Source: Geothrix fuzhouensis | GTDB lineage: Bacteria; Acidobacteriota; Holophagae; Holophagales; Holophagaceae | Direction: 5' to 3' | DNA: 64,000 bases | Assembly: GCF_024609325.1 (NCBI RefSeq) | Contig: NZ_JANHMQ010000004.1 | Coordinates: forward strand, 124,001-188,000 | Shown: in pieces, positions 1 to 64,000 of the stretch | Numbering within the stretch: the stretch's first letter is position 1 | How the letters are laid out: each line of letters opens with the position of its first letter | Position numbers and translations under genes: made by a program | Notes under the pieces: generated by a model | What the model saw: only the letters and a program-made list of their open reading frames with translations | What the model was told of the DNA's origin: nothing | The model's database searches: none

Positions 1-1316
1 GGCCCAAGGGCAAGGCCATGCCTGTGGCCATGAACGCCTTCGGCAGCCTGAAGCGCATGGAGATGGCCCTGGGCGTGGATCAGGAGTCCCGAGGCCTCGA
101 CGCCATCGCCGACCGCATCGAGAAGCTGGTGCAGGAAGCCATGCCCAAGCCGGGCACGGGATTTTTCGAGAAGCTGGCCAAGCTGCCCGTGCTGGCGGAG
201 GTTTCCAACTGGATGCCGAAGACCGTACGCAAGGGGATCTGCCAGGAGGTGGTGCTGAAGGGCGACCAGGTGAAGCTCACGGACCTGCCTGTGCTCACCA
301 CCTGGCCCGAGGACGGCGGCCCTTTCATCACCCTCGGCCTGAGCCACACCCGCAACAAGCAGACGGGGCACCGCAACACGGGTCTCTACCGCCTGCAGGT
401 CTACGATGACCGCACCCTGGGCTTCCACACCCAGCTCCACCACGACGGCGCCCGCAACCGCCACGGCTACGACCGCGACGAACGCATGCCCGTGGCCGTG
501 AGCTTCGGCGGCGACCCGGTACTGACCTACGCTGCCACGGCGCCGCTGCCGCCCTTCCTCAGCGAGGTGATGTTCGCCGGCTTCCTGCGGGGCGAAGGCA
601 TCGAGATGGTGCCCTGCGTGACGAACGACCTGGAGGTTCCGGCGGATTCCGAGCTCGTCATCGAGGGCTATGTGAACCCCGGGGAGCTGCGCCGCGAGGG
701 CCCCTTCGGCGACCACACAGGTTACTACTCCCTGGCCGACGACTACCCCGTGCTGCACGTGGAAGCCATCACCCTGCGCAAGAACCCGGTGTTCCCCGCC
801 ACCATCGTGGGCCGGCCGCCCCAGGAGGATGCCTACCTGGGGCTGGCCACGGAGCGGATCTTCCTGCCCCTCCTTCGCATGGTGCTGCCCGAGATCCGTG
901 ATATGCACCTGCCCGCCGCGGGCGCCTTCCACAACCTGGTGATCCTCTCCATGAAGAAGGAATATCCGGGGCACGCGCAGAAGGTGATGAACGCCATCTG
1001 GGGCACGGGCCAGATCATGTTCACCAAGGGCATCGTGGTGGTGGACGAGGACATCGACCCCCACGACCTGACCGAGGTGCTCTTCCGCCTCACCAGCAAT
1101 GTGGACCCCAAGCGCGACCTGCTCTTCACGGAAGGGCCCCTGGACGTGCTGGACCACAGCGCCGACCGCTTCGCCTTCGGCAGCAAGGTGGGCATCGACG
1201 CCACCCGCAAGAACCGCCCCTGGGATGGCTTCCCCCGCGAATGGCCGCGGGACCTGGTGTTCCCGGAAGAGGTCCTCGATCGCATCGGCAAGCGCTGGAA
1301 GGACTACGGACTCTGA
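1..1316 (+). CDS. UbiD family decarboxylase, 5' end outside window
   Basis: The reading frame is open from the left edge, so the N-terminus (about 55-60 residues by comparison with E. coli UbiD) is missing. UbiD enzymes are prenylated-FMN decarboxylases of aromatic or polyprenyl-aromatic acids; in respiratory bacteria many act in ubiquinone or menaquinone synthesis. The visible part keeps family landmarks: NDLEVPADSELVIEGYV, a GPFGDHTGYY motif (metal and cofactor region), GRPPQEDAYLG, and FGSKVGIDAT near the C-terminus. Which substrate it uses cannot be read from this fragment; a menaquinone role is inference. Confidence 0.9.
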   Translation, partial: PKGKAMPVAMNAFGSLKRMEMALGVDQESRGLDAIADRIEKLVQEAMPKPGTGFFEKLAKLPVLAEVSNWMPKTVRKGICQEVVLKGDQVKLTDLPVLTTWPEDGGPFITLGLSHTRNKQTGHRNTGLYRLQVYDDRTLGFHTQLHHDGARNRHGYDRDERMPVAVSFGGDPVLTYAATAPLPPFLSEVMFAGFLRGEGIEMVPCVTNDLEVPADSELVIEGYVNPGELRREGPFGDHTGYYSLADDYPVLHVEAITLRKNPVFPATIVGRPPQEDAYLGLATERIFLPLLRMVLPEIRDMHLPAAGAFHNLVILSMKKEYPGHAQKVMNAIWGTGQIMFTKGIVVVDEDIDPHDLTEVLFRLTSNVDPKRDLLFTEGPLDVLDHSADRFAFGSKVGIDATRKNRPWDGFPREWPRDLVFPEEVLDRIGKRWKDYGL

Positions 1317-1348
1317 TCAGCCCAGGGTCGAAGTCCCCGGCGAGCAAA

Positions 1349-1375
1349 GCAAAGCCCGGCCATGCCGGGCTTTGC
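1349..1375. terminator. Perfect 12-bp hairpin between convergent genes
   Basis: GCAAAGCCCGGC, loop CAT, GCCGGGCTTTGC. It lies between the end of the UbiD gene and the end of the convergent outer-membrane gene. There is no strong T-run on either side, so it is a terminator-like hairpin, probably serving both genes. Confidence 0.6.
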
Positions 1376-1405
1376 GCGGAGGTCCGGGGGTTCTCCCGGA
1401 GAGCA

Positions 1406-1939
1406 TTAAAATCGAATAGTCACGCCTGCCTGCAGGGCGTCCGCCTGGAAGCCACTGGCGATGCGGGAATGCAGGAACCGGGCTTCTGTGCCGACGGTGG
1501 CGTTCCACTGGTAGCCGACACCGCCCGCCAAGCCCAGCTTGGTGGTGTCACTGGTCACCTTCGAAAAGGCATCCTTGGTCTCGAAGGACCAGCGCATGGC
1601 GGAGATGCCGGCAGTGAAATAGAGCCCTTCGGGCTTGCCCGCGATGAAGTAGAGGTAATCGCCGCCCAGGCTGAGGTTGGAGGCGCTCTGCTTGAGGCTG
1701 CCGAAGGTGGCCTCCGGATAGACCGAGTAGTCCAGCCGGGGCCGGATCATGTGGCCATCCCCCAGATCGAAGGTGCCGTGGACGCCGACGCCAGGGCCGG
1801 GCTTGCTATCCACGAAATCCTTGAGGTCGCCCAGCGGAATGTTCACCAGACCCTGCACGCCGTACCGGGGGCCTTCAGCCTGTAGGGAGAGCGCGGCGGC
1901 GGCCAGCATGGCCAGAGTCAGCGGGGACGAGATCTTCAT
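1406..1939 (-). CDS. Outer-membrane beta-barrel protein
   Basis: A 177-residue protein. The start was put at 1939 because GGAGGA lies just upstream and MKISSPLTLAMLAAAALSLQ then reads as a signal peptide with cleavage after QAEG or nearby. The mature part alternates polar and apolar residues in short strands (HMIRPRLDYSVYP, NLSLGGDYLYFI, GLAGGVGYQW) and ends VTIRF: the C-terminal Phe recognised by the BAM machinery. This fits a small 8-strand OMP_b-brl/porin-family barrel. No ligand can be assigned. It stands alone with its own promoter region. Confidence 0.75.
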   Translation of the reverse strand: MKISSPLTLAMLAAAALSLQAEGPRYGVQGLVNIPLGDLKDFVDSKPGPGVGVHGTFDLGDGHMIRPRLDYSVYPEATFGSLKQSASNLSLGGDYLYFIAGKPEGLYFTAGISAMRWSFETKDAFSKVTSDTTKLGLAGGVGYQWNATVGTEARFLHSRIASGFQADALQAGVTIRF

Positions 1940-2104
1940 GGTTCCTCCGGGAAGGCGCTGGCCCAGGATGGGCCGAGCGAGCACCCGCGGCCATGTTCCC
2001 ACAAAAAAGGGGGAGCCCGCCTCTGATTTGGAAATGGGAAACTGGGACTAGAAATAAAGATCTAGTTCGAGTTGAACTCGATTTGGGTTCGATTATTTAC
2101 AATG

Positions 2105-2130
2105 AAAAGACGCCCCTGCGGGCGCCTTTT
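2105..2130 (-). terminator. Rho-independent terminator of rplS
   Basis: On the minus strand AAAAGGCGCCC and GGGCGTCTTTT form a stem (one mismatch) and the hairpin ends in TTTT. It lies just after the rplS stop codon. Confidence 0.75.
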
Positions 2131-2148
2131 CAAGGGGATTGGGCGAAC

Positions 2149-2508
2149 CTACTCGCCGTTCTCTGAGCGACGCTCCTTGAGGCGACCGGCCTTGCCGAGC
2201 TTCTCGCGCAGGAAGTAGAGCTTGGCGCGACGAACCTTGCCGTGGCGAAGCACTTCCAGCTTGTCGATGGTGGGGCTGTTCAGGGGGAAGATACGTTCCA
2301 CACCCACGCCGCTCGCGACCTTGCGGACGGTGAAGGAGGTGCGCATGCCGCCGCCCTTGATGCCGATGACGATGCCCTGGAAGAGCTGGATGCGCTCCTT
2401 CTCGCCTTCCTTCACCTTGACGTGCACCTTGACAGTGTCGCCGGGCGTGATGCGGGGGAGGTCGGAACGAAGCAGGCTGGCTTCGAGCTGGTCGATGATG
2501 TGGCTCAT
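2149..2508 (-). CDS. rplS: 50S ribosomal protein L19
   Basis: L19 sits at the 30S-50S interface. The 119 residues match the family along their whole length: [30 protein letters not shown]-type segment, [13 protein letters not shown], and [10 protein letters not shown]. The length is typical. The gene follows trmD at 223 nt, the common trmD-rplS order, and is followed by a clear terminator, so it closes the transcription unit. Confidence 0.98.
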
Positions 2509-2731
2509 GTGGGCTCCTGGGCCAGCGGTCCCACACCGAGATCGGCGGACATGGCTCGAAAGTCCCCAGACGGGGAGTCCATCAGTGTATCTGGATTGAG
2601 CAAAAAGGGAAGGGACCAGTCTTCTAGGCTGGAGTCCGAGGTCTGGAGGTACGGCTTTCTGAATGGCCCCCTGGCCGAACTTTCCTGCTTCCCTCGGGCC
2701 ATCAAGCCCCTGGTCGTTGTTTCCTCCAGAC

Positions 2732-3526
2732 TCAGGTCCTGTTCCAGCCCTTCCAACCCTTGGGTTTGGCGCGCTCCCAGTCCTGCGGGTGCTCCACCTG
2801 CCAGGCGCACCATTGCGCGGGCCGGTCTAGGGCGGACAAGCGGTCCCGCAGGTAAGTGGCCCAAAGGTCCGGTCGCAAGCGCTTGGTCCGGGCCATGGCC
2901 TCGCGGAGACGCCACAACCGTATGGCCCCATGGTCGCCCCCCTGGAGCACCGCCGGCACGTCGAGGCCTTCGAAGGTGGCGGGGCGCGTGTAGTGGGGGT
3001 GGTCCAGCAGGCCCGTGGCGAAACTGTCCTCCTCGGCGGAGGCCTCGTTGCCCAGCACGCCCGGCAGCCAGCGGCAGACCGCGTCGATGAGCACGAGGGC
3101 CGGCAGCTCGCCCCCGCTGAGGACGGCCTCGCCCACACTCAGCTCTTCGTCCACGCACCGCTCCACCGCCCGCTGGTCCAGGCCCTCGTAGCGCGTGCAG
3201 ACGAGGATCAGTTGATCCAGGCGGGCCAGCTCCAGCACCTTGGCGTGGGTGAGGGGTGGGGCGGCGGGGCTGAAGTGGATGACGCGGCCCGACCCCGCCC
3301 GAGGCACAGAGGCCAGGGTGTCTCGCAAGACCTCGGGCCGCAGCACCATGCCGGGGCCGCCGCCGAAGGGGGCATCGTCCACATGGCCGAAAGTATTGCC
3401 CGCGAAAGGCCGGTAGCTGTGGGTGTGCAGCCCGTGTCCTAGTTCGCGGAAGGCGCGCCCGGTGATGCCGAGGCGGGCGGCCTCGAAATACTCCGGAAAG
3501 AGGGTGAGGACGTCGAATCTCATCAC
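2732..3526 (-). CDS. trmD: tRNA (guanine37-N1)-methyltransferase
   Basis: TrmD methylates G37 next to the anticodon with S-adenosylmethionine and prevents +1 frameshifting. It is a SPOUT-fold enzyme; the trefoil-knot motifs are visible: [11 protein letters not shown] (about 51-61), [10 protein letters not shown] (110-119) and LSGGELPAL (136-144). At 264 residues it is slightly longer than many TrmD proteins, with a Trp-rich C-terminal tail. Its ATG overlaps the stop of the ExoD-like gene upstream by 4 nt (ATGA), so the two are probably translationally coupled. rimM and rpsP, the usual upstream partners, are not here. Confidence 0.97.
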
Positions 3527-4116
3527 TTCATCATCGCGTGGAGGGCCTTCATGAAGGTGCGGGCGATGAGGTCGAAGCTGAAGGCGAAGTAGAGGGTGTT
3601 GGCCAGGGAACCCGCCGCGCCGACCCAGGCCCAGAGGAGGCGCTCCTCCAAGAGGGAGGCACCCAGGAGGCAGAGGATGGCGGCAGGCAGCTGGTTGCCG
3701 AAGGGCAGGGGTACGGGGATGGCCAGCAGGAACCCCGTCCAGGCGATGCAGGCGCCGATCCAGCGATGGTTGATGGGCCGAGGGTGGGCGCGGGGCCAGC
3801 GGAACCGGTCCAGCTGGGTTTCCAGCCTGGCCAGGGCGTTCTTGATGCGGCCCTTGTGGATGGCCTGTTCCTGCACCCGGCGGGGCACCCAGGGGTGGGA
3901 GATGCCCCAGGCCAGCTGGATCCCGAGGCCTATAAGGCCGATGCCACCCACCGGGGCCAGCCCGATGTTCAGACCCGGTACCAGGCTCGGCAGTGACAGC
4001 AGCAGCGTCAGGAGCCCATAGGTCTGTTCCCCGGCCGCATCCAGCAGCTCCCCGAGCGTGATCTGGCCTTCCGCGTCCAGCAGGGCGTGGAGGGTCTCGA
4101 AGAAGGGCTTCTGCAT
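3523..4116 (-). CDS. ExoD-like exopolysaccharide synthesis family membrane protein
   Basis: A 197-residue protein. The start MQKPFFETL at 4116 was chosen because the upstream extension is low-complexity Arg/Gly/Pro sequence typical of a shadow frame. The first 50 residues carry the ExoD-type LLDAEGQITLGELLDAAGEQ and LLTLLLSLPSLVPG motifs; hydrophobic segments follow at about 45-75, 125-165 and 170-190. ExoD is linked to exopolysaccharide in rhizobia, but its activity is unknown, so the role here is open. It is coupled to trmD by a 4-nt overlap. Confidence 0.75.
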   Translation of the reverse strand: MQKPFFETLHALLDAEGQITLGELLDAAGEQTYGLLTLLLSLPSLVPGLNIGLAPVGGIGLIGLGIQLAWGISHPWVPRRVQEQAIHKGRIKNALARLETQLDRFRWPRAHPRPINHRWIGACIAWTGFLLAIPVPLPFGNQLPAAILCLLGASLLEERLLWAWVGAAGSLANTLYFAFSFDLIARTFMKALHAMMK

Positions 4117-4166
4117 GGATGGCACCCGTCCAGGATGACGGGAAAAAGGTCTCCAGTCTCCGGACT

Positions 4167-5267
4167 TCAGGCTTCTTTCGACGGCCCCCGCCGCTGTCCC
4201 TCCCGCACCAACTGGCCGCAGGCGCCCGCCACGTCCTGGCCCCGGCTGCGCCGGACGCTGACGGGCAGCCCAGCGTCCGAGAGCAGGCGACAGAGGGCGC
4301 CGATGCGCGACTCTTCCGGCGGTTCGAAGCCGCTGCCCTCGTGCGGATTGAAGGGGATCAGGTTCACCTTGGCGGGGAACCCTTGGGCGAAGGCGGCAAG
4401 CCGGCGGCCATCCTCCAGGCCGTCGGTGACGCCTTTCAACAGCACGTATTCCAGCGTGATCCGCTCGCCGGACTGGAGCGGGAAGGCCGCCAGCGCCGCC
4501 GCCAGGGCTTCCAGATTCCACACTCGGTTGACGGGCATGATCAGGGACCGGCGAACGTCGGTGGTGGCGTTGAGGCTCAGGGCCAGGCGCGGCCGCTTGG
4601 CGAAGGTGCCCATGCGCTCGATGCCGCTCACCAGGCCCGAGGTGGATACGGTGATGCGCCGGGGCGGGATGGCCAGACCCTTGGGATCTGTCAGCACCCC
4701 GAAGGCCGCCATGAGGTGATCGAGGTTGTGCAGGGGCTCGCCCATGCCCATGAACACCAGGTTCACGGGACGCCCTTCGGGGTGCTCATGGTGGTTCAGC
4801 ATGGCCATCACCTGACCCACGATCTCTGCGGCGCTGAGGTTGCGCACGATGCCCATCTGGCCCGTGGCGCAGAAGGTGCAGCCCATGGCGCAGCCCACCT
4901 GGCTCGACAGGCAGAGGGTCACGCGGTCGGCATAGGGCATGAATACCCCTTCCACCTGCTTTCCATCGGCCAATTCAAAGACGTGCTTGGTCGAGCCATC
5001 GTCCGAGGTCTGGCTTTGGACGAGGGTGGGCCAGGCGAGGTCCACCTCGGCCTCCAGGCGCGTCCGCAAGGCTTTCGACAGGATGGAGAACTGCTCCCAG
5101 CGGTCCCACCGCTGGCGGTAGAGGCCCTCGAAAAGCTGGCTCCCCCGCCAAGCCGGTTCGCCCATGGCGGCCACGAGCGCCTTCAGGTCCGCCGCACCCA
5201 GGCCCGCCGCATTAGGGCGCGCTGCCGAACCGGCTTCCGGGGCCGGCTGATCCCAGAGCTGGGCCAT
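4167..5267 (-). CDS. rlmN: Dual-specificity RNA methyltransferase RlmN
   Basis: RlmN is a radical-SAM enzyme that makes 2-methyladenosine at A2503 of 23S rRNA and A37 of some tRNAs. The CxxxCxxC cluster motif is GCAMGCTFC (Cys 126, 130, 133), followed by FMGMGEPLHN, the SAM-binding region; the catalytic Cys lies near residue 350 in QDVAGACGQL. Its 366 residues are normal. The next gene upstream ends 1 nt before its start, implying an operon with the 87-residue protein. Confidence 0.97.
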   Translation of the reverse strand: MAQLWDQPAPEAGSAARPNAAGLGAADLKALVAAMGEPAWRGSQLFEGLYRQRWDRWEQFSILSKALRTRLEAEVDLAWPTLVQSQTSDDGSTKHVFELADGKQVEGVFMPYADRVTLCLSSQVGCAMGCTFCATGQMGIVRNLSAAEIVGQVMAMLNHHEHPEGRPVNLVFMGMGEPLHNLDHLMAAFGVLTDPKGLAIPPRRITVSTSGLVSGIERMGTFAKRPRLALSLNATTDVRRSLIMPVNRVWNLEALAAALAAFPLQSGERITLEYVLLKGVTDGLEDGRRLAAFAQGFPAKVNLIPFNPHEGSGFEPPEESRIGALCRLLSDAGLPVSVRRSRGQDVAGACGQLVREGQRRGPSKEA

Positions 5268-5268
5268 C

Positions 5269-5532
5269 CTAATCCATCCGGATCTTGAAGGACTTCATGA
5301 GGCGCTTGTCGTCCTCGGAGAACGGCTGTTCCGGTCCTTCCTGAGGCAGGGCATCATCGTGGCCCTCACCCCGGAGGCGGATGGGTGCGGCCTCGAGGAT
5401 GAGCATGAGGCCGTAGCCCTGCGCCTGGATCTGGAAGGTGAGGTCACGGCAGTGATCATCCTCGGCCAGAGCCTTGACCAGCGAATCCCCCAGTTCGCTC
5501 ACCAGGTGATGCAGGTTCTCAGGCAGTTCCAT
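5269..5532 (-). CDS. Hypothetical protein, 87 residues
   Basis: A small acidic protein, MELPENLHHLVSELGDSL at the start, with a middle beta-rich stretch (LTFQIQAQGYGLMLILEA) and a charged tail SEDDKRLMKSFKIRMD. GGAGG lies upstream of the ATG. It has no recognised domain, no signal peptide and no membrane segment. It is directly upstream of rlmN (1-nt gap) and is probably co-transcribed with it. Confidence 0.7.
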   Translation of the reverse strand: MELPENLHHLVSELGDSLVKALAEDDHCRDLTFQIQAQGYGLMLILEAAPIRLRGEGHDDALPQEGPEQPFSEDDKRLMKSFKIRMD

Positions 5533-5648
5533 GGGGCCTCCGCCATCCAGAATACCAGCGCCGTCTCCAGGTCCGCAGCAACCCAAGCACAGCCCTCTCG
5601 ACGTGTGGACCTTCTCCCCATGACTTGGGGCCTGGGGCGAGGCTTCCT

Positions 5649-6206
5649 CTAAGCGGTGTCGCGGAAGGCCGCCACGGCACCGGATGGGTCGCCTTCCCAG
5701 AAAGGTCGGATGGCCGCCACGCCGGCCAGGCGCGGATGGCGGAGCAGGGCTGCGTTCGCGGGCGCCACGCCGCCCAGGGCAAGCAGGCGCGGACCCTCGG
5801 GAGGCAACCCATCCAGAAAATGCACCAGCCGTTCGACTCCCCAGGGTGCCCCCTTGCCGGGGCTGGGGAAGATCGGAGAGACGAGCAACTGGTCCACGTG
5901 GCGCCGTGCGGTCCATTGGTCTTCGTGGTGGAGCGGGCGGGACAGGGGCACCAGACCCGGCTCCACTTCGGGATGGGCTTCCGGTGCGTGGAGCCCACAG
6001 CCCGCGGCGAACGCCACGTCCAGGCGGCCGGCCACCCAGAGGGTCACCTCTGGCGCAGTGTCCTGGCACCAGGTCGCGGCCGCCAGCAGGGCCCGGGCGT
6101 CCAGCTGTGGCTCACGGATCAGGAAGCCGTCCACTCCCGCACGCAGGACGGCGGCCCAGCGCGCACGATGGAAGCCGGCGCCCGGGGTGATGGCCAGGAG
6201 GATCAT
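5649..6206 (-). CDS. Thiamine phosphate synthase-like (TenI/ThiE fold) protein
   Basis: The 185 residues resemble the ThiE/TenI TIM barrel: LLAITPGAGF at the first strand, FLIREPQLDARALLAAA, CGLHAPE (ThiE has a G-x-H-L motif here), DQLLVSPIFPSPGKG (ThiE: D-Y-x-x-x-G-P-x-F-x-T) and LLALGGVAPANA near the phosphate site. It is shorter than most ThiE proteins and several substrate-contact residues are altered, so it may be a TenI-like or degenerate homologue rather than an active synthase. It overlaps the stop of the aldo/keto reductase gene by 4 nt. Confidence 0.75.
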   Translation of the reverse strand: MILLAITPGAGFHRARWAAVLRAGVDGFLIREPQLDARALLAAATWCQDTAPEVTLWVAGRLDVAFAAGCGLHAPEAHPEVEPGLVPLSRPLHHEDQWTARRHVDQLLVSPIFPSPGKGAPWGVERLVHFLDGLPPEGPRLLALGGVAPANAALLRHPRLAGVAAIRPFWEGDPSGAVAAFRDTA

Positions 6207-7195
6207 CCGAACAGGCTTTCCAAGGCGGCGGGATCAAGCTTGGGCTGGGCTAGCAGGGCCACATTCTCGGCCACGTGGGAGGCCCGTCCCATGCCGCACA
6301 GGGCCGTGGTGACGCCGGGGCAGGACCGGGTGAACTGCAAGGCGGCCTGGGCAGGGGTCTGCAGGCCCAGCGCCTCGGTGAAGCCCTCGGGCAGCTGACG
6401 CAGGATGCGCCCCTGCATGATGGAGGCTGAGGTCTGTACCGAGATTCCGCTGGCCTGCGCCGCGGCCAGGGGCGTCATGGGGGTGCGGTCCACCACCTGC
6501 GTCGGAGCCAGGAATGCCTCGGGCATGGCCAGGTTGAGGGGCAGTTGGATCCAGCGGAAGTGGTGGTCCCGGCCTCCGGCCGCGGCAGCGGCTTCCAGCA
6601 GCCGGGCGAGGCTGAGGTGCCCCTCCTGACCCGGTGGCGTCCGAAAGCCGTTCCAGGTGGCCACGCCGTAGGCCCGGATCTTTCCTGCCGCCACGAACCC
6701 CTCGCAGGCTTCGAAGGCCCGTTCGATCTGGGCATAGAAGGCCTCTGGACCCAGGTGGAGCAGCTGCTGCTCGGGGTTGTGCAGGTGGAACAGATCCAGG
6801 GTTCCGAGGCCTAGGGCCTCCAGGCTGATCTCCAGCTGGTGCGCCAGGTACCGGGGTGTCATGGCATGACAGCCGTCCACCAGGTCGTCCACGGCCAGGA
6901 TGCCCGGGGCTTCCAGGACCCGGTGGAACCAGGCCCGGGGGCTTTCCGAAGCATCGACATCCATGGGCATGGGGAGGTAGCCCGCCTTGGTGGAGACGAA
7001 GTACTGGTCGCGGGGGAGCCCCTGGAAGGCGGCGCCCAGGCTCCGCTCCGAACGTCCGCCCCGGTAGTTGGCGGCGGTGTCGAAGACGTTCCCTCCAGCC
7101 GCGAAGAAGGCGCGGGCCGCCTCGGTATAGGCGGCATCGGCGGCGGCGGTGGGCTCGCCGAGGTAGGTGCCCAAGCCAAGGCTGCTCAGTTCCAT
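6203..7195 (-). CDS. Aldo/keto reductase
   Basis: NAD(P)H-dependent carbonyl reductase fold, 330 residues. The catalytic tetrad is readable: Asp in NVFDTAANYRGG with its Tyr, Lys in VSTKAGYLP, and His in DLFHLHNPEQQ. The N-terminus GLGTYLGEP matches the first strand of the barrel. Substrate unknown. It is translationally coupled (ATGA) to the ThiE-like gene downstream, and a hairpin cluster separates it from bamD. Confidence 0.9.
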   Translation of the reverse strand: MELSSLGLGTYLGEPTAAADAAYTEAARAFFAAGGNVFDTAANYRGGRSERSLGAAFQGLPRDQYFVSTKAGYLPMPMDVDASESPRAWFHRVLEAPGILAVDDLVDGCHAMTPRYLAHQLEISLEALGLGTLDLFHLHNPEQQLLHLGPEAFYAQIERAFEACEGFVAAGKIRAYGVATWNGFRTPPGQEGHLSLARLLEAAAAAGGRDHHFRWIQLPLNLAMPEAFLAPTQVVDRTPMTPLAAAQASGISVQTSASIMQGRILRQLPEGFTEALGLQTPAQAALQFTRSCPGVTTALCGMGRASHVAENVALLAQPKLDPAALESLFG

Positions 7196-7218
7196 GGCGA
7201 CTCCGAATCCGGGTGACG

Positions 7219-7301
7219 GCCTGCCGGGGCGGGTTCACCCCGACCCGGCAGCGGGGGCCCGGGGGGACATCGCGAGCAAAGCGAGCAGGCGGTCCCCCCG
7301 G
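7219..7301 (-). terminator. Double hairpin after bamD, GGGGGGAC type
   Basis: Six nt beyond the bamD stop, CCGGGGGGAC (7259-7268) pairs perfectly with GTCCCCCCGG (7292-7301). A second hairpin follows, with CTGCCGGG and CCCGGCAG arms (7221-7248). The same two-hairpin layout occurs after dps (37565-37654). It is probably a 3'-end or terminator element, although no T-run follows. Confidence 0.6.
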
Positions 7302-7307
7302 ACAGCA

Positions 7308-8237
7308 CTAACTATCCAGGTCTTCCTTCACGCCGTCGGTGCCCATGGTCACCAGGCGATCCGCCGCGCGACGCGCCCACTCGGAGCCGGGATAGCTCTC
7401 CACCAGCTTCTGGTAGTAGCTCTTGGCTTCGTCCCGGAAATTCTTGATGCGGTCAGTCGTATAGGTGGTGAAGTCCTTCGTGAATTGTTCCCCCTGTTCG
7501 CGGGTGAGGGATTTCAGGTCCTCCTTCTGGAGCTTGGCAGCATAGTCTTTCTCGAATTGAGCCACCTCCTCCTGGGACAGCAGGCGCTGACGCATGGCCT
7601 CGCCCAGGTAGAAGTAGGCGCGCTCACGGTCCACATAGTCGGGGTAGGTCTCCAGCAGGGCCTTCAGGCGCCGCTCGGCCCCGGGGTAGTAGTAGACGTT
7701 CACGTAAAAGACGCCCACCACCAGCTCATGCTCGGCGATGCGCCGCCAGCACTGGACCACCTTGGCCTTGGCTTCTCCCGCGTAGGGGCTACCCGGGGAT
7801 TCCGCCAGCAGCTGCTGGAAGCCTTCCAGCGCCTTGCGGGTCTCGGTCTGGTCGCGTTCCGCGCTCTCGATGGAGGAGAAGTGGCAGAGGGCCCGGTGAT
7901 ACAGGGCATAGTCCCGGAGCTCGTGACGGGGGAAGTAGTTAAGGAAGCTCGTGTACTCCACCTCGGCTTCGGGAAAGCTGGGGCTCGATTGGAAGAAGAA
8001 GCTGTCACCCAACATGAGCTTGGCCTTGGGGAATTCGGGTGAACCGGGGAGGTACTGCTCCAGCTGGCGGAGGGTCAGCCGGGCCTCGGCGAACTTGCCC
8101 TGCTTCATCTGCTTGTCCGCCGTGGCCATCAGCACGGAGGAGACGATGGTCTTGTCGACCGTCTTCGGTTTGCGGCAGCCCAAGCCCAGCCCCGCGATCA
8201 GGAGGCCAAGGGACAGGACGGTGAGGATGCGCTTCAT
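7308..8237 (-). CDS. bamD: Outer membrane assembly lipoprotein BamD
   Basis: BamD is the essential lipoprotein of the BAM complex that folds beta-barrels into the outer membrane. The signal peptide ends in a lipobox, LIAGLGLGC (Cys near 21), so the protein is lipidated. The rest is TPR-like helical repeats with typical BamD words: YLPGSPEFPKAKLMLGDSFF, EAEVEYTSFLNYFPRH, YALYHRALC, ESPGSPYAGEAKAKVVQC. At 309 residues it is somewhat longer than E. coli BamD (245). It overlaps the upstream hydrolase gene by 4 nt. Confidence 0.9.
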   Translation of the reverse strand: MKRILTVLSLGLLIAGLGLGCRKPKTVDKTIVSSVLMATADKQMKQGKFAEARLTLRQLEQYLPGSPEFPKAKLMLGDSFFFQSSPSFPEAEVEYTSFLNYFPRHELRDYALYHRALCHFSSIESAERDQTETRKALEGFQQLLAESPGSPYAGEAKAKVVQCWRRIAEHELVVGVFYVNVYYYPGAERRLKALLETYPDYVDRERAYFYLGEAMRQRLLSQEEVAQFEKDYAAKLQKEDLKSLTREQGEQFTKDFTTYTTDRIKNFRDEAKSYYQKLVESYPGSEWARRAADRLVTMGTDGVKEDLDS

Positions 8238-9238
8238 GCGGACTCCGGAGACAGCAATTCAGACATGGCGGGACGGTGCGAAGGGTTCCATGGACGATGC
8301 GAAGGATTCCAAGCCTGATACAGCTTCTCGAGCCAGGGTTCGACGAGGGCCTGGGCCTCGTACCGTTTCCGGTCGTGGAAGATCTCGTGATAGAAACCGG
8401 CCAGCCGATGGCGTTCCAGGAGGCCGGGTTGGACGGCGGACCACAGGGCTTCGGAGGCGTCGGGATCCACCACGGTATCTTCGCCGGATTCCAGCAGCAG
8501 CATGGGACGGTCCAGTTCCTGGCCGAGGGGCATGAGTTCCGCCCGCCCCTCCTCCAGGGCCGCGCCGAAAGCGGCGGTGGCCCAGCGGTGGCAGAGGGGG
8601 TCCGTTTCGTAGCGCTGCACGAGCACAGGATCCGAACAGACCCGGCTCTTGTCGCCGTGCAGCTGGATGGGCCGGTGGGGCATGAGCCAGCGCAGGAGAC
8701 GGGACAGCACAACCAGGAGCTTCGAATTGGACCGCACGGCCAGACTGGGACTTGAAAGGATCAATCCATCCAGCGTGTCTGCATGCCAGAGCAGGGTCAG
8801 CAGGGAGACCAGCCCGCCGAAGCTGTGACCCAGCACCACCTGGGGACAGACGGGCAGGGGCGGCATGGGCACGCCGTCCACCAGGCGGGCCGTGGCGCTG
8901 GTGCGTTCAGCATCGTGGCGTCGCTCCTGGCGAAGAAAGAGGGCGAAATCGTCCACGAAGGACCGGATGCCACCGGTGGCATCGCCCCGGACGCCGCCTG
9001 ACCGGCCGAACCCGCTGTGGTCCATGCTGGACACCGACCAGCCCAGGCCATGCAGCCAGTGGGCCGTGTGCCGGTAGCGTTCGCCATGCTCCCCGTAGCC
9101 ATGGGAGATGACCACCCGCCCCTTCGGGGCCGGATGCTCCCAGCGGGCCCAGGCGAGATTCACGCCCCCATGGCCCAGCAGGACCCCACGATCGGTGGGC
9201 TCCAGGTCAGCGGGCAGCACAGGGGTGGGGACATGCAT
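8234..9238 (-). CDS. Alpha/beta hydrolase, lysophospholipase/monoglyceride-lipase type
   Basis: A 334-residue alpha/beta hydrolase. The start was set at 9238 (MHVPTPVLPADL); frames further upstream run into the divergent prfB promoter. Oxyanion-side motif ISHGYGEHGERY, nucleophile elbow VLGHSFGG, acid LLLESGEDTVVD and catalytic His in GFYHEIFHD match the monoglyceride lipase/lysophospholipase (Hydrolase_4) family. No signal peptide is visible, so it is likely cytoplasmic. The C-terminus carries a tandem repeat WNPSHRP WNPSHRP. Substrate unknown. Confidence 0.88.
   Translation of the reverse strand: MHVPTPVLPADLEPTDRGVLLGHGGVNLAWARWEHPAPKGRVVISHGYGEHGERYRHTAHWLHGLGWSVSSMDHSGFGRSGGVRGDATGGIRSFVDDFALFLRQERRHDAERTSATARLVDGVPMPPLPVCPQVVLGHSFGGLVSLLTLLWHADTLDGLILSSPSLAVRSNSKLLVVLSRLLRWLMPHRPIQLHGDKSRVCSDPVLVQRYETDPLCHRWATAAFGAALEEGRAELMPLGQELDRPMLLLESGEDTVVDPDASEALWSAVQPGLLERHRLAGFYHEIFHDRKRYEAQALVEPWLEKLYQAWNPSHRPWNPSHRPAMSELLSPESA
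8271..8312 (-). repeat. Two tandem 21-bp units inside the hydrolase C-terminus
   Basis: Units 8271-8291 and 8292-8312 differ at three positions and encode WNPSHRP twice. The unit length is a multiple of three, so the duplication keeps the frame. Confidence 0.8.
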
Positions 9239-9323
9239 CTGATCAGAATACCGTGGGGACGGCCGATCCCTGATTCGCTTAAACTCAAAGGTTCCCCGGT
9301 GGACCGGGCTGGAGACGTGGACG

Positions 9324-10430
9324 ATGGATTTCGAGACCCTGGTGCGGGCCAAGAACGAACTGGAGCCCCGGGTCCGGCAGCTGGTCGCCCATCTCGATCC
9401 GGAGCGCAAGGCCCTGGAACTGGAGCAGATCGAAGAGCGGACCACCACCCCGGGGTTCTGGGACGATCCGGACGCCGCCAAACCCCTCCTTCAGAAGCGG
9501 GGCTCGATCACCGATGACATCGCCCTGGCGAAGCGCCTGTCGGGTGGGTTGGAGGACCTCGAGACCGGGCTCGAACTGGCCCGCGAAGACGCGGACATGC
9601 TGACGGAAGTCGAGTCGGTGGAAGGCGAGCTGCGGAAGGTCATCGAAGATGCCGAGCTGCGCATGATGCTCAGCGGCGACCTTGACCACAACCACGCCAT
9701 CGTGGCCATCGCGCCCGGCGCCGGCGGCACCGAGAGCCAGGACTGGGCGGCCATGCTGCTGCGCATGTACTTGCGCTTCTGCGAGTCCAAGGGCTGGGCC
9801 ACGGAGATGATCGACTACCAGGATGGGGAGGAGGCCGGCATCAAGGGCGCCACCTTCATCGTGGACGCCCCCTTCTCCTACGGCTACCTGCGTGCCGAGG
9901 CCGGCGTCCACCGCCTGGTGCGCATCAGTCCCTTCGATTCCGCCAAGCGCCGCCACACGAGCTTCGCGGCCGTGTACGTGAGCCCCGAGCTGGACGACAC
10001 CATCAACGTCGACATCCCGGAGAAGGACCTCAAGATCGATGTCTTTCGCGCCAGCGGCGCCGGCGGCCAGCACGTGAACCGTACCGAATCCGCCGTGCGC
10101 TTCACCCACCTGCCCACGGGCATCGTGGTCAGCTGCCAGAACGAGCGCAGCCAGATCAAGAACCGCGCGACGGCCCTGAAGGTGCTGCAGGGTCGGCTCT
10201 ATGAATTGGAGCAGCGCAAGTTCCTGGACCGCGTGGCCGCCGCCAGCGGCGACAAGGCCGATGTGGCCTGGGGCAGCCAGATCCGCAGCTACGTGCTCCA
10301 GCCCTACCAGATGGTGAAGGACCACCGCACCGGCGCCGAGACCAGTCAGACCCAAAAGGTGCTGGACGGCGACATCGATGTCTTCATCCGCACCCAGCTG
10401 CTGGCCAAGTCGCTCAAGACCGAGGGGTGA
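9324..10430 (+). CDS. prfB: Peptide chain release factor 2
   Basis: RF2 releases peptides at UGA and UAA. The anticodon-like tripeptide SPF is in VRISPFDSAKRRHTSF, and the catalytic GGQ is in SGAGGQHVNRTESAVR. 368 residues, normal length. In E. coli and many bacteria the gene has an in-frame UGA at codon 26 that is bypassed by a programmed +1 shift; here the matching place reads QLVAHLDPERK without a stop, so the gene is one uninterrupted frame. GGAG lies about 10 nt upstream of the ATG. Confidence 0.98.
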   Translation: MDFETLVRAKNELEPRVRQLVAHLDPERKALELEQIEERTTTPGFWDDPDAAKPLLQKRGSITDDIALAKRLSGGLEDLETGLELAREDADMLTEVESVEGELRKVIEDAELRMMLSGDLDHNHAIVAIAPGAGGTESQDWAAMLLRMYLRFCESKGWATEMIDYQDGEEAGIKGATFIVDAPFSYGYLRAEAGVHRLVRISPFDSAKRRHTSFAAVYVSPELDDTINVDIPEKDLKIDVFRASGAGGQHVNRTESAVRFTHLPTGIVVSCQNERSQIKNRATALKVLQGRLYELEQRKFLDRVAAASGDKADVAWGSQIRSYVLQPYQMVKDHRTGAETSQTQKVLDGDIDVFIRTQLLAKSLKTEG

Positions 10431-10932
10431 GGCGCACTCCAGAAAAAAGTGCTGACAGGATTAACAGGATTAAATGCAGGATGAACAGGATTAGAACGGA
10501 ATGATGCTTTTGAATTCTGTTATCTGAGTTATCGGCGAATCTTAGCCAGAAAAGCAGGAACACAGAAGGCACAGAAGCGCCCGTTGGGCGCACACAGAGG
10601 GCGCAGAAGGGGCCGGGCTCACCGCGGACATCCCTCCGCAGGCGGCGACTCCGGCGGCTTCCAGGGGCCGCCATGGCCGCCGCCCACGGAGCAGGCCGCG
10701 CAAAGCGCGACCTGGGGCCGGAGGCCCGGATGTCCTGGCTGGGGCGCCAGGTGCATGGTCCTTTCCTCCGCTTTCCTCGGCTCCTCCGCAAACCTCCGCT
10801 TATGGACGCCTTTTCTGCGCCCATCTGCGATCTCTGCGGTTTCAGACTTTCAGGCTGAGATTCACCGATCATCAGATCCTGTTAATCCAATCCTTTCATC
10901 CTGTTAATCCTGTCCATGCATTTCGCTAGGGA
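10431..10932. repeat. 502-bp intergenic region: nested palindrome with short tandem units
   Basis: No gene is supported here. The outer arms are about 10451-10493 (ACAGGATTAACAGGATT, then further GGAT units) and 10874-10914, which holds the reverse complement (TCCTGTTAATCC, CCTGTTAATCCTGT). Inside them, a left stretch with CACAGAAGG and GCGCAGAAGG units (10560-10610) faces a right stretch with CTGCGCCC, CTGCGATC and CTCTGCGG units (10815-10840). The units recur at 9-10 bp. The layout matches other palindromes in this window (45079, 45993, 49695). Confidence 0.6.
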
Positions 10933-11433
10933 TCACTCGCCCTTGGCGATCTTTTCTTGCTCGTCCCTGGGCAGCCGGAAGACCCAGCGGCCCGTGATGC
11001 GGTCCCAGAGATCGAAGCAGCAGAGCCAGTTCAGCAGTCCCGCCACCATCACATAAGTGGCCCCGTATTCCTGCGTGAGCGTGCGCACCGGCTCGGTACC
11101 CGCCCCTCCGAAGGCCCAGGCGAACACCCCGTACAGCGGTCCGATGCCCAGGGTGCCGAACGCGCCGAGGGTGGGCAGCCAGGCACCAGACACAGGTACG
11201 AAAACGCCGCCCTTCACGCCGGCCACAGCGCCGAACTGCAACTGGAGCGCCGCCAGCAGACAGAAGAGGGCCCAAATCCCGAAGAAGACTTTGGCCCGGC
11301 CCTTCTCTCCGATGACCCAGTACCCCGCACCCGGAACCAGCCATTGCAGGAGCAGCGGCTTCCAGGCGGCCTTGACGGCCTTCTTGCGACGGAGGGGCAT
11401 GGGGAGTTTCGGAGTGGGTGCTGTTTCAGGCAT
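10933..11433 (-). CDS. Small integral membrane protein, DUF6677-like
   Basis: 166 residues. After a basic N-terminus (PLRRKKAVKAAWK) comes LLLQWLVPGAGYWVIGEKGRAKVFFGIWALFCLLAAL, the QW-x-PG-x-G motif followed by a helix that resembles DUF6677 proteins of Acidobacteria-type genomes; further hydrophobic segments are at about 85-115 and 125-145. Function unknown. It stands alone between a repeat region and a divergent gene. Confidence 0.65.
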   Translation of the reverse strand: MPETAPTPKLPMPLRRKKAVKAAWKPLLLQWLVPGAGYWVIGEKGRAKVFFGIWALFCLLAALQLQFGAVAGVKGGVFVPVSGAWLPTLGAFGTLGIGPLYGVFAWAFGGAGTEPVRTLTQEYGATYVMVAGLLNWLCCFDLWDRITGRWVFRLPRDEQEKIAKGE

Positions 11434-11644
11434 AGCCCCAGGTTACCTCAGTCTTGGGATCGGGCACTCCCCCGGCAGGGGGTGGCTGGCGCCGCCTGCC
11501 CTCGCCTGGGCTCCCCACCCGCCCTTCCAAATTTTCTGACCACAGTCCCAAAGCCGGATCAAAATGGGTGCCTTGATTTTCCCATCTTCAACCATTGCTA
11601 CTAAGGGTGTCGGGTGTTCACAGTGACTTAATCCGGAGCCTCCC

Positions 11645-13264
11645 ATGGTCACGGAATCGATCCTGCCCAGGACTCTCAAGCTGACCCGACAGGCGCAGGT
11701 GGTGATTGCATGCGCACTGTTGGTGGCGCTATCGCTGTGGATGAATCCCCAGATCCCCCAACGCATGGCCTCCTTGGCGAACCCGCTGAAACAGCTGATC
11801 TACTTGGTGGAGATCCTGGCCGCCCTCCTGGCGCTGGTGGGTTGTGGGTTCGCCCGTCGCCGGTGGGCGATCCTGGGCGGGCTCTTCTTTTCAGTCAATT
11901 TTCTGGTCGGCACCTCCTTCTTCAGGATCAGGGGAAGGCCCCTGACCCTGGTCGATGGGAAGACCCTGCTGGAATCAGTCGGGAACACAGGGGATGCACT
12001 GTCCCAATTCACGGTACCCATCTTCATCGTGGTGCTGCAGATCCTTGGCGTGCTGGCCCTGCTCATCTGGGTGCGCGCCGCCCTGCGAGCCAGGAACAGC
12101 CTCCCCCTGATTACCGGCAGCCTGACTGCGGCCGTGATGTACGTTGCGATCCTGGCCATCGGTGGAGATACGGCCTTGAACGGCTTCCCCATGCAATTCC
12201 AGGCGGGCCTGCACGCCGGGACCTTGGCTGTCGATGCCGCAGCGCGCCGATGGGTGCCAGATGGGAAAGCCGCTGCGGCGTTCCAGCGCGTTCCCCTCGA
12301 CCCTGCTGTGCGGCATCTCGTTCTCGTCATTGACGAATCGGTGGAAGGGAGCGTGTTCAGGGACATGGTGGATCAAGCCCACCTGCCGTACCTCCGGAAT
12401 TTCGGCCTGGGGTACAGCTTCGCCAATTCCAGCCCCGCGTCGAACCTGATGCTCAGGAGGGGCGCGGATCCGAAAGACGCCGGGACCTCGCTCCGCCACT
12501 TCCCCAGCCTGTTGCAGATGGCGAAGGAGGCGGGATTCCGCACCGCCTACATCGATTGCCAGGGGGTCCTGAAGGATGTGGCCGTTCAGGACTATTTCGA
12601 TGACCTGGAGAGATCCTATATCGACGAAGTGGTGCCGTCCGGGGCGTTGGGTGTGCGGACGTCACGGGACCTCAATGCCATCCCCGCCCTGATCGGACAG
12701 TTGGGGAAGGCAGGGCGGACCTTCACCCTCATCAACAAGGTCGGCATCCACTTCCCCTATGCGCACAGCCTTCCGCCTGAGCTGTCCGGCGTCCCGAACC
12801 CCTATGCTGTCGCCATCTCCCGGAGCTCGTTGGCGTTCCTGGTGGGCCTGGCCGGGCGGCTTCCGGAGGGCACCCTGGTGTTCTATACCAGCGACCATGG
12901 GCAAAATTTCCAGGCCAAGGCGCCCCACGGGAATCTGCCTGGAGAATGCAGCCCTTCCGAGTGGACCGTGCCGGTGATTCTGCTCTCCAGCTCTGATCTG
13001 GCCGGCAGGCTCAAGGGGGTCGACCCGCGGTGGCAGGACCACGCCTCGCACGCCTTGATGAGCGAATCCATCCGGAATCTCCTGGGCCAGCGGATGCCTG
13101 GAATGCCCACCCTCTGGTCCGCCCCCAGCCCTGAAGACCTTTCCCGGCACCGGGCCTTCTACGGTTCGCCCATGGGCTTGTTCGGGAAACCGATTTCCTA
13201 TCTGACCATCGACATGGATCGGCGCGTGTTCCTGCCCCAGTCCGGGGCACCGGCCGCCCCATGA
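11645..13264 (+). CDS. Membrane-anchored phosphoethanolamine transferase-like protein (sulfatase fold)
   Basis: 539 residues. About 190 N-terminal residues form several membrane helices, followed by an alkaline-phosphatase/sulfatase-fold domain: HLVLVIDESVEG (first metal-ligand strand), FANSSPASNLMLR (nucleophile region), INKVGIHFPYAHS and FYTSDHGQNF with GECSPSEWTVPVI. This is the EptA/LPS phosphoethanolamine transferase layout, with the catalytic domain expected in the periplasm. The usual NTxxS nucleophile motif is not obvious, so the substrate is uncertain. Codon use looks less GC-biased than the neighbours. Confidence 0.75.
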   Translation: MVTESILPRTLKLTRQAQVVIACALLVALSLWMNPQIPQRMASLANPLKQLIYLVEILAALLALVGCGFARRRWAILGGLFFSVNFLVGTSFFRIRGRPLTLVDGKTLLESVGNTGDALSQFTVPIFIVVLQILGVLALLIWVRAALRARNSLPLITGSLTAAVMYVAILAIGGDTALNGFPMQFQAGLHAGTLAVDAAARRWVPDGKAAAAFQRVPLDPAVRHLVLVIDESVEGSVFRDMVDQAHLPYLRNFGLGYSFANSSPASNLMLRRGADPKDAGTSLRHFPSLLQMAKEAGFRTAYIDCQGVLKDVAVQDYFDDLERSYIDEVVPSGALGVRTSRDLNAIPALIGQLGKAGRTFTLINKVGIHFPYAHSLPPELSGVPNPYAVAISRSSLAFLVGLAGRLPEGTLVFYTSDHGQNFQAKAPHGNLPGECSPSEWTVPVILLSSSDLAGRLKGVDPRWQDHASHALMSESIRNLLGQRMPGMPTLWSAPSPEDLSRHRAFYGSPMGLFGKPISYLTIDMDRRVFLPQSGAPAAP

Positions 13265-13317
13265 ACCTGGTGGGCAGTCCGATGTTTGCGCCACTGTTGC
13301 ACGAAGGCCGAGAATGA

Positions 13318-13345
13318 AAAAGCGGGGACGCTAGCCCCCGCTTTT
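13318..13345 (+). terminator. Rho-independent terminator
   Basis: AAAAGCGGGG (13318-13327) and CCCCGCTTTT (13336-13345) form a perfect 10-bp stem ending in TTTT, after the transferase gene. Because the stem is symmetric it could also work on the minus strand. Confidence 0.85.
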
Positions 13346-13435
13346 CGGTACCAACCATCCTGACCAGTCCCAAACTTCCTGCGGAAGTTCGGGACTAGGC
13401 GCTACAACGTCCGAGCAGGCTCGGCCTAACAGCGC

Positions 13436-13490
13436 CTAATCCGTGGCGAACGGCAGCAGCGCGATGTTGCGCGCGCTTGATGGCTTCCAC
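13436..13490 (-). pseudogene. Truncated, frameshifted copy of the rpsR 3' end
   Basis: 55 nt match the last 57 nt of rpsR (13699-13755), including the stop codon, with a 2-nt deletion that breaks the frame and a few substitutions. A further stretch resembling upstream rpsR sequence (GAGGCGCGGTGGTGGACGGC, two differences from native plus an indel) resumes at 13554 after about 60 bp of inserted sequence. So a longer rpsR copy seems to have been interrupted by the element at 13491-13560. Confidence 0.75.
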
Positions 13491-13560
13491 AGAGGCTCCA
13501 TCTCCGCGAGCGGAGCGAGTGGGAGGGCACGCCGGGGGCGTGCCCGTCAGATGGAGGCGC
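13491..13560 (-). repeat. Two-stem structured element, rpsR locus copy
   Basis: Outer stem CTCCATCT (13496-13503) with AGATGGAG (13549-13556). Inner hairpin GGGCACGCC-GGG-GGCGTGCCC (13525-13545), preceded by GCGAGTGGGAG (13515-13525). An optional short hairpin CTCCGC-GA-GCGGAG lies at 13502-13515. The same layout with different stem bases is found twice near sod (36388, 36649). Confidence 0.65.
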
Positions 13561-13643
13561 GGTGGTGGACGGCAGAAGGCGACCGACCCCGAAGGGGCGG
13601 CAGGGCTCCAGTGGAGCCCTGCCGAGGGAGGCTTTCGTGCGGA

Positions 13644-13677
13644 AACGAAGAGGGGGCCGAAGGGCCCCCTCTTCGTT
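13644..13677 (-). terminator. Perfect 15-bp hairpin after rpsR
   Basis: AACGAAGAGGGGGCC (13644-13658) pairs with GGCCCCCTCTTCGTT (13663-13677) around a 4-nt loop. It lies 21 nt past the rpsR stop. The strong stem makes it the likely end of the rpsF-rpsR transcript, although the T-run is short. Confidence 0.75.
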
Positions 13678-13698
13678 GAAAGTCCGCCAGCGCCAGGA

Positions 13699-13965
13699 CT
13701 AGTCCGTGGCGAACGGCAGCAGCGCGATATTGCGGGCGCGCTTGATGGCTTCCACGAGGGCGCGCTGGTGGACGGCGCACACGCCGCTGGTGCGACGGGG
13801 CAGCACCTTGCCGCGCTCGGGGGTGAAGGCCTGGAGGGTCTTCACATCCTTGTAGTCGATCATGGTGGACTTCTCGACGCAGAACTTGCAGAACTTCGCG
13901 CGTCGTCCCCCAAAAGCCTTCTTCTTCTTGGGCTTGCCCTTCTTGGCGTCAGCTCGGCGCTTCAT
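13699..13965 (-). CDS. rpsR: 30S ribosomal protein S18
   Basis: S18 binds next to S6 on the platform of the small subunit. 88 residues. Basic N-terminus, then FCKFCVEK and SGVCAVHQR, a Cys-Cys-Cys-His set suggesting the zinc-binding form of S18, and the conserved TERGKV-like LPRRTSG and [17 protein letters not shown]. Its start overlaps the rpsF stop by 4 nt. A broken copy of its last 57 nt lies downstream. Confidence 0.97.
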
Positions 13966-14351
13966 CCGACCACCTCCTCAGGTGCACGATCCTTGATGCC
14001 GGCCTGGGCTTTGCGCTTGGCTTCGCGCTCGATGCGCTGCTTGGCACGGCCCGCGGCCTTCTCGGCCTCGTCCAGGCGGACGCTCATGTACTTGATGACC
14101 GAATCGTTGTTGCGGAAGCGGCGCTCCAGCTCGGCGATGAGGTCGGGCCCGGCGTTCATCTCGAAGAGCGTGTAGTAGCCCTCGCTGAACTTCTGGACTT
14201 CGTAGGCCAGTTTCTTGCGGCCCCACTTGTCGGTCTTGAGCAGTTCGCCACCCTGCTCCGCAATGATCCCCTCGAACTGCTTGACGAGCTCATCGCTCTG
14301 CTCGTCCGTCAGCGTGGGGGAGGCGATGAAGATGGTCTCGTAATGACGCAT
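13962..14351 (-). CDS. rpsF: 30S ribosomal protein S6
   Basis: 129 residues from [14 protein letters not shown], preceded by GGAGGACAG. Family motifs: [23 protein letters not shown] and [22 protein letters not shown]. It forms a heterodimer with S18, its downstream partner. The leader up to pth is 219 nt and contains short stems (for example GGAGGT-CCG-ACCTCC at 14487-14501); some bacteria regulate rpsF through an S6:S18-binding leader, but the conserved CCG bulge was not convincingly found here. Confidence 0.97.
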
Positions 14352-14570
14352 CTGTCCTCCTTGTGGATGTGAAGCCCCCCACTGGTTTCCGGGGAGCAAG
14401 GAAGACGCCCTCCAGCGGAGGACGCGAACAGGTAGTTTCGCGTGGAAAGGCAGGAAATTCAATGAAAAGTCTGGAGTGTGGAGCTGGGAGGTCCGACCTC
14501 CTGGTACGACCCTGCGGGCCGCGCGTTTGTGTTGCCTTCGGGCCGTTCGGGGTGGGGCGGCCGCTCCGGT

Positions 14571-15179
14571 TCAAACGGCCCCGCCTCCGGATTCCGGACT
14601 TATGGCTCCAGACTGCTCCCAGAACGCGGCGGGATTCACCAGGTTGGCCAGGTTGCTCAGGTCTTCCGACTGGCCGAGCAGATCCAGGAACTTCGCGAAG
14701 GGGGCGTCCAGGGCCTCAATGCGCTCCCATTCCGGATCCGTCCAGTGCTCCAGCACCCAGTCCACCAGAGGGCGCTGGAAGGGGCCGATGCCCAGGCGCA
14801 GGCGAGGAATGTCCATGGTGCCCAGGCACTCGAAGACGGAGCGGAGGCCGTTGTGGCCCCCGCTCGAGCCGTCCAGGCGGAAGCGGCCCGTGCCCAGGGG
14901 CAGGTCCTTGTCGTCATAAAGCAGGACCAGCTTCCGGGAGTAGATGCCCGCGGCCTCGGCCTGGGCGCAGGCTTCGCCGGACAGGTTCATGTAGGTGGCG
15001 GGCACGAGGGCCTGAAGCCGGTCGGTCAGGGGATAGAGCGTGCCGGAGGGGAATCGCTTCGCGGGAGAGGGCGACAGGTTGCGGTCCGCCAGCCAGCGCT
15101 GGAGCATGAGCCGGCCGAGGTTGTGGCGGGTGTCCTGGTAGTCGGGGCCGGGGTTGCCGAGGGGAACAAGGGTCCACAT
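14571..15179 (-). CDS. pth: Peptidyl-tRNA hydrolase
   Basis: Pth recycles peptidyl-tRNAs that fall off the ribosome. Catalytic His is in DTRHNLGRL; other signatures are PATYMNLSG, LLYDDKDLPLGTGRFRLDGSSGGHNGLRS and RLRLGIG. 202 residues, normal. In many genomes rplY, pth and rpsF are neighbours; here DUF6448 and a TetR gene sit between rplY and pth. Confidence 0.97.
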   Translation of the reverse strand: MWTLVPLGNPGPDYQDTRHNLGRLMLQRWLADRNLSPSPAKRFPSGTLYPLTDRLQALVPATYMNLSGEACAQAEAAGIYSRKLVLLYDDKDLPLGTGRFRLDGSSGGHNGLRSVFECLGTMDIPRLRLGIGPFQRPLVDWVLEHWTDPEWERIEALDAPFAKFLDLLGQSEDLSNLANLVNPAAFWEQSGAISPESGGGAV

Positions 15180-15253
15180 GGGTTGAAGCTACCAGCTATC
15201 GGCCCAGACACGAGCGGGCGCCTCTAGGCGCCCGCTCGCGGAAGGAAGGGCCT

Positions 15254-15889
15254 TCAATGCTGGTGATGGGGCTTGGTCTCTGCCGGCGCGGCGCGGCGTT
15301 CCGCCTCGGCGGCTTCGGCGGGGGCGCCGCCAGCGGCCGCGCGGTAGACGCCGTCCACGTAGTGGATGAAGTCCACGTAGGCGGCCACGGCCTGGCGGCC
15401 GGCGGCCACATCGGCCGGGGCCGGTCCCCGGGTGGCGCGGGCCTGCTTGAACCGGGCCTCGAGACCAGGCTTGAGAACCCCGTGCATGAGGTCGAACACG
15501 GGCTTCATGTCGCCAGATGCCAGGGCCTTGTCCGCGGCGGGGATGGCCGGGCCGACATCCAGGCCCGCGGGCTTGAGGCCCATGTAGGGGGCGCCTTCGC
15601 CGGCCCGGTGGATGCGCACCAGCGTCTCGAAGAAGTAGGCTTCGGCCAGCTCCCGGGCCTCGGGGCCGAGGGCGCTGACCTTGAGGGTGCGGGCGAAGGC
15701 GGCGCGGATCTGGGCCTCGTCCTCCGCCGTCACCCAGGCGAGGACCGGGTTCACATCCCCCTTGGCCAGAGCCGCCTTCGCGGCAACGACCACGGGGCCG
15801 TCGAGGGCGTCGCAGTGGGCGCCCAGAGGCAGGGCGGACAGGCCGGCCAGCAGGGCCGTCAGCAGGATGGGGAGGAGAGGCTTTCGCAT
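15254..15889 (-). CDS. Secreted DUF6448-like protein
   Basis: 211 residues from MRKPLLPILLTALLAGLSALPLGAH, a clear signal peptide, so the product is exported. The mature start HCDALDGPVVVAAKAAL with GDVNPVLAWV is characteristic of the DUF6448 family. A second unit-like segment (ADKALASGDMKPVFDLMHGVLK) follows and the tail is Ala/His-rich (ETKPHHQH). Function unknown; the His-rich end could bind metal. It lies 26 nt after the TetR gene and is probably in its operon. Confidence 0.75.
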   Translation of the reverse strand: MRKPLLPILLTALLAGLSALPLGAHCDALDGPVVVAAKAALAKGDVNPVLAWVTAEDEAQIRAAFARTLKVSALGPEARELAEAYFFETLVRIHRAGEGAPYMGLKPAGLDVGPAIPAADKALASGDMKPVFDLMHGVLKPGLEARFKQARATRGPAPADVAAGRQAVAAYVDFIHYVDGVYRAAAGGAPAEAAEAERRAAPAETKPHHQH

Positions 15890-15914
15890 GGGAACTCCGA
15901 TAGGTACCGCCGGT

Positions 15915-16508
15915 TCAGCGGGCGGGAGGGGGTTGGAGGATGGTGCGGAGGGTGGCGCAGGTGTCGGCGGCGTCGCCCGCGCGGCCATGCCCTGCGGCCT
16001 GGGAGTAGACCAGGTGCATGAGCATGCCGAAGACCACCGCCAGCAGGGCTTGCGGCGGCAGGTCGGTGCGGACGGCGCCTTCCCGTTGGGCCTCCGTGAG
16101 CGCCTCCAAGAGGAAGGCCTGGGTCCGGGTGACCACCGATCGCAGGCGTGCGGCGGCGATGTCCGGCAGCGCCAGCGAGAACTGCTCGGAGAACATCAAC
16201 CGCCCGATGCCCCGGGATCCGCCCACCATGTCCGCGCGGGCCTGGAGCAGGGCCAGGATGCGCTCCAGAGGGGGGGCCGTTGCGGGTGGGAAGGTGGTGA
16301 GGATGAGCTCCTCCACCCGCAGCACCACTGCCTCCAGGATCTCCTCCCGGTTCGCGAAGTGACGGAAAGGTGCCCCGCTGCTGACCCCAAGTTCCCCCGC
16401 CAGGGCGCTGGTGGTCAGGGCGGTGATGCCCCGAGTCTCGATAATTCGGAGTGCGGCCTCCGCAATTTCGGCGCGCTTGGGGGTGAGTTCCAGGGCAGGT
16501 CGGGCCAT
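15915..16508 (-). CDS. TetR/AcrR family transcriptional repressor
   Basis: 197 residues. N-terminal HTH of TetR type: EIAEAALRIIETRGITALTTSALAGELGVSSGAPFRHFANREEIL. The C-terminal part, about 140 residues of helices, is the ligand domain; ligand unknown. A perfect 16-bp palindrome lies 12 nt upstream of its start, the expected place for autorepression. DUF6448 follows at 26 nt and would be its co-regulated partner. Confidence 0.92.
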   Translation of the reverse strand: MARPALELTPKRAEIAEAALRIIETRGITALTTSALAGELGVSSGAPFRHFANREEILEAVVLRVEELILTTFPPATAPPLERILALLQARADMVGGSRGIGRLMFSEQFSLALPDIAAARLRSVVTRTQAFLLEALTEAQREGAVRTDLPPQALLAVVFGMLMHLVYSQAAGHGRAGDAADTCATLRTILQPPPAR

Positions 16509-16519
16509 GTTTTGATTGT

Positions 16520-16535
16520 AAGTAAGTACTTACTT
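16520..16535. promoter_or_regulatory. Palindromic operator upstream of the TetR gene
   Basis: AAGTAAGTACTTACTT is a perfect 16-bp inverted repeat just upstream of the TetR start codon and between it and the rplY terminator. TetR proteins usually bind such palindromes in their own promoters. Binding here is inferred. Confidence 0.75.
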
Positions 16536-16549
16536 TTGTCAAGGGCCAA

Positions 16550-16579
16550 AAAAACGGGCACCGCAAGGCGCCCGTTTTT
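16550..16579 (-). terminator. Rho-independent terminator of rplY
   Basis: AAAAACGGGC (16550-16559) and GCCCGTTTTT (16570-16579) form a perfect 10-bp stem; on the minus strand it ends with a T-run, 16 nt after the rplY stop. Confidence 0.9.
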
Positions 16580-16595
16580 GCTGACAGCCAGGAAG

Positions 16596-17240
16596 CTACT
16601 TCTTGTCTTCCTTCTTGCCCTTCTTGGCCACTTCGGGCTCGGCGGCCGCAGGGGCAGCGACGGCTTCCTCCTCCTCGGCGGCCTTGCCACGGACGGAGCA
16701 GACCGTCTGGTGGGCATCGCCGATGAAGGCGACGTTGGGCATGAGGGTGATCTGCTCGAAGCGGATGCTGTCACCCACGGCCAGGTTGGTCACGTCCACG
16801 TCGATGTGGGCGGGGATGATGCTGGGCAGGCACTCGATCTCGATCTCGCGGTGGGCGAAGTCGAGGACGCCGCCCATGCTCTTCACGCCGATGGAGGTGC
16901 CGACCAGGCGCACGGGCACCTTCACGCGGACCTTGTGGGTCATGTCCACGCGCATGAAGTCCACGTGGCGCAGGCGGCTGGTGATGGGATCGCGCTGCAG
17001 GTCCTTGATGATGACGTGGCGCTTGATGTCCGTGCCCTCGCGCTGGAGGAACATCACGGAGTTCATGCCGGCGTCGCTGGCCAGCACGCGGGCCACGACC
17101 TTGGGGCTGATGGCGATGGCGACGGGGGCCTCGTTCAGGCCGTAGACCACGGCCGGAATCATGCCGCTCTTCTTGAGGTCGCGGATGGCGGCCTTGCCGA
17201 ACGTATCGCGCTTGGGGACGATCAGGACTTCCTGGGACAC
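16596..17240 (-). CDS. rplY: 50S ribosomal protein L25, Ctc form
   Basis: L25 binds 5S rRNA. The 214 residues are the long CTC form: N-terminal 5S-binding domain (KRDTFGKAAIRDLKKSGMIPAVVYG) and a C-terminal beta domain (RVKVPVRLVGTSIGVKSMGGVLDF, IPAHIDVDVTNLAVGDSI), with an Ala/Glu/Lys tail. It has its own terminator, and pth lies downstream beyond two inserted genes. Confidence 0.96.
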   Translation of the reverse strand: MSQEVLIVPKRDTFGKAAIRDLKKSGMIPAVVYGLNEAPVAIAISPKVVARVLASDAGMNSVMFLQREGTDIKRHVIIKDLQRDPITSRLRHVDFMRVDMTHKVRVKVPVRLVGTSIGVKSMGGVLDFAHREIEIECLPSIIPAHIDVDVTNLAVGDSIRFEQITLMPNVAFIGDAHQTVCSVRGKAAEEEEAVAAPAAAEPEVAKKGKKEDKK

Positions 17241-17402
17241 GGGATTCCTCCTACCTGGCAGCGCCGGCCCTCATGGCTTGGCTGCCCTCTCGTTGGGGTG
17301 GGTCCGGGCGGACCGTACGGCGTCTCCTCATGGAGGGCCGAACTTCCGATTCTGCCCTAGAAAGCGCCGGAAACAAAGGATGATCTTGGTGAATGACGAT
17401 CT

Positions 17403-19595
17403 ATGGCCTGTAACATCAGGTCGTTACATCCGGAGGTTACGCTCCGGCTCCAGAGGCCACCCGTGTTCCACCCCATCCCCCGTCCCGAGGAACTGCTCAA
17501 CCGCGAGCTGAGCTGGCTGGATTTCAACGCCCGGGTCATGGAGGAGGCCGAGGATCCCACCGTGCCCCTGCTGGAGCGGGTGAAGTTCCTCAGCATCGTC
17601 TCCAGCAACTGGGACGAGTTCTTCATGGTGCGGGTGGCGGGCATCTGGCGGCAGATCGACGCAGGCATCAGCCAGCCCGGCCCGGACGGCCTCACGCCCC
17701 GCCAGCTGCTGGAGCGGGTGTCCTCGCGGATCCACGCCTATTCGGCCCGTCAGCACGAGCTCTTCCACGCCATCCTCGAACCGCAGCTGGAGGTCGCGGG
17801 CATCCGCATCCTGGATCCGAAGGATCTGGACGAGGCCCAAGAGGCCTTCGTACTCGACTATTTCGAACGCAGCCTCCTGCCGCTGATCACGCCGCTGGCC
17901 GTGGACACGGGCCACCCCTTCCCACGCCTGGGCAACCGGGCCCTGGTGCTGGTGGTGGAGCTGGTGCCGGACGAGGACCTGCTGGACGGCGACCTGCCGG
18001 CCTCGGAGCTGTCCTTCATCCATGTGCCCACGGGCCTGGCCTCCCGGTTCCTGCGATTGCCTTCCGCGCCTGGAACGCATGTCTTCATGATGCTCGAGGA
18101 TGTCGTCCGGCATCACCTGTCCCGCCTGTTCTTGGGCTACACGGTGAAGAGCGGGCATGCCATCCGGGTGACCCGCGACTCCGATCTGCCCGTGGAGGAG
18201 GACCCCTCCGAGGACCTGCTCAAGACCGTGGAGGAGAGCCTCCGCGACCGCCGCCGTGGCGCTGTGGTCCGCCTTCAGTACGAGCACGGCCTATCGGCCA
18301 AGGTGCTGGACATGCTCATCGAGGAAATGGAGCTGAGTCCCGAGGACCTCTACCCGAGCCTGGGCCTGACGGCCTTTTCGGATCTCATGCAGCTCTGCAG
18401 CCAGCTGGACCTGCCCCACCTCAAGGATGCGCCGCTGCCGCCCCTGCCCGTTCCGCAGCTCGACCAGGCGGGCAGCCTCTTCGACATCATCACCAGGAAC
18501 GACATCCTGCTGCACCACCCGTACCAGAGCTTCGACGACAGCGTGGTGCGCTTCGTGCGCGAGGCGGCGGAGGATCCCAAGGTGCTGGCCATCAAGATGA
18601 CCCTCTACCGGGTGACGGCGAACAGCCCGGTCGCCGCGGCGTTGGAGCGCGCCGCGGAGCGCGGCAAGCAGGTGGCGGCCATCGTGGAGCTGCGGGCCCG
18701 GTTCGACGAGGCCGCCAACATTGCCTGGGCCCGACGCCTGGAGAAGACCGGCGTGCATGTGGTCTACGGCCTGCCCAATCACAAGATCCACTGCAAGGCC
18801 TGTCTGGTGGTGCGCCAGGAGGCGGCTGGCATCAAGCGGTACTGCCATCTGGGCACGGGCAACTACAACGAGCGCACCAGCCGGCTCTACTCGGACCTGG
18901 GCCTCTTCACCGCCCGGCCCGAATTCGGCGAGGATCTGTCGAACCTGTTCAACATGCTCACGGGCTACACCCGTCCGCCCCGGTTCCACCAGATCCTGCT
19001 GGCGCCCCAGCACCTGAAGAAGGCCCTCAAGGTCCGCATCCAGCGGGAGATCGGCCATGCCCAGAAGGGCCGGCCCGCCCGCATGGTGCTCAAAATGAAC
19101 GCCCTGGTGGATCCCCAGCTCATCCAGCTGCTCTACGAGGCCAGCCGCGAGGGCGTGAAGGTGGATCTCATCGTGCGGGGCACCTGCTGCCTGCGGCCCG
19201 GGGTCCCGGGGCTGTCGGAGAACATCCGGGCCCTGTCCATCCTCGACCGTTTCCTGGAACATGCGCGGATCTACCACTTCGCCAATGATGGGCAGCCCGA
19301 AACCCTGCTTTCCAGCGCCGACCTCATGCCGCGGAACCTCGACCGCCGGGTGGAGCTGGCCTTCCCCTTGGTGGATCCGCTGCTGGCGGCCCAGGTGATG
19401 GAGATGGTGGAGCTGCAGCTGCACGACACGCTGAAGGGCCGCGTCCTCGGTCCCAATGGCGACGTGCTGCGCCGGGGTCTGGACCCCCAGGATCCACCCC
19501 TTCGCAGCCAGCTCCGGATCTACGAGCACACCCTCCTCGCCAGTGGGGTGGGAGCTTTGACCCAGAAGCTGGGGCCGCTGGATCCCGATATTTGA
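17403..19595 (+). CDS. ppk1: Polyphosphate kinase 1
   Basis: PPK1 makes polyphosphate from ATP. Motifs: ELLNRELSWLDFNARVMEEA (N-terminal domain), KMTLYRVTANSPV, the autophosphorylated-His region VVYGLPNHKIHCKACLVV, CHLGTGNYNERTSRLYSDLGLFT, and a second phospholipase-D-like half with IRALSILDRFLEHARIYHF. 730 residues from the ATG. A GTG start at 17463 (giving FHPIPRPEELL) is also likely, because the first 20 residues are not typical of the family. No pho-type box was recognised. Confidence 0.95.
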   Translation: MACNIRSLHPEVTLRLQRPPVFHPIPRPEELLNRELSWLDFNARVMEEAEDPTVPLLERVKFLSIVSSNWDEFFMVRVAGIWRQIDAGISQPGPDGLTPRQLLERVSSRIHAYSARQHELFHAILEPQLEVAGIRILDPKDLDEAQEAFVLDYFERSLLPLITPLAVDTGHPFPRLGNRALVLVVELVPDEDLLDGDLPASELSFIHVPTGLASRFLRLPSAPGTHVFMMLEDVVRHHLSRLFLGYTVKSGHAIRVTRDSDLPVEEDPSEDLLKTVEESLRDRRRGAVVRLQYEHGLSAKVLDMLIEEMELSPEDLYPSLGLTAFSDLMQLCSQLDLPHLKDAPLPPLPVPQLDQAGSLFDIITRNDILLHHPYQSFDDSVVRFVREAAEDPKVLAIKMTLYRVTANSPVAAALERAAERGKQVAAIVELRARFDEAANIAWARRLEKTGVHVVYGLPNHKIHCKACLVVRQEAAGIKRYCHLGTGNYNERTSRLYSDLGLFTARPEFGEDLSNLFNMLTGYTRPPRFHQILLAPQHLKKALKVRIQREIGHAQKGRPARMVLKMNALVDPQLIQLLYEASREGVKVDLIVRGTCCLRPGVPGLSENIRALSILDRFLEHARIYHFANDGQPETLLSSADLMPRNLDRRVELAFPLVDPLLAAQVMEMVELQLHDTLKGRVLGPNGDVLRRGLDPQDPPLRSQLRIYEHTLLASGVGALTQKLGPLDPDI

Positions 19596-19755
19596 AACCG
19601 GGAAAAAGGCGAACTAGGCCTAGAACGGAATCCTCAGCCGGATTGATCCATTTTCATGACTTAATTCCTTTTCGCACGCCCGCAGTGCGTTTCGCGCTTT
19701 TCGCGGGTTCAGCCCTTGGCGGCAGCCATGTCAAACTGATGGGCTGGAGATCCGC

Positions 19756-20790
19756 ATGACGAAGATCAGCCGCGCCGCCCTGTTTGAAGCCCTCAACGCC
19801 TATGTCGTCCCCGGGACCAGTGCCACGCTCACGAACTTGAAGGCCGTGAAGGGCATTGATGTCACCGAGGGCAAGGTGACCGTGCTGCTCCAGCTCATGG
19901 ATGCCTACCGGGACCGCGTGGCGGTCATCAAGCAGGCGCTGGAGGAGCTGATCCTCAACCAGCCCGGCGTCACGGCGGCGGACATCGAGATCGGCTGGGA
20001 GAAGACGGCCCAGGTGGAGTTCAAGAACCTCATCCCCGGCATCAAGCGCTGCGTGGTGGTGGGCTCAGGCAAGGGCGGCGTGGGCAAGAGTACCGTCACC
20101 ATCAACCTCGCCATCGCCATGGCCCAGCTGGGCCTCAAGGTGGGCCTGCTGGATTCGGACATCTACGGCCCCTCCGTCCCCATGATGATGGGGCTGAAGG
20201 ACTCGCCCCTGGGCACACCTGATGGCCAGATCCTGCCCCTTGAGAAGTTCGGCATCAAGGTCATGTCCATGGGGCTGCTCATCGAGGAGGACCGCCCGGT
20301 CATCTGGCGCGGGGCCATGCTCAACAAGGCCCTCCAGCAGTTCCTGAAGGACGTGGCTTGGGGCGACCTGGACGTGCTGCTCATCGACCTGCCGCCCGGC
20401 ACCGGCGACGTGCAGCTCACCCTCATCCAGAACGCCCAGGTGGACGGCGCCGTCATCGTCAGCACGCCCCAGGACGTGGCCTTCCTCGATGCCAAGAAGG
20501 CCATCGGCATGTTCGGTACGGTGAAGGTTCCGGTGCTCGGCATCATCGAGAACATGAGCAGCTTCATCTGCCCCGGTTGCGGGCAGGAGACCCAGATCTT
20601 CGGCCACGGCGGCGTGAAGGCTGCTGCCATCCGAATGGAGTTGCCGTTCCTGGGCGAGGTACCCATCGACCTGGCCATCCGCGAGGGCGGGGACAGCGGC
20701 AAGCCCTTCGTGGCGGAGCACCCCCACAGCGTCCAGACCAAGGTCTTCCAGGACATGGCGGAGACGCTCAAGGGCGTGCTGAAGCTCTGA
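19756..20790 (+). CDS. apbC: Mrp/ApbC-type Fe-S cluster carrier ATPase
   Basis: 344 residues. The N-terminal 90 residues are a MIP18/DUF59 domain (LFEALNAYVVPG start, LELMDAYRD-like and VTAADIEIGWE), followed by a deviant Walker A GKGGVGKST (about 105-113), LLDSDIYGPSVPMMMG, LLIDLPPGTGDVQLTL and a CPGC motif near 273-276 that carries the bridging cluster. The role is carrying and inserting Fe-S clusters in the cytoplasm. The thioesterase gene follows at 37 nt. Confidence 0.95.
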   Translation: MTKISRAALFEALNAYVVPGTSATLTNLKAVKGIDVTEGKVTVLLQLMDAYRDRVAVIKQALEELILNQPGVTAADIEIGWEKTAQVEFKNLIPGIKRCVVVGSGKGGVGKSTVTINLAIAMAQLGLKVGLLDSDIYGPSVPMMMGLKDSPLGTPDGQILPLEKFGIKVMSMGLLIEEDRPVIWRGAMLNKALQQFLKDVAWGDLDVLLIDLPPGTGDVQLTLIQNAQVDGAVIVSTPQDVAFLDAKKAIGMFGTVKVPVLGIIENMSSFICPGCGQETQIFGHGGVKAAAIRMELPFLGEVPIDLAIREGGDSGKPFVAEHPHSVQTKVFQDMAETLKGVLKL

Positions 20791-20827
20791 TCTGCGCAGG
20801 AGGCTCGAGATCGGGCTATCCTGAGAC

Positions 20828-21271
20828 ATGCCTAAGCCGCAGATCCCCGAGACCCTCGCGCCGGATCTCCTGGAGCGTCTGCGCGCACGGTTCCATCCCT
20901 GGCCCCTTATCAGCGACTGGGGGCTCACCATCGAAAGCGTGGAGCCCGGCCAGGCGGTGATGGTGCTCCAGCCGACCAAGGCGGTGATCAACGGTACCCG
21001 CGGCACGGTGAATGGCGGGGTGCTGGCCACCATCGCCGACATGGTGAGCGCCCTCGCCCTGAGCACGGCCTTCGACGGCGCCATGCCCTTCGCCACCTCG
21101 GATCTGCACATCCGCTACCTGGAACCCGCCCGGGGCGAAGTGCGTGGTGAGGCCCAGGTGGTACGGATCTCCGGCCGCAGCGGCATCCTTGCCTGCCGGC
21201 TCACCTGCGGGGACCACCTGGTGGCCCACAGCACGGCGAATTTCGCCATCAAGCCCGGGATCGGGGGGTGA
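20828..21271 (+). CDS. PaaI-family hotdog thioesterase
   Basis: 147 residues of the hotdog fold: NGTRGTVNGGVLATIADMVSALALST (the central helix region, with a G in place of the usual HGG), FATSDLHIRYLEPARGEVRGEAQVVRISGRSGILACRLTCGDHLVAHSTANFAI. The family hydrolyses acyl-CoA or aryl-CoA esters; substrate not predictable. The stop is 1 nt before the ATG of the K+ channel gene. Confidence 0.85.
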   Translation: MPKPQIPETLAPDLLERLRARFHPWPLISDWGLTIESVEPGQAVMVLQPTKAVINGTRGTVNGGVLATIADMVSALALSTAFDGAMPFATSDLHIRYLEPARGEVRGEAQVVRISGRSGILACRLTCGDHLVAHSTANFAIKPGIGG

Positions 21272-21272
21272 G

Positions 21273-22316
21273 ATGAAGGTCGGGGCGCCCTTCCCTGAAG
21301 AGCGGGACGCGCGGCAGGACGGCCCGATGAGGCGCCTGCGCCACACCATGGCGCTGCTGGTGGCGGTCATCGTCTGCGGGGGGCTGGGCTACCACTGGCT
21401 GTCCCACCTCAATCCCCTCGACAGCCTCTACATGGCCATCACCACCCTGTTCACCGTGGGCTTCCGCGAGTTGGGCGAGGTGAATGCCTGGACGAAGCTC
21501 TTCACGATCTTCTACCTCGTCGTCGGTCTGGGCGTTGCCACCTACGCCATCTCGAACCTGACCGCCCTGCTCCTGGAGGGTGACCTCAAGGGCTACATCA
21601 TGGAGCGCCGCATGCAGAAACGCCTGGACGACCTCAAGGATCACATCATCGTCTGCGGCTTCGGGAAGATGGGCTTCCAGGCCGCCTGGGAGCTGAAGAA
21701 GGCCGGCGTCCCGTTTGTCATCATCGAGCAGGACGATACCAAGGGCCGCAGCCCCCGCTTCGCTGGCGAGCTGATCCTCTACGGCAATGCCATGGATGAG
21801 CTGACCCTGGAGCGTGCGGGCATCCGCTCGGCCCGGGGCCTCATCACGGCGCTCACCACCGATGCCGACAATGTGCTGGTGACGCTCACGGTGAAGCAGC
21901 TGCGACCCGACATGCCCGTGGTGGCCCGCAGCGCCAAGCTGGGCACCGAGCGCCAGCTCAAGGCCGCCGGCGCCGATCACATCGTGAGTCCCTACGAGAT
22001 CGGCGGGCGGCGCATGGCCGGCCTGCTGCTCAAGCCCGAGATGATGAACTTCTTCGACATCGTGCTGCAGCAGGAGCAGTTCGAGCTGGGCCTGGAGCGC
22101 ATCGCCATCGCGCCGGGGTCGGCCCTGGTGGGCCAGACCATGCGGGAGGCCCGCCTGCGCCACGCCACCGGCTCGCTGCTCGTGGGCCTGGTTCATCCCG
22201 GTTCGAGGTTGCAGTTCAATCCCTCCGGCGAGGAGCGCTTCCAGGCCGGCGACGAGCTGCTGGTGATGGGGCCTTCCGATGCCCTGGAAACCCTCACTCG
22301 GCTGGCCAAGGGCTGA
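21273..22316 (+). CDS. Potassium channel with RCK (TrkA-N/TrkA-C) domains
   Basis: 347 residues from MKVGAPFPEE. Two membrane helices flank a pore loop with the selectivity-type motif TTLFTVGFRE (near residue 60). Then an RCK domain with a Rossmann site, HIIVCGFGKMGFQAAWEL, and the acidic residue of FVIIEQDD; the last 80 residues are a TrkA-C domain. This is the MthK/Kch plan. It is followed immediately by a KefB-like antiporter, a natural K+ partner. Confidence 0.9.
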   Translation: MKVGAPFPEERDARQDGPMRRLRHTMALLVAVIVCGGLGYHWLSHLNPLDSLYMAITTLFTVGFRELGEVNAWTKLFTIFYLVVGLGVATYAISNLTALLLEGDLKGYIMERRMQKRLDDLKDHIIVCGFGKMGFQAAWELKKAGVPFVIIEQDDTKGRSPRFAGELILYGNAMDELTLERAGIRSARGLITALTTDADNVLVTLTVKQLRPDMPVVARSAKLGTERQLKAAGADHIVSPYEIGGRRMAGLLLKPEMMNFFDIVLQQEQFELGLERIAIAPGSALVGQTMREARLRHATGSLLVGLVHPGSRLQFNPSGEERFQAGDELLVMGPSDALETLTRLAKG

Positions 22317-22320
22317 GGCC

Positions 22321-24351
22321 GTGGAAGGCCACGCCCGGCTCCTGCTGGACCTGGCCATGGTGCTGGGGGTCGCCGCGCTGACCTCCGTCCTGTTTCAGCG
22401 GTTGAAGCTGCCCACCGTCCTGGGCTACCTCCTGGCGGGCATGATCGTGGGCCCCCATGTGCCCGTGCCACTGGTGGCGGACCTGGGCAACGTTCGGCTC
22501 ATGGGCGAACTGGGCGTCATCCTGTTGATGTTCGCCATCGGCCTGGAGTTCAGCCTGCCGAAGCTGCTCCATGCTGGACCGCCGGCCCTGCTCACCGGCA
22601 CCCTCCAGGTGGGCACCCAGCTGGTGGTGGGCTTCCTGGTGGCGCGGCTGCTGGGCTGGCCCCCGCTGGAGAGCGCCTTCTTCGGGGCCAGTCTGGCCAT
22701 CGCCTCCACCATGATTCTGGCCAAGCTCTTCGATGAGCGGGGCCTCCGCGGTCCGCTCAAGGAGACGGTAATGGGCGTCCTGCTGGTGGAGGACCTCCAC
22801 GCCGTACTGCTGCTGGCGGCCCTCACGGCCGCGGCCTCCATGGGCGGGCCCAGCGCCGGGGCCATCGCCACCACCGTGCTGAAATTGGTGGTGTTCCTGG
22901 CAGTGTTGGTGGGCGCGGGACGGCTGGTGGTGCCCCGCGGCGTGCGTTGGGTGGCGGATCATGCCCGCGACGAGGTGCTGCTGGTGGTCACGGCGGGGCT
23001 CTGCTTCGGCCTGGCCCAACTGGCCGCCTGGGCAGGCTTTTCCGTGGCCATGGGAGCCTTCGTGGCGGGCATGCTGGTCTGCGAATCCGGCCGGGGACGC
23101 AAGGTCGAGCACCTGGTCCATCCCCTGCGGGACCTCTTCGCGGCCATGTTCTTCGTGGCGGTGGGGATGCTCATGGAGCCCACGGTCGTGCTGCGGGACT
23201 GGCCGCTGGTGCTGCTCTTCTCCGCCCTGGTCATCCTCGTGAACGCGGTCTCCGTCACCGTGGGCGCCACGCTGGCGGGTCTGCCCCTGGCCCTGGGCTT
23301 GCGGGCCGGGCTCGCCCTCGGCCAGGTGGGGGAATTCGGGTTCATCCTCCTCAGTGCCGGCATCGGCCTGGGCGTGGTGGATCCCTCTCGCTATGCGCTC
23401 CTGGCGGCCATCTGCGTGGCCACGGCCCTGGCCACGCCGGCCCTGCTGTCCGCCGGGGACCCCGCGAGCCGCCTCGTGGCGCGGCACCTGCCTGCGGCCC
23501 TGAAGACCTACCTGAGCCTCTACCAGTCCTGGGCCGCGACCCTCCGCGCTCCGGCTCTCCGCAAAGCCCCTGGTGCCGCGGTGCGGCGGACCTTTCTGCA
23601 CCTGCTATTGGACGCCATCCTCATCGGCCTGGTGGGGGCCCTCGCACCGCGGGTGGTGCGTATGAGCGCGGCCTGGCTCGAGGGCCACGCCTTCGGACAC
23701 ACCCTGGCCCAGGGGGCGGTGTTGCTGGCGGCGGCGATCCTGGTGGGCCTGCTGGTGCGCCGCATGCTTCGTCGCAGTCGGGTCCTGGCGGAGCGTCTGC
23801 TGGACCTGCCGGGACCCGGCGACCTGGGCGCCCGGCCCGACATGCGCCGGGCTTTCCGCACAGGCCTGCGCCTCGGTGTGCTGCTGCTCGCGGGCCTGCC
23901 TGTGCTGGCGGCCGTACTGGCGCTGATCCCTCTGACCTCCCTCGGGACTTTGAGCGCGGCCACGGCCCTGGCGGTTCCCCTGCTGCTCTGGCGGCGCGCC
24001 CGGGGTCTCCAGCGGGATCTCGACGCGGGGGCCGAATGGTTGGGCGAGAACGCGCAGGATCCCTGGGGCCCGCCCGGGACCTCCGCCGTGCCATCCGCCG
24101 GCGGCTGGCGCACGCTCCGCATAGGGCCCCACTGCCCCTCCCTGGGCCGGAGCCTGGCGGAACTCGACCTGATCGGCGGTTCCAGCGTGGCCCTGGTGGC
24201 CCTCCTGCGGGAAGGGCATCTGGTGGAACCGAGGCCGGAAGTCCTGCTCCAGCCCGGGGACCTGCTGGCCCTCAGCGGTTCCGGCTCGGCCCTGGATGCC
24301 GCGCAGGCGGCACTCGGGCGGGAGCCGGAAGCCGGGCACTCCTCGGGTTGA
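22321..24351 (+). CDS. CPA2-family monovalent cation:proton antiporter, KefB-like
   Basis: About 676 residues from GTG 22321, chosen because AAGGGCTGAGG lies upstream and the gene then begins 4 nt after the channel stop. Around 11-12 membrane helices with family words: PTVLGYLLAGMIVGPH, LMGELGVILLMFAIGLEFSL, ASTMILAKLFDERG, LLVEDLHAVLLL, MFFVAVGMLMEP, LALGQVGEFGFILLSAG. More hydrophobic segments lie near 430-560, and a TrkA-C-like domain ends the protein (LRIGPHCPSLGRSLAELDL). No TrkA-N domain is present; the neighbouring channel has one. Confidence 0.9.
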   Translation: MEGHARLLLDLAMVLGVAALTSVLFQRLKLPTVLGYLLAGMIVGPHVPVPLVADLGNVRLMGELGVILLMFAIGLEFSLPKLLHAGPPALLTGTLQVGTQLVVGFLVARLLGWPPLESAFFGASLAIASTMILAKLFDERGLRGPLKETVMGVLLVEDLHAVLLLAALTAAASMGGPSAGAIATTVLKLVVFLAVLVGAGRLVVPRGVRWVADHARDEVLLVVTAGLCFGLAQLAAWAGFSVAMGAFVAGMLVCESGRGRKVEHLVHPLRDLFAAMFFVAVGMLMEPTVVLRDWPLVLLFSALVILVNAVSVTVGATLAGLPLALGLRAGLALGQVGEFGFILLSAGIGLGVVDPSRYALLAAICVATALATPALLSAGDPASRLVARHLPAALKTYLSLYQSWAATLRAPALRKAPGAAVRRTFLHLLLDAILIGLVGALAPRVVRMSAAWLEGHAFGHTLAQGAVLLAAAILVGLLVRRMLRRSRVLAERLLDLPGPGDLGARPDMRRAFRTGLRLGVLLLAGLPVLAAVLALIPLTSLGTLSAATALAVPLLLWRRARGLQRDLDAGAEWLGENAQDPWGPPGTSAVPSAGGWRTLRIGPHCPSLGRSLAELDLIGGSSVALVALLREGHLVEPRPEVLLQPGDLLALSGSGSALDAAQAALGREPEAGHSSG

Positions 24352-24377
24352 GGGACTGTTTTCTGGGTGGGCTCAGG

Positions 24378-25871
24378 TCAAGGCCGCCCCTGGGGATTGA
24401 TGGCGCCCGCCACAGGCTGGGCCGGAAGGTGACCGTGGGGCAGTCGGGCTGGCATTTCCGCCAGTCCCCAGGCGGTGACGGCCATGGCCTGGGCGCCCTG
24501 CACCAGCTGGTCCGGTACCAGATGGTCCGGGTAGTCCATCTGGCTGTGGTGGGTGCCCAGGAAGTAGTCCACCGGCTCCTGGATGGCGGCGAAGGCGGGC
24601 ACCCCGGCCCGGTCGAAGGGCGCGTGGTCGGTGCTGCCCATGGTGCGGAGGGAGAGGTCCTTCACGCCCAGGTCGTTGAGGGGGGCGATGGCCTGGGCCA
24701 TGAGGCCTCGGCAATTCTCGCGACCCTGCAGCGTGAAGCCTTTCAGCATGCCCGTGCCCATGTCATCGACCAGCACGGCCTGGATGGCGTCCAGTTCATT
24801 CTTGTGGGCTTCCACGTAAGCGCGGGAGCCCAGCAGGCCCTGTTCCTCGCCGCTCCAGAGGATCACGCGGAGGGTGCGCCGGGGCTTGAGGCCCGTGGCC
24901 TGGAAGGCGCGCAGCACCTCCAGGGAGACGGAACTGCCGGTGGCGTTGTCCGTGGCGCCGGTGCCCAGGTCCCAGCTGTCCAGATGGCCGCCCACGATGA
25001 CGACTTCCCCAGGCAGCTCACGGCCGGGGATTTCGCCCACGACGTTGTAGGCCTGTACGGGCTTGGCCGAGAAACCGCCGCCCAGAGACAGCTCGAGCCT
25101 CACCGGCTCCTTCCGCCCCAGCAGGCGCACCAGCATCTTGTAGGGCTCCTGGGGCACGTAGGCGGCGGGGAGCCCGGGCTTTTTCGGATCGCGCCCGGCC
25201 CCACCGCTGGTGAAGCTGAGCCCGTTCTTGCGGCCCGACATGGACAGCGTGGCCATGGCCCCCTCGTCGAGGAGGAACTGCGTCATGGCCGTCTGCTCCG
25301 CCTGGTAGGCCTCAAAGTCGCCGCCCCGCCGCGGCAGGGGCGGGCGCTTGTCGTCGGGGTTGGTGCGCAGCAGAATCCGGCCTTTCAGGTGTCCCTTGAA
25401 GGCTTTCAATTCCTCCAGGTTCCGGGCGTCCACCATGAGCAGGTCACCCTGCACGGTGCCCTTGGTGCCCGGGGTCCAGGCCAGCTGGTCCACCCGGAAG
25501 TGGATGCCGTTGTGGGTGAGCAGGCGCGCAGTGTCGATACCACGGGTCCAGGCCAGGCCGAAATCGTAGGCTTCCTCGTGGACGTTCACGGCGCCGAGCC
25601 GCACCATTTCCCCCTTGGCCCAGGCCTGGGCCTGCCTCAGCTTTTCGGAACCCGTGAGACGGGGGCCGATCACGTCGCAGAGGTAATCCACCCGGGCGAC
25701 CACCTCGGCATGCTCCTTGATCTCCCGGAGCAGCTTGCCGGCGGGAGTGGCCGGATACTCCTTCAGCACTGGCACGGGCGACGGCATCGGCGGTGCGGCC
25801 ACAAAGGGCGACTGGGCCTGGAGGAGGGTGGCCAGGGCCAACGGCAGCAGGGCGGTGGGGGTCTGCGGCAT
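24378..25871 (-). CDS. Secreted M28-family zinc aminopeptidase
   Basis: 497 residues with an N-terminal signal peptide (PTALLPLALATLLQAQ). A PA-type insert precedes the catalytic domain. Zinc ligands and catalytic residues: His/Asp in VVIVGGHLDSWD, Asp in GTGATDNATGSS, Glu pair in LWSGEEQGLLGSRAY, Asp in TMGSTDHAPFD and His in LGTHHSQMDYPD. So it should release N-terminal amino acids in the periplasm or outside. It is divergent from the arsenic island. Confidence 0.92.
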   Translation of the reverse strand: MPQTPTALLPLALATLLQAQSPFVAAPPMPSPVPVLKEYPATPAGKLLREIKEHAEVVARVDYLCDVIGPRLTGSEKLRQAQAWAKGEMVRLGAVNVHEEAYDFGLAWTRGIDTARLLTHNGIHFRVDQLAWTPGTKGTVQGDLLMVDARNLEELKAFKGHLKGRILLRTNPDDKRPPLPRRGGDFEAYQAEQTAMTQFLLDEGAMATLSMSGRKNGLSFTSGGAGRDPKKPGLPAAYVPQEPYKMLVRLLGRKEPVRLELSLGGGFSAKPVQAYNVVGEIPGRELPGEVVIVGGHLDSWDLGTGATDNATGSSVSLEVLRAFQATGLKPRRTLRVILWSGEEQGLLGSRAYVEAHKNELDAIQAVLVDDMGTGMLKGFTLQGRENCRGLMAQAIAPLNDLGVKDLSLRTMGSTDHAPFDRAGVPAFAAIQEPVDYFLGTHHSQMDYPDHLVPDQLVQGAQAMAVTAWGLAEMPARLPHGHLPAQPVAGAINPQGRP

Positions 25872-25944
25872 GGGAACTCCTGATGGGAAAGCTGGTTTCA
25901 GCTAATATCAAAAGACGAGGCATGGCAAGTCCTGAGCGGCAGGG

Positions 25945-25975
25945 TATGATGACGATGTTTCGGGAAATAGCGAAA
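25945..25975 (+). promoter_or_regulatory. Arsenic-island promoter and ArsR operator 1
   Basis: A -10-like TATGAT lies at 25945-25950. An inverted repeat TTTCG-N8-CGAAA (25958-25975) covers the expected transcription start and the first base of the arsR start codon. There is no clear Shine-Dalgarno, so the first gene may be translated from a very short leader. Confidence 0.6.
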
Positions 25976-26364
25976 TGACATCAGACCCCCTTCGTCCCCT
26001 CGTGGACATCCTCAAGACCTTGGCCCATCCGGTGCGCCTGCGCATCCTGGCGTTGCTGCACGCGGGCGAGCTCTGCGTCTGCGAGGTGGCCGAGGTGCTC
26101 GGGCTGGCACCCTCCACCGTCTCCGAACACCTGACCGGCCTGCGCCGGACGGGGCTGGTGCGCGAGTGGAAGGTGGGCCGCTGGGTCCATGTGGCCCTGT
26201 CCGACGAGGCCTCCGCCCGCCCCCTCCTGGAGGCTCTTTGGCCGCTCATGGCCGGGGCCGAGGCGGAGCTTTCCCGTGACCGTGCCCAGGCCCTCGCCCT
26301 GCGCTGCGATCCCTGCACCCCTTCGGACTGTCCCCCTTCACGCACCCTCCAGGAGCACCCATGA
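25975..26364 (+). CDS. arsR: ArsR-family arsenite-responsive repressor (first)
   Basis: 129 residues, winged-helix: PVRLRILALLHAGELCVCEVAEVLGLAPSTVSEHLTGLRRTGLV. ELCVCEV holds the CxC pair (Cys34, Cys36) of classic ArsR; three further Cys (111, 114, 119) lie in the C-terminal RCDPCTPSDC. Arsenite binding would release the operator at its own start codon. Its last 4 nt overlap the next gene (ATGA). Confidence 0.93.
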   Translation: MTSDPLRPLVDILKTLAHPVRLRILALLHAGELCVCEVAEVLGLAPSTVSEHLTGLRRTGLVREWKVGRWVHVALSDEASARPLLEALWPLMAGAEAELSRDRAQALALRCDPCTPSDCPPSRTLQEHP

Positions 26365-26699
26365 CCACCCAGGCCCAGACTGAGACCGCCACCGAATCCG
26401 GCCTCAACGAGACCACCCTCAACCTCATCGCGCTCGGGGCTGCCATCGGCGCCAACGCCGAGCGGGCCTTCCGGGCCCATCAGAGCCGGCTGGCCGAGCT
26501 GGGCGTTTCCAACGACGACATGATCGAAGCCGTGAACATGGCCCTCCGCGTGAAGGGCGATCCCCACTCGCAGATCATGGCTCTGGCCCAGACGACGCTG
26601 GTGGGCGAGAGCGCCGGTGGTTGCTGCGGCGGTGCCTGCGCCTGCGAGGAGGCCGGCGGCCAGAAGGGCGACTGCGGCGACGACTGCGACTGCGGCTAG
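26361..26699 (+). CDS. CMD/AhpD-like domain protein with Cys-rich tail
   Basis: 112 residues. Residues 18-80 resemble a carboxymuconolactone-decarboxylase/AhpD domain (LNLIALGAAIGANAERAF, LGVSNDDMIEAVNMALRVK), but where redox-active members have CxxC this protein has Ala33 and Ala36; the following His40 is kept. The tail carries seven Cys (88, 89, 93, 95, 105, 109, 111) in CCGGACAC and CGDDCDCG, likely metal-thiolate ligands. Coupled to arsR by a 4-nt overlap. A redox-inactive arsenite-binding or buffering protein is inferred. Confidence 0.8.
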   Translation: MTTQAQTETATESGLNETTLNLIALGAAIGANAERAFRAHQSRLAELGVSNDDMIEAVNMALRVKGDPHSQIMALAQTTLVGESAGGCCGGACACEEAGGQKGDCGDDCDCG

Positions 26700-26708
26700 G
26701 GAGCCCTC

Positions 26709-26819
26709 ATGTCTCCGGATCGCCCGCCCACCTCGATCGTACCCTTTCCGGCCTGCGATGGGGCGGGCCGGAGGCTGGAATCGAAACAGGTGAACTCAGC
26801 GCCAGAGGAGGTTCCGTGA
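26709..26819 (+). CDS. Possible 36-residue ORF before arsD
   Basis: An ATG with GGGAG 6 nt upstream opens 36 codons (MSPDRPPTSIVPFPACDG at the start), and its TGA overlaps the GTG start of arsD as GTGA. The arrangement would couple translation to arsD. The sequence has no family resemblance and one Cys; it may equally be an untranslated spacer. Confidence 0.3.
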   Translation: MSPDRPPTSIVPFPACDGAGRRLESKQVNSAPEEVP

Positions 26820-27445
26820 TCCGAGTCCAGGTGTTCGATCCCCCCATGTGCTGCGCCACCGGCGTCTGCGGCCCCTCCGTGGATCCCAAGCTTGTGCGCT
26901 TCTCCGCGGATCTGGATTGGGTGAAGGCGCAGGGCGTGGCCGTGGAGCGGTACAACCTCGCGCAGCAGCCCCTCGTGTTCGCCCAGGATCCTGAGGTCAA
27001 GGCGGCGCTCCAGGGTGAAAGAGAGAAGGCCCTGCCGCTGATCAAGGTGGAGGGCCAGGTCCGAAGCCGCGGACGCTACCCAGCGAGGGAGGAACTCGCC
27101 GCATGGGTGGGACTGGGAGCTCCGGAACCCTCCCTCTTCACGGAGGCGGTCCAGGAACTCGTCGCCATCGGCGCCGCCGTCGCGTCGAACTGCGAGAACT
27201 GCTTCAAGTTCCATTACGACAAGGCCCGGCGCCTCGGCGTGTCGCGGGAGGACATGCTCCGGGCCGTCCAGACGGCCCAGAGCGTCAAGCAGGTCCCCGC
27301 CAAGTCCGTCCTGAGCCTGGCGGAGCGCTACCTGGCCCAGCCCTCCCGCAGTCGGATCGAGGCCTCGGACCTCGGGCCCGGGCTCGCGGCTTCCTCGATG
27401 GAAGACACCGCCGGTACCAACCAGACCCCCAGTTCCTTCTGCTGA
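26816..27445 (+). CDS. arsD: ArsD arsenite chaperone fused to a CMD/AhpD-like domain
   Basis: 209 residues, start GTG 26816 with AGAGGAGG upstream. Residues 1-100 are ArsD: FDPPMCCATGVCG places Cys12, Cys13 and Cys18 exactly as in E. coli ArsD, which hands As(III) to ArsA; then VERYNLAQQPLVFAQ, LPLIKVEG and GRYPAREELAAW. Residues 108-175 are a CMD domain with the redox motif CENCFKFH (Cys126, Cys129, His133). The usual ArsD C-terminal Cys pairs are replaced by this domain. It is followed by arsA. Confidence 0.9.
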   Translation: MIRVQVFDPPMCCATGVCGPSVDPKLVRFSADLDWVKAQGVAVERYNLAQQPLVFAQDPEVKAALQGEREKALPLIKVEGQVRSRGRYPAREELAAWVGLGAPEPSLFTEAVQELVAIGAAVASNCENCFKFHYDKARRLGVSREDMLRAVQTAQSVKQVPAKSVLSLAERYLAQPSRSRIEASDLGPGLAASSMEDTAGTNQTPSSFC

Positions 27446-27448
27446 AGC

Positions 27449-29203
27449 GTGTCCATGGCTCTCCTGGTCCCTCATCCCACTCCCCTCCTGTTCTTCACGG
27501 GAAAGGGAGGTGTCGGCAAGACCTCCGCGGCCTGCAGCACGGCCATTGCGTTGGCGGATATGGGGAAGCGGGTGCTGCTCGTCAGCACGGACCCGGCCTC
27601 CAACCTGGATGAGGTGCTGGGCACGGCGCTTTCCGGCGAGCCGCTGCCGGTCCCGGGGGTGCCGGGCCTCCGGGCTCTGAACATCGATCCCGAGGAGACC
27701 GCCCGCGCCTACCGGGAGGGCATCATCGCGCCCGTCCGGGGCCTGCTCCCCGAGGCGGTCGTCGCCAGCATGGAGGAGCAGCTCTCGGGGGCCTGCACCA
27801 CGGAGATCGCGGCCTTCGATGTGTTCTCCCGCCTGCTGGGCGATCCGGCCCGGACGGCCGCCTTCGACCACATCCTCTTCGACACGGCTCCCACGGGCCA
27901 CACCCTGCGACTGCTGGAGCTCCCCGCGGCCTGGTCCACGTTCATCGAGACCAATGTCGGAGGGAACTCGTGCCTGGGGCCGCTGTCGGGGCTCTCGGCC
28001 CAGCGGGAACTCTATGCGGCCGCTCGGGCCGCCCTCCGGGACACCGAGCGCACCACCCTCGTGCTGGTGGCCCGGCCCGACGAGGCCTCATTGCGGGAAG
28101 CGGAGCGCACCCGGATCGAGCTGGCCCACCTGGGCCTCCGGCAGGTCCACCTGATCCTCAACGGCCTCCTCCGGGCGACGGGTTCTTCGGATCCCATCGC
28201 CGCGGAGCTTCGGGCCCGGGAAGCCCAGGCCCTGGGCCACCTGCCCGAAGGGCTCCGGGAACTGCTCCGCACGGCCGTCCCCCTGCTTCCCTACGGCCTC
28301 GTCGGCCTGGAGGCCCTGCGGAGCATGGGCGGCGACGCCGGCTCGCCGCGAATCGAAGCGGCCGGGGAAGCGGTGGACCCGTCGCGGTTCGACACGCTGG
28401 AAGCCCTGGCGGACCGTCTGGCGGCCCAGGGGAAGGGTGTCGTGATGACCATGGGCAAGGGCGGCGTGGGGAAGACCACCCTGGCGGTCCGCCTGGCCCT
28501 GCGGCTGGCCGGCGCGGGCTTCCCGGTCACGCTCACCACCACGGACCCGGCGGCCCATGTGGAGGCGGCTGTCGGCGTGCGGCCGCCCGCGCTGCGAGTG
28601 ACCCGCATCGATCCCGGGCGGGTGACGGAACAGTACCGGGCCGAGGTCCTGGCCGCGGCGGAGCCGGGCCTGGACGCCCCGGGGCGCGCGCTCCTGGAGG
28701 AAGATCTGCGCTCGCCCTGCACGGAGGAGATCGCCGTCTTCCGGGCCTTCGCGGAGACGGTGGCCCAGGGCCGGGAGGGCTTCGTCATCATCGACACGGC
28801 TCCCACGGGGCACACCCTGCTCCTGCTGGACGCGGCGGAGGCCTACCACCGGGAGGTGCTCCGCCAGTCCAGCGATGTGCCGGAAGCCGTGAGGCAGCTC
28901 CTGCCGCGGCTTCGCGATGCGGCCTTCACGCGCATCCTGCTCGTCACCCTACCCGAGGCCACGCCCATCCACGAGGCCATGCAGCTGGAACGGGACCTTG
29001 CCCGCGCCGGGATCCATCCCTTCGCCTGGGTGGTGAACCAGAGCCTCACGCCCCTGGCGGTCACGGATCCAATCCTGAAGGCGCGCCAGGCCCAGGAGGC
29101 CCGCTTCCTGGATGAGCTCCTCCGCCACACGCCCTCCGTCGTGCTCGAGCCACTCGCCTACCTTGCGACAGATCCCGTCCTATCCCCTGGAGTCCACCCA
29201 TGA
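27449..29203 (+). CDS. arsA: Arsenite pump-driving ATPase ArsA
   Basis: About 584 residues, tandem A1-A2 ATPase. Walker A sites [15 protein letters not shown] and [13 protein letters not shown]; switch motifs [12 protein letters not shown] and [12 protein letters not shown]. Three As/Sb-binding cysteines are present: [17 protein letters not shown] and SPCTEEIA (E. coli Cys113, 172, 422). It powers the membrane pump with ATP. The GTG at 27449 or ATG at 27455 may be the start. It overlaps acr3 by 4 nt. Confidence 0.97.
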
Positions 29204-30318
29204 CAGCGCCCATGATCGCGCCCAAGCGCCTCGCCTTCCTGGACCGCTACCTGACCCTGTGGATATTCCTGGCCATGGGACTGGGCATCCTCCTGGGCTA
29301 CGCCGTCCCGGGCTTCAACCGAGCGGTCAACAGCCTCAACGTGGGCACCACCAGCCTGCCCATCGCCGCGGGGCTCATCCTGATGATGTACCCCGTGCTG
29401 GCGAAGGTGCACTTCGAGGAGATGGGGAAGGTGTTCCTGAACCGGAAAGTCCTGACCTTCTCCCTCATCCAGAACTGGGTGGCGGGGCCGGTGGTCATGT
29501 TCCTCCTGGCGGTGCTCTTCCTCCGCGACAAGCCCGAGTACATGGCGGGCCTCATCCTCGTGGGCCTCGCGCGGTGCATCGCCATGGTCATCGTCTGGAA
29601 CGACCTGGCCTGCGGGAACCGCGAGTACTGCGCAGGGCTCGTGGCCTTCAACGCCGTCTTCCAAATGCTGCTTTACTCGGTCTATGCGTGGTTCTTCCTC
29701 ACGGTGGCCCCGGGCTGGCTGGGCCTGCACGGGGTGGCCATCCACATCACCATGGGCGAGATCGCCAAGACGGTCCTCATCTACCTGGGCATTCCCTTCG
29801 CCGCGGGTCTCCTCACCCGCCTGGTCCTGGTCCGGATGAAGGGCCACGAATGGTACGACCATCGCTTCGTGCCGGCGATCAGCCCCATCACCCTGGTGTC
29901 GCTGCTGTTCACCATCGTGGTGATGTTCAGCTTGAAGGGCGACAGCATCGTCCGGGTTCCCTTCGACGTCGCGCGGGTGGCCCTGCCCCTGCTGCTCTAC
30001 TTCCTCATCATGTTCTTCGTCTCGTTCTGGATCAGCCACCGGATGGGCGCCCCCTATGGCCACACGGCCACCCTCTCCTTCACGGCCGCCTCCAATGACT
30101 TCGAGCTGGCCATCGCCGTGGCCGTCGGCACCTTCGGGATCGCCCACGGAGCGGCTTTCGCCGCTGTCATCGGGCCGCTCGTGGAGGTGCCTGTGCTCAT
30201 CGGCCTGGTCAACGTGGCCCTCTGGCTGCGGCGGAAGTGGTATCCCGCCAGCGCGGAGGAGGTCGCAGCCACCGGTGGCCCGGCCACCGAACCCTCGACG
30301 GATTCCCACAGGAGGTGA
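29200..30318 (+). CDS. acr3: Acr3-type arsenite efflux transporter
   Basis: 372 residues with about ten membrane helices. Acr3 motifs: [38 protein letters not shown]-like [17 protein letters not shown] (the essential helix-4 Cys), [11 protein letters not shown], and [20 protein letters not shown]. Pumps As(III) out of the cytoplasm. Pairing of Acr3 with ArsA and ArsD is known in some bacteria, although ArsB is the classical ArsA partner. 3 nt separate it from the rhodanese gene. Confidence 0.96.
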
Positions 30319-30321
30319 ACC

Positions 30322-30732
30322 ATGGGCATCTTCGACGGCAGGGGCATGGTGATCCAGGGGCTGCACTTCCTGGCGCCGAAGGATGCGCTGGCCGTGCTGA
30401 AGGAGGGCGCGGTCCTGGTGGATCTCCGCCTCGATGAGCTGGCGGAGATGAAGGCCTTCAAGGTGCCCGAGACGATCCGCATCCCCCACGAGGAACTCCC
30501 CGGCCTGCTCGCTGAGCTGCCCGCGGACCGGCCCCTGCTCCTGGCCGACAGCTCTGGCGTCTACACCAAGGAAGCCGCGCACCTGCTGCTCGACCACGGC
30601 TTCACCCAGGTGGCCTGCCTCAACGGCGGCATGCTCCTCTGGGATCAGGAGGGTCTGCCCGTGGCCACCGATGCCGCGGCCCTCCTCTACGGGCCCTGCC
30701 CCTGCGTGCTGCGCCCCCGGAAAGGCCGCTGA
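30322..30732 (+). CDS. Rhodanese-like protein without the catalytic cysteine
   Basis: 136 residues of the rhodanese fold (AVLVDLRLDELAEMKAFKVPETIRIPHEEL, LNGGMLLWDQEGLPV). In the active-site loop LLLADSSGVYTKEAAHLL an Asp (about 76) stands where catalytic Cys is expected, and the usual R-S of CxxGxRS is Y-T. So sulfur transfer is unlikely. The C-terminus has CPC (Cys126, Cys128), which could bind arsenite. Its TGA overlaps the next ATG. Confidence 0.85.
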   Translation: MGIFDGRGMVIQGLHFLAPKDALAVLKEGAVLVDLRLDELAEMKAFKVPETIRIPHEELPGLLAELPADRPLLLADSSGVYTKEAAHLLLDHGFTQVACLNGGMLLWDQEGLPVATDAAALLYGPCPCVLRPRKGR

Positions 30733-31214
30733 TGATCCGCTCCGTCCTGCCCATCGACGCCCCGGCCCTGGCCGACATCTACAACCCCTATGTGCGGGGC
30801 ACCATCATCACCTTTGAGGAGGAACCGGTCTCGGTGGCTGAGATGGGAGCACGCATCGCCAAGGTGACGGCCGCGTTTCCCTGGCTCGTCTGGGAGGAGG
30901 ATGGCGTGGTGCTGGGCTACGCCTATGGCTCCACCTGGCGGACCCGGCACGCCTACCGCTTCGCCGTGGAGACCACCGTCTACCTGGCCCAGGGCCACCA
31001 CGGGAAGGGACGGGGCGCCGCGCTCTACGAGGCGCTGCTGGTGGAGCTCAAGCAGCGCGGCTTCCACTCGGCCCTGGGCTGTCTGGGCCTGCCCAACGCG
31101 CCCAGCGTGCGGCTCCACGAGAAGCTCGGCTTCCGGAAGGTGGGTCACATGACCGAGGCCGGCTGGAAGTTCGGCGCCTGGGTGGATGTGGGATTCTGGG
31201 AACGGATGCTGTGA
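30732..31214 (+). CDS. arsN1: GNAT N-acetyltransferase, ArsN1/phosphinothricin type
   Basis: 160 residues. Motifs of the PAT/ArsN branch: [43 protein letters not shown], and the acetyl-CoA loop [15 protein letters not shown], then FWERML. ArsN1 enzymes acetylate the amino group of arsinothricin or phosphinothricin; the position inside an ars operon makes arsinothricin the better guess. Specificity cannot be proved from sequence. It overlaps the upstream gene by 1 nt (TGATG). Confidence 0.85.
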
Positions 31215-31224
31215 AGGAGTCACG

Positions 31225-31644
31225 GTGACCTCGATTCTCTTCCTCTGCGTGGCCAACAGCGCCCGGTCCCAGCTGGGCGAAGGCCTGTCGCGCCAGCTCT
31301 TCCCGGGCTTCCGCATCCAGAGCGCCGGAAGCCGGCCGAGCCGCGTGAACCCCTTCGCCATCGAGGCCCTGGCGGAGCGGGGCATCGATGCCTCGACGCA
31401 CACCTCGAAGCCCGTGTCGGACATCGACCCGGCCTCCGTGGACCTGGTCATCACCCTCTGCGCCGAGGAAGTGTGCCCCGCCTTCCTGGGCCGGGCCGAG
31501 CGCTTGCACTGGCCCATCCCGGACCCTGCCAGCGACGATCCCACGCTCACGCCCGAGGACCTGCGGACCCGTTTCCGCGCCGCCCGCGACGAGATCGCCC
31601 GTCGCTTGGAGGCCCTGGGGCAAGAACGGGGCTGGGTTTCATGA
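31225..31644 (+). CDS. arsC: Arsenate reductase, LMW-phosphatase/thioredoxin type
   Basis: 139 residues from GTG 31225 (GAAGGAGT upstream). P-loop [14 protein letters not shown] (CX5RS), then [22 protein letters not shown], the distal Cys set [11 protein letters not shown] and the Asp of PIPDPASDD. It reduces As(V) to As(III), with electrons probably from thioredoxin; a small thioredoxin-like gene closes the island. The stop touches operator 2. Confidence 0.95.
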
Positions 31645-31698
31645 ATTTCGAAAAAAATCGAAATTAGACCTTGCAAGCTATTTCGATAAATCTAGAAT
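31644..31698 (+). promoter_or_regulatory. ArsR operator 2 and internal promoter
   Basis: AATTTCGA-N6-TCGAAATT (31644-31665) is a perfect inverted repeat. Next is a promoter with TTGCAA (31671-31676), 16-nt spacing and TAGAAT (31693-31698); a second imperfect ATTTCGA site (31679-31685) lies inside the spacer. So the arsR2-arsM-arsP half has its own arsenic-responsive promoter. Confidence 0.75.
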
Positions 31699-31715
31699 TA
31701 AGCCAGGAGGAGACC

Positions 31716-32051
31716 ATGACCGGGCGTGTGGAACAGGCGGCAGAGCGGCTGAAGGCCCTCGGGCATCCGGTCCGCTTGGCCATCCTGCGCCGCGTGGTGC
31801 AGGGCCCCGAGGCGGGGACGCCCGCCGGAGAGCTGCAGTCGCGCCTGGACATCCCGGCTTCTACCCTCAGCCATCATCTGGCCACCCTCGCCGACGCCGG
31901 CCTGGTGCAGGTGGCCCGGGAAGGCACCACGCTCCGCTACCGCGCCGATTTCGGCGTGCTGCACGCCCTCACCGACTACCTCTGGCAGGACTGCTGCGCC
32001 GGTGGCGCCGCGGAACCGCCGCCCCCTTCGCCCTGCTGCGACAGGGACTGA
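31716..32051 (+). CDS. arsR: ArsR-family repressor (second), C-terminal Cys type
   Basis: 111 residues from [10 protein letters not shown], preceded by AGGAGG. Winged helix [33 protein letters not shown]. Unlike the first ArsR it lacks the CxC in the helix; its cysteines are Cys93-Cys94 and Cys107-Cys108 near the end, like the C-terminal site of Acidithiobacillus ArsR (Cys95, 96, 102). It likely senses As(III) and controls the operator directly upstream. Confidence 0.9.
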
Positions 32052-32118
32052 CCTTCCATCACCCTGGGACGTGGATGCCTCCGGTGTCCCGGGAAACCTC
32101 CATCTGAAAGGCCCCACC

Positions 32119-32970
32119 ATGGAACCCGAAACCCTCAAATCCGCCGTCCGCGACCGCTACGCCGGCTTCGTCACCAAGAACCAGGGCTGCTGTGGGCCTG
32201 CCGCCTCCTGCGGCTGCGCTCCCGGCGACGCCAGCCTGGATGTGGGCTACGACCCGAAGGACCTGGCCGCCGTGCCCGAGGGCGCCAACCTGGGCCTGGG
32301 CTGCGGCAACCCCGTGGCCCTGGCCGCGCTGAAGTCCGGCGAGACCGTGCTGGACCTGGGCTCCGGCGCGGGCTTCGACGCCTTCCTCGCCGCCCAGCGC
32401 GTGGGCCCTGAAGGCCGCGTCATCGGCGTGGACATGACGCCGGAGATGATCGAGCGCGCCACGTCCCTGGCCCGGAAGCACGGCTACGGGAATGTCGAGT
32501 TCCGCCAGGGCGACATCGAGGCCCTGCCCGTGGACGACGCCAGCGTGGACGTCATCCTCTCCAACTGCGTGGTGAACCTCGCCCCGGACAAGGCCAAGGT
32601 CTTCCGCGAGGCTTACCGTGTGCTGAAGCCCGGCGGCCGCCTCCACGTCTCCGATCTGGTGCTGGCTCGGCCTCTGCCTGAAGCGCTGCTCCAGGACATG
32701 GACATCTACGCGGCCTGCGTATCCGGCGCGACCCTCAAGGACGACTACCTGGCCGCCCTCCGGGCCGCGGGCTTCGAAGGCGTGGCCGTGACCTCCGAGC
32801 GGCGCTTCGGGCTGGATGAACTGTCGCCGGAGCTGATGGCCTTAGCCAAAGAACGCTACCCGGGCATGAGTCCGGAGGAGCTGGAGCAGCTGGCGGGCTC
32901 CGTGCTCAGCGTCCAGGTGGAGGCCACCAAGACGGTGAAGGCCTGCTGCGCGCCCGGCTGCTGCGGGTGA
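32119..32970 (+). CDS. arsM: Arsenite S-adenosylmethionine methyltransferase
   Basis: 283 residues. SAM site [31 protein letters not shown], and the ArsM cysteines Cys62 (LGLGCGNP), Cys150 (SNCVVNL) and Cys200 (AACVSGA). Additional Cys lie at the N-terminus ([10 protein letters not shown]) and the C-terminus (ACCAPGCCG). It methylates As(III) to mono-, di- and trimethyl forms. Start MEPETLKS at 32119; the earlier open frame is not conserved-looking. Confidence 0.96.
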
Positions 32971-32977
32971 GGGTGCC

Positions 32978-34051
32978 ATGACGGATGCTTCGAAAAGCTG
33001 TGCTTGTGCTGCGCCGACGCCGACTCCGCGCGGCGGCTTCTGGACATCGGGGGGGTGGCTGCTGGCCGCCCTCCCGGTCTGGGTCGGGCTTTACCTAGCG
33101 CTCCACCCGGCCGCCGACTGGCTGGCCTTCCGGGTCTTCGGCCTGGCGCCCGGCAGCCGCCTCGGCGAGGCGGTGGCCTTCTTCGCCTACGACGCGCCCA
33201 AGGTGCTGATGCTCCTGGCGGTCGTGGTGCTGGGCGTCAGCTTCGTGCAGACCTTCCTCAGCGCGGAACGCACCCGTGACCTGCTGGCCAAGCGCACGGG
33301 CGCCTGGGGCAACCTGCTGGCCTCGCTGCTGGGCATCGCCACGCCCTTCTGCTCCTGCTCGGCGGTGCCGCTGTTCATCGGCTTCGTGCGGGTGGGCGTG
33401 CCCCTGGGCGCCACCTTCAGCTTCCTGGTGTCGGCCCCCATGGTGAACGAGGTGGCCCTGTTCCTGCTGTGGGGCCTCTTCGGCTGGCGCATCGCCCTCC
33501 TCTACACCGTGACGGGCGTGGCCGTGGCCTTCGTGTCGGGCTTGATCCTCGGGAAGCTCCGCATGGAGCGGCACCTCGAACCTTGGGTGATGACCGTGCC
33601 CTTCACGGCCGCCGAGGCGGGGAGTGGCCCCGCCGGGATCGGCGCCCGCCTGGATCTGGCGCTCCAGGCGACGAAGGACATCGTCCGCAAGGTGTGGCTC
33701 TACGTACTGGCGGGCATCGCCGTGGGGGCCTTCCTGCACGGCTATGTGCCGGCGGAGCTGCTGGCGCGCTTCATGGGCAAGTCCGCCTGGTGGAGCGTGC
33801 CCCTGGCCGTCCTCATCGGCGTGCCCCTGTACTCCAACGCCGCCGGCATCATCCCCATCGTGCAGGTGCTGCTGGCCAAGGGCGCGGCTCTGGGCACGGC
33901 CCTGGCGTTCATGATGGCGGTCACGGGGCTATCCCTGCCCGAGACGGTCATTCTGCGGAAGGTGCTGAAGCCGCGCCTGCTGGGCGTCTTCCTGGGCGTC
34001 GTCGCCGCGGGGATCGTGCTGGTGGGCTACTTGTTCAATGTGTTGATGTAG
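32978..34051 (+). CDS. arsP: ArsP-type permease (SO_0444/DUF318)
   Basis: 357 residues, about eight membrane helices. Signature IATPFCSCSAVPLFIGFVRVGVPLGATFSFLVSAPMVNEVA, and the repeat-like VPLYSNAAGIIPIVQVLL. ArsP proteins export trivalent organoarsenicals such as methylarsenite; the position right after arsM supports that use. Related permeases have other roles, so the name is by context. N-terminus has CACAAP. Confidence 0.85.
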   Translation: MTDASKSCACAAPTPTPRGGFWTSGGWLLAALPVWVGLYLALHPAADWLAFRVFGLAPGSRLGEAVAFFAYDAPKVLMLLAVVVLGVSFVQTFLSAERTRDLLAKRTGAWGNLLASLLGIATPFCSCSAVPLFIGFVRVGVPLGATFSFLVSAPMVNEVALFLLWGLFGWRIALLYTVTGVAVAFVSGLILGKLRMERHLEPWVMTVPFTAAEAGSGPAGIGARLDLALQATKDIVRKVWLYVLAGIAVGAFLHGYVPAELLARFMGKSAWWSVPLAVLIGVPLYSNAAGIIPIVQVLLAKGAALGTALAFMMAVTGLSLPETVILRKVLKPRLLGVFLGVVAAGIVLVGYLFNVLM

Positions 34052-34059
34052 GAGTGACC

Positions 34060-34290
34060 ATGAAGATCGAAGTGCTGGGTAGCGGTTGCGCCAAGTGCAA
34101 GCTGCTGGCGGAACGGGCCGAGGAGGCCGCCAAGGGACTGGGGGTGGATTTCTCCCTGGTGAAAGTCACGGAGTACCCGGACATCGTGGCCCGGGGCGTG
34201 ATGTCCACGCCGGGCCTGGTGGTGGACGGTGTGGTGAAGAGCCAGGGCCACGTGCCCACGGTGGCGGCCATCCGCGACCTGCTGCGGTAG
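34060..34290 (+). CDS. Small thioredoxin-like (redox-active disulfide) protein
   Basis: 76 residues, MKIEVLGSGCAKCKLLAE with active CxxC (Cys10, Cys13) and the cis-Pro region GVMSTPGLVVDG. This is the TM0996/MTH895 miniature thioredoxin family, often found next to SO_0444 permeases. It may reduce ArsC or handle arsenic in exchange with ArsP. 8 nt after arsP; last gene of the island. Confidence 0.92.
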   Translation: MKIEVLGSGCAKCKLLAERAEEAAKGLGVDFSLVKVTEYPDIVARGVMSTPGLVVDGVVKSQGHVPTVAAIRDLLR

Positions 34291-34317
34291 GATTTCCCCA
34301 CACCGCGAGGGGAGTTC

Positions 34318-35358
34318 ATGCGCATCGGCATCCTGGGTTATGGCCGCTTCGGGCGCGCTCTGGGCGAGCTGCTCCGCGAGGCCGGCCATGGCTATCGGGC
34401 CTGGGATCCAGCGGTGGAGGTGCCGGCGGAACACCGGGCTCCGGGGCTCCAGGAGTTGGCGGAGGCCGAGGCCCTGGTGCTGGCGGTGCCCATCGCCGCC
34501 CAAGCCGCCGTGCTGGCGAGCCTGCGGCCCCACCTGCGGCCGGACCAGCTGGTCTTCGACGTGGGTAGCGTGAAGTCGGGCCCTTGCGCCCTAATGGACG
34601 CCCAGTTGGGGGCGGCCATCCCCCATGCCGGGACGCATCCCCTCTTCGGCCCCGTGAGCCTGGCCCGGGCGGAGCGGCCGCTGCGCGTGGTGCTCTGCCC
34701 CTCGGCCCGGCATCCGGCTGCGGCCGACCGCGTGCAGGCCCTGTTCGAGAGCCTGGGCTGCGAGGTGTTGCGTCAGAGCCCCGAGGACCACGACCGGGTT
34801 ATGGCCACCACCCACGCTCTCACCTTCTTCATCGCCAAGGGCCTGCTGGCCGTGGGTGCCGGGGCCGAGCTGCCCTTCACGCCGCCCTCCTTCCACGCCA
34901 TCGCCCGCACGCTGGAGTCCGTGCGCGAGGACGCGGGCCACCTCTTCGCCGCGCTGCAGAACCAGAACCCCTTCGCCGCCGGGGCCCGGGAAGGCCTGCT
35001 GGAGGCCCTCTCCGCCATCCACCAAACCCTGGCGGAAGCCGTGGCCGAAGGCGCGGACGAGCAGCAGCTGGCCATCCCCAGCCTGGGAGAGCGGTCCCCC
35101 ATCCTCCAGGAGACCCGCGACCACATCGACGCCCTGGACCAGGAGCTGGTGGCTCTCCTCGCCCGCCGCACGGAGCTGGTGCTGCGGGCGGGCCGCGCCA
35201 AGGCGGAGCTGGGCCTGCCCGTGCACGACCCCGACCGCGAAGCCTCGCAGCTCCAGGCCCGCCGGGCCTGGGCCCAGGAGGCCCACCTGGACGAGCAGGG
35301 CGTGGCGGACGTCTTCCGGGCCGTGCTGCGCGCCTCGCGCGCCGCCCAGGGACGTTAA
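34318..35358 (+). CDS. tyrA: Bifunctional prephenate dehydrogenase / chorismate mutase
   Basis: 346 residues. N-terminal NAD site RIGILGYGRFGRALGELL, then VFDVGSVKSGP and IPHAGTHPLFGP (catalytic His region). The last 85 residues form an AroQ chorismate mutase: ETRDHIDALDQELVALLARRTELVLRAGRAKAELGLPV. The order is dehydrogenase then mutase, the reverse of E. coli TyrA. It would make 4-hydroxyphenylpyruvate for tyrosine. It converges with DUF2461 with a 7-nt gap. Confidence 0.9.
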   Translation: MRIGILGYGRFGRALGELLREAGHGYRAWDPAVEVPAEHRAPGLQELAEAEALVLAVPIAAQAAVLASLRPHLRPDQLVFDVGSVKSGPCALMDAQLGAAIPHAGTHPLFGPVSLARAERPLRVVLCPSARHPAAADRVQALFESLGCEVLRQSPEDHDRVMATTHALTFFIAKGLLAVGAGAELPFTPPSFHAIARTLESVREDAGHLFAALQNQNPFAAGAREGLLEALSAIHQTLAEAVAEGADEQQLAIPSLGERSPILQETRDHIDALDQELVALLARRTELVLRAGRAKAELGLPVHDPDREASQLQARRAWAQEAHLDEQGVADVFRAVLRASRAAQGR

Positions 35359-35365
35359 GGCACGC

Positions 35366-36067
35366 TTAGAAAGGCAGGTCCAGGGCCTTGCACAGGAAGG
35401 CGACGAGGGGAGCGGCCTGCCGGCAGGCGGCGGCCACCTGGTCGACGAAATCGGGAGCCAGCACCTGGGCGTTCGTGAAGCCGGTGGAGGTGTAGAAGTC
35501 CTTGAGCTTGAGGTCCTCCGCGCAGGGGTGGTCGGGATCGAAGCCCTGGGGGACCCGCTTGAGCGCGTCGCCTTCGATCTCCAGCCCGGACTTCCGGAGG
35601 GCCTTCCAGGCGGCGGGCTTGGTGGCGATGGCCTGGCGGACCTTGAACAGCGCATCGGGATCCGGGTGCCAGAGGCCGCCCCCCGCGAAGCTGCCGCCGG
35701 GCTCCAGGTGGAGGTAGAAGCCGGGCCCGTGGACGCCCCCGGCCAGCATGGCCCGGTGGGGGAAGTGGGCCGCGACGTGGGTCTTGTACGGCGTCTTGTC
35801 CTTGGCGAACCGCGTATCGCGGTAGATCCGGAACATGGAGCCGCCCGAGGGCCGCGGATCGGCGATGAAGTGGCGGCTGATGGATGCCAGCGGGCCGCTG
35901 AAGGCGGCGATGAGGCGAAGCATCGGCTCCCGAGCCTCGGCCTCGTACCGCGCCTTGTACTCCAGGAACCACGCGCGCTCGTTGTGGGCCTTCAGGTCCT
36001 TAAGGAACCGGAAGAGGCCTGGGCCCAGCGGGTTCTCCAGTCCAGAGGGAGTCGTCTTTGCGGCCAC
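35366..36067 (-). CDS. DUF2461 (TIGR02453) family protein
   Basis: 233 residues. Family words: LFRFLKDLKAHNERAWFLEYKARYEAEAREPM, SGGSMFRIYRDTRFAKDKTPYKTHVAAHF, GVHGPGFYLHLEPGGSFAGGGLWHPDP. Function unknown; cytoplasmic. Its stop is 7 nt from tyrA and its start faces the repeat region. Confidence 0.92.
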   Translation of the reverse strand: MAAKTTPSGLENPLGPGLFRFLKDLKAHNERAWFLEYKARYEAEAREPMLRLIAAFSGPLASISRHFIADPRPSGGSMFRIYRDTRFAKDKTPYKTHVAAHFPHRAMLAGGVHGPGFYLHLEPGGSFAGGGLWHPDPDALFKVRQAIATKPAAWKALRKSGLEIEGDALKRVPQGFDPDHPCAEDLKLKDFYTSTGFTNAQVLAPDFVDQVAAACRQAAPLVAFLCKALDLPF

Positions 36068-36186
36068 ATCGCCTCCGGGAGGGTGCCATCAGGTTACGCC
36101 CAAAATGAGACGGCCCCCGCTCGGGGGCCCCACCACGAGCACGCGTCGAGAGGCACCGAGGTGCCTGCACCCATGGGCTTGCCTGA

Positions 36187-36220
36187 ACGCAGAAGGCCGC
36201 CTTTCGGCGGCCTTCTGCGT
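36187..36220. terminator. Perfect 15-bp hairpin in the sod-DUF2461 gap
   Basis: ACGCAGAAGGCCGCC, loop TTTC, GGCGGCCTTCTGCGT. It could end transcription coming from the sod side; no long T-run follows. Confidence 0.55.
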
Positions 36221-36294
36221 CGGTGGCATAACCTCCTCGCCGGGTCCCGACTACGCAGGCTGCCCCGCAGCCTGCGTAGTCACCCGGCGGTCGG

Positions 36295-36387
36295 TCACTT
36301 CCCGAAGCTCTTGCTGACTTCGCTCCACTTGATGTTCTCGACAAATGCTTCGAGATACTTCGCGCGGGCGGTGCCGTAATCCACCAT
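36295..36387 (-). pseudogene. Extra copy A of the sod 3' end (30 codons)
   Basis: 93 nt equal to the end of sod from internal Met163 to the stop, with R189 changed to S and the stop TGA instead of TAA. It has an ATG, an open frame and GGAG 5 nt upstream (from the adjoining element), so a 30-residue peptide could be made. It lacks metal ligands and cannot be an SOD. Confidence 0.85.
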
Positions 36388-36473
36388 GGAGGCTCCGTCT
36401 CCAAGAGCGCAGGCCCGAAGGGACAAGCGATTGGGAGCACAGCGCGGGGCGCTGTGCGATAGACGGAGGTGTG
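36388..36473 (-). repeat. Two-stem structured element, sod locus copy A
   Basis: Outer stem CTCCGTCT (36393-36400) with AGACGGAG (36461-36468); inner hairpin GCACAGCGC-GGG-GCGCTGTGC (36437-36457) preceded by GCGATTGGGAG. On the minus strand it ends GGAGCCTCC directly at the ATG of sod fragment A. Confidence 0.65.
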
Positions 36474-36555
36474 CGACAGGAGAATAAAGGCGGGCCCCCG
36501 ATCCGGGGGCCCAACCGCGAGCACGCGTTGAGAGGCGCTGAGGCGCTCGCGCGCC

Positions 36556-36648
36556 TTACTTCCCGAAGCGCTTGCTGACTTCGCTCCACTTGATGTTCTC
36601 GACAAATGCTTCGAGATACTTCGCGCGGGCGGTGCCGTAATCCACCAT
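36556..36648 (-). pseudogene. Extra copy B of the sod 3' end (30 codons)
   Basis: 93 nt encoding the same 30 C-terminal residues of sod as the native gene and ending in TAA. The fragment starts at the codon for Met163 and is preceded by GGAGCCTCC. The same remarks as for copy A apply. Confidence 0.85.
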
Positions 36649-36731
36649 GGAGGCTCCGTCTCCAAGAGCGCAGGCCCGAAGGGACAAGCGATTGGGAGCA
36701 CAGCGCGGGGCGCTGTGCGATAGCCGGAGGT
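36649..36731 (-). repeat. Two-stem structured element, sod locus copy B
   Basis: Nearly identical to copy A, but the outer stem right arm is AGCCGGAG (36722-36729), giving one mismatch with CTCCGTCT (36654-36661). The inner GGG-loop hairpin is unchanged. Confidence 0.65.
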
Positions 36732-36885
36732 GTGCGACAGGAGAATAAAGGCGGGCCCCCGATCCGGGGGCCCAACCGCGAGCACGCGTTGAGAGGCGCT
36801 GAGGCGCTCGCGCGCGGCATAACCTCCTCGCCGGGTCCCGACTACGCAGGCTGCCCCGCAGCCTGCTTCGTCACCCGGCGGTCGG

Positions 36886-37464
36886 TTACTTCCCGAAGCG
36901 CTTGCTGACTTCGCTCCACTTGATGTTCTCGACAAATGCTTCGAGATACTTCGCGCGGGCGGTGCCGTAATCCACCATGAACGCGTGCTCCCACGAGTCC
37001 AGCACCACGAGCAGGTCCTGCTCGATGGGCAGGCCCAGGTGATGCTCGGCCACGAAGTAGGTGTGCAGCTTGCCGTCGCGGCGGTTGCGGGTGAGCAGGG
37101 CCCAGCCGGGCCCGCAGAGCGCTGTGGCCTTGAGGTCGGCGATCACCTTGTCCTTGCCGCCCACGGCATCCAGGGCGGCCTTGAGGCCGGCACTGATGGT
37201 CTGGTCGGCGCCCAGGTTCTCGAAGTAGAGCTCATGGAGGAAGGAGCCGTTGAAGGCCACGGCCTCGCGGCGCTTCAGCTCGCTGTACTCGTTGAAGGAG
37301 TAGTTGGCCTTGGTGTTGTCCGCCGCCGCCAGCTTCTCCTCGATCTCGTTCAGCTTGGTGACATAGCCCTTGTAGAGGCCGAAGTGCTGGTCCAGCTGGG
37401 AATCGCTGAGTCCCTTCAGGGCGCCGCCCTTCAGGTGGTCGTAGTTCTTGGCGGTGTAAGCCAT
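36886..37464 (-). CDS. sodB: Fe/Mn superoxide dismutase
   Basis: 192 residues, cytoplasmic, no signal peptide. Metal ligands His27 (DQHFGLY), His77 (NGSFLHELYF), Asp156 and His160 (VLDSWEHAFMVDYG). Whether Fe or Mn is used cannot be decided. The last 30 codons exist in two further copies downstream. It is the first-line enzyme of a cluster with dps, DUF3501 and rubrerythrin. Confidence 0.95.
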   Translation of the reverse strand: MAYTAKNYDHLKGGALKGLSDSQLDQHFGLYKGYVTKLNEIEEKLAAADNTKANYSFNEYSELKRREAVAFNGSFLHELYFENLGADQTISAGLKAALDAVGGKDKVIADLKATALCGPGWALLTRNRRDGKLHTYFVAEHHLGLPIEQDLLVVLDSWEHAFMVDYGTARAKYLEAFVENIKWSEVSKRFGK

Positions 37465-37564
37465 GGGTGTCTCCTTGGCAGCGCGACGCGCGGATGAGTA
37501 GTTTACTTAAGAAGTCGGAAATTGGATGAAACAGGCACAATGTTCAGGTGCGGGTCCGGTATCA

Positions 37565-37654
37565 GACGCGGCGGCCGGGCTTGGCCCGGACACCGCGTGG
37601 GGGTGCACGAGGGGGGACGCAGAGGACGCGAAGCGTCCGGGCGGTCCCCCCTCG
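37565..37654 (-). terminator. Double hairpin after dps, GGGGGGAC type
   Basis: CGAGGGGGGAC (37608-37618) pairs perfectly with GTCCCCCCTCG (37644-37654), starting 6 nt after the dps stop; inside is a smaller palindrome GGACGC-GAA-GCGTCC. A second hairpin follows (37566-37598, ACGCGG...CCGCGT with CCGGGC-TTG-GCCCGG inside). Same plan as after bamD. Confidence 0.6.
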
Positions 37655-37660
37655 TTTAGG

Positions 37661-38104
37661 TCAACCAAGCATCTCCCGCAGGAACCACGCCTCTTTCTGG
37701 TGGACCTGCACGAAGCGGGTGAGGAGGTCGGCGGTGCCGGGGTCGCCGGCGCCATTGGCCAGCTCGATGCCCTCGTGCATGTAGGTGATGACCGTCTCCT
37801 CGTTGGCCAGGGCCTCCTTCAGCATGGCTTCGGGATCCAGGCGGGCGGAAGGGCTGGAGATCTCCGCCTTCGACTGGGCTTCGATCTGGGCCGGGGCGTG
37901 CAGGGGCGTGCCGCCGACCATGCGGATGCGTTCCGCCAGCTCGTCCACGGTGTCGTCGGCGGCGGTGTAGAGGTCCTCGAAGCGCAGGTGGTAATCGCGG
38001 AAGTGGGGGCCGGTGACGGTCCAGTGGTAGCGCTTGGCGTTCAGGGCCAGCACGAAGGCAGTGGCCAATTCGGCATTCAGATGGTCGATGACGGAACGGT
38101 TCAC
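37661..38104 (-). CDS. dps: Dps-type ferritin-like DNA-protecting protein
   Basis: 147 residues from GTG 38104, which has GAGGAG upstream. Ferroxidase residues lie in AKRYHWTVTGPHFRDYHLRFEDLYTAADDTVDELAERIRMVGG, the Dps signature. It stores iron and removes peroxide, and may coat DNA, although no long basic tail is visible. It lies 10 nt after DUF3501. Confidence 0.93.
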   Translation of the reverse strand: MNRSVIDHLNAELATAFVLALNAKRYHWTVTGPHFRDYHLRFEDLYTAADDTVDELAERIRMVGGTPLHAPAQIEAQSKAEISSPSARLDPEAMLKEALANEETVITYMHEGIELANGAGDPGTADLLTRFVQVHQKEAWFLREMLG

Positions 38105-38114
38105 GAGCTTCTCC

Positions 38115-38672
38115 TCAGGAAAGCCAGGCAACCCAGGCGGCGGGTGCGGGCCAGCGGCCCGGGGCCTCGGCGTGGTTGGAGACGAGGGCGGCGAGGGTGC
38201 GGCCGTCCGGAATCACGTAGCGCAGCGCCAGCACGGAAGGCAGACGATCCTGCGGCCCGGCGGTGCCACGGTCCACGACCGGGGTCGCCATGGTGCCGTC
38301 CGACAGCTCCAGCAGCAGCTGGTCCGGGAAGGTGTGCAGGACCGCCAGGCGGCGGTCCCGCACCTCATCCGGAAACCCCAGCATCAATGTGGCGGCGATG
38401 CTGCGGGCGGCACCCTCGCGGCGGGGTGCCAGCACAGCGAAGGAGGCGCGGGTCTCGGCCAGCTCATCCGCATCCACGGTGTCGGGCGTCTTGCCCTCGG
38501 CCCAGAGCGTTTCGATGATCTGATCCTCGACGCTCTCCGCCGTTTCCGGCTGGAAGGTGATGCCCTCCGCCAGCTCCAGCCGCAAAGCGGCCTGGCGGCC
38601 TAGGAAGGCCTGCCGAGCCTGGAAGCGGGCGCGCTCGGTCGCTGGATCAAAGGCCATCACGGCCTCAGACAT
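38115..38672 (-). CDS. DUF3501-like protein
   Basis: 185 residues. It resembles DUF3501 proteins in layout: RARFQARQAFLGRQAALRL near the start, QIIETLWAEGKT, AATLMLGFPD and a final LRYVIPDGRTLAALVSNHAEAPG. Family function is unknown, but members are often next to rubrerythrin-type genes, as here: its ATG overlaps the rubrerythrin stop by 8 nt. The assignment is moderate. Confidence 0.6.
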   Translation of the reverse strand: MSEAVMAFDPATERARFQARQAFLGRQAALRLELAEGITFQPETAESVEDQIIETLWAEGKTPDTVDADELAETRASFAVLAPRREGAARSIAATLMLGFPDEVRDRRLAVLHTFPDQLLLELSDGTMATPVVDRGTAGPQDRLPSVLALRYVIPDGRTLAALVSNHAEAPGRWPAPAAWVAWLS

Positions 38673-39138
38673 GCTTCGCGATGTCGGCCGCGGGCTCCGC
38701 GAAGGCGGGTTTGGCGCCGGCCTGCAGCTTGGTGAGGGCCTCCTGAAAGCGACCCGCGTGGAAGCGCTCCACCTTGGCCAGGGTCTCGAACCAGGCGGCG
38801 ATCTCGGCGTAGCCCTCTTCCTTGGCGAGGCGGGCGAACTCGGGGTACATGTCCGTGTACTCGTAGGTCTCGCCAGCCACCGCGGATTTCAGGTTGGTGA
38901 GGGAATCGCCCAGGGGCAGGCCCGTGGCGGGATCGGCGGCCTTCTCGGCGAGGAACATCAGGTGCCTCAGGGCGTGGCCCGTCTCGCCATCGGCGCTGTG
39001 CTTGAAGAGGTCGGCGACTTCCTTGAGGCCTTCCTTCTCGGCCACCTGGGCCATCCAGGTGTAGCGGCGGTTCGCCTGGCTTTCGCCCGCGAATGCGGCC
39101 TTGAGGTTCTGATGGGTTTTCGAATCGATGAAGGACAT
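38665..39138 (-). CDS. Rubrerythrin-family diiron protein without rubredoxin domain
   Basis: 157 residues from MSFIDSKTHQNLKAAFAGESQANRRY. Diiron ligands: Glu in AGESQANRRY, ExxH in GETGH, AGETYEYTDMY, and ExxxH in KVERFHAGRF. The CxxC rubredoxin domain is missing, so electrons must come from another protein. Reduces peroxide. Start chosen by the GGAGAT upstream and the family N-terminus. Confidence 0.92.
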   Translation of the reverse strand: MSFIDSKTHQNLKAAFAGESQANRRYTWMAQVAEKEGLKEVADLFKHSADGETGHALRHLMFLAEKAADPATGLPLGDSLTNLKSAVAGETYEYTDMYPEFARLAKEEGYAEIAAWFETLAKVERFHAGRFQEALTKLQAGAKPAFAEPAADIAKHV

Positions 39139-39305
39139 GGGATCTCCTGAGGGGCCGTACTCGGCGGCATCAAGGTAGAGCCATCTCTGTGCCAAAGCAA
39201 TAAGTCAAATCATTGAATAAATTCTGTAAATTCCAAGACTCACGATCCCAGGAGAATCCCGACCGGTCGAGAGCCGAATTGACGATATATCGAGAGGTAG
39301 CGGAT

Positions 39306-39785
39306 TCAGCGAACCTTGGAGAGGCTGGCATGGATCTGGGCGGCATCCAGGCTGAGGGCACGGCCGAAGCCCAGCACCAGGCGCCCGGCGGTGGGCCGGA
39401 GGAGGAAGAAGGAGAAGTCCCCCAACCCGAGGGTCAACTCCGCTTGCGGGAATCGCGCCAGGTAGGCTTCCGCTGCGGATTCATGGCGATCCGAATCCCT
39501 GGGGATCTCCTCGGCCTCGCCTTGCAGGGTCACCCGGGGCAGGGCCAGGGGATCCTGACCCTCATCGAGGGGCGCCATGAGCATCAGGCTGACCGGGCTA
39601 TCCGCCAGAAGGTCGCGGGTGTGCTGGGCCAGGCGGCTCACGTGGATGAGGTGACCCGAGCCGTCTGGCGCCGCGACCACCGGCACCATGGAGACGAACG
39701 GCACACCCTCATGCAGCGTGCCTAGGGAGGCCACGAGGGGCTCGGTGAGCAGGGCTTGGAGCATGGCTTCCGTGGTCGGTTCCAT
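39306..39785 (-). CDS. Pyridoxamine 5'-phosphate oxidase-family (HugZ-like) protein
   Basis: 159 residues, split-barrel flavin fold: LLTEPLVASLGTLHEGVPFVSMVPVVAAPDGSGHLIHVSRLAQHTRDLLADSPVSLML, RVTLQGEAEEI. These proteins bind FMN, F420 or heme; HugZ-like members act in heme handling. GGAAGGAG lies upstream of the ATG. Placed between the oxidative-stress genes and a beta-lactamase. Confidence 0.85.
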   Translation of the reverse strand: MEPTTEAMLQALLTEPLVASLGTLHEGVPFVSMVPVVAAPDGSGHLIHVSRLAQHTRDLLADSPVSLMLMAPLDEGQDPLALPRVTLQGEAEEIPRDSDRHESAAEAYLARFPQAELTLGLGDFSFFLLRPTAGRLVLGFGRALSLDAAQIHASLSKVR

Positions 39786-39841
39786 GACGGGCTCCTTCCA
39801 GGGCGGACTCACCATTCTCCTCCACCTGTCAGCAGGGGCGC

Positions 39842-40714
39842 TCACTCCTTGAAGACGGAGACGAGGATGCGTCCCACTTCGGCCAGCACCGCGTTGCGGT
39901 GATCCATGGAAGCGGTGGAGCCGGTGTAGTAGACCGCCACCAGGAGCGGCGCCCGGTGAGGCGGGCGCAGGATGGCCACATCGTTCACGGTGCCGCGTTC
40001 TCCAGAACCGGTCTTGTCACCGGCGGCCCAATCTGCCGGAAGACCCGCCCGGAGGCGGTTCCGGCCCGTGGTGCAAGCCACCATCCAGCCTTCGAGGCGC
40101 TGGCGGGAGGCGGGGCTGAGCGCATCGCCCAGCAGCAGGACCCTCAGGGTGTCCACCATGGCCGAAGGCGTGGTCGTGTCCCGGGGATCGCCGGGCAGGG
40201 CGGTGTTCAGCGTGGGTTCCGTGCGGTCCAGGCGCGTCACGGGATCGCCCAGCGTGCGGGCGAAGGTGGTGATGGCCTCGGGGCCGCCGAGGGTCTGGAG
40301 CAGCAGATTGGCGGCCGTGTTGTCACTGACCTCCACGGCGGCGGCACAGAGGTCCCCTACTCCCAGACCTCCCTCCGCCACGTGCGCCGTGGTCACAGGC
40401 GCGTAGTCCAGCAGGTCCGCCTGGCCGTAGGGGACGCGGCGGTTCAGGGCCTCCTGGCCTCCATCCACCCGGGCGAGTACGGCGCCCGCCAGCAACACCT
40501 TGAAGGTGCTGCACAGGGGAAAGCGTTCGCCGCCCCGGTGGTCCAGGCGGCGGCCCGAACCCGTATCGAGGACGGCCACCCCCAGGCGCCCTCCGGCGCG
40601 GGCTTCCAGGGCCGCCAGACGCGCCGGGGCGGATGGCGCCGGCCATGGCACCTGCGGCGGTGCAGCCTGGAGGGGCAGGAGCAGGCAAGCGGCGGCGAGC
40701 ACAGTCCAGGTCAT
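39842..40714 (-). CDS. Class A serine beta-lactamase
   Basis: 290 residues with a signal peptide (VLAAACLLLPLQA). All four class A boxes are in normal spacing: STFK (Ser69), SDN (130-132), EPTLN (Glu166) and KTGSG (234-238). A Cys precedes Ser69 as in carbapenemases, but the partner Cys238 is Gly, so that disulfide is not formed. No mobile element adjoins it, suggesting a resident gene. Periplasmic hydrolysis of beta-lactams is expected; spectrum unknown. Confidence 0.93.
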   Translation of the reverse strand: MTWTVLAAACLLLPLQAAPPQVPWPAPSAPARLAALEARAGGRLGVAVLDTGSGRRLDHRGGERFPLCSTFKVLLAGAVLARVDGGQEALNRRVPYGQADLLDYAPVTTAHVAEGGLGVGDLCAAAVEVSDNTAANLLLQTLGGPEAITTFARTLGDPVTRLDRTEPTLNTALPGDPRDTTTPSAMVDTLRVLLLGDALSPASRQRLEGWMVACTTGRNRLRAGLPADWAAGDKTGSGERGTVNDVAILRPPHRAPLLVAVYYTGSTASMDHRNAVLAEVGRILVSVFKE

Positions 40715-40780
40715 GGAACTCCCGGGAAAGGCTTCCCTTCTACCACGACACGGAGTACTCGGATCTGGCTCGACGGCGGC

Positions 40781-40954
40781 CTACTCGGTCTCCTGGCCCT
40801 CTTCAGGGGTACCCTCGGGGTCGTCACTCTCTGGAATGTCGTTGCCCAAGGCGTCCTTCTTCAGCGCCTTCTTCTGCAGCTTCTCTTCCTTCTTCTTCTG
40901 GCGGGCGAGATCCTTCTGCCGCTTTTCGAAGTTGTAGTTGGGCTTTCTGGCCAT
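40781..40954 (-). CDS. Small Lys-rich hypothetical protein
   Basis: 57 residues, MARKPNYNFEKRQKDLARQ then a run of Lys/Glu (KKKEEKLQKKALKKD) and an acidic tail. This kind of short charged, probably helical protein is widespread and unnamed. Start set at 40954 by resemblance to those proteins. Confidence 0.65.
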   Translation of the reverse strand: MARKPNYNFEKRQKDLARQKKKEEKLQKKALKKDALGNDIPESDDPEGTPEEGQETE

Positions 40955-41001
40955 GGCACGTCCGATCACGAAAAGGGTGAAGCCTCAGCCCTATAGGTAG
41001 T

Positions 41002-41475
41002 CTAACGCCTCACGCGCCGCAGTGCCTGGATCAGGTCGTCCAGCCGCTGGAGGAAGGTGGAGCGATCCCTGGCCGTGTAGGGGGCCGGGCCGGTGCCCAG
41101 CTCGCCCATGGCCCGCAGGTGCGTCATCAGCTCGCGGCTGGCCAGGGCGTCGCCGATGGAATCGGGCGAGTACACCCGGCCCTTGGCGTCCAGGGCCCGG
41201 GCGCCCTTTTCGAGGCAGCGGGCCGCCAGCGGGATGTCCGCCGTCACGGCGATGTCCGAGGCCGTGATGTTCTCCACGATCCAGTCGTCGGCCCCGTCGA
41301 ACTGCCCCTTGGCCACCACCACCGACTCGAACAGCGGATTCCGGGGCACCCGCAGGGGGGCGTTCGAGACCAGCAGCACCCGCAGCCCGCAGCGCGTCGC
41401 CACGCGGAAGACCTCGTCCTTCACCGGACAGGCGTCCGCGTCCACGAAGATGCGAATGCCGGGCTCCGTGTTCAT
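41002..41475 (-). CDS. YaiI/YqxD family protein (UPF0178)
   Basis: 157 residues: IFVDADACPVKDEVFRVATRCGL, LVSNAPLRVP, VAKGQFDGADDWIVENI, SDIAVTADIPLAARCLEKGARALDAKGRVYS. A PIN-like fold with conserved Asp suggests a nuclease-like metal site, but the function is unknown. Starts 4 nt inside the FMN reductase gene. Confidence 0.92.
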   Translation of the reverse strand: MNTEPGIRIFVDADACPVKDEVFRVATRCGLRVLLVSNAPLRVPRNPLFESVVVAKGQFDGADDWIVENITASDIAVTADIPLAARCLEKGARALDAKGRVYSPDSIGDALASRELMTHLRAMGELGTGPAPYTARDRSTFLQRLDDLIQALRRVRR

Positions 41476-42005
41476 GGGGTACCGGCGGCGGCCAGGGCCC
41501 GCAGGGCGGCTTCCACCCGCGCCACCTGGGCCGGATCGGCCAGCCGTCCGTCGGCGTCCAGGCTGGACGCAGCCAGGGTGAGGCAGAGCGACGCCTCGGG
41601 CACCACCCGCGCCGACATCACTTCCAGCGTGTGGGCCAGCGAGGCCTGGGCCTTGGCGCCCCCCTCTGGTGAGGGCGAAGCGCTCCAGGCCGCCACGGGC
41701 TTGCCCACACAGACGCCCGAAGAAACCACCCACTCCAGCAGGTTCTTCAGCACGGCGGGCATGGCGTGGATGTACTCCGGCGTGCAGAAGAGCAGGGCCT
41801 CCGCCGTCTGGATGCGGCGGCGCAGATCGGCGACCGGCTCGGGCGGCGGGTCGATGTCCCGCTCGGGGCTGAAGTGCGGCAGCTCGTCCAGCCGCTCCCA
41901 GGCCTCGAAGCTGAGGTCCGGCGGCGCCAGGCGGGCCGCCTCCCGGAGCAGGCGTGCGTTGAGAGAGCCGGCCCGCAGGCTGCCGGCCAGGGTGAGCACA
42001 CGCAT
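41472..42005 (-). CDS. NADPH-dependent FMN reductase family protein
   Basis: 177 residues, flavodoxin-like: MRVLTLAGSLRAGSLNARLLREAARL (phosphate loop GSLRxxSxN), EALLFCTPEYIHAMPAVLKNLLEWV (P-E-Y motif). Reduces flavins or quinones. Its ATG overlaps the stop of the small membrane protein gene. Confidence 0.9.
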   Translation of the reverse strand: MRVLTLAGSLRAGSLNARLLREAARLAPPDLSFEAWERLDELPHFSPERDIDPPPEPVADLRRRIQTAEALLFCTPEYIHAMPAVLKNLLEWVVSSGVCVGKPVAAWSASPSPEGGAKAQASLAHTLEVMSARVVPEASLCLTLAASSLDADGRLADPAQVARVEAALRALAAAGTP

Positions 42006-42229
42006 CAGCCCTTCCGCGGCCACACCAGCACGACCCCCACCGCCATGGCCGCGAGGGCCGCCCAGACGGGAATGTGCATGGAATCCCTTTCCTTCACGGT
42101 GAATTCCAGGGGGCCCAGCTTGGCGTCGTGGCTGTCCTTGGTGTAGCTAAAATCGGGCCGGATCAGGGCTGCCAGACCCAGGAGGATGAGGGCCAGACCC
42201 GCGAGGAACTTGATGCTTGCTGGTTTCAT
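42005..42229 (-). CDS. Small two-helix membrane protein
   Basis: 74 residues: MKPASIKFLAGLALILLGLAALI, a short exposed part, then IPVWAALAAMAVGVVLVW. No recognised family. It is coupled by overlaps to DoxX upstream (4 nt) and the FMN reductase downstream (1 nt). Confidence 0.75.
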   Translation of the reverse strand: MKPASIKFLAGLALILLGLAALIRPDFSYTKDSHDAKLGPLEFTVKERDSMHIPVWAALAAMAVGVVLVWPRKG

Positions 42230-42612
42230 GCCTTCTTCTCCAGGCACCACATCACGCCACCGCGGGTGGCCAGGAACAGGAACAGGAAGCAGTAGACCAC
42301 CGCCAGTTCCCCCTTGTTCACGGCGGGCCAGAAGGCGGCGCCGAACTGGAACTTCCAGTGGAACTGCAGGTAGGCCACGGCCATCATGCCGCTCAGGATG
42401 AATCCCGCCAGCCGGGTGCGGAAACCCACCAGGATGGCCAAGCCGCCCACCAGTTCAAGGAGGCCGCCGATCCAGAGCTGCGAGCCCACCGGAAGCTGAC
42501 TGCCGCCCAGTACCCCGAAGAGCTTCTGGATGCCATGGAAGGCGATCAGCAGGCCCGCCACGATCCGCAGCAGGGCGTAGGTGTGATCGGTGTACTTCTC
42601 AAGCCACGACAT
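42226..42612 (-). CDS. DoxX family membrane protein
   Basis: 128 residues, four helices: YALLRIVAGLLIAFHGIQKLFGVLGG, LWIGGLLELVGGLAILVGFRTRLAGFILSGMMAVAYL, FWPAVNKGELAVVYCFLFLFLA. DoxX-like proteins are linked to thiosulfate:quinone oxidoreductase or to redox stress; role here unknown. Start 42612 has GGGAGG upstream. Confidence 0.9.
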   Translation of the reverse strand: MSWLEKYTDHTYALLRIVAGLLIAFHGIQKLFGVLGGSQLPVGSQLWIGGLLELVGGLAILVGFRTRLAGFILSGMMAVAYLQFHWKFQFGAAFWPAVNKGELAVVYCFLFLFLATRGGVMWCLEKKA

Positions 42613-42701
42613 CAAAACCTCCCAGGGCGCATGGGTGACATTTTGCCCAGATCGGACCGGCAGGAGGCGGTCAATGTCGTTCAGGCCCAGGCCGTTCCAG
42701 C

Positions 42702-43001
42702 CTAGGCGTGGGCAGGCGTGGCCGCGTCGGCACCCACGATGGTGATCCAGGGGCGCACCCGCCAGCGGTGCACCAGGCCGTGGAGGACGTAGGGATCCGC
42801 TGCCGCGAAACGCTGGGCCGCCGCCGAGGTGTCTCCCTGAAAGAGGAGGATCACCGAGTCCACCGGGTCCGCCAGAGACCCGGCCAGCACCAGTTCACCC
42901 CGCAGGTGGGCCTCCCAGGCCAGGGCCAGATGCTCTTTCCGGAACTCCGCCCGGCGCTCCACATACTCCGGGCCCACTTCGTAGATCAGGAGGAAGTGCA
43001 T
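42702..43001 (-). CDS. YciI-like protein
   Basis: 99 residues, ferredoxin-like fold: MHFLLIYEVGPEYVERRAEFRKEHLALAWEAHLRGELVLAGSL, then ADPYVLHGLVHRWRVRPW. The conserved His and Asp of the YciI family are present (KEHL, AADPYV). Activity unknown. Confidence 0.85.
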   Translation of the reverse strand: MHFLLIYEVGPEYVERRAEFRKEHLALAWEAHLRGELVLAGSLADPVDSVILLFQGDTSAAAQRFAAADPYVLHGLVHRWRVRPWITIVGADAATPAHA

Positions 43002-43254
43002 GGATCTACCTCAAAGAAGGGAAGCGGCCACCGAGCACGCCACCTCCACCCAGAAAGATGGGGCGAAGGGTTCTAACGCGCCCTCGATAATTTCCACGAC
43101 CTGTGCCGGCTGGACTAGGCCTTCCGGGGAGTAGGGGTCGGTGCAACTCCGGGGCCAGGCCCGATCTGGACGCTGGGCAGGCCAACCGGGTAAAAGGTAC
43201 CCTGTCGATCGCCGGTCAGGGCGGCCGGATGAACTTGCCACCAAGAGGGTGCCC

Positions 43255-43713
43255 ATGAGCCCATCAAACACCGATCGCATCGAGAAGCAGATCCTGGTGC
43301 GGGCACCGCAGGCCCGCGTCTGGCGCGCGCTCACGGACGCCGGGGAATTCGGCACCTGGTTCCGGGTGAAGCTGGACGGCCCCTTCGTCCAGGGCGGGCG
43401 CACCACCGGGCACATCACCTACCCCGGCTACGAGCACCTCCGCATGGAAGTGCAGGTCGAGCGCCTGGAACCCGAGGTCCTGTTCGCCTTCCACTGGCAT
43501 CCCGCCGCGGTCGATCCGAAAGTGGATTACGCCAGCGAGCCCACCACCCTGGTCGAGTTTCGGCTCGAAGCCGCGGGCGAGGGCACGCGGGTCACGGTGG
43601 CGGAATCCGGTTTCGACCGGCTGCCCGCCAACCGGCGCGACGAGGCCTACCGCATGAACGAGGGCGGCTGGGTCCAGCAGATGGGCAACCTCCAGCACCA
43701 TGTGGACGGGTGA
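43255..43713 (+). CDS. SRPBCC/AHSA1-type protein
   Basis: 152 residues: IEKQILVRAPQARVWRALTDAGEFGTWF, TYPGYEHLRMEVQVERLEPEVLFAFHWHP, TTLVEFRLEAAGEGTRVTVAESGFDRLP, and the long last helix GGWVQQMGNLQHHV. A START-like ligand-pocket fold; ligand unknown. Start ATG 43255 with AGAGGG upstream. Confidence 0.9.
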   Translation: MSPSNTDRIEKQILVRAPQARVWRALTDAGEFGTWFRVKLDGPFVQGGRTTGHITYPGYEHLRMEVQVERLEPEVLFAFHWHPAAVDPKVDYASEPTTLVEFRLEAAGEGTRVTVAESGFDRLPANRRDEAYRMNEGGWVQQMGNLQHHVDG

Positions 43714-43811
43714 AACCAGCCTCCAAGACGCTGCCCTTGGCAGGGCTTCGTCATGGGCCCGTAAACGATCCTCGACTCCGGGCGTAACTCAGCTTCAACC
43801 CGGAGCTTGGA

Positions 43812-44708
43812 ATGGAATCGATCTTCTTCAATGACCGCAAGGTCCTGCGCAACGGGTGGTGGGTGCTCATCTACCTGGGCATCCTGGTGGCCTGCATCAG
43901 TGGCTTCCAGCTCCTGATCCCGGTGCTCAAGCGGGTTGGCATTCGCAATGGGGAGTGGGTGGTGGGCCTGCTCTTCGGGTTCTCCCTGCTGGCCACCTGG
44001 ATCTGTGCCCGGCTACGCAAGGAACCCCTGGCCAGCATCGGCTGGCGGCTGGACGGCCACTGGGCCAGGGAGTTCGCCTGGGGCACGCTGGTCGGCGCCG
44101 GGGTGATGGTGCTGGCGGCCGGCCTGCTGTGGGCGGTGGGCGGCGTCACCTGGGAACTGGACCCCGCCCACGACCTCCGGGCCCTGGGCCTGGGCTTGGC
44201 CCTGTTCATGGTCGTAGCGCTGTGGGAGGAGAACCTGTTCCGGGGCTTCGTCTTTCAGCGGCTGGTGGACGGTTTGGGCGTCTGGCCCACTCAGGTGATC
44301 ATGGCGATCTTTTTCGGCGTGGCCCATTGGGGCAACCCTGGCATGCACGGCGCGGTGAAGCTCTGGGCCACCCTCAACATCTCCCTGGCTGCGGTGTTTC
44401 TGGGCCTGGCCTACCTCCGCACCCACAGCCTGGCCCTGCCCATCGGCATCCACCTCGGCTGGAACTGGACCCAGGGCAATGTCCTGGGCTTCGGCGTCAG
44501 CGGCACCACGGCCCAGCACGGCTGGGTTCATCCGGTCTTCCAGGGGAAACCCGAATGGGTGAGCGGCGGGGCCTTCGGGTTGGAAGCCAGCCTTCTTGGC
44601 GTGATCGCGGTGCTGGTGGGCATCGTCCTGCTCTGGCGGTGGCAGGGTTCGGCCGGGAGGCCCGCCGATGGCGCCCGGCCTGAACCCTGGCGTCCCGAAT
44701 CCGCCTGA
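43812..44708 (+). CDS. CPBP-family intramembrane metalloprotease
   Basis: 298 residues, about eight helices. Glutamate motif VALWEENLFRGFVFQRL (EExxxR), second motif FFGVAHWGNPG and third motif LPIGIHLGWNW hold the catalytic Glu and His. Bacterial members are proteases or act in peptide maturation. No bacteriocin genes adjoin it. Confidence 0.92.
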   Translation: MESIFFNDRKVLRNGWWVLIYLGILVACISGFQLLIPVLKRVGIRNGEWVVGLLFGFSLLATWICARLRKEPLASIGWRLDGHWAREFAWGTLVGAGVMVLAAGLLWAVGGVTWELDPAHDLRALGLGLALFMVVALWEENLFRGFVFQRLVDGLGVWPTQVIMAIFFGVAHWGNPGMHGAVKLWATLNISLAAVFLGLAYLRTHSLALPIGIHLGWNWTQGNVLGFGVSGTTAQHGWVHPVFQGKPEWVSGGAFGLEASLLGVIAVLVGIVLLWRWQGSAGRPADGARPEPWRPESA

Positions 44709-44718
44709 ACGAGGCCTC

Positions 44719-44745
44719 AGCCCCCAAGGTTCAACCTTTGGGGCC
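44719..44745 (+). terminator. Hairpin after the CPBP protease gene
   Basis: CCCCAAGGTT and AACCTTTGGGG form a stem with one bulged base; CCTTTTT follows a few nt later. It overlaps the end of the convergent gene. Confidence 0.55.
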
Positions 44746-45048
44746 AGCATCCTTTTTGGCGGGCTTGCGGCGGCGCTCCGGCTTCTTCGGCTTGGCCGGG
44801 GGCCGAGTGGCGCTGTCGTACAGGCCCTCCAGACGGATGGCCTTGGCGGAGGTGTCCGCCGCCTTGTGGATCTCCTTCAGCACCGAAGCCACCAGATCCA
44901 GGTCCGCCGCATCGCCCTTCAAGAGCTCCTGGAAGGCCGCCGACTTCAGGGCCTCCAGCCGCTTCGACTGCCGCTTTCCCGCCGCCCAGTTCAGCAGCTT
45001 GGAGAACAGCTCATAGCCGAGCCTGAGTTCAGGGGTGGGGAGGGACAT
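44731..45048 (-). CDS. Hypothetical Lys-rich protein
   Basis: 105 residues from MSLPTPELRLGYELFSKLLNWAAGK. Helical, with EALKSAAFQELLKGDAADLDLVASVLKEIHKAA and a basic tail (KPKKPERRRKPAKK), which could bind nucleic acid. No family recognised. A truncated paralogue of its N-terminus lies at 45185-45250, beyond a palindromic repeat. Confidence 0.65.
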   Translation of the reverse strand: MSLPTPELRLGYELFSKLLNWAAGKRQSKRLEALKSAAFQELLKGDAADLDLVASVLKEIHKAADTSAKAIRLEGLYDSATRPPAKPKKPERRRKPAKKDAGPKG

Positions 45049-45078
45049 GGAGGGCAGTCTAGCGGAGGAGAAAGCAAA

Positions 45079-45165
45079 ATTTGCCACCGATGAACACCGA
45101 TAAACACCGATGAAAGAATGATTTTGTTCTTATCGGTGTTCATCTGTGTTCATCGGTGGTTAAAA
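45079..45165. repeat. Palindrome with 10-bp arm period, copy 1
   Basis: Left arm CCACCGATGA, ACACCGATAA, ACACCGATGA; right arm is its near reverse complement (TTATCGGTGTTCATC, GTGTTCATCGGTGG). The centre is AAGAATGATTTTGTT. About 90% identical to copy 2 at 45993-46080 and in the same orientation. Confidence 0.85.
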
Positions 45166-45184
45166 CGCTTTTGCCTTTCCAGTT

Positions 45185-45250
45185 TCAAGGCACCACCCAG
45201 TTCACCAGTTTGGAGAACAATTCACAGCTGAGCTTGAGCTCAGGGACGGT
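45185..45250 (-). pseudogene. Truncated paralogue of the 44731 gene
   Basis: The minus-strand frame reads TVPELKLSCELFSKLVNWVVP then stop, matching TPELRLGYELFSKLLNWAA of the neighbouring gene. The rest of the gene is absent, and upstream sequence runs into the yidC-like gene. It lies just after palindrome copy 1. Confidence 0.75.
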
Positions 45251-45264
45251 GGCAAGCCTATGAA

Positions 45265-45915
45265 TTAGGCCACCAGGGGCCTCCGCCGGGCCAGCAGGCC
45301 GCGCAGCGCGAGCACCTGGACCACGGTGACGGCGTTCGAGGTGGCCCAGTAGATGCCCAGGGCGGAGGGCAGGGCGGCGACGGCGATTACCGAGATCACC
45401 ACGGGAATCCCGATCATGACCAGCATGGACGTGTGGCCGGTGGCACCGGGCATGAGGGCCGTGCCCAAAAGCATCAGGGTGCCGACGAGGACGGTCAGCG
45501 CGAGGTCGGGTCGCGCGAGGTTGGGAATCCACAGGAACCTGGAGCTGAACACCATGCGCTTGAGGACCTGGAAGATGCCCAGGCCGAAGAGCCCCTGGGA
45601 GCCCATGTTCAGCACGGCCACCTTGTCCATGAACGTGATGCCATGCTGGCGGTACAGCGCCATGGTCTGGGCAGCCAGCTCGGTCGGGTTGTCCTTGAGC
45701 CGCTCGCGCAGGTTCTCCAACTCGGGCTTGAGGCGCTCCATGGCCTCCTTGTTCTTCTGGGCCTTGTAGGCGGCCGTCAGCGACACGGGCATCAAAGCTG
45801 TGCGGGCCATCAGCGTGAGGGCGATGATCGCCGCCGCCTCCGAAAGCCCCAGGTGCGTTCCGAGAAAGCCGAGGGCGGTTTCAAGGAGGTGGGTCCACAT
45901 GGTCCACAGCGGCAT
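45265..45915 (-). CDS. Short YidC/Oxa1-like membrane insertase
   Basis: 216 residues; start 45915 with AGGAGT upstream. Helices at about 10-30, 105-125, 140-160 and 170-200; the loop QKNKEAMERLKPELENLRERLKDNPTELAAQTMALYRQHGI matches the YidC cytoplasmic hairpin. It lacks the large periplasmic domain of Gram-negative YidC and any lipobox. So it is a paralogue or special-purpose insertase, not the main YidC. It is flanked by the two copies of the palindrome. Confidence 0.8.
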   Translation of the reverse strand: MPLWTMWTHLLETALGFLGTHLGLSEAAAIIALTLMARTALMPVSLTAAYKAQKNKEAMERLKPELENLRERLKDNPTELAAQTMALYRQHGITFMDKVAVLNMGSQGLFGLGIFQVLKRMVFSSRFLWIPNLARPDLALTVLVGTLMLLGTALMPGATGHTSMLVMIGIPVVISVIAVAALPSALGIYWATSNAVTVVQVLALRGLLARRRPLVA

Positions 45916-45992
45916 CGGGACTCCTGGGTCAGGGTGGAAGGATGGTGACAGATCTGGTTGAAACAGGTGGGTGCCATGTGGGAGAAAGATCT

Positions 45993-46080
45993 ATTTGCCA
46001 CCGATGAACACCGATAAACACCGATGAAAGAATGATTTTGTTTTTATCGGTGTTCATCGGTGTTCATCGGTGGTTAAAAA
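45993..46080. repeat. Palindrome with 10-bp arm period, copy 2
   Basis: Same sequence as copy 1 with a few changes and a more regular right arm. Followed, like copy 1, by AAAA-(N)-CTTTTGCC(C)TTCC. Between it and 46260 there is only an inverted repeat GAACAGG/CCTGTTC (46121-46146). Confidence 0.85.
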
Positions 46081-46259
46081 AACTTTTGCCCTTCCATACC
46101 TGCGGTGGCCGCTAGTCCCCGAACAGGTTCTGCACCTTGCCTGTTCGGTCCTTTCTATGTGGCTAACAGCTATGGTTGAGGCCGATTTTCATGTTCAGGT
46201 AATTGGCAGAGCCTGAGGTTCAAGTTGACCGCAGGTTTGACGGCTTGTGGACAGAATCA

Positions 46260-46661
46260 TTACTTCAAGAACTTGATGAACACACAGAAGGCTTTGCTTG
46301 GGGTTCTCGAATTGTACTGATTCCAAATGGGTGCATCCCCCAGTTCAAAGCTTTTAATAACAATCGCATCAGCCCCAAGTTCACAAGCTTTTGCCTGGAT
46401 TGAGGGCAGCATCGAGTTGAAATTTTTGCGAGTGAAGGTGCCTGTATCTGTGGTTGCTGCAACTATCGCCACTTCTTCGTATTGGCGAGCCGAAGGAAAC
46501 TGCGAGAGGAGCGCGACCTCACTACCCGACGGTTTGGGGACAGGAGGGATTTTCGCAAGCAGAACCACGTCTAAGGTCACTTCAGGGGTGGTCTGATTTC
46601 TAATAGAGGGCGGAATGCATCCAGTTAATACCAGCGCGAAGATGACGGCGAGGGTTTTCAT
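46260..46661 (-). CDS. Small lipoprotein of low GC
   Basis: 133 residues from MKTLAVIFALVLTGC, a lipoprotein signal with lipobox LTGC and GGAGG upstream of the ATG. The mature part has EEVAIVAATTDTGTFTRKN and ACELGADAIVIKSFELG, a pattern like small outer-membrane stress lipoproteins (DUF4156/RcsF-type), but no family is certain. Base composition is visibly AT-richer than all neighbours, so recent transfer is likely. Confidence 0.7.
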   Translation of the reverse strand: MKTLAVIFALVLTGCIPPSIRNQTTPEVTLDVVLLAKIPPVPKPSGSEVALLSQFPSARQYEEVAIVAATTDTGTFTRKNFNSMLPSIQAKACELGADAIVIKSFELGDAPIWNQYNSRTPSKAFCVFIKFLK

Positions 46662-46964
46662 GTTGCCTCCATGGCCTAGGAAAGGCATCAAAGATGCAGT
46701 CAGACATGCCTCTGAAAGCTGAACCAAGTGCGTGATGCAAAGTGCTGGAGAACAACCGGATGGGGGTCGATCATGCACTTCATATCAATTCCTATGACGC
46801 CCTATGCGTGGGTAGTCACTGAACCTTAACTCGAACGAACTTCTTGGTGGTTGGATAGGTGGCCCGCCATAACCCGGAACCTCCTGGCCCGGAGGTACCC
46901 ATGCCGGTGGGCAGGGCGCGAATCGGCCAGCCCGGGTGGCTGGGCGAAGGGGGTAAAGAGGCGC
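46662..46964. other. 303-bp gap without recognised gene
   Basis: AT-richer half near the low-GC lipoprotein, then a GC-rich part with the hairpin CCTCC-TGGCCC-GGAGG (46881-46896). No coding frame with family resemblance is seen. Confidence 0.5.
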
Positions 46965-48941
46965 CTACTCATGCAAATCGAAGATGTCGGCTGTGTAGGC
47001 GGACGGTTTGACCACGATATGCAGATGGTTCGCGCCATCGAAGCTGGTCTTGAAGTAGGGATAGCTCAGGCCCGTGACCGGCAGGACGGATTCGGCCCAG
47101 CCTTGGGTGGTCTGGGTGAAGAGGATGAGGCCGAGGTTCGTATGGCAGACCGCCGCGACGCGGGTTCCATCGGGGGAGAGGGCAACCGACACCAGGGTTG
47201 TTCCCATGTGGGCAAACGTCTTCAGGAGGACGGGCGGTTGCCAGGTGCCATTGACTTTCTGGACCACCCAGAAGGCGTCATTCATGGGGTTCGTATCGAG
47301 AACCTGATAGAACGCCCAGGCCGTGTTCGCATCGGCCCATACACCATCCTCAAAGTAATAGCCGCCGCCGGAAGGCACCGTGTTGGGCAGAACCTGCGAG
47401 GTCCAGGTGCCATCGGCATTCCGGGAGAGCTCTCGAGTGTTGAACCAAGTGGGGACGAGTACATGGGGTGTGTCGGAGGGATCAAGGAAGAGGCGGGGTG
47501 TTCCGCTGAACGGATCCCACGAACTCGTGGTTTCGAGGCTTTCCTGGACCCAGCTTCCAGCCACTTTGCGGAGATAGACGAGACCTGGGATGTTCCCGCC
47601 GATACCCGTGTCCTGAAGCACCTGGGGGGTTCCGGCCTGGTCGAGGCAGAAGGCGGTGCTCAGGGAACCATAGGTCACCGGCAGCTGCAGGACAGCCTCA
47701 GTCTTCCAGGCGGTCCCGTCGAACCAGGCATGGGTCAAGGTGGTCGAGGTGTTGGATTGGCTCTGGTACACGGCGTGTGGCAGAGACTGCGCGTCCAGCC
47801 TCAGGAATCCATCCTGTTGGGCGTACACGCTGGACGGAGACCAAGTGGTCCAGTTCCCCCAGGTGGTGGGGAAAATGGTGCAAGGAAAGGCCAGCCCAAA
47901 GGCCCAAAGACCGCCGGGGGACAGTGCCGCGGTATTCATCTGCGAGAGGGACGGGAGGGGCGTGGCCACCAGGATGGGGGACCCGGGCGTATCGGCGGGT
48001 GCGGCCGTGAGGGTCGGCCCCGTGGTCGAGTTCACGCCATCCGAGACGTTGATGCCATAGGTGTAGTAGCCAAGGGACAGGTTGTTGTCCTGGTAGGAGG
48101 TCGCCGAAGGTGGCAGGGTGGCCACGACGGCCGGCGCGCCGAACCCGGCAGGGCCACGGGTGATCTGGATCTGCGTGGCGGTTTGGCTCCGATTGACCCA
48201 GGTGAGGCCCACCGCGGTGGGCAGGGAGTGGGCCGCGAATGAGGTGGGGGCCAGGGGAGGAATGCTGATTCGTGGGGTGGGCGCCGTTGCGGCGCTGGAG
48301 ACATTCCCGGCCCAGGCCGTGACGCGGTAGACATAGCCCAGGGTTTCGGCAACGTCCTTGTCCACGAATCCGGTGGCAAGGGGGATCGGCAAAGGGAGGC
48401 TGGACCAGGGGCTGGAAGGAACGCCGGTCAGATCGGAGGTGGCCCGTTCCAGGACGTACCGGTCCGCGACCAGGGAGGGTGCCGACCAGCTCACGGCAAC
48501 GCCTCCATCCGTGGTGGAGAAACCGGCCTGCAGATTCGCCGCGGGAGTCAGGGGGACCTTGACCTCCGCGATATTGGAATAGGGCCCGTTGATGCTGTTC
48601 TTGACGGCATAAATACGGAAATCCAGGATCGTCAGCTCTGGAGGGGCCGAGGTGAAGGTCAGGGTTCCCATGGTCACATTGCTGGGAATCAGGGTCTGGT
48701 TGAGCTGGGAATACGCTCCCGGACTGACCCGGCCCTCCAGGTTGTAGCCGTCAGCCGTTCCCGTGAGCAGCGACCAGGTAAACGAGATCTCGGTTTTCGC
48801 GGCGTCATAGAGCGCACTGAGCTGCATCGCTGCAGGGCCAGCCGGAGGCGGTGCTGGCGGGGTAGCCGAGGAACCACCACCTCCGCCACAACCGATCCAC
48901 AGCAGGCAGAACGCAAGACCGAAGCCCCAGGCTCGTTTCAT
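46965..48941 (-). CDS. Large secreted lipoprotein with fibronectin-III-like repeats
   Basis: 658 residues. Signal peptide with lipobox LLWIGC, followed by a GGGGGSS linker. Residues about 30-310 hold three beta-sandwich units with FN3-like words (ISFTWSLLTGTADGYNLEGR, GVAVSWSAPSLVADRYVLERA, VGLTWVNRSQTATQIQITRG). The second half has repeats of the type DGTAWKTEAVL, AGSWVQESLE, DGTWTSQVL, NGTWQPPVLL, suggesting a propeller. Exposed on the cell surface or periplasm; function unknown. Confidence 0.75.
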   Translation of the reverse strand: MKRAWGFGLAFCLLWIGCGGGGGSSATPPAPPPAGPAAMQLSALYDAAKTEISFTWSLLTGTADGYNLEGRVSPGAYSQLNQTLIPSNVTMGTLTFTSAPPELTILDFRIYAVKNSINGPYSNIAEVKVPLTPAANLQAGFSTTDGGVAVSWSAPSLVADRYVLERATSDLTGVPSSPWSSLPLPIPLATGFVDKDVAETLGYVYRVTAWAGNVSSAATAPTPRISIPPLAPTSFAAHSLPTAVGLTWVNRSQTATQIQITRGPAGFGAPAVVATLPPSATSYQDNNLSLGYYTYGINVSDGVNSTTGPTLTAAPADTPGSPILVATPLPSLSQMNTAALSPGGLWAFGLAFPCTIFPTTWGNWTTWSPSSVYAQQDGFLRLDAQSLPHAVYQSQSNTSTTLTHAWFDGTAWKTEAVLQLPVTYGSLSTAFCLDQAGTPQVLQDTGIGGNIPGLVYLRKVAGSWVQESLETTSSWDPFSGTPRLFLDPSDTPHVLVPTWFNTRELSRNADGTWTSQVLPNTVPSGGGYYFEDGVWADANTAWAFYQVLDTNPMNDAFWVVQKVNGTWQPPVLLKTFAHMGTTLVSVALSPDGTRVAAVCHTNLGLILFTQTTQGWAESVLPVTGLSYPYFKTSFDGANHLHIVVKPSAYTADIFDLHE

Positions 48942-49027
48942 GGGAGTACCTCGAAGGGAGAAGCTGCGGAGTCAGCATACTCACGTCCCCGGTCTTCTGA
49001 GCCGGCCTGACCCTGAACGGTCTCGAT

Positions 49028-49591
49028 TCAGCCCCTGAACGGTGCAGGCGGGTTCGTGGCCCAGCTTCCACCCATCAGCGTGGTCCGCACGGGGACGCCG
49101 GGGGTCTTCACGCCGCGGTGGGCCATGCAGGTGTGGACGGCCACGAGCTGGACGCCCCAGGCGGCGGGGCGGAGGTGGCTCTGGAGGGCGTCGGCGATCT
49201 GCTGGGCCATGCGCTCCTGCACCTGCAGGCGCCAGGCGTAGGCCTGCACCACGCGCACGAGCTTGCTGAGGCCCACGGTTCCGCCTTCTCCGGGCAGGTA
49301 GCCGACGGTGGCGTGGCCTTCGAAGGGGGCCAGGTGGTGTTCGCAGGTGCTCACGAAGGGGATGCGCTCGAGGATGACCGGCACGGGCGAGAGGTCGCCG
49401 GGCAAGGGCTTCAGCTCCGCGCCCAGGTCCACCCCGTAGCCCGCCAGCCGCTCGGCCCAGAACTCCGCCACCCGGGAGGGCGTGTCCCTCAGCTCCGGCG
49501 CGTCCGGATCCTGCCCCAGGCCCCGCAGCAGGGCGCGGACGGCGGCCTCGGAGGCGGCGCGGTCGAAGGACGGGACGGGGGAATCAGCCAT
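49028..49591 (-). CDS. folE: GTP cyclohydrolase I
   Basis: 187 residues. First step of tetrahydrofolate synthesis. Zinc ligands Cys83, His86 (FVSTCEHHLAPFEG) and Cys155 (VHTCMAHRGVKTPG); also GLSKLVRVVQAYAWRLQVQERMAQQIADAL. Normal length. Single gene flanked by repeats upstream. Confidence 0.97.
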   Translation of the reverse strand: MADSPVPSFDRAASEAAVRALLRGLGQDPDAPELRDTPSRVAEFWAERLAGYGVDLGAELKPLPGDLSPVPVILERIPFVSTCEHHLAPFEGHATVGYLPGEGGTVGLSKLVRVVQAYAWRLQVQERMAQQIADALQSHLRPAAWGVQLVAVHTCMAHRGVKTPGVPVRTTLMGGSWATNPPAPFRG

Positions 49592-50089
49592 GGTCCGGTC
49601 AGTCTACGCCCGGGCTTGGCGCCGGAGGAGGAAAGCCTGGAACCGCGAATGGCGCGAAGGGGCACGAAAGCAAAGGCCAAAAGAGAAAAGCTGTTTTGCC
49701 ACTGATTTCAGTGATTCCAGTGATGAAAGAAGTCGCCGTTCCAACGCAGCATGGGCTCATGGGGGGTGGCAGGGCCGCGCCTTTTTGGGAGCGCGGCCCC
49801 GGCACCCCCCAGACATGCGGGGGAGCCCGGCGGGCCCCGGGCGGTGGGGGGTGGGGGGGGGGGCGCGGCCCGGCTGTTGGGGGCCCCCCCCCCCCCCCAC
49901 CCCCATGACTTCCGGCGAAGCCGGAAGCCGCCTGCGGCGGGCCCATGCGGGAATCCTCCGAGGCGCAATCACCGCAATCACCGTCCATCAGTGGCTAAAA
50001 AGGCCTTTCCAGTGGAATAGGCCGTCTCCCGAGGTTTGGCCTCGGACTCGAAAGATCCCTGTGGGATCATGGGGGATTCGGGAGGGGTG
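49592..50089. repeat. Intergenic palindrome with G- and C-runs upstream of purM
   Basis: Outer arms about 49695-49725 (TTTTGCCACTGAT, then GTGATT/GTGATG units) and 49965-50000 (the reverse complement: CAATCACCG units, ATCAGTGGCTAAAA). Inside: hairpin GGGGGGTG...CACCCCCC (49760-49809) containing GCCGCGC/GCGCGGC, a run of 11 G (49853-49863), a run of 15 C (49884-49898), and CTTCCGGC-GAA-GCCGGAAG (49909-49927). GCATGGGC and GCCCATGC (49749, 49941) bracket the centre. No gene. Confidence 0.75.
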
Positions 50090-51124
50090 ATGAGCGAGAA
50101 GGTCAGCTACGCGTCCAGTGGCGTGGACATCAACCGCCAGGACGAGGCCCTGAAGCGCATCAAGCCCCTGGTGAAGGCCACCAAGACCCCCGGCGTTCGC
50201 AGCGACATCGGCCTGTTTGGCGGCCTGTACAGCGCCCAGTTCCCCGAGGCCAAGCCCATCCTCGTCAGCAGCATGGATGGCGTGGGCACCAAGATGAAGG
50301 TGGCCCGGCGGGCCGGCATCTGGGACACCGTGGGCCAGGATCTGGTGAACCACTGCATCAACGACATTCTGGTGCAGGGCGCCCGGCCGTTGTTCTTCCT
50401 GGACTACATCGCCGCCCAGCAGCTGGAGCCAGAAGTCATCGAGCAGATCGTCAAGGGCATGGCCACGGCCTGCCAGGCGGCCGCCGCGGCCCTCATCGGC
50501 GGTGAACTGGCGGAGATGCCCGGCGTCTACGCCGAAGGCGAAGTGGATGTGGCCGGGACCATCGTGGGTGTGGTGGACGAGGCGGACCTGCTGCCGCGGC
50601 TCGACGCCATGGCCGAGGGTGACGTCCTCATCGGCCTGCCCAGCTCGGGTCTGCACACCAACGGCTATTCCCTGGCCCGCAAGGTCTGCTTCGAGCTCGA
50701 AAAGCTCGACGTGACCGACACTCTGCCCGGCACCTCGCAGACCGTGGCCCAGACCCTGCTGGCCATCCACCGCAGCTACCTCGCCCCCGTCATGCCCCTG
50801 GTGAAGGCACACAAGCTGGTGGCCATGGCCCACATCACCGGCGGCGGCCTCACCGATAATATCCCCCGCGTGCTTCCTAAGACGCTGGACGCCGAGATCG
50901 ACACCGCCAGCTGGCAGATCCCGGCCCTGTTCCGCTTCCTCATGGCGAAGGGCGGCCTGGGCATCGACGACGCCCGCCAGGCCCTGAACCTGGGCGTGGG
51001 CATGGTGCTGGTGGTGAAGCCGGAACTGGCCGGCGACGTGCTGGCCCTCCTCCACGCCGACGAGGAGCCCGCCTGGGTGCTGGGGCGCCTGGTGCAGGGC
51101 GCCGGAGTCGTTCGCTACCGCTAG
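50090..51124 (+). CDS. purM: Phosphoribosylformylglycinamidine cyclo-ligase
   Basis: 344 residues from MSEKVSYASSGVD, with GGAGGGG upstream. AIR synthetase of purine synthesis: VSSMDGVGTKMKVA, DILVQGARPLFFLDYIA, LIGGELAEMPGVYAEGEVDVAGTIVG, GLPSSGLHTNGYSLARKV, HITGGGLTDNIPRVLP. Normal length. A hairpin follows the stop. Confidence 0.97.
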   Translation: MSEKVSYASSGVDINRQDEALKRIKPLVKATKTPGVRSDIGLFGGLYSAQFPEAKPILVSSMDGVGTKMKVARRAGIWDTVGQDLVNHCINDILVQGARPLFFLDYIAAQQLEPEVIEQIVKGMATACQAAAAALIGGELAEMPGVYAEGEVDVAGTIVGVVDEADLLPRLDAMAEGDVLIGLPSSGLHTNGYSLARKVCFELEKLDVTDTLPGTSQTVAQTLLAIHRSYLAPVMPLVKAHKLVAMAHITGGGLTDNIPRVLPKTLDAEIDTASWQIPALFRFLMAKGGLGIDDARQALNLGVGMVLVVKPELAGDVLALLHADEEPAWVLGRLVQGAGVVRYR

Positions 51125-51141
51125 ATCATCAATTGTTGGCC

Positions 51142-51190
51142 CGGCCGGAAGCCGGGACGCATATTGGGGCGTTGCCCGGGTTTCCGGCCG
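51142..51190 (+). terminator. Imperfect hairpin after purM
   Basis: CGGCCGGAA (51142-51150) pairs with TTCCGGCCG (51182-51190); the inner part (GCCGGG/CCCGG) extends it. No T-run. Confidence 0.45.
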
Positions 51191-51283
51191 CCTCCCCCTG
51201 TCCGCGGGAAGGCTCTCCGAGGGGGGCGGATCGCCTGCATGGCCCGTGCCATGGAGGAGCCCTGTCCCGGCGGAGGAGGTCGT

Positions 51284-53038
51284 ATGGAACGCTTTGGAGT
51301 GGAATGTGAACCCAGCGGCCGGAAGCGTCTGGCCGTGCCCTTCCGCGGCGTGCGGCTCCTGCGCAACCCCATGTACACGAAGGGGACGGCCTTCACCCAG
51401 GAGGAGCGCCTGGCCCTGGGTCTGGAAGGCCTGCTGCCCCACTCGGTGACCACCATGGAGCAGCAGGCCCGCCGCGTGTACGCCAGCATCCAGCGCAAGC
51501 AGGATCCCCTGGAGAAGTACATCGGCCTGGCGGCCCTGCAGGACCGGAATGAGCATCTGTTCTACCGGGTGCTCATCGATCACATCGAGGAGTTTCTCCC
51601 CATCGTCTACACCCCCACCGTGGGGCGGGCCTGCCAGGAGTTCAGCCACATCTTCCGTCGGGCGCGGGGCATCTGGATCACGCCCGAGCACCGCGGCCAC
51701 ATCGCGCAAGTGCTTCGGAACGCGGCCTTCGAGGACATCCGGCTCATCGTGGTGACAGACAACGAGCGCATCCTCGGCCTGGGCGACCAGGGCGTGGGCG
51801 GCATGGGCATCCCCATCGGCAAGCTGGCCCTCTACACCGCGGCCGCGGGCATCCCGCCCTGGCAGACCCTGCCCGTGAGCCTGGATGTGGGCACGGACAA
51901 CCTGGACCTGCTGGACGATGAGTTCTACCTGGGCTGGCGCTCGCGCCGCCTGCGGGGCCCCGAGTACGATTCCCTGGTGGACGAGTTCGTGCATGCGGTG
52001 CGCCAGGTCTTCCCCAAGGCCCTGCTTCAGTGGGAGGATTTCAAAAAGTTCAACGCCTTCCACCTGTTGGACCGCTACCGGAAGGTGCTCACCAGCTTCA
52101 ACGACGACATCCAAGGCACGGCGGCGGTGGGCGTGGCGGCCCTGATCGCCGGGGCGCGGGCCACGGGGACACCGCTCCGGCGGCAGCGGATCCTCTTCCT
52201 AGGCTCCGGCGCGGCGGGCATCGGCATCTCCCGCCTGGTGCGATCGACCTTGCGGCGGGAAGGCCTGGAAGGCGAGGACCTGGTGCTGGCCATGGCCAAC
52301 CTCGATGTGCAGGGGCTCCTCCTGGAGGACGACCCCGGCCTGGATCCGCTGCAGCGGGACTTCGCCTGGCCGGTGCTGCTGGCCGAGCGCATGGGTCTGG
52401 GCCGCGACCAGAAGCGGGATCTCCTTTCCGTGGTGAAGGCCTTCAAGCCCACCATGCTCATCGGCACCTCCGGCACCGCCGGGGCCTTCACGGAGGAGGC
52501 CATCCGCGCGATGGCCGCCCAGGTGGAGCGGCCGGTGGTGCTGCCCATGTCCAACCCCACCAGCAAGTGCGAGGCCAAGCCCAGGGATGTGCTCGCCTGG
52601 ACGGAGGGGCGGGCCTTCGTGGCCACAGGCAGCCCCTTCGATCCGGTGTCGTACGAGGGCCGGGAATACCGCATCGGCCAGAGCAACAACGTCTTCATCT
52701 TCCCGGGGGTGGGTCTGGGCGTGCTGGTGGCCGAGGCCTGTGAAGTTACCGACGGCATGTTCGCAGCCGCCGCCAAGCAGCTGGCTGAGGAGGTCCGGCC
52801 CGAGGATCTGTCGGTGGGCAGCCTCTTCCCCGCCGCCAGCCGGATCCGGGAGGTCACGGCCCACGTGGCCGCGGCCGTGGTCCGGGAGGCCCGGGAGATG
52901 GGCGTGGCGGCCCGGCCCCTGGCCGACGAGGACATCCCCGGCGCCATCGCGGCGGCCATGTGGAACCCCTGCTACCTGCCGGCCGACCCCGCGCCGGAAC
53001 CTGCCATCGAGCGGCACCCGGAGGTGACCCTGGTTTGA
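51284..53038 (+). CDS. NAD-dependent malic enzyme
   Basis: 584 residues from MERFGVECEPS, with GGAGGAGG upstream. Large (eukaryote/MaeA-like) malic enzyme: LPIVYTPTVGRACQEFS with the catalytic Tyr, RGLYIS-like ARGIWITPEHRG, VTDNERILGLGDQGVGGMGIPIGKL, TSFNDDIQGTAAV (metal ligands), FLGSGAAGIGI (NAD) and FVATGSPFDPV. Malate to pyruvate plus CO2. It lies close to aceA, which also supplies malate precursors. Confidence 0.95.
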   Translation: MERFGVECEPSGRKRLAVPFRGVRLLRNPMYTKGTAFTQEERLALGLEGLLPHSVTTMEQQARRVYASIQRKQDPLEKYIGLAALQDRNEHLFYRVLIDHIEEFLPIVYTPTVGRACQEFSHIFRRARGIWITPEHRGHIAQVLRNAAFEDIRLIVVTDNERILGLGDQGVGGMGIPIGKLALYTAAAGIPPWQTLPVSLDVGTDNLDLLDDEFYLGWRSRRLRGPEYDSLVDEFVHAVRQVFPKALLQWEDFKKFNAFHLLDRYRKVLTSFNDDIQGTAAVGVAALIAGARATGTPLRRQRILFLGSGAAGIGISRLVRSTLRREGLEGEDLVLAMANLDVQGLLLEDDPGLDPLQRDFAWPVLLAERMGLGRDQKRDLLSVVKAFKPTMLIGTSGTAGAFTEEAIRAMAAQVERPVVLPMSNPTSKCEAKPRDVLAWTEGRAFVATGSPFDPVSYEGREYRIGQSNNVFIFPGVGLGVLVAEACEVTDGMFAAAAKQLAEEVRPEDLSVGSLFPAASRIREVTAHVAAAVVREAREMGVAARPLADEDIPGAIAAAMWNPCYLPADPAPEPAIERHPEVTLV

Positions 53039-53113
53039 GAGCAGACGGAGCGGCCCAATCGGACGGTGGCCAAGGCGGCCCATCGGTGGTCCACTGACCC
53101 CTGACGAGGGAGG

Positions 53114-54205
53114 ATGGCCCTGACCAGCACACCCGTGGAAGCCCGCCCCGCCCGCCTCGGCCTGCTGGATCCGCTCCGCGGCATCCTGGCGCTGTGTGTG
53201 GCGGTGTACCACCTGAGCGTCTGGTTTGCCATTTCGGAATCGGGTTCGGGCCTGAACATGGCCACGGCCCGCCTGGGGAACTACGGCGTGTCGGCCTTCT
53301 TCGTGCTGAGCGGCTTCGTGCTGTTCCGAACCACGCCCTGGAGCCGCCTCCAGAAGGAGGGCGTGGGCCGGTTCTACGAGCGGCGCTTCCTGCGGCTGGC
53401 GCCAGTGTTCTACCTCCTCTGCGCCGTGAACGTGGTCTTCCGCCTGGGCATGGGGCCAGAGCCCACCTGGGTGCGCATCCTGGAGAACCTGACCCTCACC
53501 TTCGGCGCCATCCATCCCAACCTCGCCCTGGTGACCGGCGGCTGGTACGTGGGCCTGGTGGCCCTGCTGTATTTCGCCTATCCCGTGCTGGCCTGGTTGC
53601 AGGCGAAGGGTGGGTCCCTGGGCGGGCTCGTCCTGCTCGCGGCGTTGGCCCTGGGGCTGTGGGCCTGGAGTCTGCCCGCCACCCTGCATGGGGTGATGGA
53701 CCAGCCCCAGTGGAACCGCTTCCACACCTACGTCCCGGCGTCCAACCAGGTGTTCCTGCTGGCCTGGGGCGCCCTGCTGGCGGGGCTCCATGGCGTCACG
53801 GAGAAGCGGCTGGAGCCCAAGCTGGCTCTGCTGCTGGCCCTGCCGCTGGTGTGGCTGCTGATCAAACCGACGCCTCGGTTCTTCGACCATATGGCGGCCC
53901 TCACGGGTTGGCTCCGCTACGGCTACCTGCTGGTGGTGACGGGCCTGGTGGCGCTGGCGGCCTTCACCCGGCACACCGGCCTGGGCTGGACCGGAAGGCG
54001 GCTCACCCAGCTGGGGGCCTGGAGCTACGGCCTCTACCTGGTGCATCCCTTCACCATGAAGCTCGTGGCACCGCACGTCGCCGGCCGCCTGGGCTTCAGT
54101 CTGGCCCTGGGCCTGGCGATCATCGCCGCCTGGGCGCTCCACCGCTGGATCGAGGAACCGTTGGGGAAATTGGGGCGGGGCAAAAAGGGCGATGGCAGCC
54201 GCTGA
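53114..54205 (+). CDS. Acyltransferase 3 family membrane protein
   Basis: 363 residues, about ten helices: LLDPLRGILALCVAVYHLSVWF with the active His of the family, GVSAFFVLSGFVLFR, FYERRFLRLAPVFYLL. O-acetylates or otherwise acylates surface sugars (OafA-like). Acceptor unknown. Its stop directly abuts the convergent regulator. Confidence 0.93.
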   Translation: MALTSTPVEARPARLGLLDPLRGILALCVAVYHLSVWFAISESGSGLNMATARLGNYGVSAFFVLSGFVLFRTTPWSRLQKEGVGRFYERRFLRLAPVFYLLCAVNVVFRLGMGPEPTWVRILENLTLTFGAIHPNLALVTGGWYVGLVALLYFAYPVLAWLQAKGGSLGGLVLLAALALGLWAWSLPATLHGVMDQPQWNRFHTYVPASNQVFLLAWGALLAGLHGVTEKRLEPKLALLLALPLVWLLIKPTPRFFDHMAALTGWLRYGYLLVVTGLVALAAFTRHTGLGWTGRRLTQLGAWSYGLYLVHPFTMKLVAPHVAGRLGFSLALGLAIIAAWALHRWIEEPLGKLGRGKKGDGSR

Positions 54206-55648
54206 TCAAGCGCCGCCGACCCGCGCGTAGAAGCTCGTGCGGCGCAGGTTCTCCTCGACCTTGAAGGCCTGCTGCAGGGGCGGGAAGGCGCGCTGCTCGC
54301 AGTCCGTGCGCTCGCAGAGGCGGCAGGTGACTCCCACGGGGACCGGCGGCTGGTCCAGGCGCAGGCCGTCGGCGTAGATCAGCTCCTTGGCGTGGCCCAT
54401 CTCGCAGCCCAGGCCCAGGGCCTGCATGGCGTGCTGCCCGCGGTAGCCGCCCGTGTCCTTCTGGATGGTGCGGGCGATGCAGAAGTACCGGCGACCATCG
54501 GGGAATTCGCTGATCTGGGTGCGGATGAGCCCCGGCGTGAGGAAGGCCGCATGGGCGTTCCAGCGCGGGCAGGCGCCGGAGAAGCGCGCGAAGCGGATGC
54601 CCGAGGCGGAGAAGCTCTTGGAGATGTTTCCGGCGATGTCGATGCGCAGAAAGTGGAAGGGCACGCCTTCGGAACCCGGCCGCCGCAGCGTCGTGAGCCG
54701 ATGGCAGACCTGCTCGAAGCTGGCCTGGAAGCGCCGGGCCAGGATCTCGATGTCGTAGCGCTCGGCCTTGGCCGCCTTCAGGAACCGCTCGTAGGGCATG
54801 AGCACGGCGCTGGCGAAGTAGTTGGCCAGGGCCACGCGGGCCAGGGCGCGCGAGGCGTCGGTGCGCAGCAGGGGATGGTTCGCGAGCTCGTCCAGTAGGT
54901 CGCTGTGGTCCAGCAGCGCGAGCTGATGCGCGAGCTGGAAGGCCCGGCTGCGCTGCGGCAGCAGCTCGGAGAGGCTGAGCGTCCGCTGCTTCGGGTCGAA
55001 GCGGCGCAACAGGCCGGGGCCTTCGGAGAGCCGGTGGACCTTCACCTGGATGCCCCGGAGTTCATAGGCCGCCACCAGGCCCGGGTAGGGATGGTCGGCG
55101 TCCAGGGCGGCGCTGGTCCACAAGGCTTCGGCGGCGGACTCCAGCTCCGGGAAGTGGTTCATGGCCTGCTGGATGAAGTCGCCGACTTCTTCCGAAGGCA
55201 GCCGGGTGGCTTCGGGATCGAAACCCTGGCCGTCGCTCAGCTTGGCGGCCAGGGTGGCGAGGCTCTCCTGGGAGTGCTGGTAGGCGCGGTAGAGCTCGAA
55301 GACGCCCCGGGCCAGCTGGGGGCTGTTCTGCACCAGCTCGCGCACATCCTGCGCCTGAAGCCCCTGGGGTTCGAAGAGCGGATCGCCGAAGACCTCCATG
55401 AGGTCATCGGACAGGCGCTGGTCCTCCTCCGGGGCCAGGGCTTTGAGATCCAGGTGGAACTGCTGGGCCAGCCGGATGAGGAGAGGGGCCGTGAGGGGCC
55501 GCTTGTTCCCCTCGATGAGGTTCAGGTAGCTGGGGCTGATGCCCAGCGATTCCGCCAGTTGGACCTGGCTGAGGCCCTCCTGGCGGCGGAGGAGGCGGAT
55601 CTTGGCGCCGAGGCGGGCGGCGGGCTTGGTGGGAGCGGCGGAAGGCAT
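54206..55648 (-). CDS. ScfR/RamB-type XRE regulator of acetate/glyoxylate genes
   Basis: 480 residues. HTH at about 12-66 (KIRLLRRQEGLSQVQLAESLGISPSYLNLIEGNKRPLTAPLL), a middle IrrE/ImmA-like part (FQLAHQLALLDHS), and the C-terminal domain of short-chain fatty acyl regulators with FHFLRIDIAGNISKSFSASGIRFARFSGACPRWNAH and CRLCERTDCEQRAFPP. RamB of Corynebacterium regulates aceA and aceB; here the gene is divergent from aceA, so the same role is inferred. Confidence 0.9.
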   Translation of the reverse strand: MPSAAPTKPAARLGAKIRLLRRQEGLSQVQLAESLGISPSYLNLIEGNKRPLTAPLLIRLAQQFHLDLKALAPEEDQRLSDDLMEVFGDPLFEPQGLQAQDVRELVQNSPQLARGVFELYRAYQHSQESLATLAAKLSDGQGFDPEATRLPSEEVGDFIQQAMNHFPELESAAEALWTSAALDADHPYPGLVAAYELRGIQVKVHRLSEGPGLLRRFDPKQRTLSLSELLPQRSRAFQLAHQLALLDHSDLLDELANHPLLRTDASRALARVALANYFASAVLMPYERFLKAAKAERYDIEILARRFQASFEQVCHRLTTLRRPGSEGVPFHFLRIDIAGNISKSFSASGIRFARFSGACPRWNAHAAFLTPGLIRTQISEFPDGRRYFCIARTIQKDTGGYRGQHAMQALGLGCEMGHAKELIYADGLRLDQPPVPVGVTCRLCERTDCEQRAFPPLQQAFKVEENLRRTSFYARVGGA

Positions 55649-55690
55649 GGCTACCTCGTTTACATCAATTTACAAAATCAATGGAGAGAA

Positions 55691-55766
55691 TTGACAGATA
55701 TTTTCAAGTCAACCCCTATCAAATCAGCGGTTCATTGACTCACCCCAGAATAGGTCAATCTTTGAC
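55691..55766. promoter_or_regulatory. Divergent regulator-aceA promoter with TTGAC/GTCAA boxes
   Basis: TTGAC (55691)-N12-GTCAA (55708-55712), TTGAC (55735)-N14-GTCAA (55754-55758), and another TTGAC (55762-55766). These inverted pairs lie between the two divergent start codons and are candidate regulator sites or -35 boxes. Confidence 0.5.
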
Positions 55767-55802
55767 ATTACGCCACACCCAACCCCCACCCCGAGGTGCC
55801 CC

Positions 55803-57077
55803 ATGACCCCCAAGTTCCCCATCCCGCCCATCGAGGACGACTTCCAGGCGCACCGCTGGGAGGGCATCACCCGGCCCTACGGCCCTGAGACGGTCAAGAA
55901 GCTCCGCGGCAGCCTCCGCATCGAGCACACCCTGGCCAAGCTGGGGGCCCGCAAGCTCTGGAGGCTGCTCCAGAACGACGAGCCCACCCGCGCCCTGGGC
56001 GCCCTCAGCGGCGGCCAGGCCGTCCAGATGGCCAAGGCCGGCCTGAAGGCCATCTACTGCTCCGGCTGGCAGGTGGCGGCGGACGCCAACCTGTCGGGCC
56101 AGACCTACCCGGACCAGAGCCTCTACCCCGCGAATTCCGTCCCCGCCCTCGTGAAGCGTCTCAACGGCGCCCTGCAGCGGGCCGATCAGATCGAGCACGG
56201 CGAAGGCGGCGTGAGCCGCGACTGGTTCCTGCCCATCGTGGCGGACGCCGAGGCGGGCTTCGGCGGCCCCCTCAACGCCTACGAGCTCATGAAGGGCATG
56301 ATCGAGGCGGGTGCTTCCGGCGTCCACTTCGAGGACCAGCTCTCCAGCGAGAAGAAGTGCGGCCACCTCGGCGGCAAGGTCCTCATCCCCACGGGCCACT
56401 TCATCCGCACCCTGGTGGCGGCCCGCCTGGCGGCGGACGTCATGGACGTGCCCAGCCTCATCATCGCCCGCACGGACGCCGACTCGGCCCGCCTCATCAC
56501 CTCCGACATCGACGAGCGCGACCGGCCCTTCCTCACGGGTGAGCGCACGCCCGAGGGCTTCCACCGGATCACCGGCGGCGTCCAGATGGCCATCGCCCGC
56601 GCCAAGGCCTACGCCCCCTACGCGGACCTCATCTGGTGCGAGACCTCCACGCCCGACCTGAAGGAGGCCCGCGAGTTCGCGGAGGGTGTTCACGCTGCGT
56701 TCCCCGGCAAGCTGCTGGCCTACAACTGCTCGCCCTCCTTCAACTGGAAGAAGAAGCTCTCGGACGAGGAGATCGCCACCTTCCAGCGGGAGCTGAACGC
56801 GCTGGGCTACAAGTTCCAGTTCATCACCCTGGCGGGTTTCCACAGCCTCAACCACGGCATGTTCGAGCTGGCCAACGCCTACCGCACCGAGCACATGACC
56901 GCCTACGCGCGGCTGCAAGAGGCCGAGTTCGCCGCCGAGGCCCAGGGTTACACGGCCACCAAGCACCAGCGCGAGGTGGGCACGGGCTACTTCGACGAGG
57001 TGGCCCAGGCCATCAGTGGCGGGCTGGCTTCCACCCTGGCCCTGGTGGGATCCACAGAGTCCCAGCAGTTCCACTGA
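55803..57077 (+). CDS. aceA: Isocitrate lyase
   Basis: 424 residues. Glyoxylate shunt: isocitrate to glyoxylate and succinate. Catalytic motif [14 protein letters not shown] (around residue 185), also [48 protein letters not shown]. Normal bacterial length. Controlled probably by the divergent ScfR-type regulator. No malate synthase in the window. Confidence 0.97.
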
Positions 57078-57098
57078 CGGCTTGAGCCTGGAGTACTT

Positions 57099-57170
57099 TA
57101 GGGTCTGTCTTCAAAGTGAATGCGAGCCGCGACGACGTCCGGCCGCACCCTACTTTGAAAACAGACCCTA
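57099..57170. mobile_element. 72-bp MITE-like palindrome after aceA
   Basis: TAGGGTCTGTCTTCAAAGT (57099-57117) faces its inverted copy (57152-57170) with one mismatch in 19. The centre is 34 bp and GC-rich. The outermost TA on both sides could be a target duplication. Arms look like terminal repeats of an insertion sequence, but no transposase is present. Confidence 0.55.
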
Positions 57171-57219
57171 GGCTTTTCCGGACAGGGCCCGGAAGGAACT
57201 CCAAAATCTGGAGGCTGGG

Positions 57220-58119
57220 CTACTTGGTCACGGGTGTGGGCTCAGTCTTCTTTTCCGCGGGGTTCTGACCGCCGGTGACGCCTTCCGTGGTGGCGGGGGC
57301 CGGGGCGGCAGCCTTCGCACGCCCAGCCTCGTAGGTCTTTCCGGTGTGGTGGTAGGTGAGGTATTCGCCGAAGTAGACCGCCATGAGATCGCTGCAGTCC
57401 TTGAAGAAGGCGAACCCGTGGGCCTCGCCCTCCTTCAGGTCCACCGCCACGCCGGGCAGGTCCTTCACGACCTGGGCGTTCTCGGCGGCCTCCTTGTCGC
57501 CGCTGGCGGCCAGCACCAGGATGGAGGGTCGGCTGCGGAGCACGGCGCCCTTCAGGCGGTCCCGGGCGTCGGCGCCGAAGGCGCTGCTGCCAGCGGGGCT
57601 GAGGCTGAGGACAGCCACGGGCTTCACTTCGGGCGCGGCCAGAAGCACCGCGAAGGCGCCCACACTGGCGCCGGCCAGGCCGATGCGGCGGCCATCCACG
57701 CCGGGCTGCTTGCGGAGCCAGACGGCGGCCTGGGCCAGGTCAGCAGGGATCTTGTCGAAGCCCACGGCCGTGGCGGAGGTGGCGAAGTCGGCACTCACCC
57801 GGACCTCGGTCCCGTTCTTCATGGCGCTTTCGCCGTGGCCACGCAGATCCAGGGCCAGCACGCCGATGCCCCGTGCCAGGAGCTTGTCGGTGAGGGGAGC
57901 CCAGCCGGTCCGGTCCGAGTGGAACTGGTGGGCGAGGATCACCACCGGGACCTTGGCCTTGGGTTTGGCGGTGGGCAGGGTGAGCGTCCCCTTGAGGGCG
58001 AAGCCGTCCGCACTGGTGAGAGCCATGTCGGTGGTGGAAGACGCGGCCACCAGCGGGGCAGCCAGTGGAGCGGCCAGGATCAGGGCCGCGAGAGGAGCCA
58101 GCAGACGGGGTGTGCGCAT
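57220..58119 (-). CDS. Secreted alpha/beta hydrolase (dienelactone-hydrolase-like)
   Basis: 299 residues from MRTPRLLAPLAALILAAPLAAP, a signal peptide. VVILAHQFHSDRTGW, LALDLRGHGESA, nucleophile GLAGASVGAFA (G-x-S-x-G), LVLAASGDKEA and His in EGEAHGFAFF. Exported; substrate unknown. C-terminal Pro/Ala/Thr tail is disordered. Divergent from frr. Confidence 0.85.
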   Translation of the reverse strand: MRTPRLLAPLAALILAAPLAAPLVAASSTTDMALTSADGFALKGTLTLPTAKPKAKVPVVILAHQFHSDRTGWAPLTDKLLARGIGVLALDLRGHGESAMKNGTEVRVSADFATSATAVGFDKIPADLAQAAVWLRKQPGVDGRRIGLAGASVGAFAVLLAAPEVKPVAVLSLSPAGSSAFGADARDRLKGAVLRSRPSILVLAASGDKEAAENAQVVKDLPGVAVDLKEGEAHGFAFFKDCSDLMAVYFGEYLTYHHTGKTYEAGRAKAAAPAPATTEGVTGGQNPAEKKTEPTPVTK

Positions 58120-58207
58120 GGGGACCTCGTGAAAGTGCCCTACTGTAGCACCCAAGTTCCTGCGCCCCTGAGGTATAAAAGAAGGCTTCCGCTCTTTCGA
58201 GGTGCCC

Positions 58208-58780
58208 ATGTCCCAGACCCCCGACGCCATCCTGCAGGAAACCAAGCGCCGCATGCATGCGTCCGTGGAGGCGCTCAAGAAGGAGATGGCCACCATCCGC
58301 ACGGGTCGGGCCAACGCCAGCCTGTTGGACAACGTGCATGTGGAGTACTACGGCTCCATGGTGCCTCTGAATCAGATGGGCACGGTCTCGGTGCCCGAAG
58401 CCGGGATGCTGGTGGTGACGCCCTTCGACAAGAGCGCCATCAAGGCCGTGGAGACGGCCATCCTCAAGTCCGACCTGGGCATCAACCCCGGCAACGATGG
58501 CAACGTGATCCGCCTGCCCATCCCCATGCTCACGGAGGAGCGCCGCCGGGACCTGGTGAAGGTGCTCCACCGACTGGGCGAGGAGATCAAGACCGGTGTG
58601 CGCAACATCCGCCGGGATGCCAACGAGGACGTGAAGAAGCTGGAGAAGCTCAAGGAAGGCCACATCTCCGAAGACGCCGCGAAGAAGGCCCTGGAGGACA
58701 TCCAGAAGCTCACCGACCTCCACACCAAGGAGATCGACGAGGCCCTGAAGCACAAGGAAGCGGAGATCCTGAAAGTCTGA
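58208..58780 (+). CDS. frr: Ribosome recycling factor
   Basis: 190 residues from MSQTPDAILQE. Splits terminated ribosomes with EF-G. Motifs: TIRTGRANASLLD, NVHVEYYG, PLTEERRRDLVK-like PMLTEERRRDLVKVLHRLGEEIKTGVRNIRRDAN. GAGG lies upstream. pyrH and tsf, often upstream, are not here. A repeat hairpin starts at the base after its stop codon. Confidence 0.97.
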   Translation: MSQTPDAILQETKRRMHASVEALKKEMATIRTGRANASLLDNVHVEYYGSMVPLNQMGTVSVPEAGMLVVTPFDKSAIKAVETAILKSDLGINPGNDGNVIRLPIPMLTEERRRDLVKVLHRLGEEIKTGVRNIRRDANEDVKKLEKLKEGHISEDAAKKALEDIQKLTDLHTKEIDEALKHKEAEILKV

Positions 58781-58843
58781 CCCCGCCGGGTGGCGGAGCG
58801 CGCTGCCGTGCAGCGCGCGAAGCCGGGACCCGGCGAGGGTCAG
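58781..58843 (+). repeat. Stop-proximal CCGGGT-type hairpin after frr
   Basis: CGCCGGGT and ACCCGGCG arms enclose GCGCGCTG-CCGTG-CAGCGCGC. The element begins immediately after the frr stop. Related elements follow the native sod stop and sod fragment A. Confidence 0.7.
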
Positions 58844-58939
58844 AATAACGACCGAATGGGACGCGATCCCACGCGGCACCGAAGCCGGGACCCGGCGAGG
58901 GTCAGAATCACGCCTGAGTGGGACGAGGTCCGGCACGGG
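58818..58939 (+). repeat. Two imperfect tandem units of about 62 bp
   Basis: CGAAGCCGGGACCCGGCGAG with the next 40 bp (GGTCAGAATMACG and TGGGACG) occurs at 58818 and again at 58880, with about 75-80% identity overall. No coding content. Confidence 0.75.
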
Positions 58940-58962
58940 CAATTGCACTGGATGCCTGCTCC

Positions 58963-59736
58963 ATGCCCAGCCTTCCCGAGCTTCTCCTCCTCATGCTCGC
59001 CGCGCTGCTGGCGGGGTTCATCGACGCGGTGGTGGGCGGGGGCGGGCTCATCACCGTGCCGGCGCTCATGCTCGGTCTGCCCGCGGGCACGCCGCTGCCC
59101 ACGCTGCTGGGCACGAACAAGGTGGTGGCCGTCACGGGCACCACCCTGGCGGCCGGCAAGTTCCTGCGCTCGGGCACCCTCCCCTGGCGGGAGATGGTGG
59201 TGCCGGTGCTGGCCTCGGCCCTTGGCGCTTCGGGCGGAGTCTGGCTCACCTACCGGGTGCACGCGGACTTCCTCCGGCCGGTCATGCTCGGGCTGTTGGT
59301 GGCCATGCTGGCCTTCACGCTGTTGAAGCCGGACCTGGGCCGCCTGCACGCACCCCGCTACGGCCTGCACCACCAGCGCGGACTGGCGGCGCTCATCGCG
59401 ATGGCCCTGGGCTTCTATGACGGCTTCTTCGGTCCCGGGACGGGGTCGGTGCTGATCTTCCTGTTTGTGGCCGTGCTGGGGTTCGACTTCCTGCGGTCGT
59501 CCGCCCTGGCCAAGAGCGTGAACTGGGCCTCGAACCTCACGGCCATGGCACTCTTTGTCTGGCAGGGCAGCTGGCTTCCCTCCGTGGCCCTCGGCATGGC
59601 CGCGGCCAACGGGGTGGGGGGCTACTTCGGTGCCCACATGGCTCTCAACAAGGGCAGCCGCTGGGTGCGGGGCCTTTTCATCACCGTGGTGGCGGCCCTG
59701 ATTCTGCGCCTGGGCTGGCAAGTGCTTCGCGGCTGA
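58963..59736 (+). CDS. TSUP (TauE/SafE) family transporter
   Basis: 257 residues, about eight helices: LLLLMLAALLAGFIDAVVGGGGLITVPALMLGLP (the G-x-G-G-G hallmark), LLGTNKVVAVTGTTLAAGKFL, and in the second half ALGFYDGFFGPGTGSVLIFLF, ALAKSVNWASNLTAM. Exports small sulfur or organic anions in other bacteria; substrate unknown here. Start MPSLPELL chosen by hydrophobic onset. Confidence 0.93.
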   Translation: MPSLPELLLLMLAALLAGFIDAVVGGGGLITVPALMLGLPAGTPLPTLLGTNKVVAVTGTTLAAGKFLRSGTLPWREMVVPVLASALGASGGVWLTYRVHADFLRPVMLGLLVAMLAFTLLKPDLGRLHAPRYGLHHQRGLAALIAMALGFYDGFFGPGTGSVLIFLFVAVLGFDFLRSSALAKSVNWASNLTAMALFVWQGSWLPSVALGMAAANGVGGYFGAHMALNKGSRWVRGLFITVVAALILRLGWQVLRG

Positions 59737-59779
59737 AACGGGCATTCCAATTCCCGCGGTGCCCGCCTAGGCTAATGCG

Positions 59780-60067
59780 ATGCCCTCCCGTCCCCGTCCC
59801 TTCACCTGGGACGTCCTCATTCGAACCCTGAGATTCTTCTACCTGCTGTGGGGCGGGATGCTCCTGTCCACGCTGGCCTTCTATGGCCGGTTGAAGCTGC
59901 CGCCGGCCTTCTGGCATTGGCCGGAACTCTGCCGGGCCCTCATGGGGCCTTGGGGACGAGCCCTGGCCCTGGGTTTCGGCCTGGTGATGTGCCTGGCGGC
60001 CCTCCTGGAGGTCTGGGAACTGGTGGATCGCCTGCTGGTGCGATTCATGGGGGAGTCGGAGCACTAG
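59780..60067 (+). CDS. Small membrane protein
   Basis: 95 residues with hydrophobic segments VLIRTLRFFYLLWGGMLLSTLAFYG and ALALGFGLVMCLAALLEVWELV. No recognised family. Placed between TSUP and the FadL-like gene; may share their transcript. Confidence 0.65.
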   Translation: MPSRPRPFTWDVLIRTLRFFYLLWGGMLLSTLAFYGRLKLPPAFWHWPELCRALMGPWGRALALGFGLVMCLAALLEVWELVDRLLVRFMGESEH

Positions 60068-60178
60068 TTAGAACACTCCGCTTGGTGAATCGGACCCTTT
60101 TGGCGATCCTGGAGCCTTGGGCTTGAACCCTTTCCGGGTTCGGGCCATTCAAGAAGCGTGTCTCGGAGGCGTGGCGAT

Positions 60179-61549
60179 ATGGCGCAGGCAGTTCGTGGAA
60201 TGTTCGGGGTAGGACTGCTGCTGGGCGTGGCCGCCCTGCCGGTGGCAGCTCAGAGTCTAGCCCTCCCGGCCGTGGACCCCGTGGGCATCGCCCGCGGCGG
60301 CGCCCAGGTGGCTTATGGCTACAGCCTGGAGGCGGCTACGGCCAATCCTGCGCTGCTGGCCTCCCAGAAGGAGAAGACCGGCTTCTACCTGGCGGCAGGG
60401 CTGGAAATGGCCTCCACGCAGCAGAGCCTGGAGTCGAACCAGAAGACCTTATACAGTTTCGACCGCAACCGAGTCATTGGGGGCTTCGGGCTGGCCAAAC
60501 GCCTCTCGGCGACGCTCACCCTGGGTCTGAAGCTGGATGAACCGTACCTCCGCCACGAGAAGCTGCTGGATAACGCCCCCAGCCGCTACTTCGGCGATGG
60601 CATCGATCTATCGGCTCGTCGCCTGGAAGGGCAGGCTGCTTGGGCCCTCAACCCCAACATGTCCGTTGGCCTAGGCCTCGGTGTGGCCCGACTCAGCTAC
60701 GATTCCAGCAGCGTCATGCGGTTCGGCGTGCCACTCGATCCCTCCCAGCCCGTGTCGGGAGCCAATCCCGTGCAGGGCCTGGTGGAACAGCGGGTGGGCC
60801 AGAGCGGGAACAAGGTGGTTCCAAGCTATTCGCTGGGTTTTCGCTGGGCCATCAACCCCCGCTGGACCCTGGGTGCCACGCACCAGTCCGGCCTGAAGGG
60901 CGATCTGGCGATGCACGCCGGCTTCCAGGATCCATATCTGGGCCTCTACGCCAATGATGGCCTCAGCAGCGCCGACCTGGGCACAGGAACCCGGGCTACG
61001 GCGCTGTTAGGGGCTTCGACCCCGGTGGTGGGCGGGTCGAGAACACTGGAACTGCCTTCTCAGACCACCGTGGGCTTCCGGCATCGCGCCCATCCCATGG
61101 TGACCTGGGAGGCGGATCTCCGCTGGACGTCCGCGGGCCTGCGGGTACCTGCCTTCGCCCTGGTGGCCACCCCTTCGGGTCCGGTGACTGCCCCGGCGGA
61201 GCTGCCCCGCGGCAAAGGCCATTTCGGACTCAGCGCTTCGGTGGAAATCGAACTGGACAAGGACTGGACCCTGCGGAGCGGCCTCAGCCTCGACCAGCGC
61301 TCGGTGGATGAGTCGATGACCGAGCCCCTGCTGGGTGGCTCGCGAACCGCGGCCTTCTCCGTGGGTGCCGGGTACAAAGCCTGGGGTGGCGAGTGGAGCA
61401 TCGGTTACCAGTACCGCCAGAGCGAGGACCAGGACACCCACCGCCTCACCGGCGTCTGGAGCGACACGGGCTTCCGCACCGGCGTCACCCGCACGAGGGT
61501 CGAAGGGATGGGGCACCTCATGGCCATCGGGTACAGGAGGGCGTTCTGA
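60179..61549 (+). CDS. FadL/OMPP1-like outer-membrane channel
   Basis: 456 residues from MAQAVRGMFGVGLLLGVAALPVAAQS, a signal peptide. Then DPVGIARGGAQVAYGYSLEAATANPALLA, the N-terminal hatch pattern of FadL (G-x-A/G-x-A...NPA), long barrel strands (VGLGLGVARLSYDSS, YSLGFRWAINPRWTLGATHQSGLKGDL), and C-terminal IGYRRAF ending in Phe. Transports hydrophobic compounds across the outer membrane. Confidence 0.85.
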   Translation: MAQAVRGMFGVGLLLGVAALPVAAQSLALPAVDPVGIARGGAQVAYGYSLEAATANPALLASQKEKTGFYLAAGLEMASTQQSLESNQKTLYSFDRNRVIGGFGLAKRLSATLTLGLKLDEPYLRHEKLLDNAPSRYFGDGIDLSARRLEGQAAWALNPNMSVGLGLGVARLSYDSSSVMRFGVPLDPSQPVSGANPVQGLVEQRVGQSGNKVVPSYSLGFRWAINPRWTLGATHQSGLKGDLAMHAGFQDPYLGLYANDGLSSADLGTGTRATALLGASTPVVGGSRTLELPSQTTVGFRHRAHPMVTWEADLRWTSAGLRVPAFALVATPSGPVTAPAELPRGKGHFGLSASVEIELDKDWTLRSGLSLDQRSVDESMTEPLLGGSRTAAFSVGAGYKAWGGEWSIGYQYRQSEDQDTHRLTGVWSDTGFRTGVTRTRVEGMGHLMAIGYRRAF

Positions 61550-61572
61550 GCAGCCTCGGGACTGGCTTCTAG

Positions 61573-62298
61573 ATGCGCTACCTCGGCCCCCATGCGTGTG
61601 AAGAGGCCCTGGCCAGGGGCGAGCTCCACACGGTCTGGCTCGCGCCAGCGGCGTTCGGACGAATGGCGAAACTCATCGCCGAGGCCCGCGGCGCGGGCGT
61701 GGTCATCCACCGCGAACCCATGGAGGGCCTGGATCGCCGCGCGCAGGGCCAGCGCCATCAGGGCGTGCTGGGCGAGGGCGGTCCCTTCGCCTACACGGAG
61801 TTCGAGGAGATCGTGGCTCGCCTCAAGGCCAAGGGTGATGCCGCGCTGGTGCTGGCCCTGGATGGGGTCACCGATCCCCACAACCTGGGGGCCATCCTGC
61901 GTTCGGCTGCGGCCGCCGCGGTGGATGGCGTGATCCTGCCGGAACGGCGGTCGGCGGCGGTGAACGAGACGGTGGTGCGTGCCAGTGCGGGCACGGCGGG
62001 CCGCGTGCCTGTCTGCCGCGTGGTGAACCTCGGCCGCACGCTGGATGAGCTCAAGGAGGCCGGTGGCTGGATCTACGGCCTGGCGGCGGGCGAGGGCAGC
62101 CGGGACTACCTGCAGGAGCCCTTCGATCGCGCCACAGTGCTGGTGATGGGGGCCGAAGGAGAGGGCCTGCACCTCAAGATCCGGGAACGCTGCGACGGCC
62201 TGCTGTACATCCCCATGCCGGGCGGCATCGAGAGCCTGAATGTCTCCGCGGCCGCGGCAGTAACCCTCTTCCGGGTCCTGGCCCGGCGGCAGTCGTGA
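61573..62298 (+). CDS. rlmB: TrmH-family rRNA 2'-O-methyltransferase, RlmB type
   Basis: 241 residues. N-terminal substrate domain (GPHACEEALARGELHTVWL), then SPOUT motifs LALDGVTDPHNLGAILRSAAAAAVDGVILP (motif 1), VLVMGAEGEGLHLKIRERCDGLLYIPMPGGIESLNVSAAAAVTLF (motifs 2 and 3). RlmB methylates G2251 of 23S rRNA; other TrmH members act on tRNA, so the target is probable, not proven. Confidence 0.88.
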   Translation: MRYLGPHACEEALARGELHTVWLAPAAFGRMAKLIAEARGAGVVIHREPMEGLDRRAQGQRHQGVLGEGGPFAYTEFEEIVARLKAKGDAALVLALDGVTDPHNLGAILRSAAAAAVDGVILPERRSAAVNETVVRASAGTAGRVPVCRVVNLGRTLDELKEAGGWIYGLAAGEGSRDYLQEPFDRATVLVMGAEGEGLHLKIRERCDGLLYIPMPGGIESLNVSAAAAVTLFRVLARRQS

Positions 62299-62479
62299 GC
62301 GCGCCCGGAAGTTTCCCCTTGAGGCACCCGTGGACGCGTGATATCTTTCGAGTTCCCTGTCAGGAAAGCCCTGCCTCGCAGCGACCCTGACACGGAGCCC
62401 CGGTAGGGGTTCCGAGGGGACGTTTTCCGGGCTTTCCGGGAAGCATTGACAAGCCCCGGGAGGGGCGACGGACAAGCAT

Positions 62480-62566
62480 GCCGAGATGGCCGAGTGGTTA
62501 ATGGCAGCAGACTGTAAATCTGCCACGCAACGCGTTACGGAGGTTCGAATCCTTCTCTCGGCACCA
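62480..62566 (+). tRNA. tRNA-Tyr (GTA)
   Basis: Acceptor GCCGAGA (62480-62486) with TCTCGGC (62556-62562), discriminator A and encoded CCA. Anticodon stem GCAGA/TCTGC with loop CTGTAAA gives GTA. A long variable arm (ACGCAACGCGTTACG) as expected for class II tRNA-Tyr. Confidence 0.96.
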
Positions 62567-62598
62567 GTCCGCTGGACCCTAAGTTCTCGGGATTCCAT

Positions 62599-62675
<77 letters not shown>

Positions 62676-62749
62676 CCCTCCTCCCCCGTCCCGCCGGTTC
62701 CACCCGGCCCGACGGCAAGGCCCCCCGCCTCACGGCGGGAAGGTTCAAA

Positions 62750-62824
<75 letters not shown>

Positions 62825-62880
62825 CCCTTCGCACTGTTCAACCTTCCTTCATTCTCTCTTCCACCCTTCAGGAGGCACCC

Positions 62881-64000
<1,120 letters not shown>

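Follow-up and report, generated by a model that had tools for sequence, protein, structure and literature searches.

A dispersed, precisely inserted palindromic element of Geothrix with copies beside duplicated gene ends

The stretch of DNA analysed here (the window) comprises 64,000 nucleotides of the Geothrix fuzhouensis contig NZ_JANHMQ010000004.1 and holds members of a dispersed, precisely inserted family of short palindromic elements. We consider the element to be, with fair probability, a palindromic mobile element, non-autonomous and native to the soil bacterium Geothrix and its near relatives among the Holophagaceae, that combines a conserved fold, precise insertion and the re-copying of gene ends. 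An earlier note on this DNA had offered three readings, a MITE-like element, a structured RNA or a recombination site. The dispersed copies and the filled and empty sites bore out the first of these. The other two were not supported, since copies are found in either orientation, in dead gene copies, in other repeats and between genes.

Three copies had been described, at 13491-13560, 36388-36473 and 36649-36731, and all were present. Only two are independent, because the copies at the superoxide dismutase gene (sod) belong to two tandem 261-bp units that are 99% identical (36297-36815). Each unit was delimited as a direct repeat and consists of an element, a sod 3' end and a terminator-like hairpin. 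The duplicated gene ends reported beside the copies were also real. Copy 1 (13492-13556, + strand; 65 nt, unit GAGG-CTCC...GGAG, delimited by filled/empty comparison; 83.1 bits with the covariance model R1) lies within a spare rpsR 3' end. Its folded core (13496-13556, + strand) contains an outer stem P1 (13496-13503 paired with 13549-13556), a P2 stem with a GA/GA internal loop and a P3 hairpin, GGGCACGCC-GGG-GGCGTGCCC. Direct repeats revealed a long arm of spare rpsR 3' end flush with the element (13436-13491, - strand) and a short arm of 17 nt in which rpsR resumes across the element (13557-13573, - strand; GCGCGgTGGTGGACGGC). The outer junction of the rpsR duplication is occupied by a second hairpin element, type C (13574-13640, - strand), of which no second full copy was found elsewhere in the host genome. 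The intact rpsR gene (ribosomal protein S18, 88 codons; named from the earlier note and from reading the sequence) follows at 13699-13965 on the - strand.

Copy 2 (36389-36468, + strand; 80 nt, 83.7 bits with R1) lies within the first spare sod 3' end. Its tandem duplicate, copy 3 (36650-36729, + strand; 78.6 bits with R1), has one broken outer pair, CTCCGTCT/AGCCGGAG, when read over 36649-36734. The fold z-scores of the + strand were -3.2 for copy 1, -3.4 for copy 2 and only -1.2 for copy 3. Direct repeats placed the distal and middle spare sod 3' ends at 36299-36388 and 36560-36649 (both - strand), and the window sequence contains the intact sod gene (192 aa) at 36886-37464 on the - strand. 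As had been noticed from the sequence, the outer stem differs between the two loci by paired changes (CTCCATCT/AGATGGAG at rpsR versus CTCCGTCT/AGACGGAG at sod), the inner hairpins differ and still pair (GGGCACGCC/GGCGTGCCC and GCACAGCGC/GCGCTGTGC), and the linker GCGANTGGGAG is conserved among the window copies. The proposed junction at an ATG or GTG codon was seen in the window copies but failed at the uvrA, tRNA-Arg, ftsK and RidA junctions; the link of the element with these codons is a coincidence.

In a pattern search of the host genome, the bare linker GCGANTGGGAG occurred at chance level. Three linker matches outside the window (L011, L015 and L018) had the full architecture, as did L004, which came from a DNA search. 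The covariance-model search that the earlier note had called for was performed with R1, built from seven element copies. It returned 20 strong copies in the 3.3-Mb host genome (E<=3e-4) and 434 copies, a lower bound owing to stricter filters, in 25 of 25 same-genus genomes, with 3 to 39 copies per genome. R1 found no copies in 16 genomes of the class that belong to other genera. Among named genomes, a pattern scan gave matches in Geothrix terrae, campi, fermentans, limicola, paludis and rubra and in other Holophagaceae or Acidobacteria MAGs. Pattern matches in Streptomyces, Variovorax and others were rejected as apparent chance occurrences in coding sequence, R1 not confirming them (best score 23.9 bits). 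Spread by plasmids or phages was likewise discounted, there being no matches in plasmids or viral contigs.

Comparison of filled and empty sites, the latter present at sod and rpsR in congeners, defined the unit GAGG-CTCC...GGAG, which measures roughly 60-80 nt. In almost every distinct target among the loci compared, GGAGG...GGAG takes the place of four target bases. The replaced tetranucleotides at genes were GAGG (rpsR), GATA (tRNA-Arg), GAGG (ftsK) and GAGC (sod, reverse orientation), with CAGA at uvrA and GAAC at sod read by eye. Elsewhere they included GCGT and GAGC at two sites in a TIR element, GTGT/GTAT in an intergenic palindrome, palindromic ATCA sites and others. The base with which the unit opens mostly agrees with the initial base of the target (A with ATCA, C with CAGA, G with G...), which leaves GAGG...GGAG as the unit proper and three bases as the true loss. 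The filled/empty sites compared gave no sign of a short target duplication. So exact an exchange, with no such duplication, points to the joining of a folded single strand at a gap. Copies were located in intergenic DNA, within other palindromic repeats, and in partial spare copies of genes or tRNA genes. A preference for unpaired target bases was considered and rejected (mean 0.47 versus 0.44 at random positions, p=0.34).

Direct repeats of 20-200 nt flanked 65 of 140 copies compared to 5 of 52 control positions. The duplicated sequences were gene 3' ends (sod, rpsR, RidA, yebC-like, ftsK-like), gene 5' ends (uvrA, asd-like) and tRNA genes, those outside the window being named from sequence reading. 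An intact gene adjoined the spare copy in the cases read, and in the clearest cases the spare copy extended far to one side of the element but by only 6-20 nt to the other. Gene sequence continued past the element with a run score >=8 in 18 of 51 cases, compared to 1% of mismatched pairs. A simple flush long target duplication, which we first favoured, was dropped because the gene sequence runs on to either side of the element. Breakpoints recurred across species (sod 482, 495 and 526; rpsR 185, 202 and 233), each with a hairpin element. The same position was occupied in many species at sod, rpsR and RidA, and many copies may therefore be old and vertically inherited. Spare copies often matched the gene of their own species (L100/L101), suggesting that spare and intact gene ends may still exchange sequence.

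The coupling of insertion with gene-end copying is suggestive, not proven, and the strongest rival separates the two. Here gene ends would be duplicated first, via other hairpin elements or slippage, the element would insert anywhere, and insertions would survive only in redundant or intergenic DNA, so that selection rather than mechanism links element and duplication. We rate this account as a serious possibility that falls short of an even chance. It is favoured by a congener locus (L165) at which rpsR is duplicated, the folded element is missing and type C alone separates the two rpsR ends. This locus, together with the position of type C at the junction in the window, indicates that the rpsR duplication may be older than the folded element. 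Elements also sit in other repeats without duplication, and several pile up in one dead sod copy (L176, L177, L200). Against this account, the element is unevenly placed in the clearest cases, no more than 6-20 nt from one end of the duplicate (rpsR, tRNA-Arg, sod, ftsK, uvrA, L064), and no sod copy with the same start and without the element was seen.

The fold consists of the outer stem, a hairpin with a tandem G-A internal loop and a second hairpin. Across 133 distinct copies, standard pairs occupied 96.2% of pair cells and both-sided changes occurred somewhere in 19 of 23 pairs. The covariation score was 0.465; shuffles gave 0.142 and slid structures, a control that preserves relatedness, no more than 0.102. 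Fitting of the alignment to the structure favours the absolute figure. The fold is kept by paired changes, with covariation far above controls, and neither a lack of further copies nor unpaired changes as common as paired ones was found. G-T pairs outnumbered A-C pairs among element copies (89 versus 18), and the folded strand is therefore probably the + strand of the window, written GGAGGCTCC...GGAG. The tandem G-A/G-A loop of P2 was conserved in ~90% or more of copies, and the GGGAG foot of P3 was nearly invariant. The strong covariation, the strand asymmetry and the conserved loop would all suit a structured RNA, regulatory or trans-acting, that dispersed since it is useful and whose fold is kept because the RNA works. 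This interpretation is improbable given that copies lie in either orientation relative to neighbouring genes and inside dead gene copies, tRNA fragments and other repeats, and that congeners carry anything from 3 to 39 of them. The element had been said to match no family, and Rfam gave none for it; a scan of the window above the gathering threshold returned three tRNAs only.

A further account starts from a mini-circle, composed of a gene-end fragment and the element, that would integrate at the matching gene to give gene end, element and gene end in that order. This layout fits, as do the tandem arrays (sod, RidA, tRNA-Arg) and the reversible empty sites. However, ordinary recombination between direct repeats also makes arrays, and the 3-bp replacement, the short far arm and the duplication-free insertions in repeats are left unexplained. 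We therefore give the mini-circle as little credence as the structured RNA.

Our survey for a dedicated transposase was limited to Y1 transposase, reverse transcriptase and Ku, none of which was found in the host. Reverse transcriptase (PF00078) was present in 14 of 41 congeners, and reverse transcription by a resident enzyme was rejected because the enzyme is missing in the host and in 27 of 41 congeners. Ku was present in 0 of 41 congeners, and filler DNA joined by NHEJ at a double-strand break was rejected on this account. At one locus (L061), an element adjoins a tRNA fragment and an apparent tyrosine recombinase gene, from which a mover might come. That the element is a REP family mobilised by a RAYT (Y1 HUH transposase) is very improbable: the size class, the palindromic form, GGAG at the P3 foot and paired inverted copies resembling REPINs speak for it, but Y1_Tnp (PF01797) is absent from the host and present in only 4 of 41 congeners, two genomes with 39 and 28 copies (G017 and G018) lack it, and the element has no GTAG tag and is built of two hairpins on a stem.

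The element works like a REP or a MITE and falls under neither definition. CGTC REPs carry a terminal CGTC tag, an 8-9 bp stem and a CCA tail (PMC3733652), a combination that the consensus columns of the element do not show. Like CGTC REPs and the Rickettsia palindromic elements, for which no dedicated transposase has been found, the Geothrix element forms short dispersed palindromes and dimers, varies in copy number by lineage and has some copies within genes (PMC3733652, PMC2229807). CGTC REPs are, however, single hairpins of 20-40 bp tagged CGTC (PMC3733652, PMC2229807), whereas the outer stem of the element bears two hairpins and the whole spans 60-80 nt. It further differs from them in its GAGG/GGAG ends, its 3-bp replacement and the long duplicated gene ends. 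GTAG REPs and REPINs with RAYT transposases share with it inverted pairs, a tetranucleotide with a hairpin, and a folded single strand as the likely substrate. GTAG marks one end of a hairpin of 20-40 nt, in contrast to the GAGG and GGAG ends and 60-80 nt of the element, and the Y1 transposase expected for such REPs is absent from the host and 37 of 41 congeners, for which reason membership in the RAYT/REP class was rejected. MITEs are likewise small, non-autonomous and dispersed with inverted ends, and the 8-bp, covarying P1 supplies the terminal inverted repeat expected of them. As derivatives of DDE transposons, MITEs leave a short constant target site duplication, whereas the element leaves none and three target bases are lost instead. 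Derivation from a retroelement or group II intron would call for a reverse transcriptase (PF00078), which the host lacks. The double-hairpin elements of fungal mitochondrial DNA resemble the element in having two hairpins, small size and apparent mobility, but occur in a different type of genome. Integrative elements that bring along a replacement 3' end for a gene also leave an intact gene and a leftover gene end beside the element, as here, but the Geothrix element has no integrase or cargo and uses gene 5' ends too (uvrA, asd-like). We found no published description of the family in the literature searched, which was covered in part.

Other repeats accompany the family. A second dispersed element of 270-470 bp occurs at L018/L024 (G000 C4:38134-38541), L027, L030, L046-L049, L051, L069 and L072, without the folded element or with one or two inverted copies of it. 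Its inverted ends, AGAGTGCCTAACAAAACCCC, vary in step at both ends (CCTAAC, CCCAAC, CCAAAC, CGTAAC) and have a putative likeness to attC R boxes. In many congeners, the final 29 nt of rpsR are preceded by a third hairpin element, whose end reads GCATCGTCCCTCGC or nearly so (position 233; L142, L143, L149, L151, L155). A diverged subfamily with GGGGCCCC ends has its own fixed breakpoint at sod position 495 (L173, L174, L176, L177) and scored 27-30 bits with R1. Recurrent intergenic palindromes (GGGGGTCCGGGGGTGTGCGCGCAGCGCGGAACCCCC) act as targets, and terminator-like hairpins repeat at sod (L067, L055, L063, L093 and 36112-36164).

For the mobile element that we favour, we propose that one strand, here the + strand of the window, folds as single-stranded DNA, or less likely as RNA, into the outer stem and two hairpins. 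A gap or a replication fork would be the place where the folded strand enters DNA, and host repair or an enzyme provided in trans would do the joining. Within genes, the insertion would be accompanied by fresh copying of the adjacent sequence, over 20-200 nt to one side and 6-20 nt to the other, such that the host gene would stay whole and the element would end up in a redundant fragment. Tandem arrays would then grow and shrink through recombination between direct repeats. That these steps amount to a new insertion pathway, in which a folded single strand is pasted in, exactly three bases disappear and the end of the neighbouring gene is copied again in the same event so that the host gene survives, is a tentative proposal that we hold to be rather doubtful. 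If true, the element would be a small and selfish one that leaves unharmed the gene into which it inserts.

Bacteria commonly carry short palindromic repeats for which no mover is known, and their means of spread is an open question. The Geothrix family offers a rare handle on this question, with an exact unit, an exact target change, many filled/empty pairs and cultured close relatives. With the unit, the target change and the filled and empty sites in hand, the mover can be searched for and movement can be measured. The gene-end copies linked to the element may also account for puzzling duplications of gene ends elsewhere.
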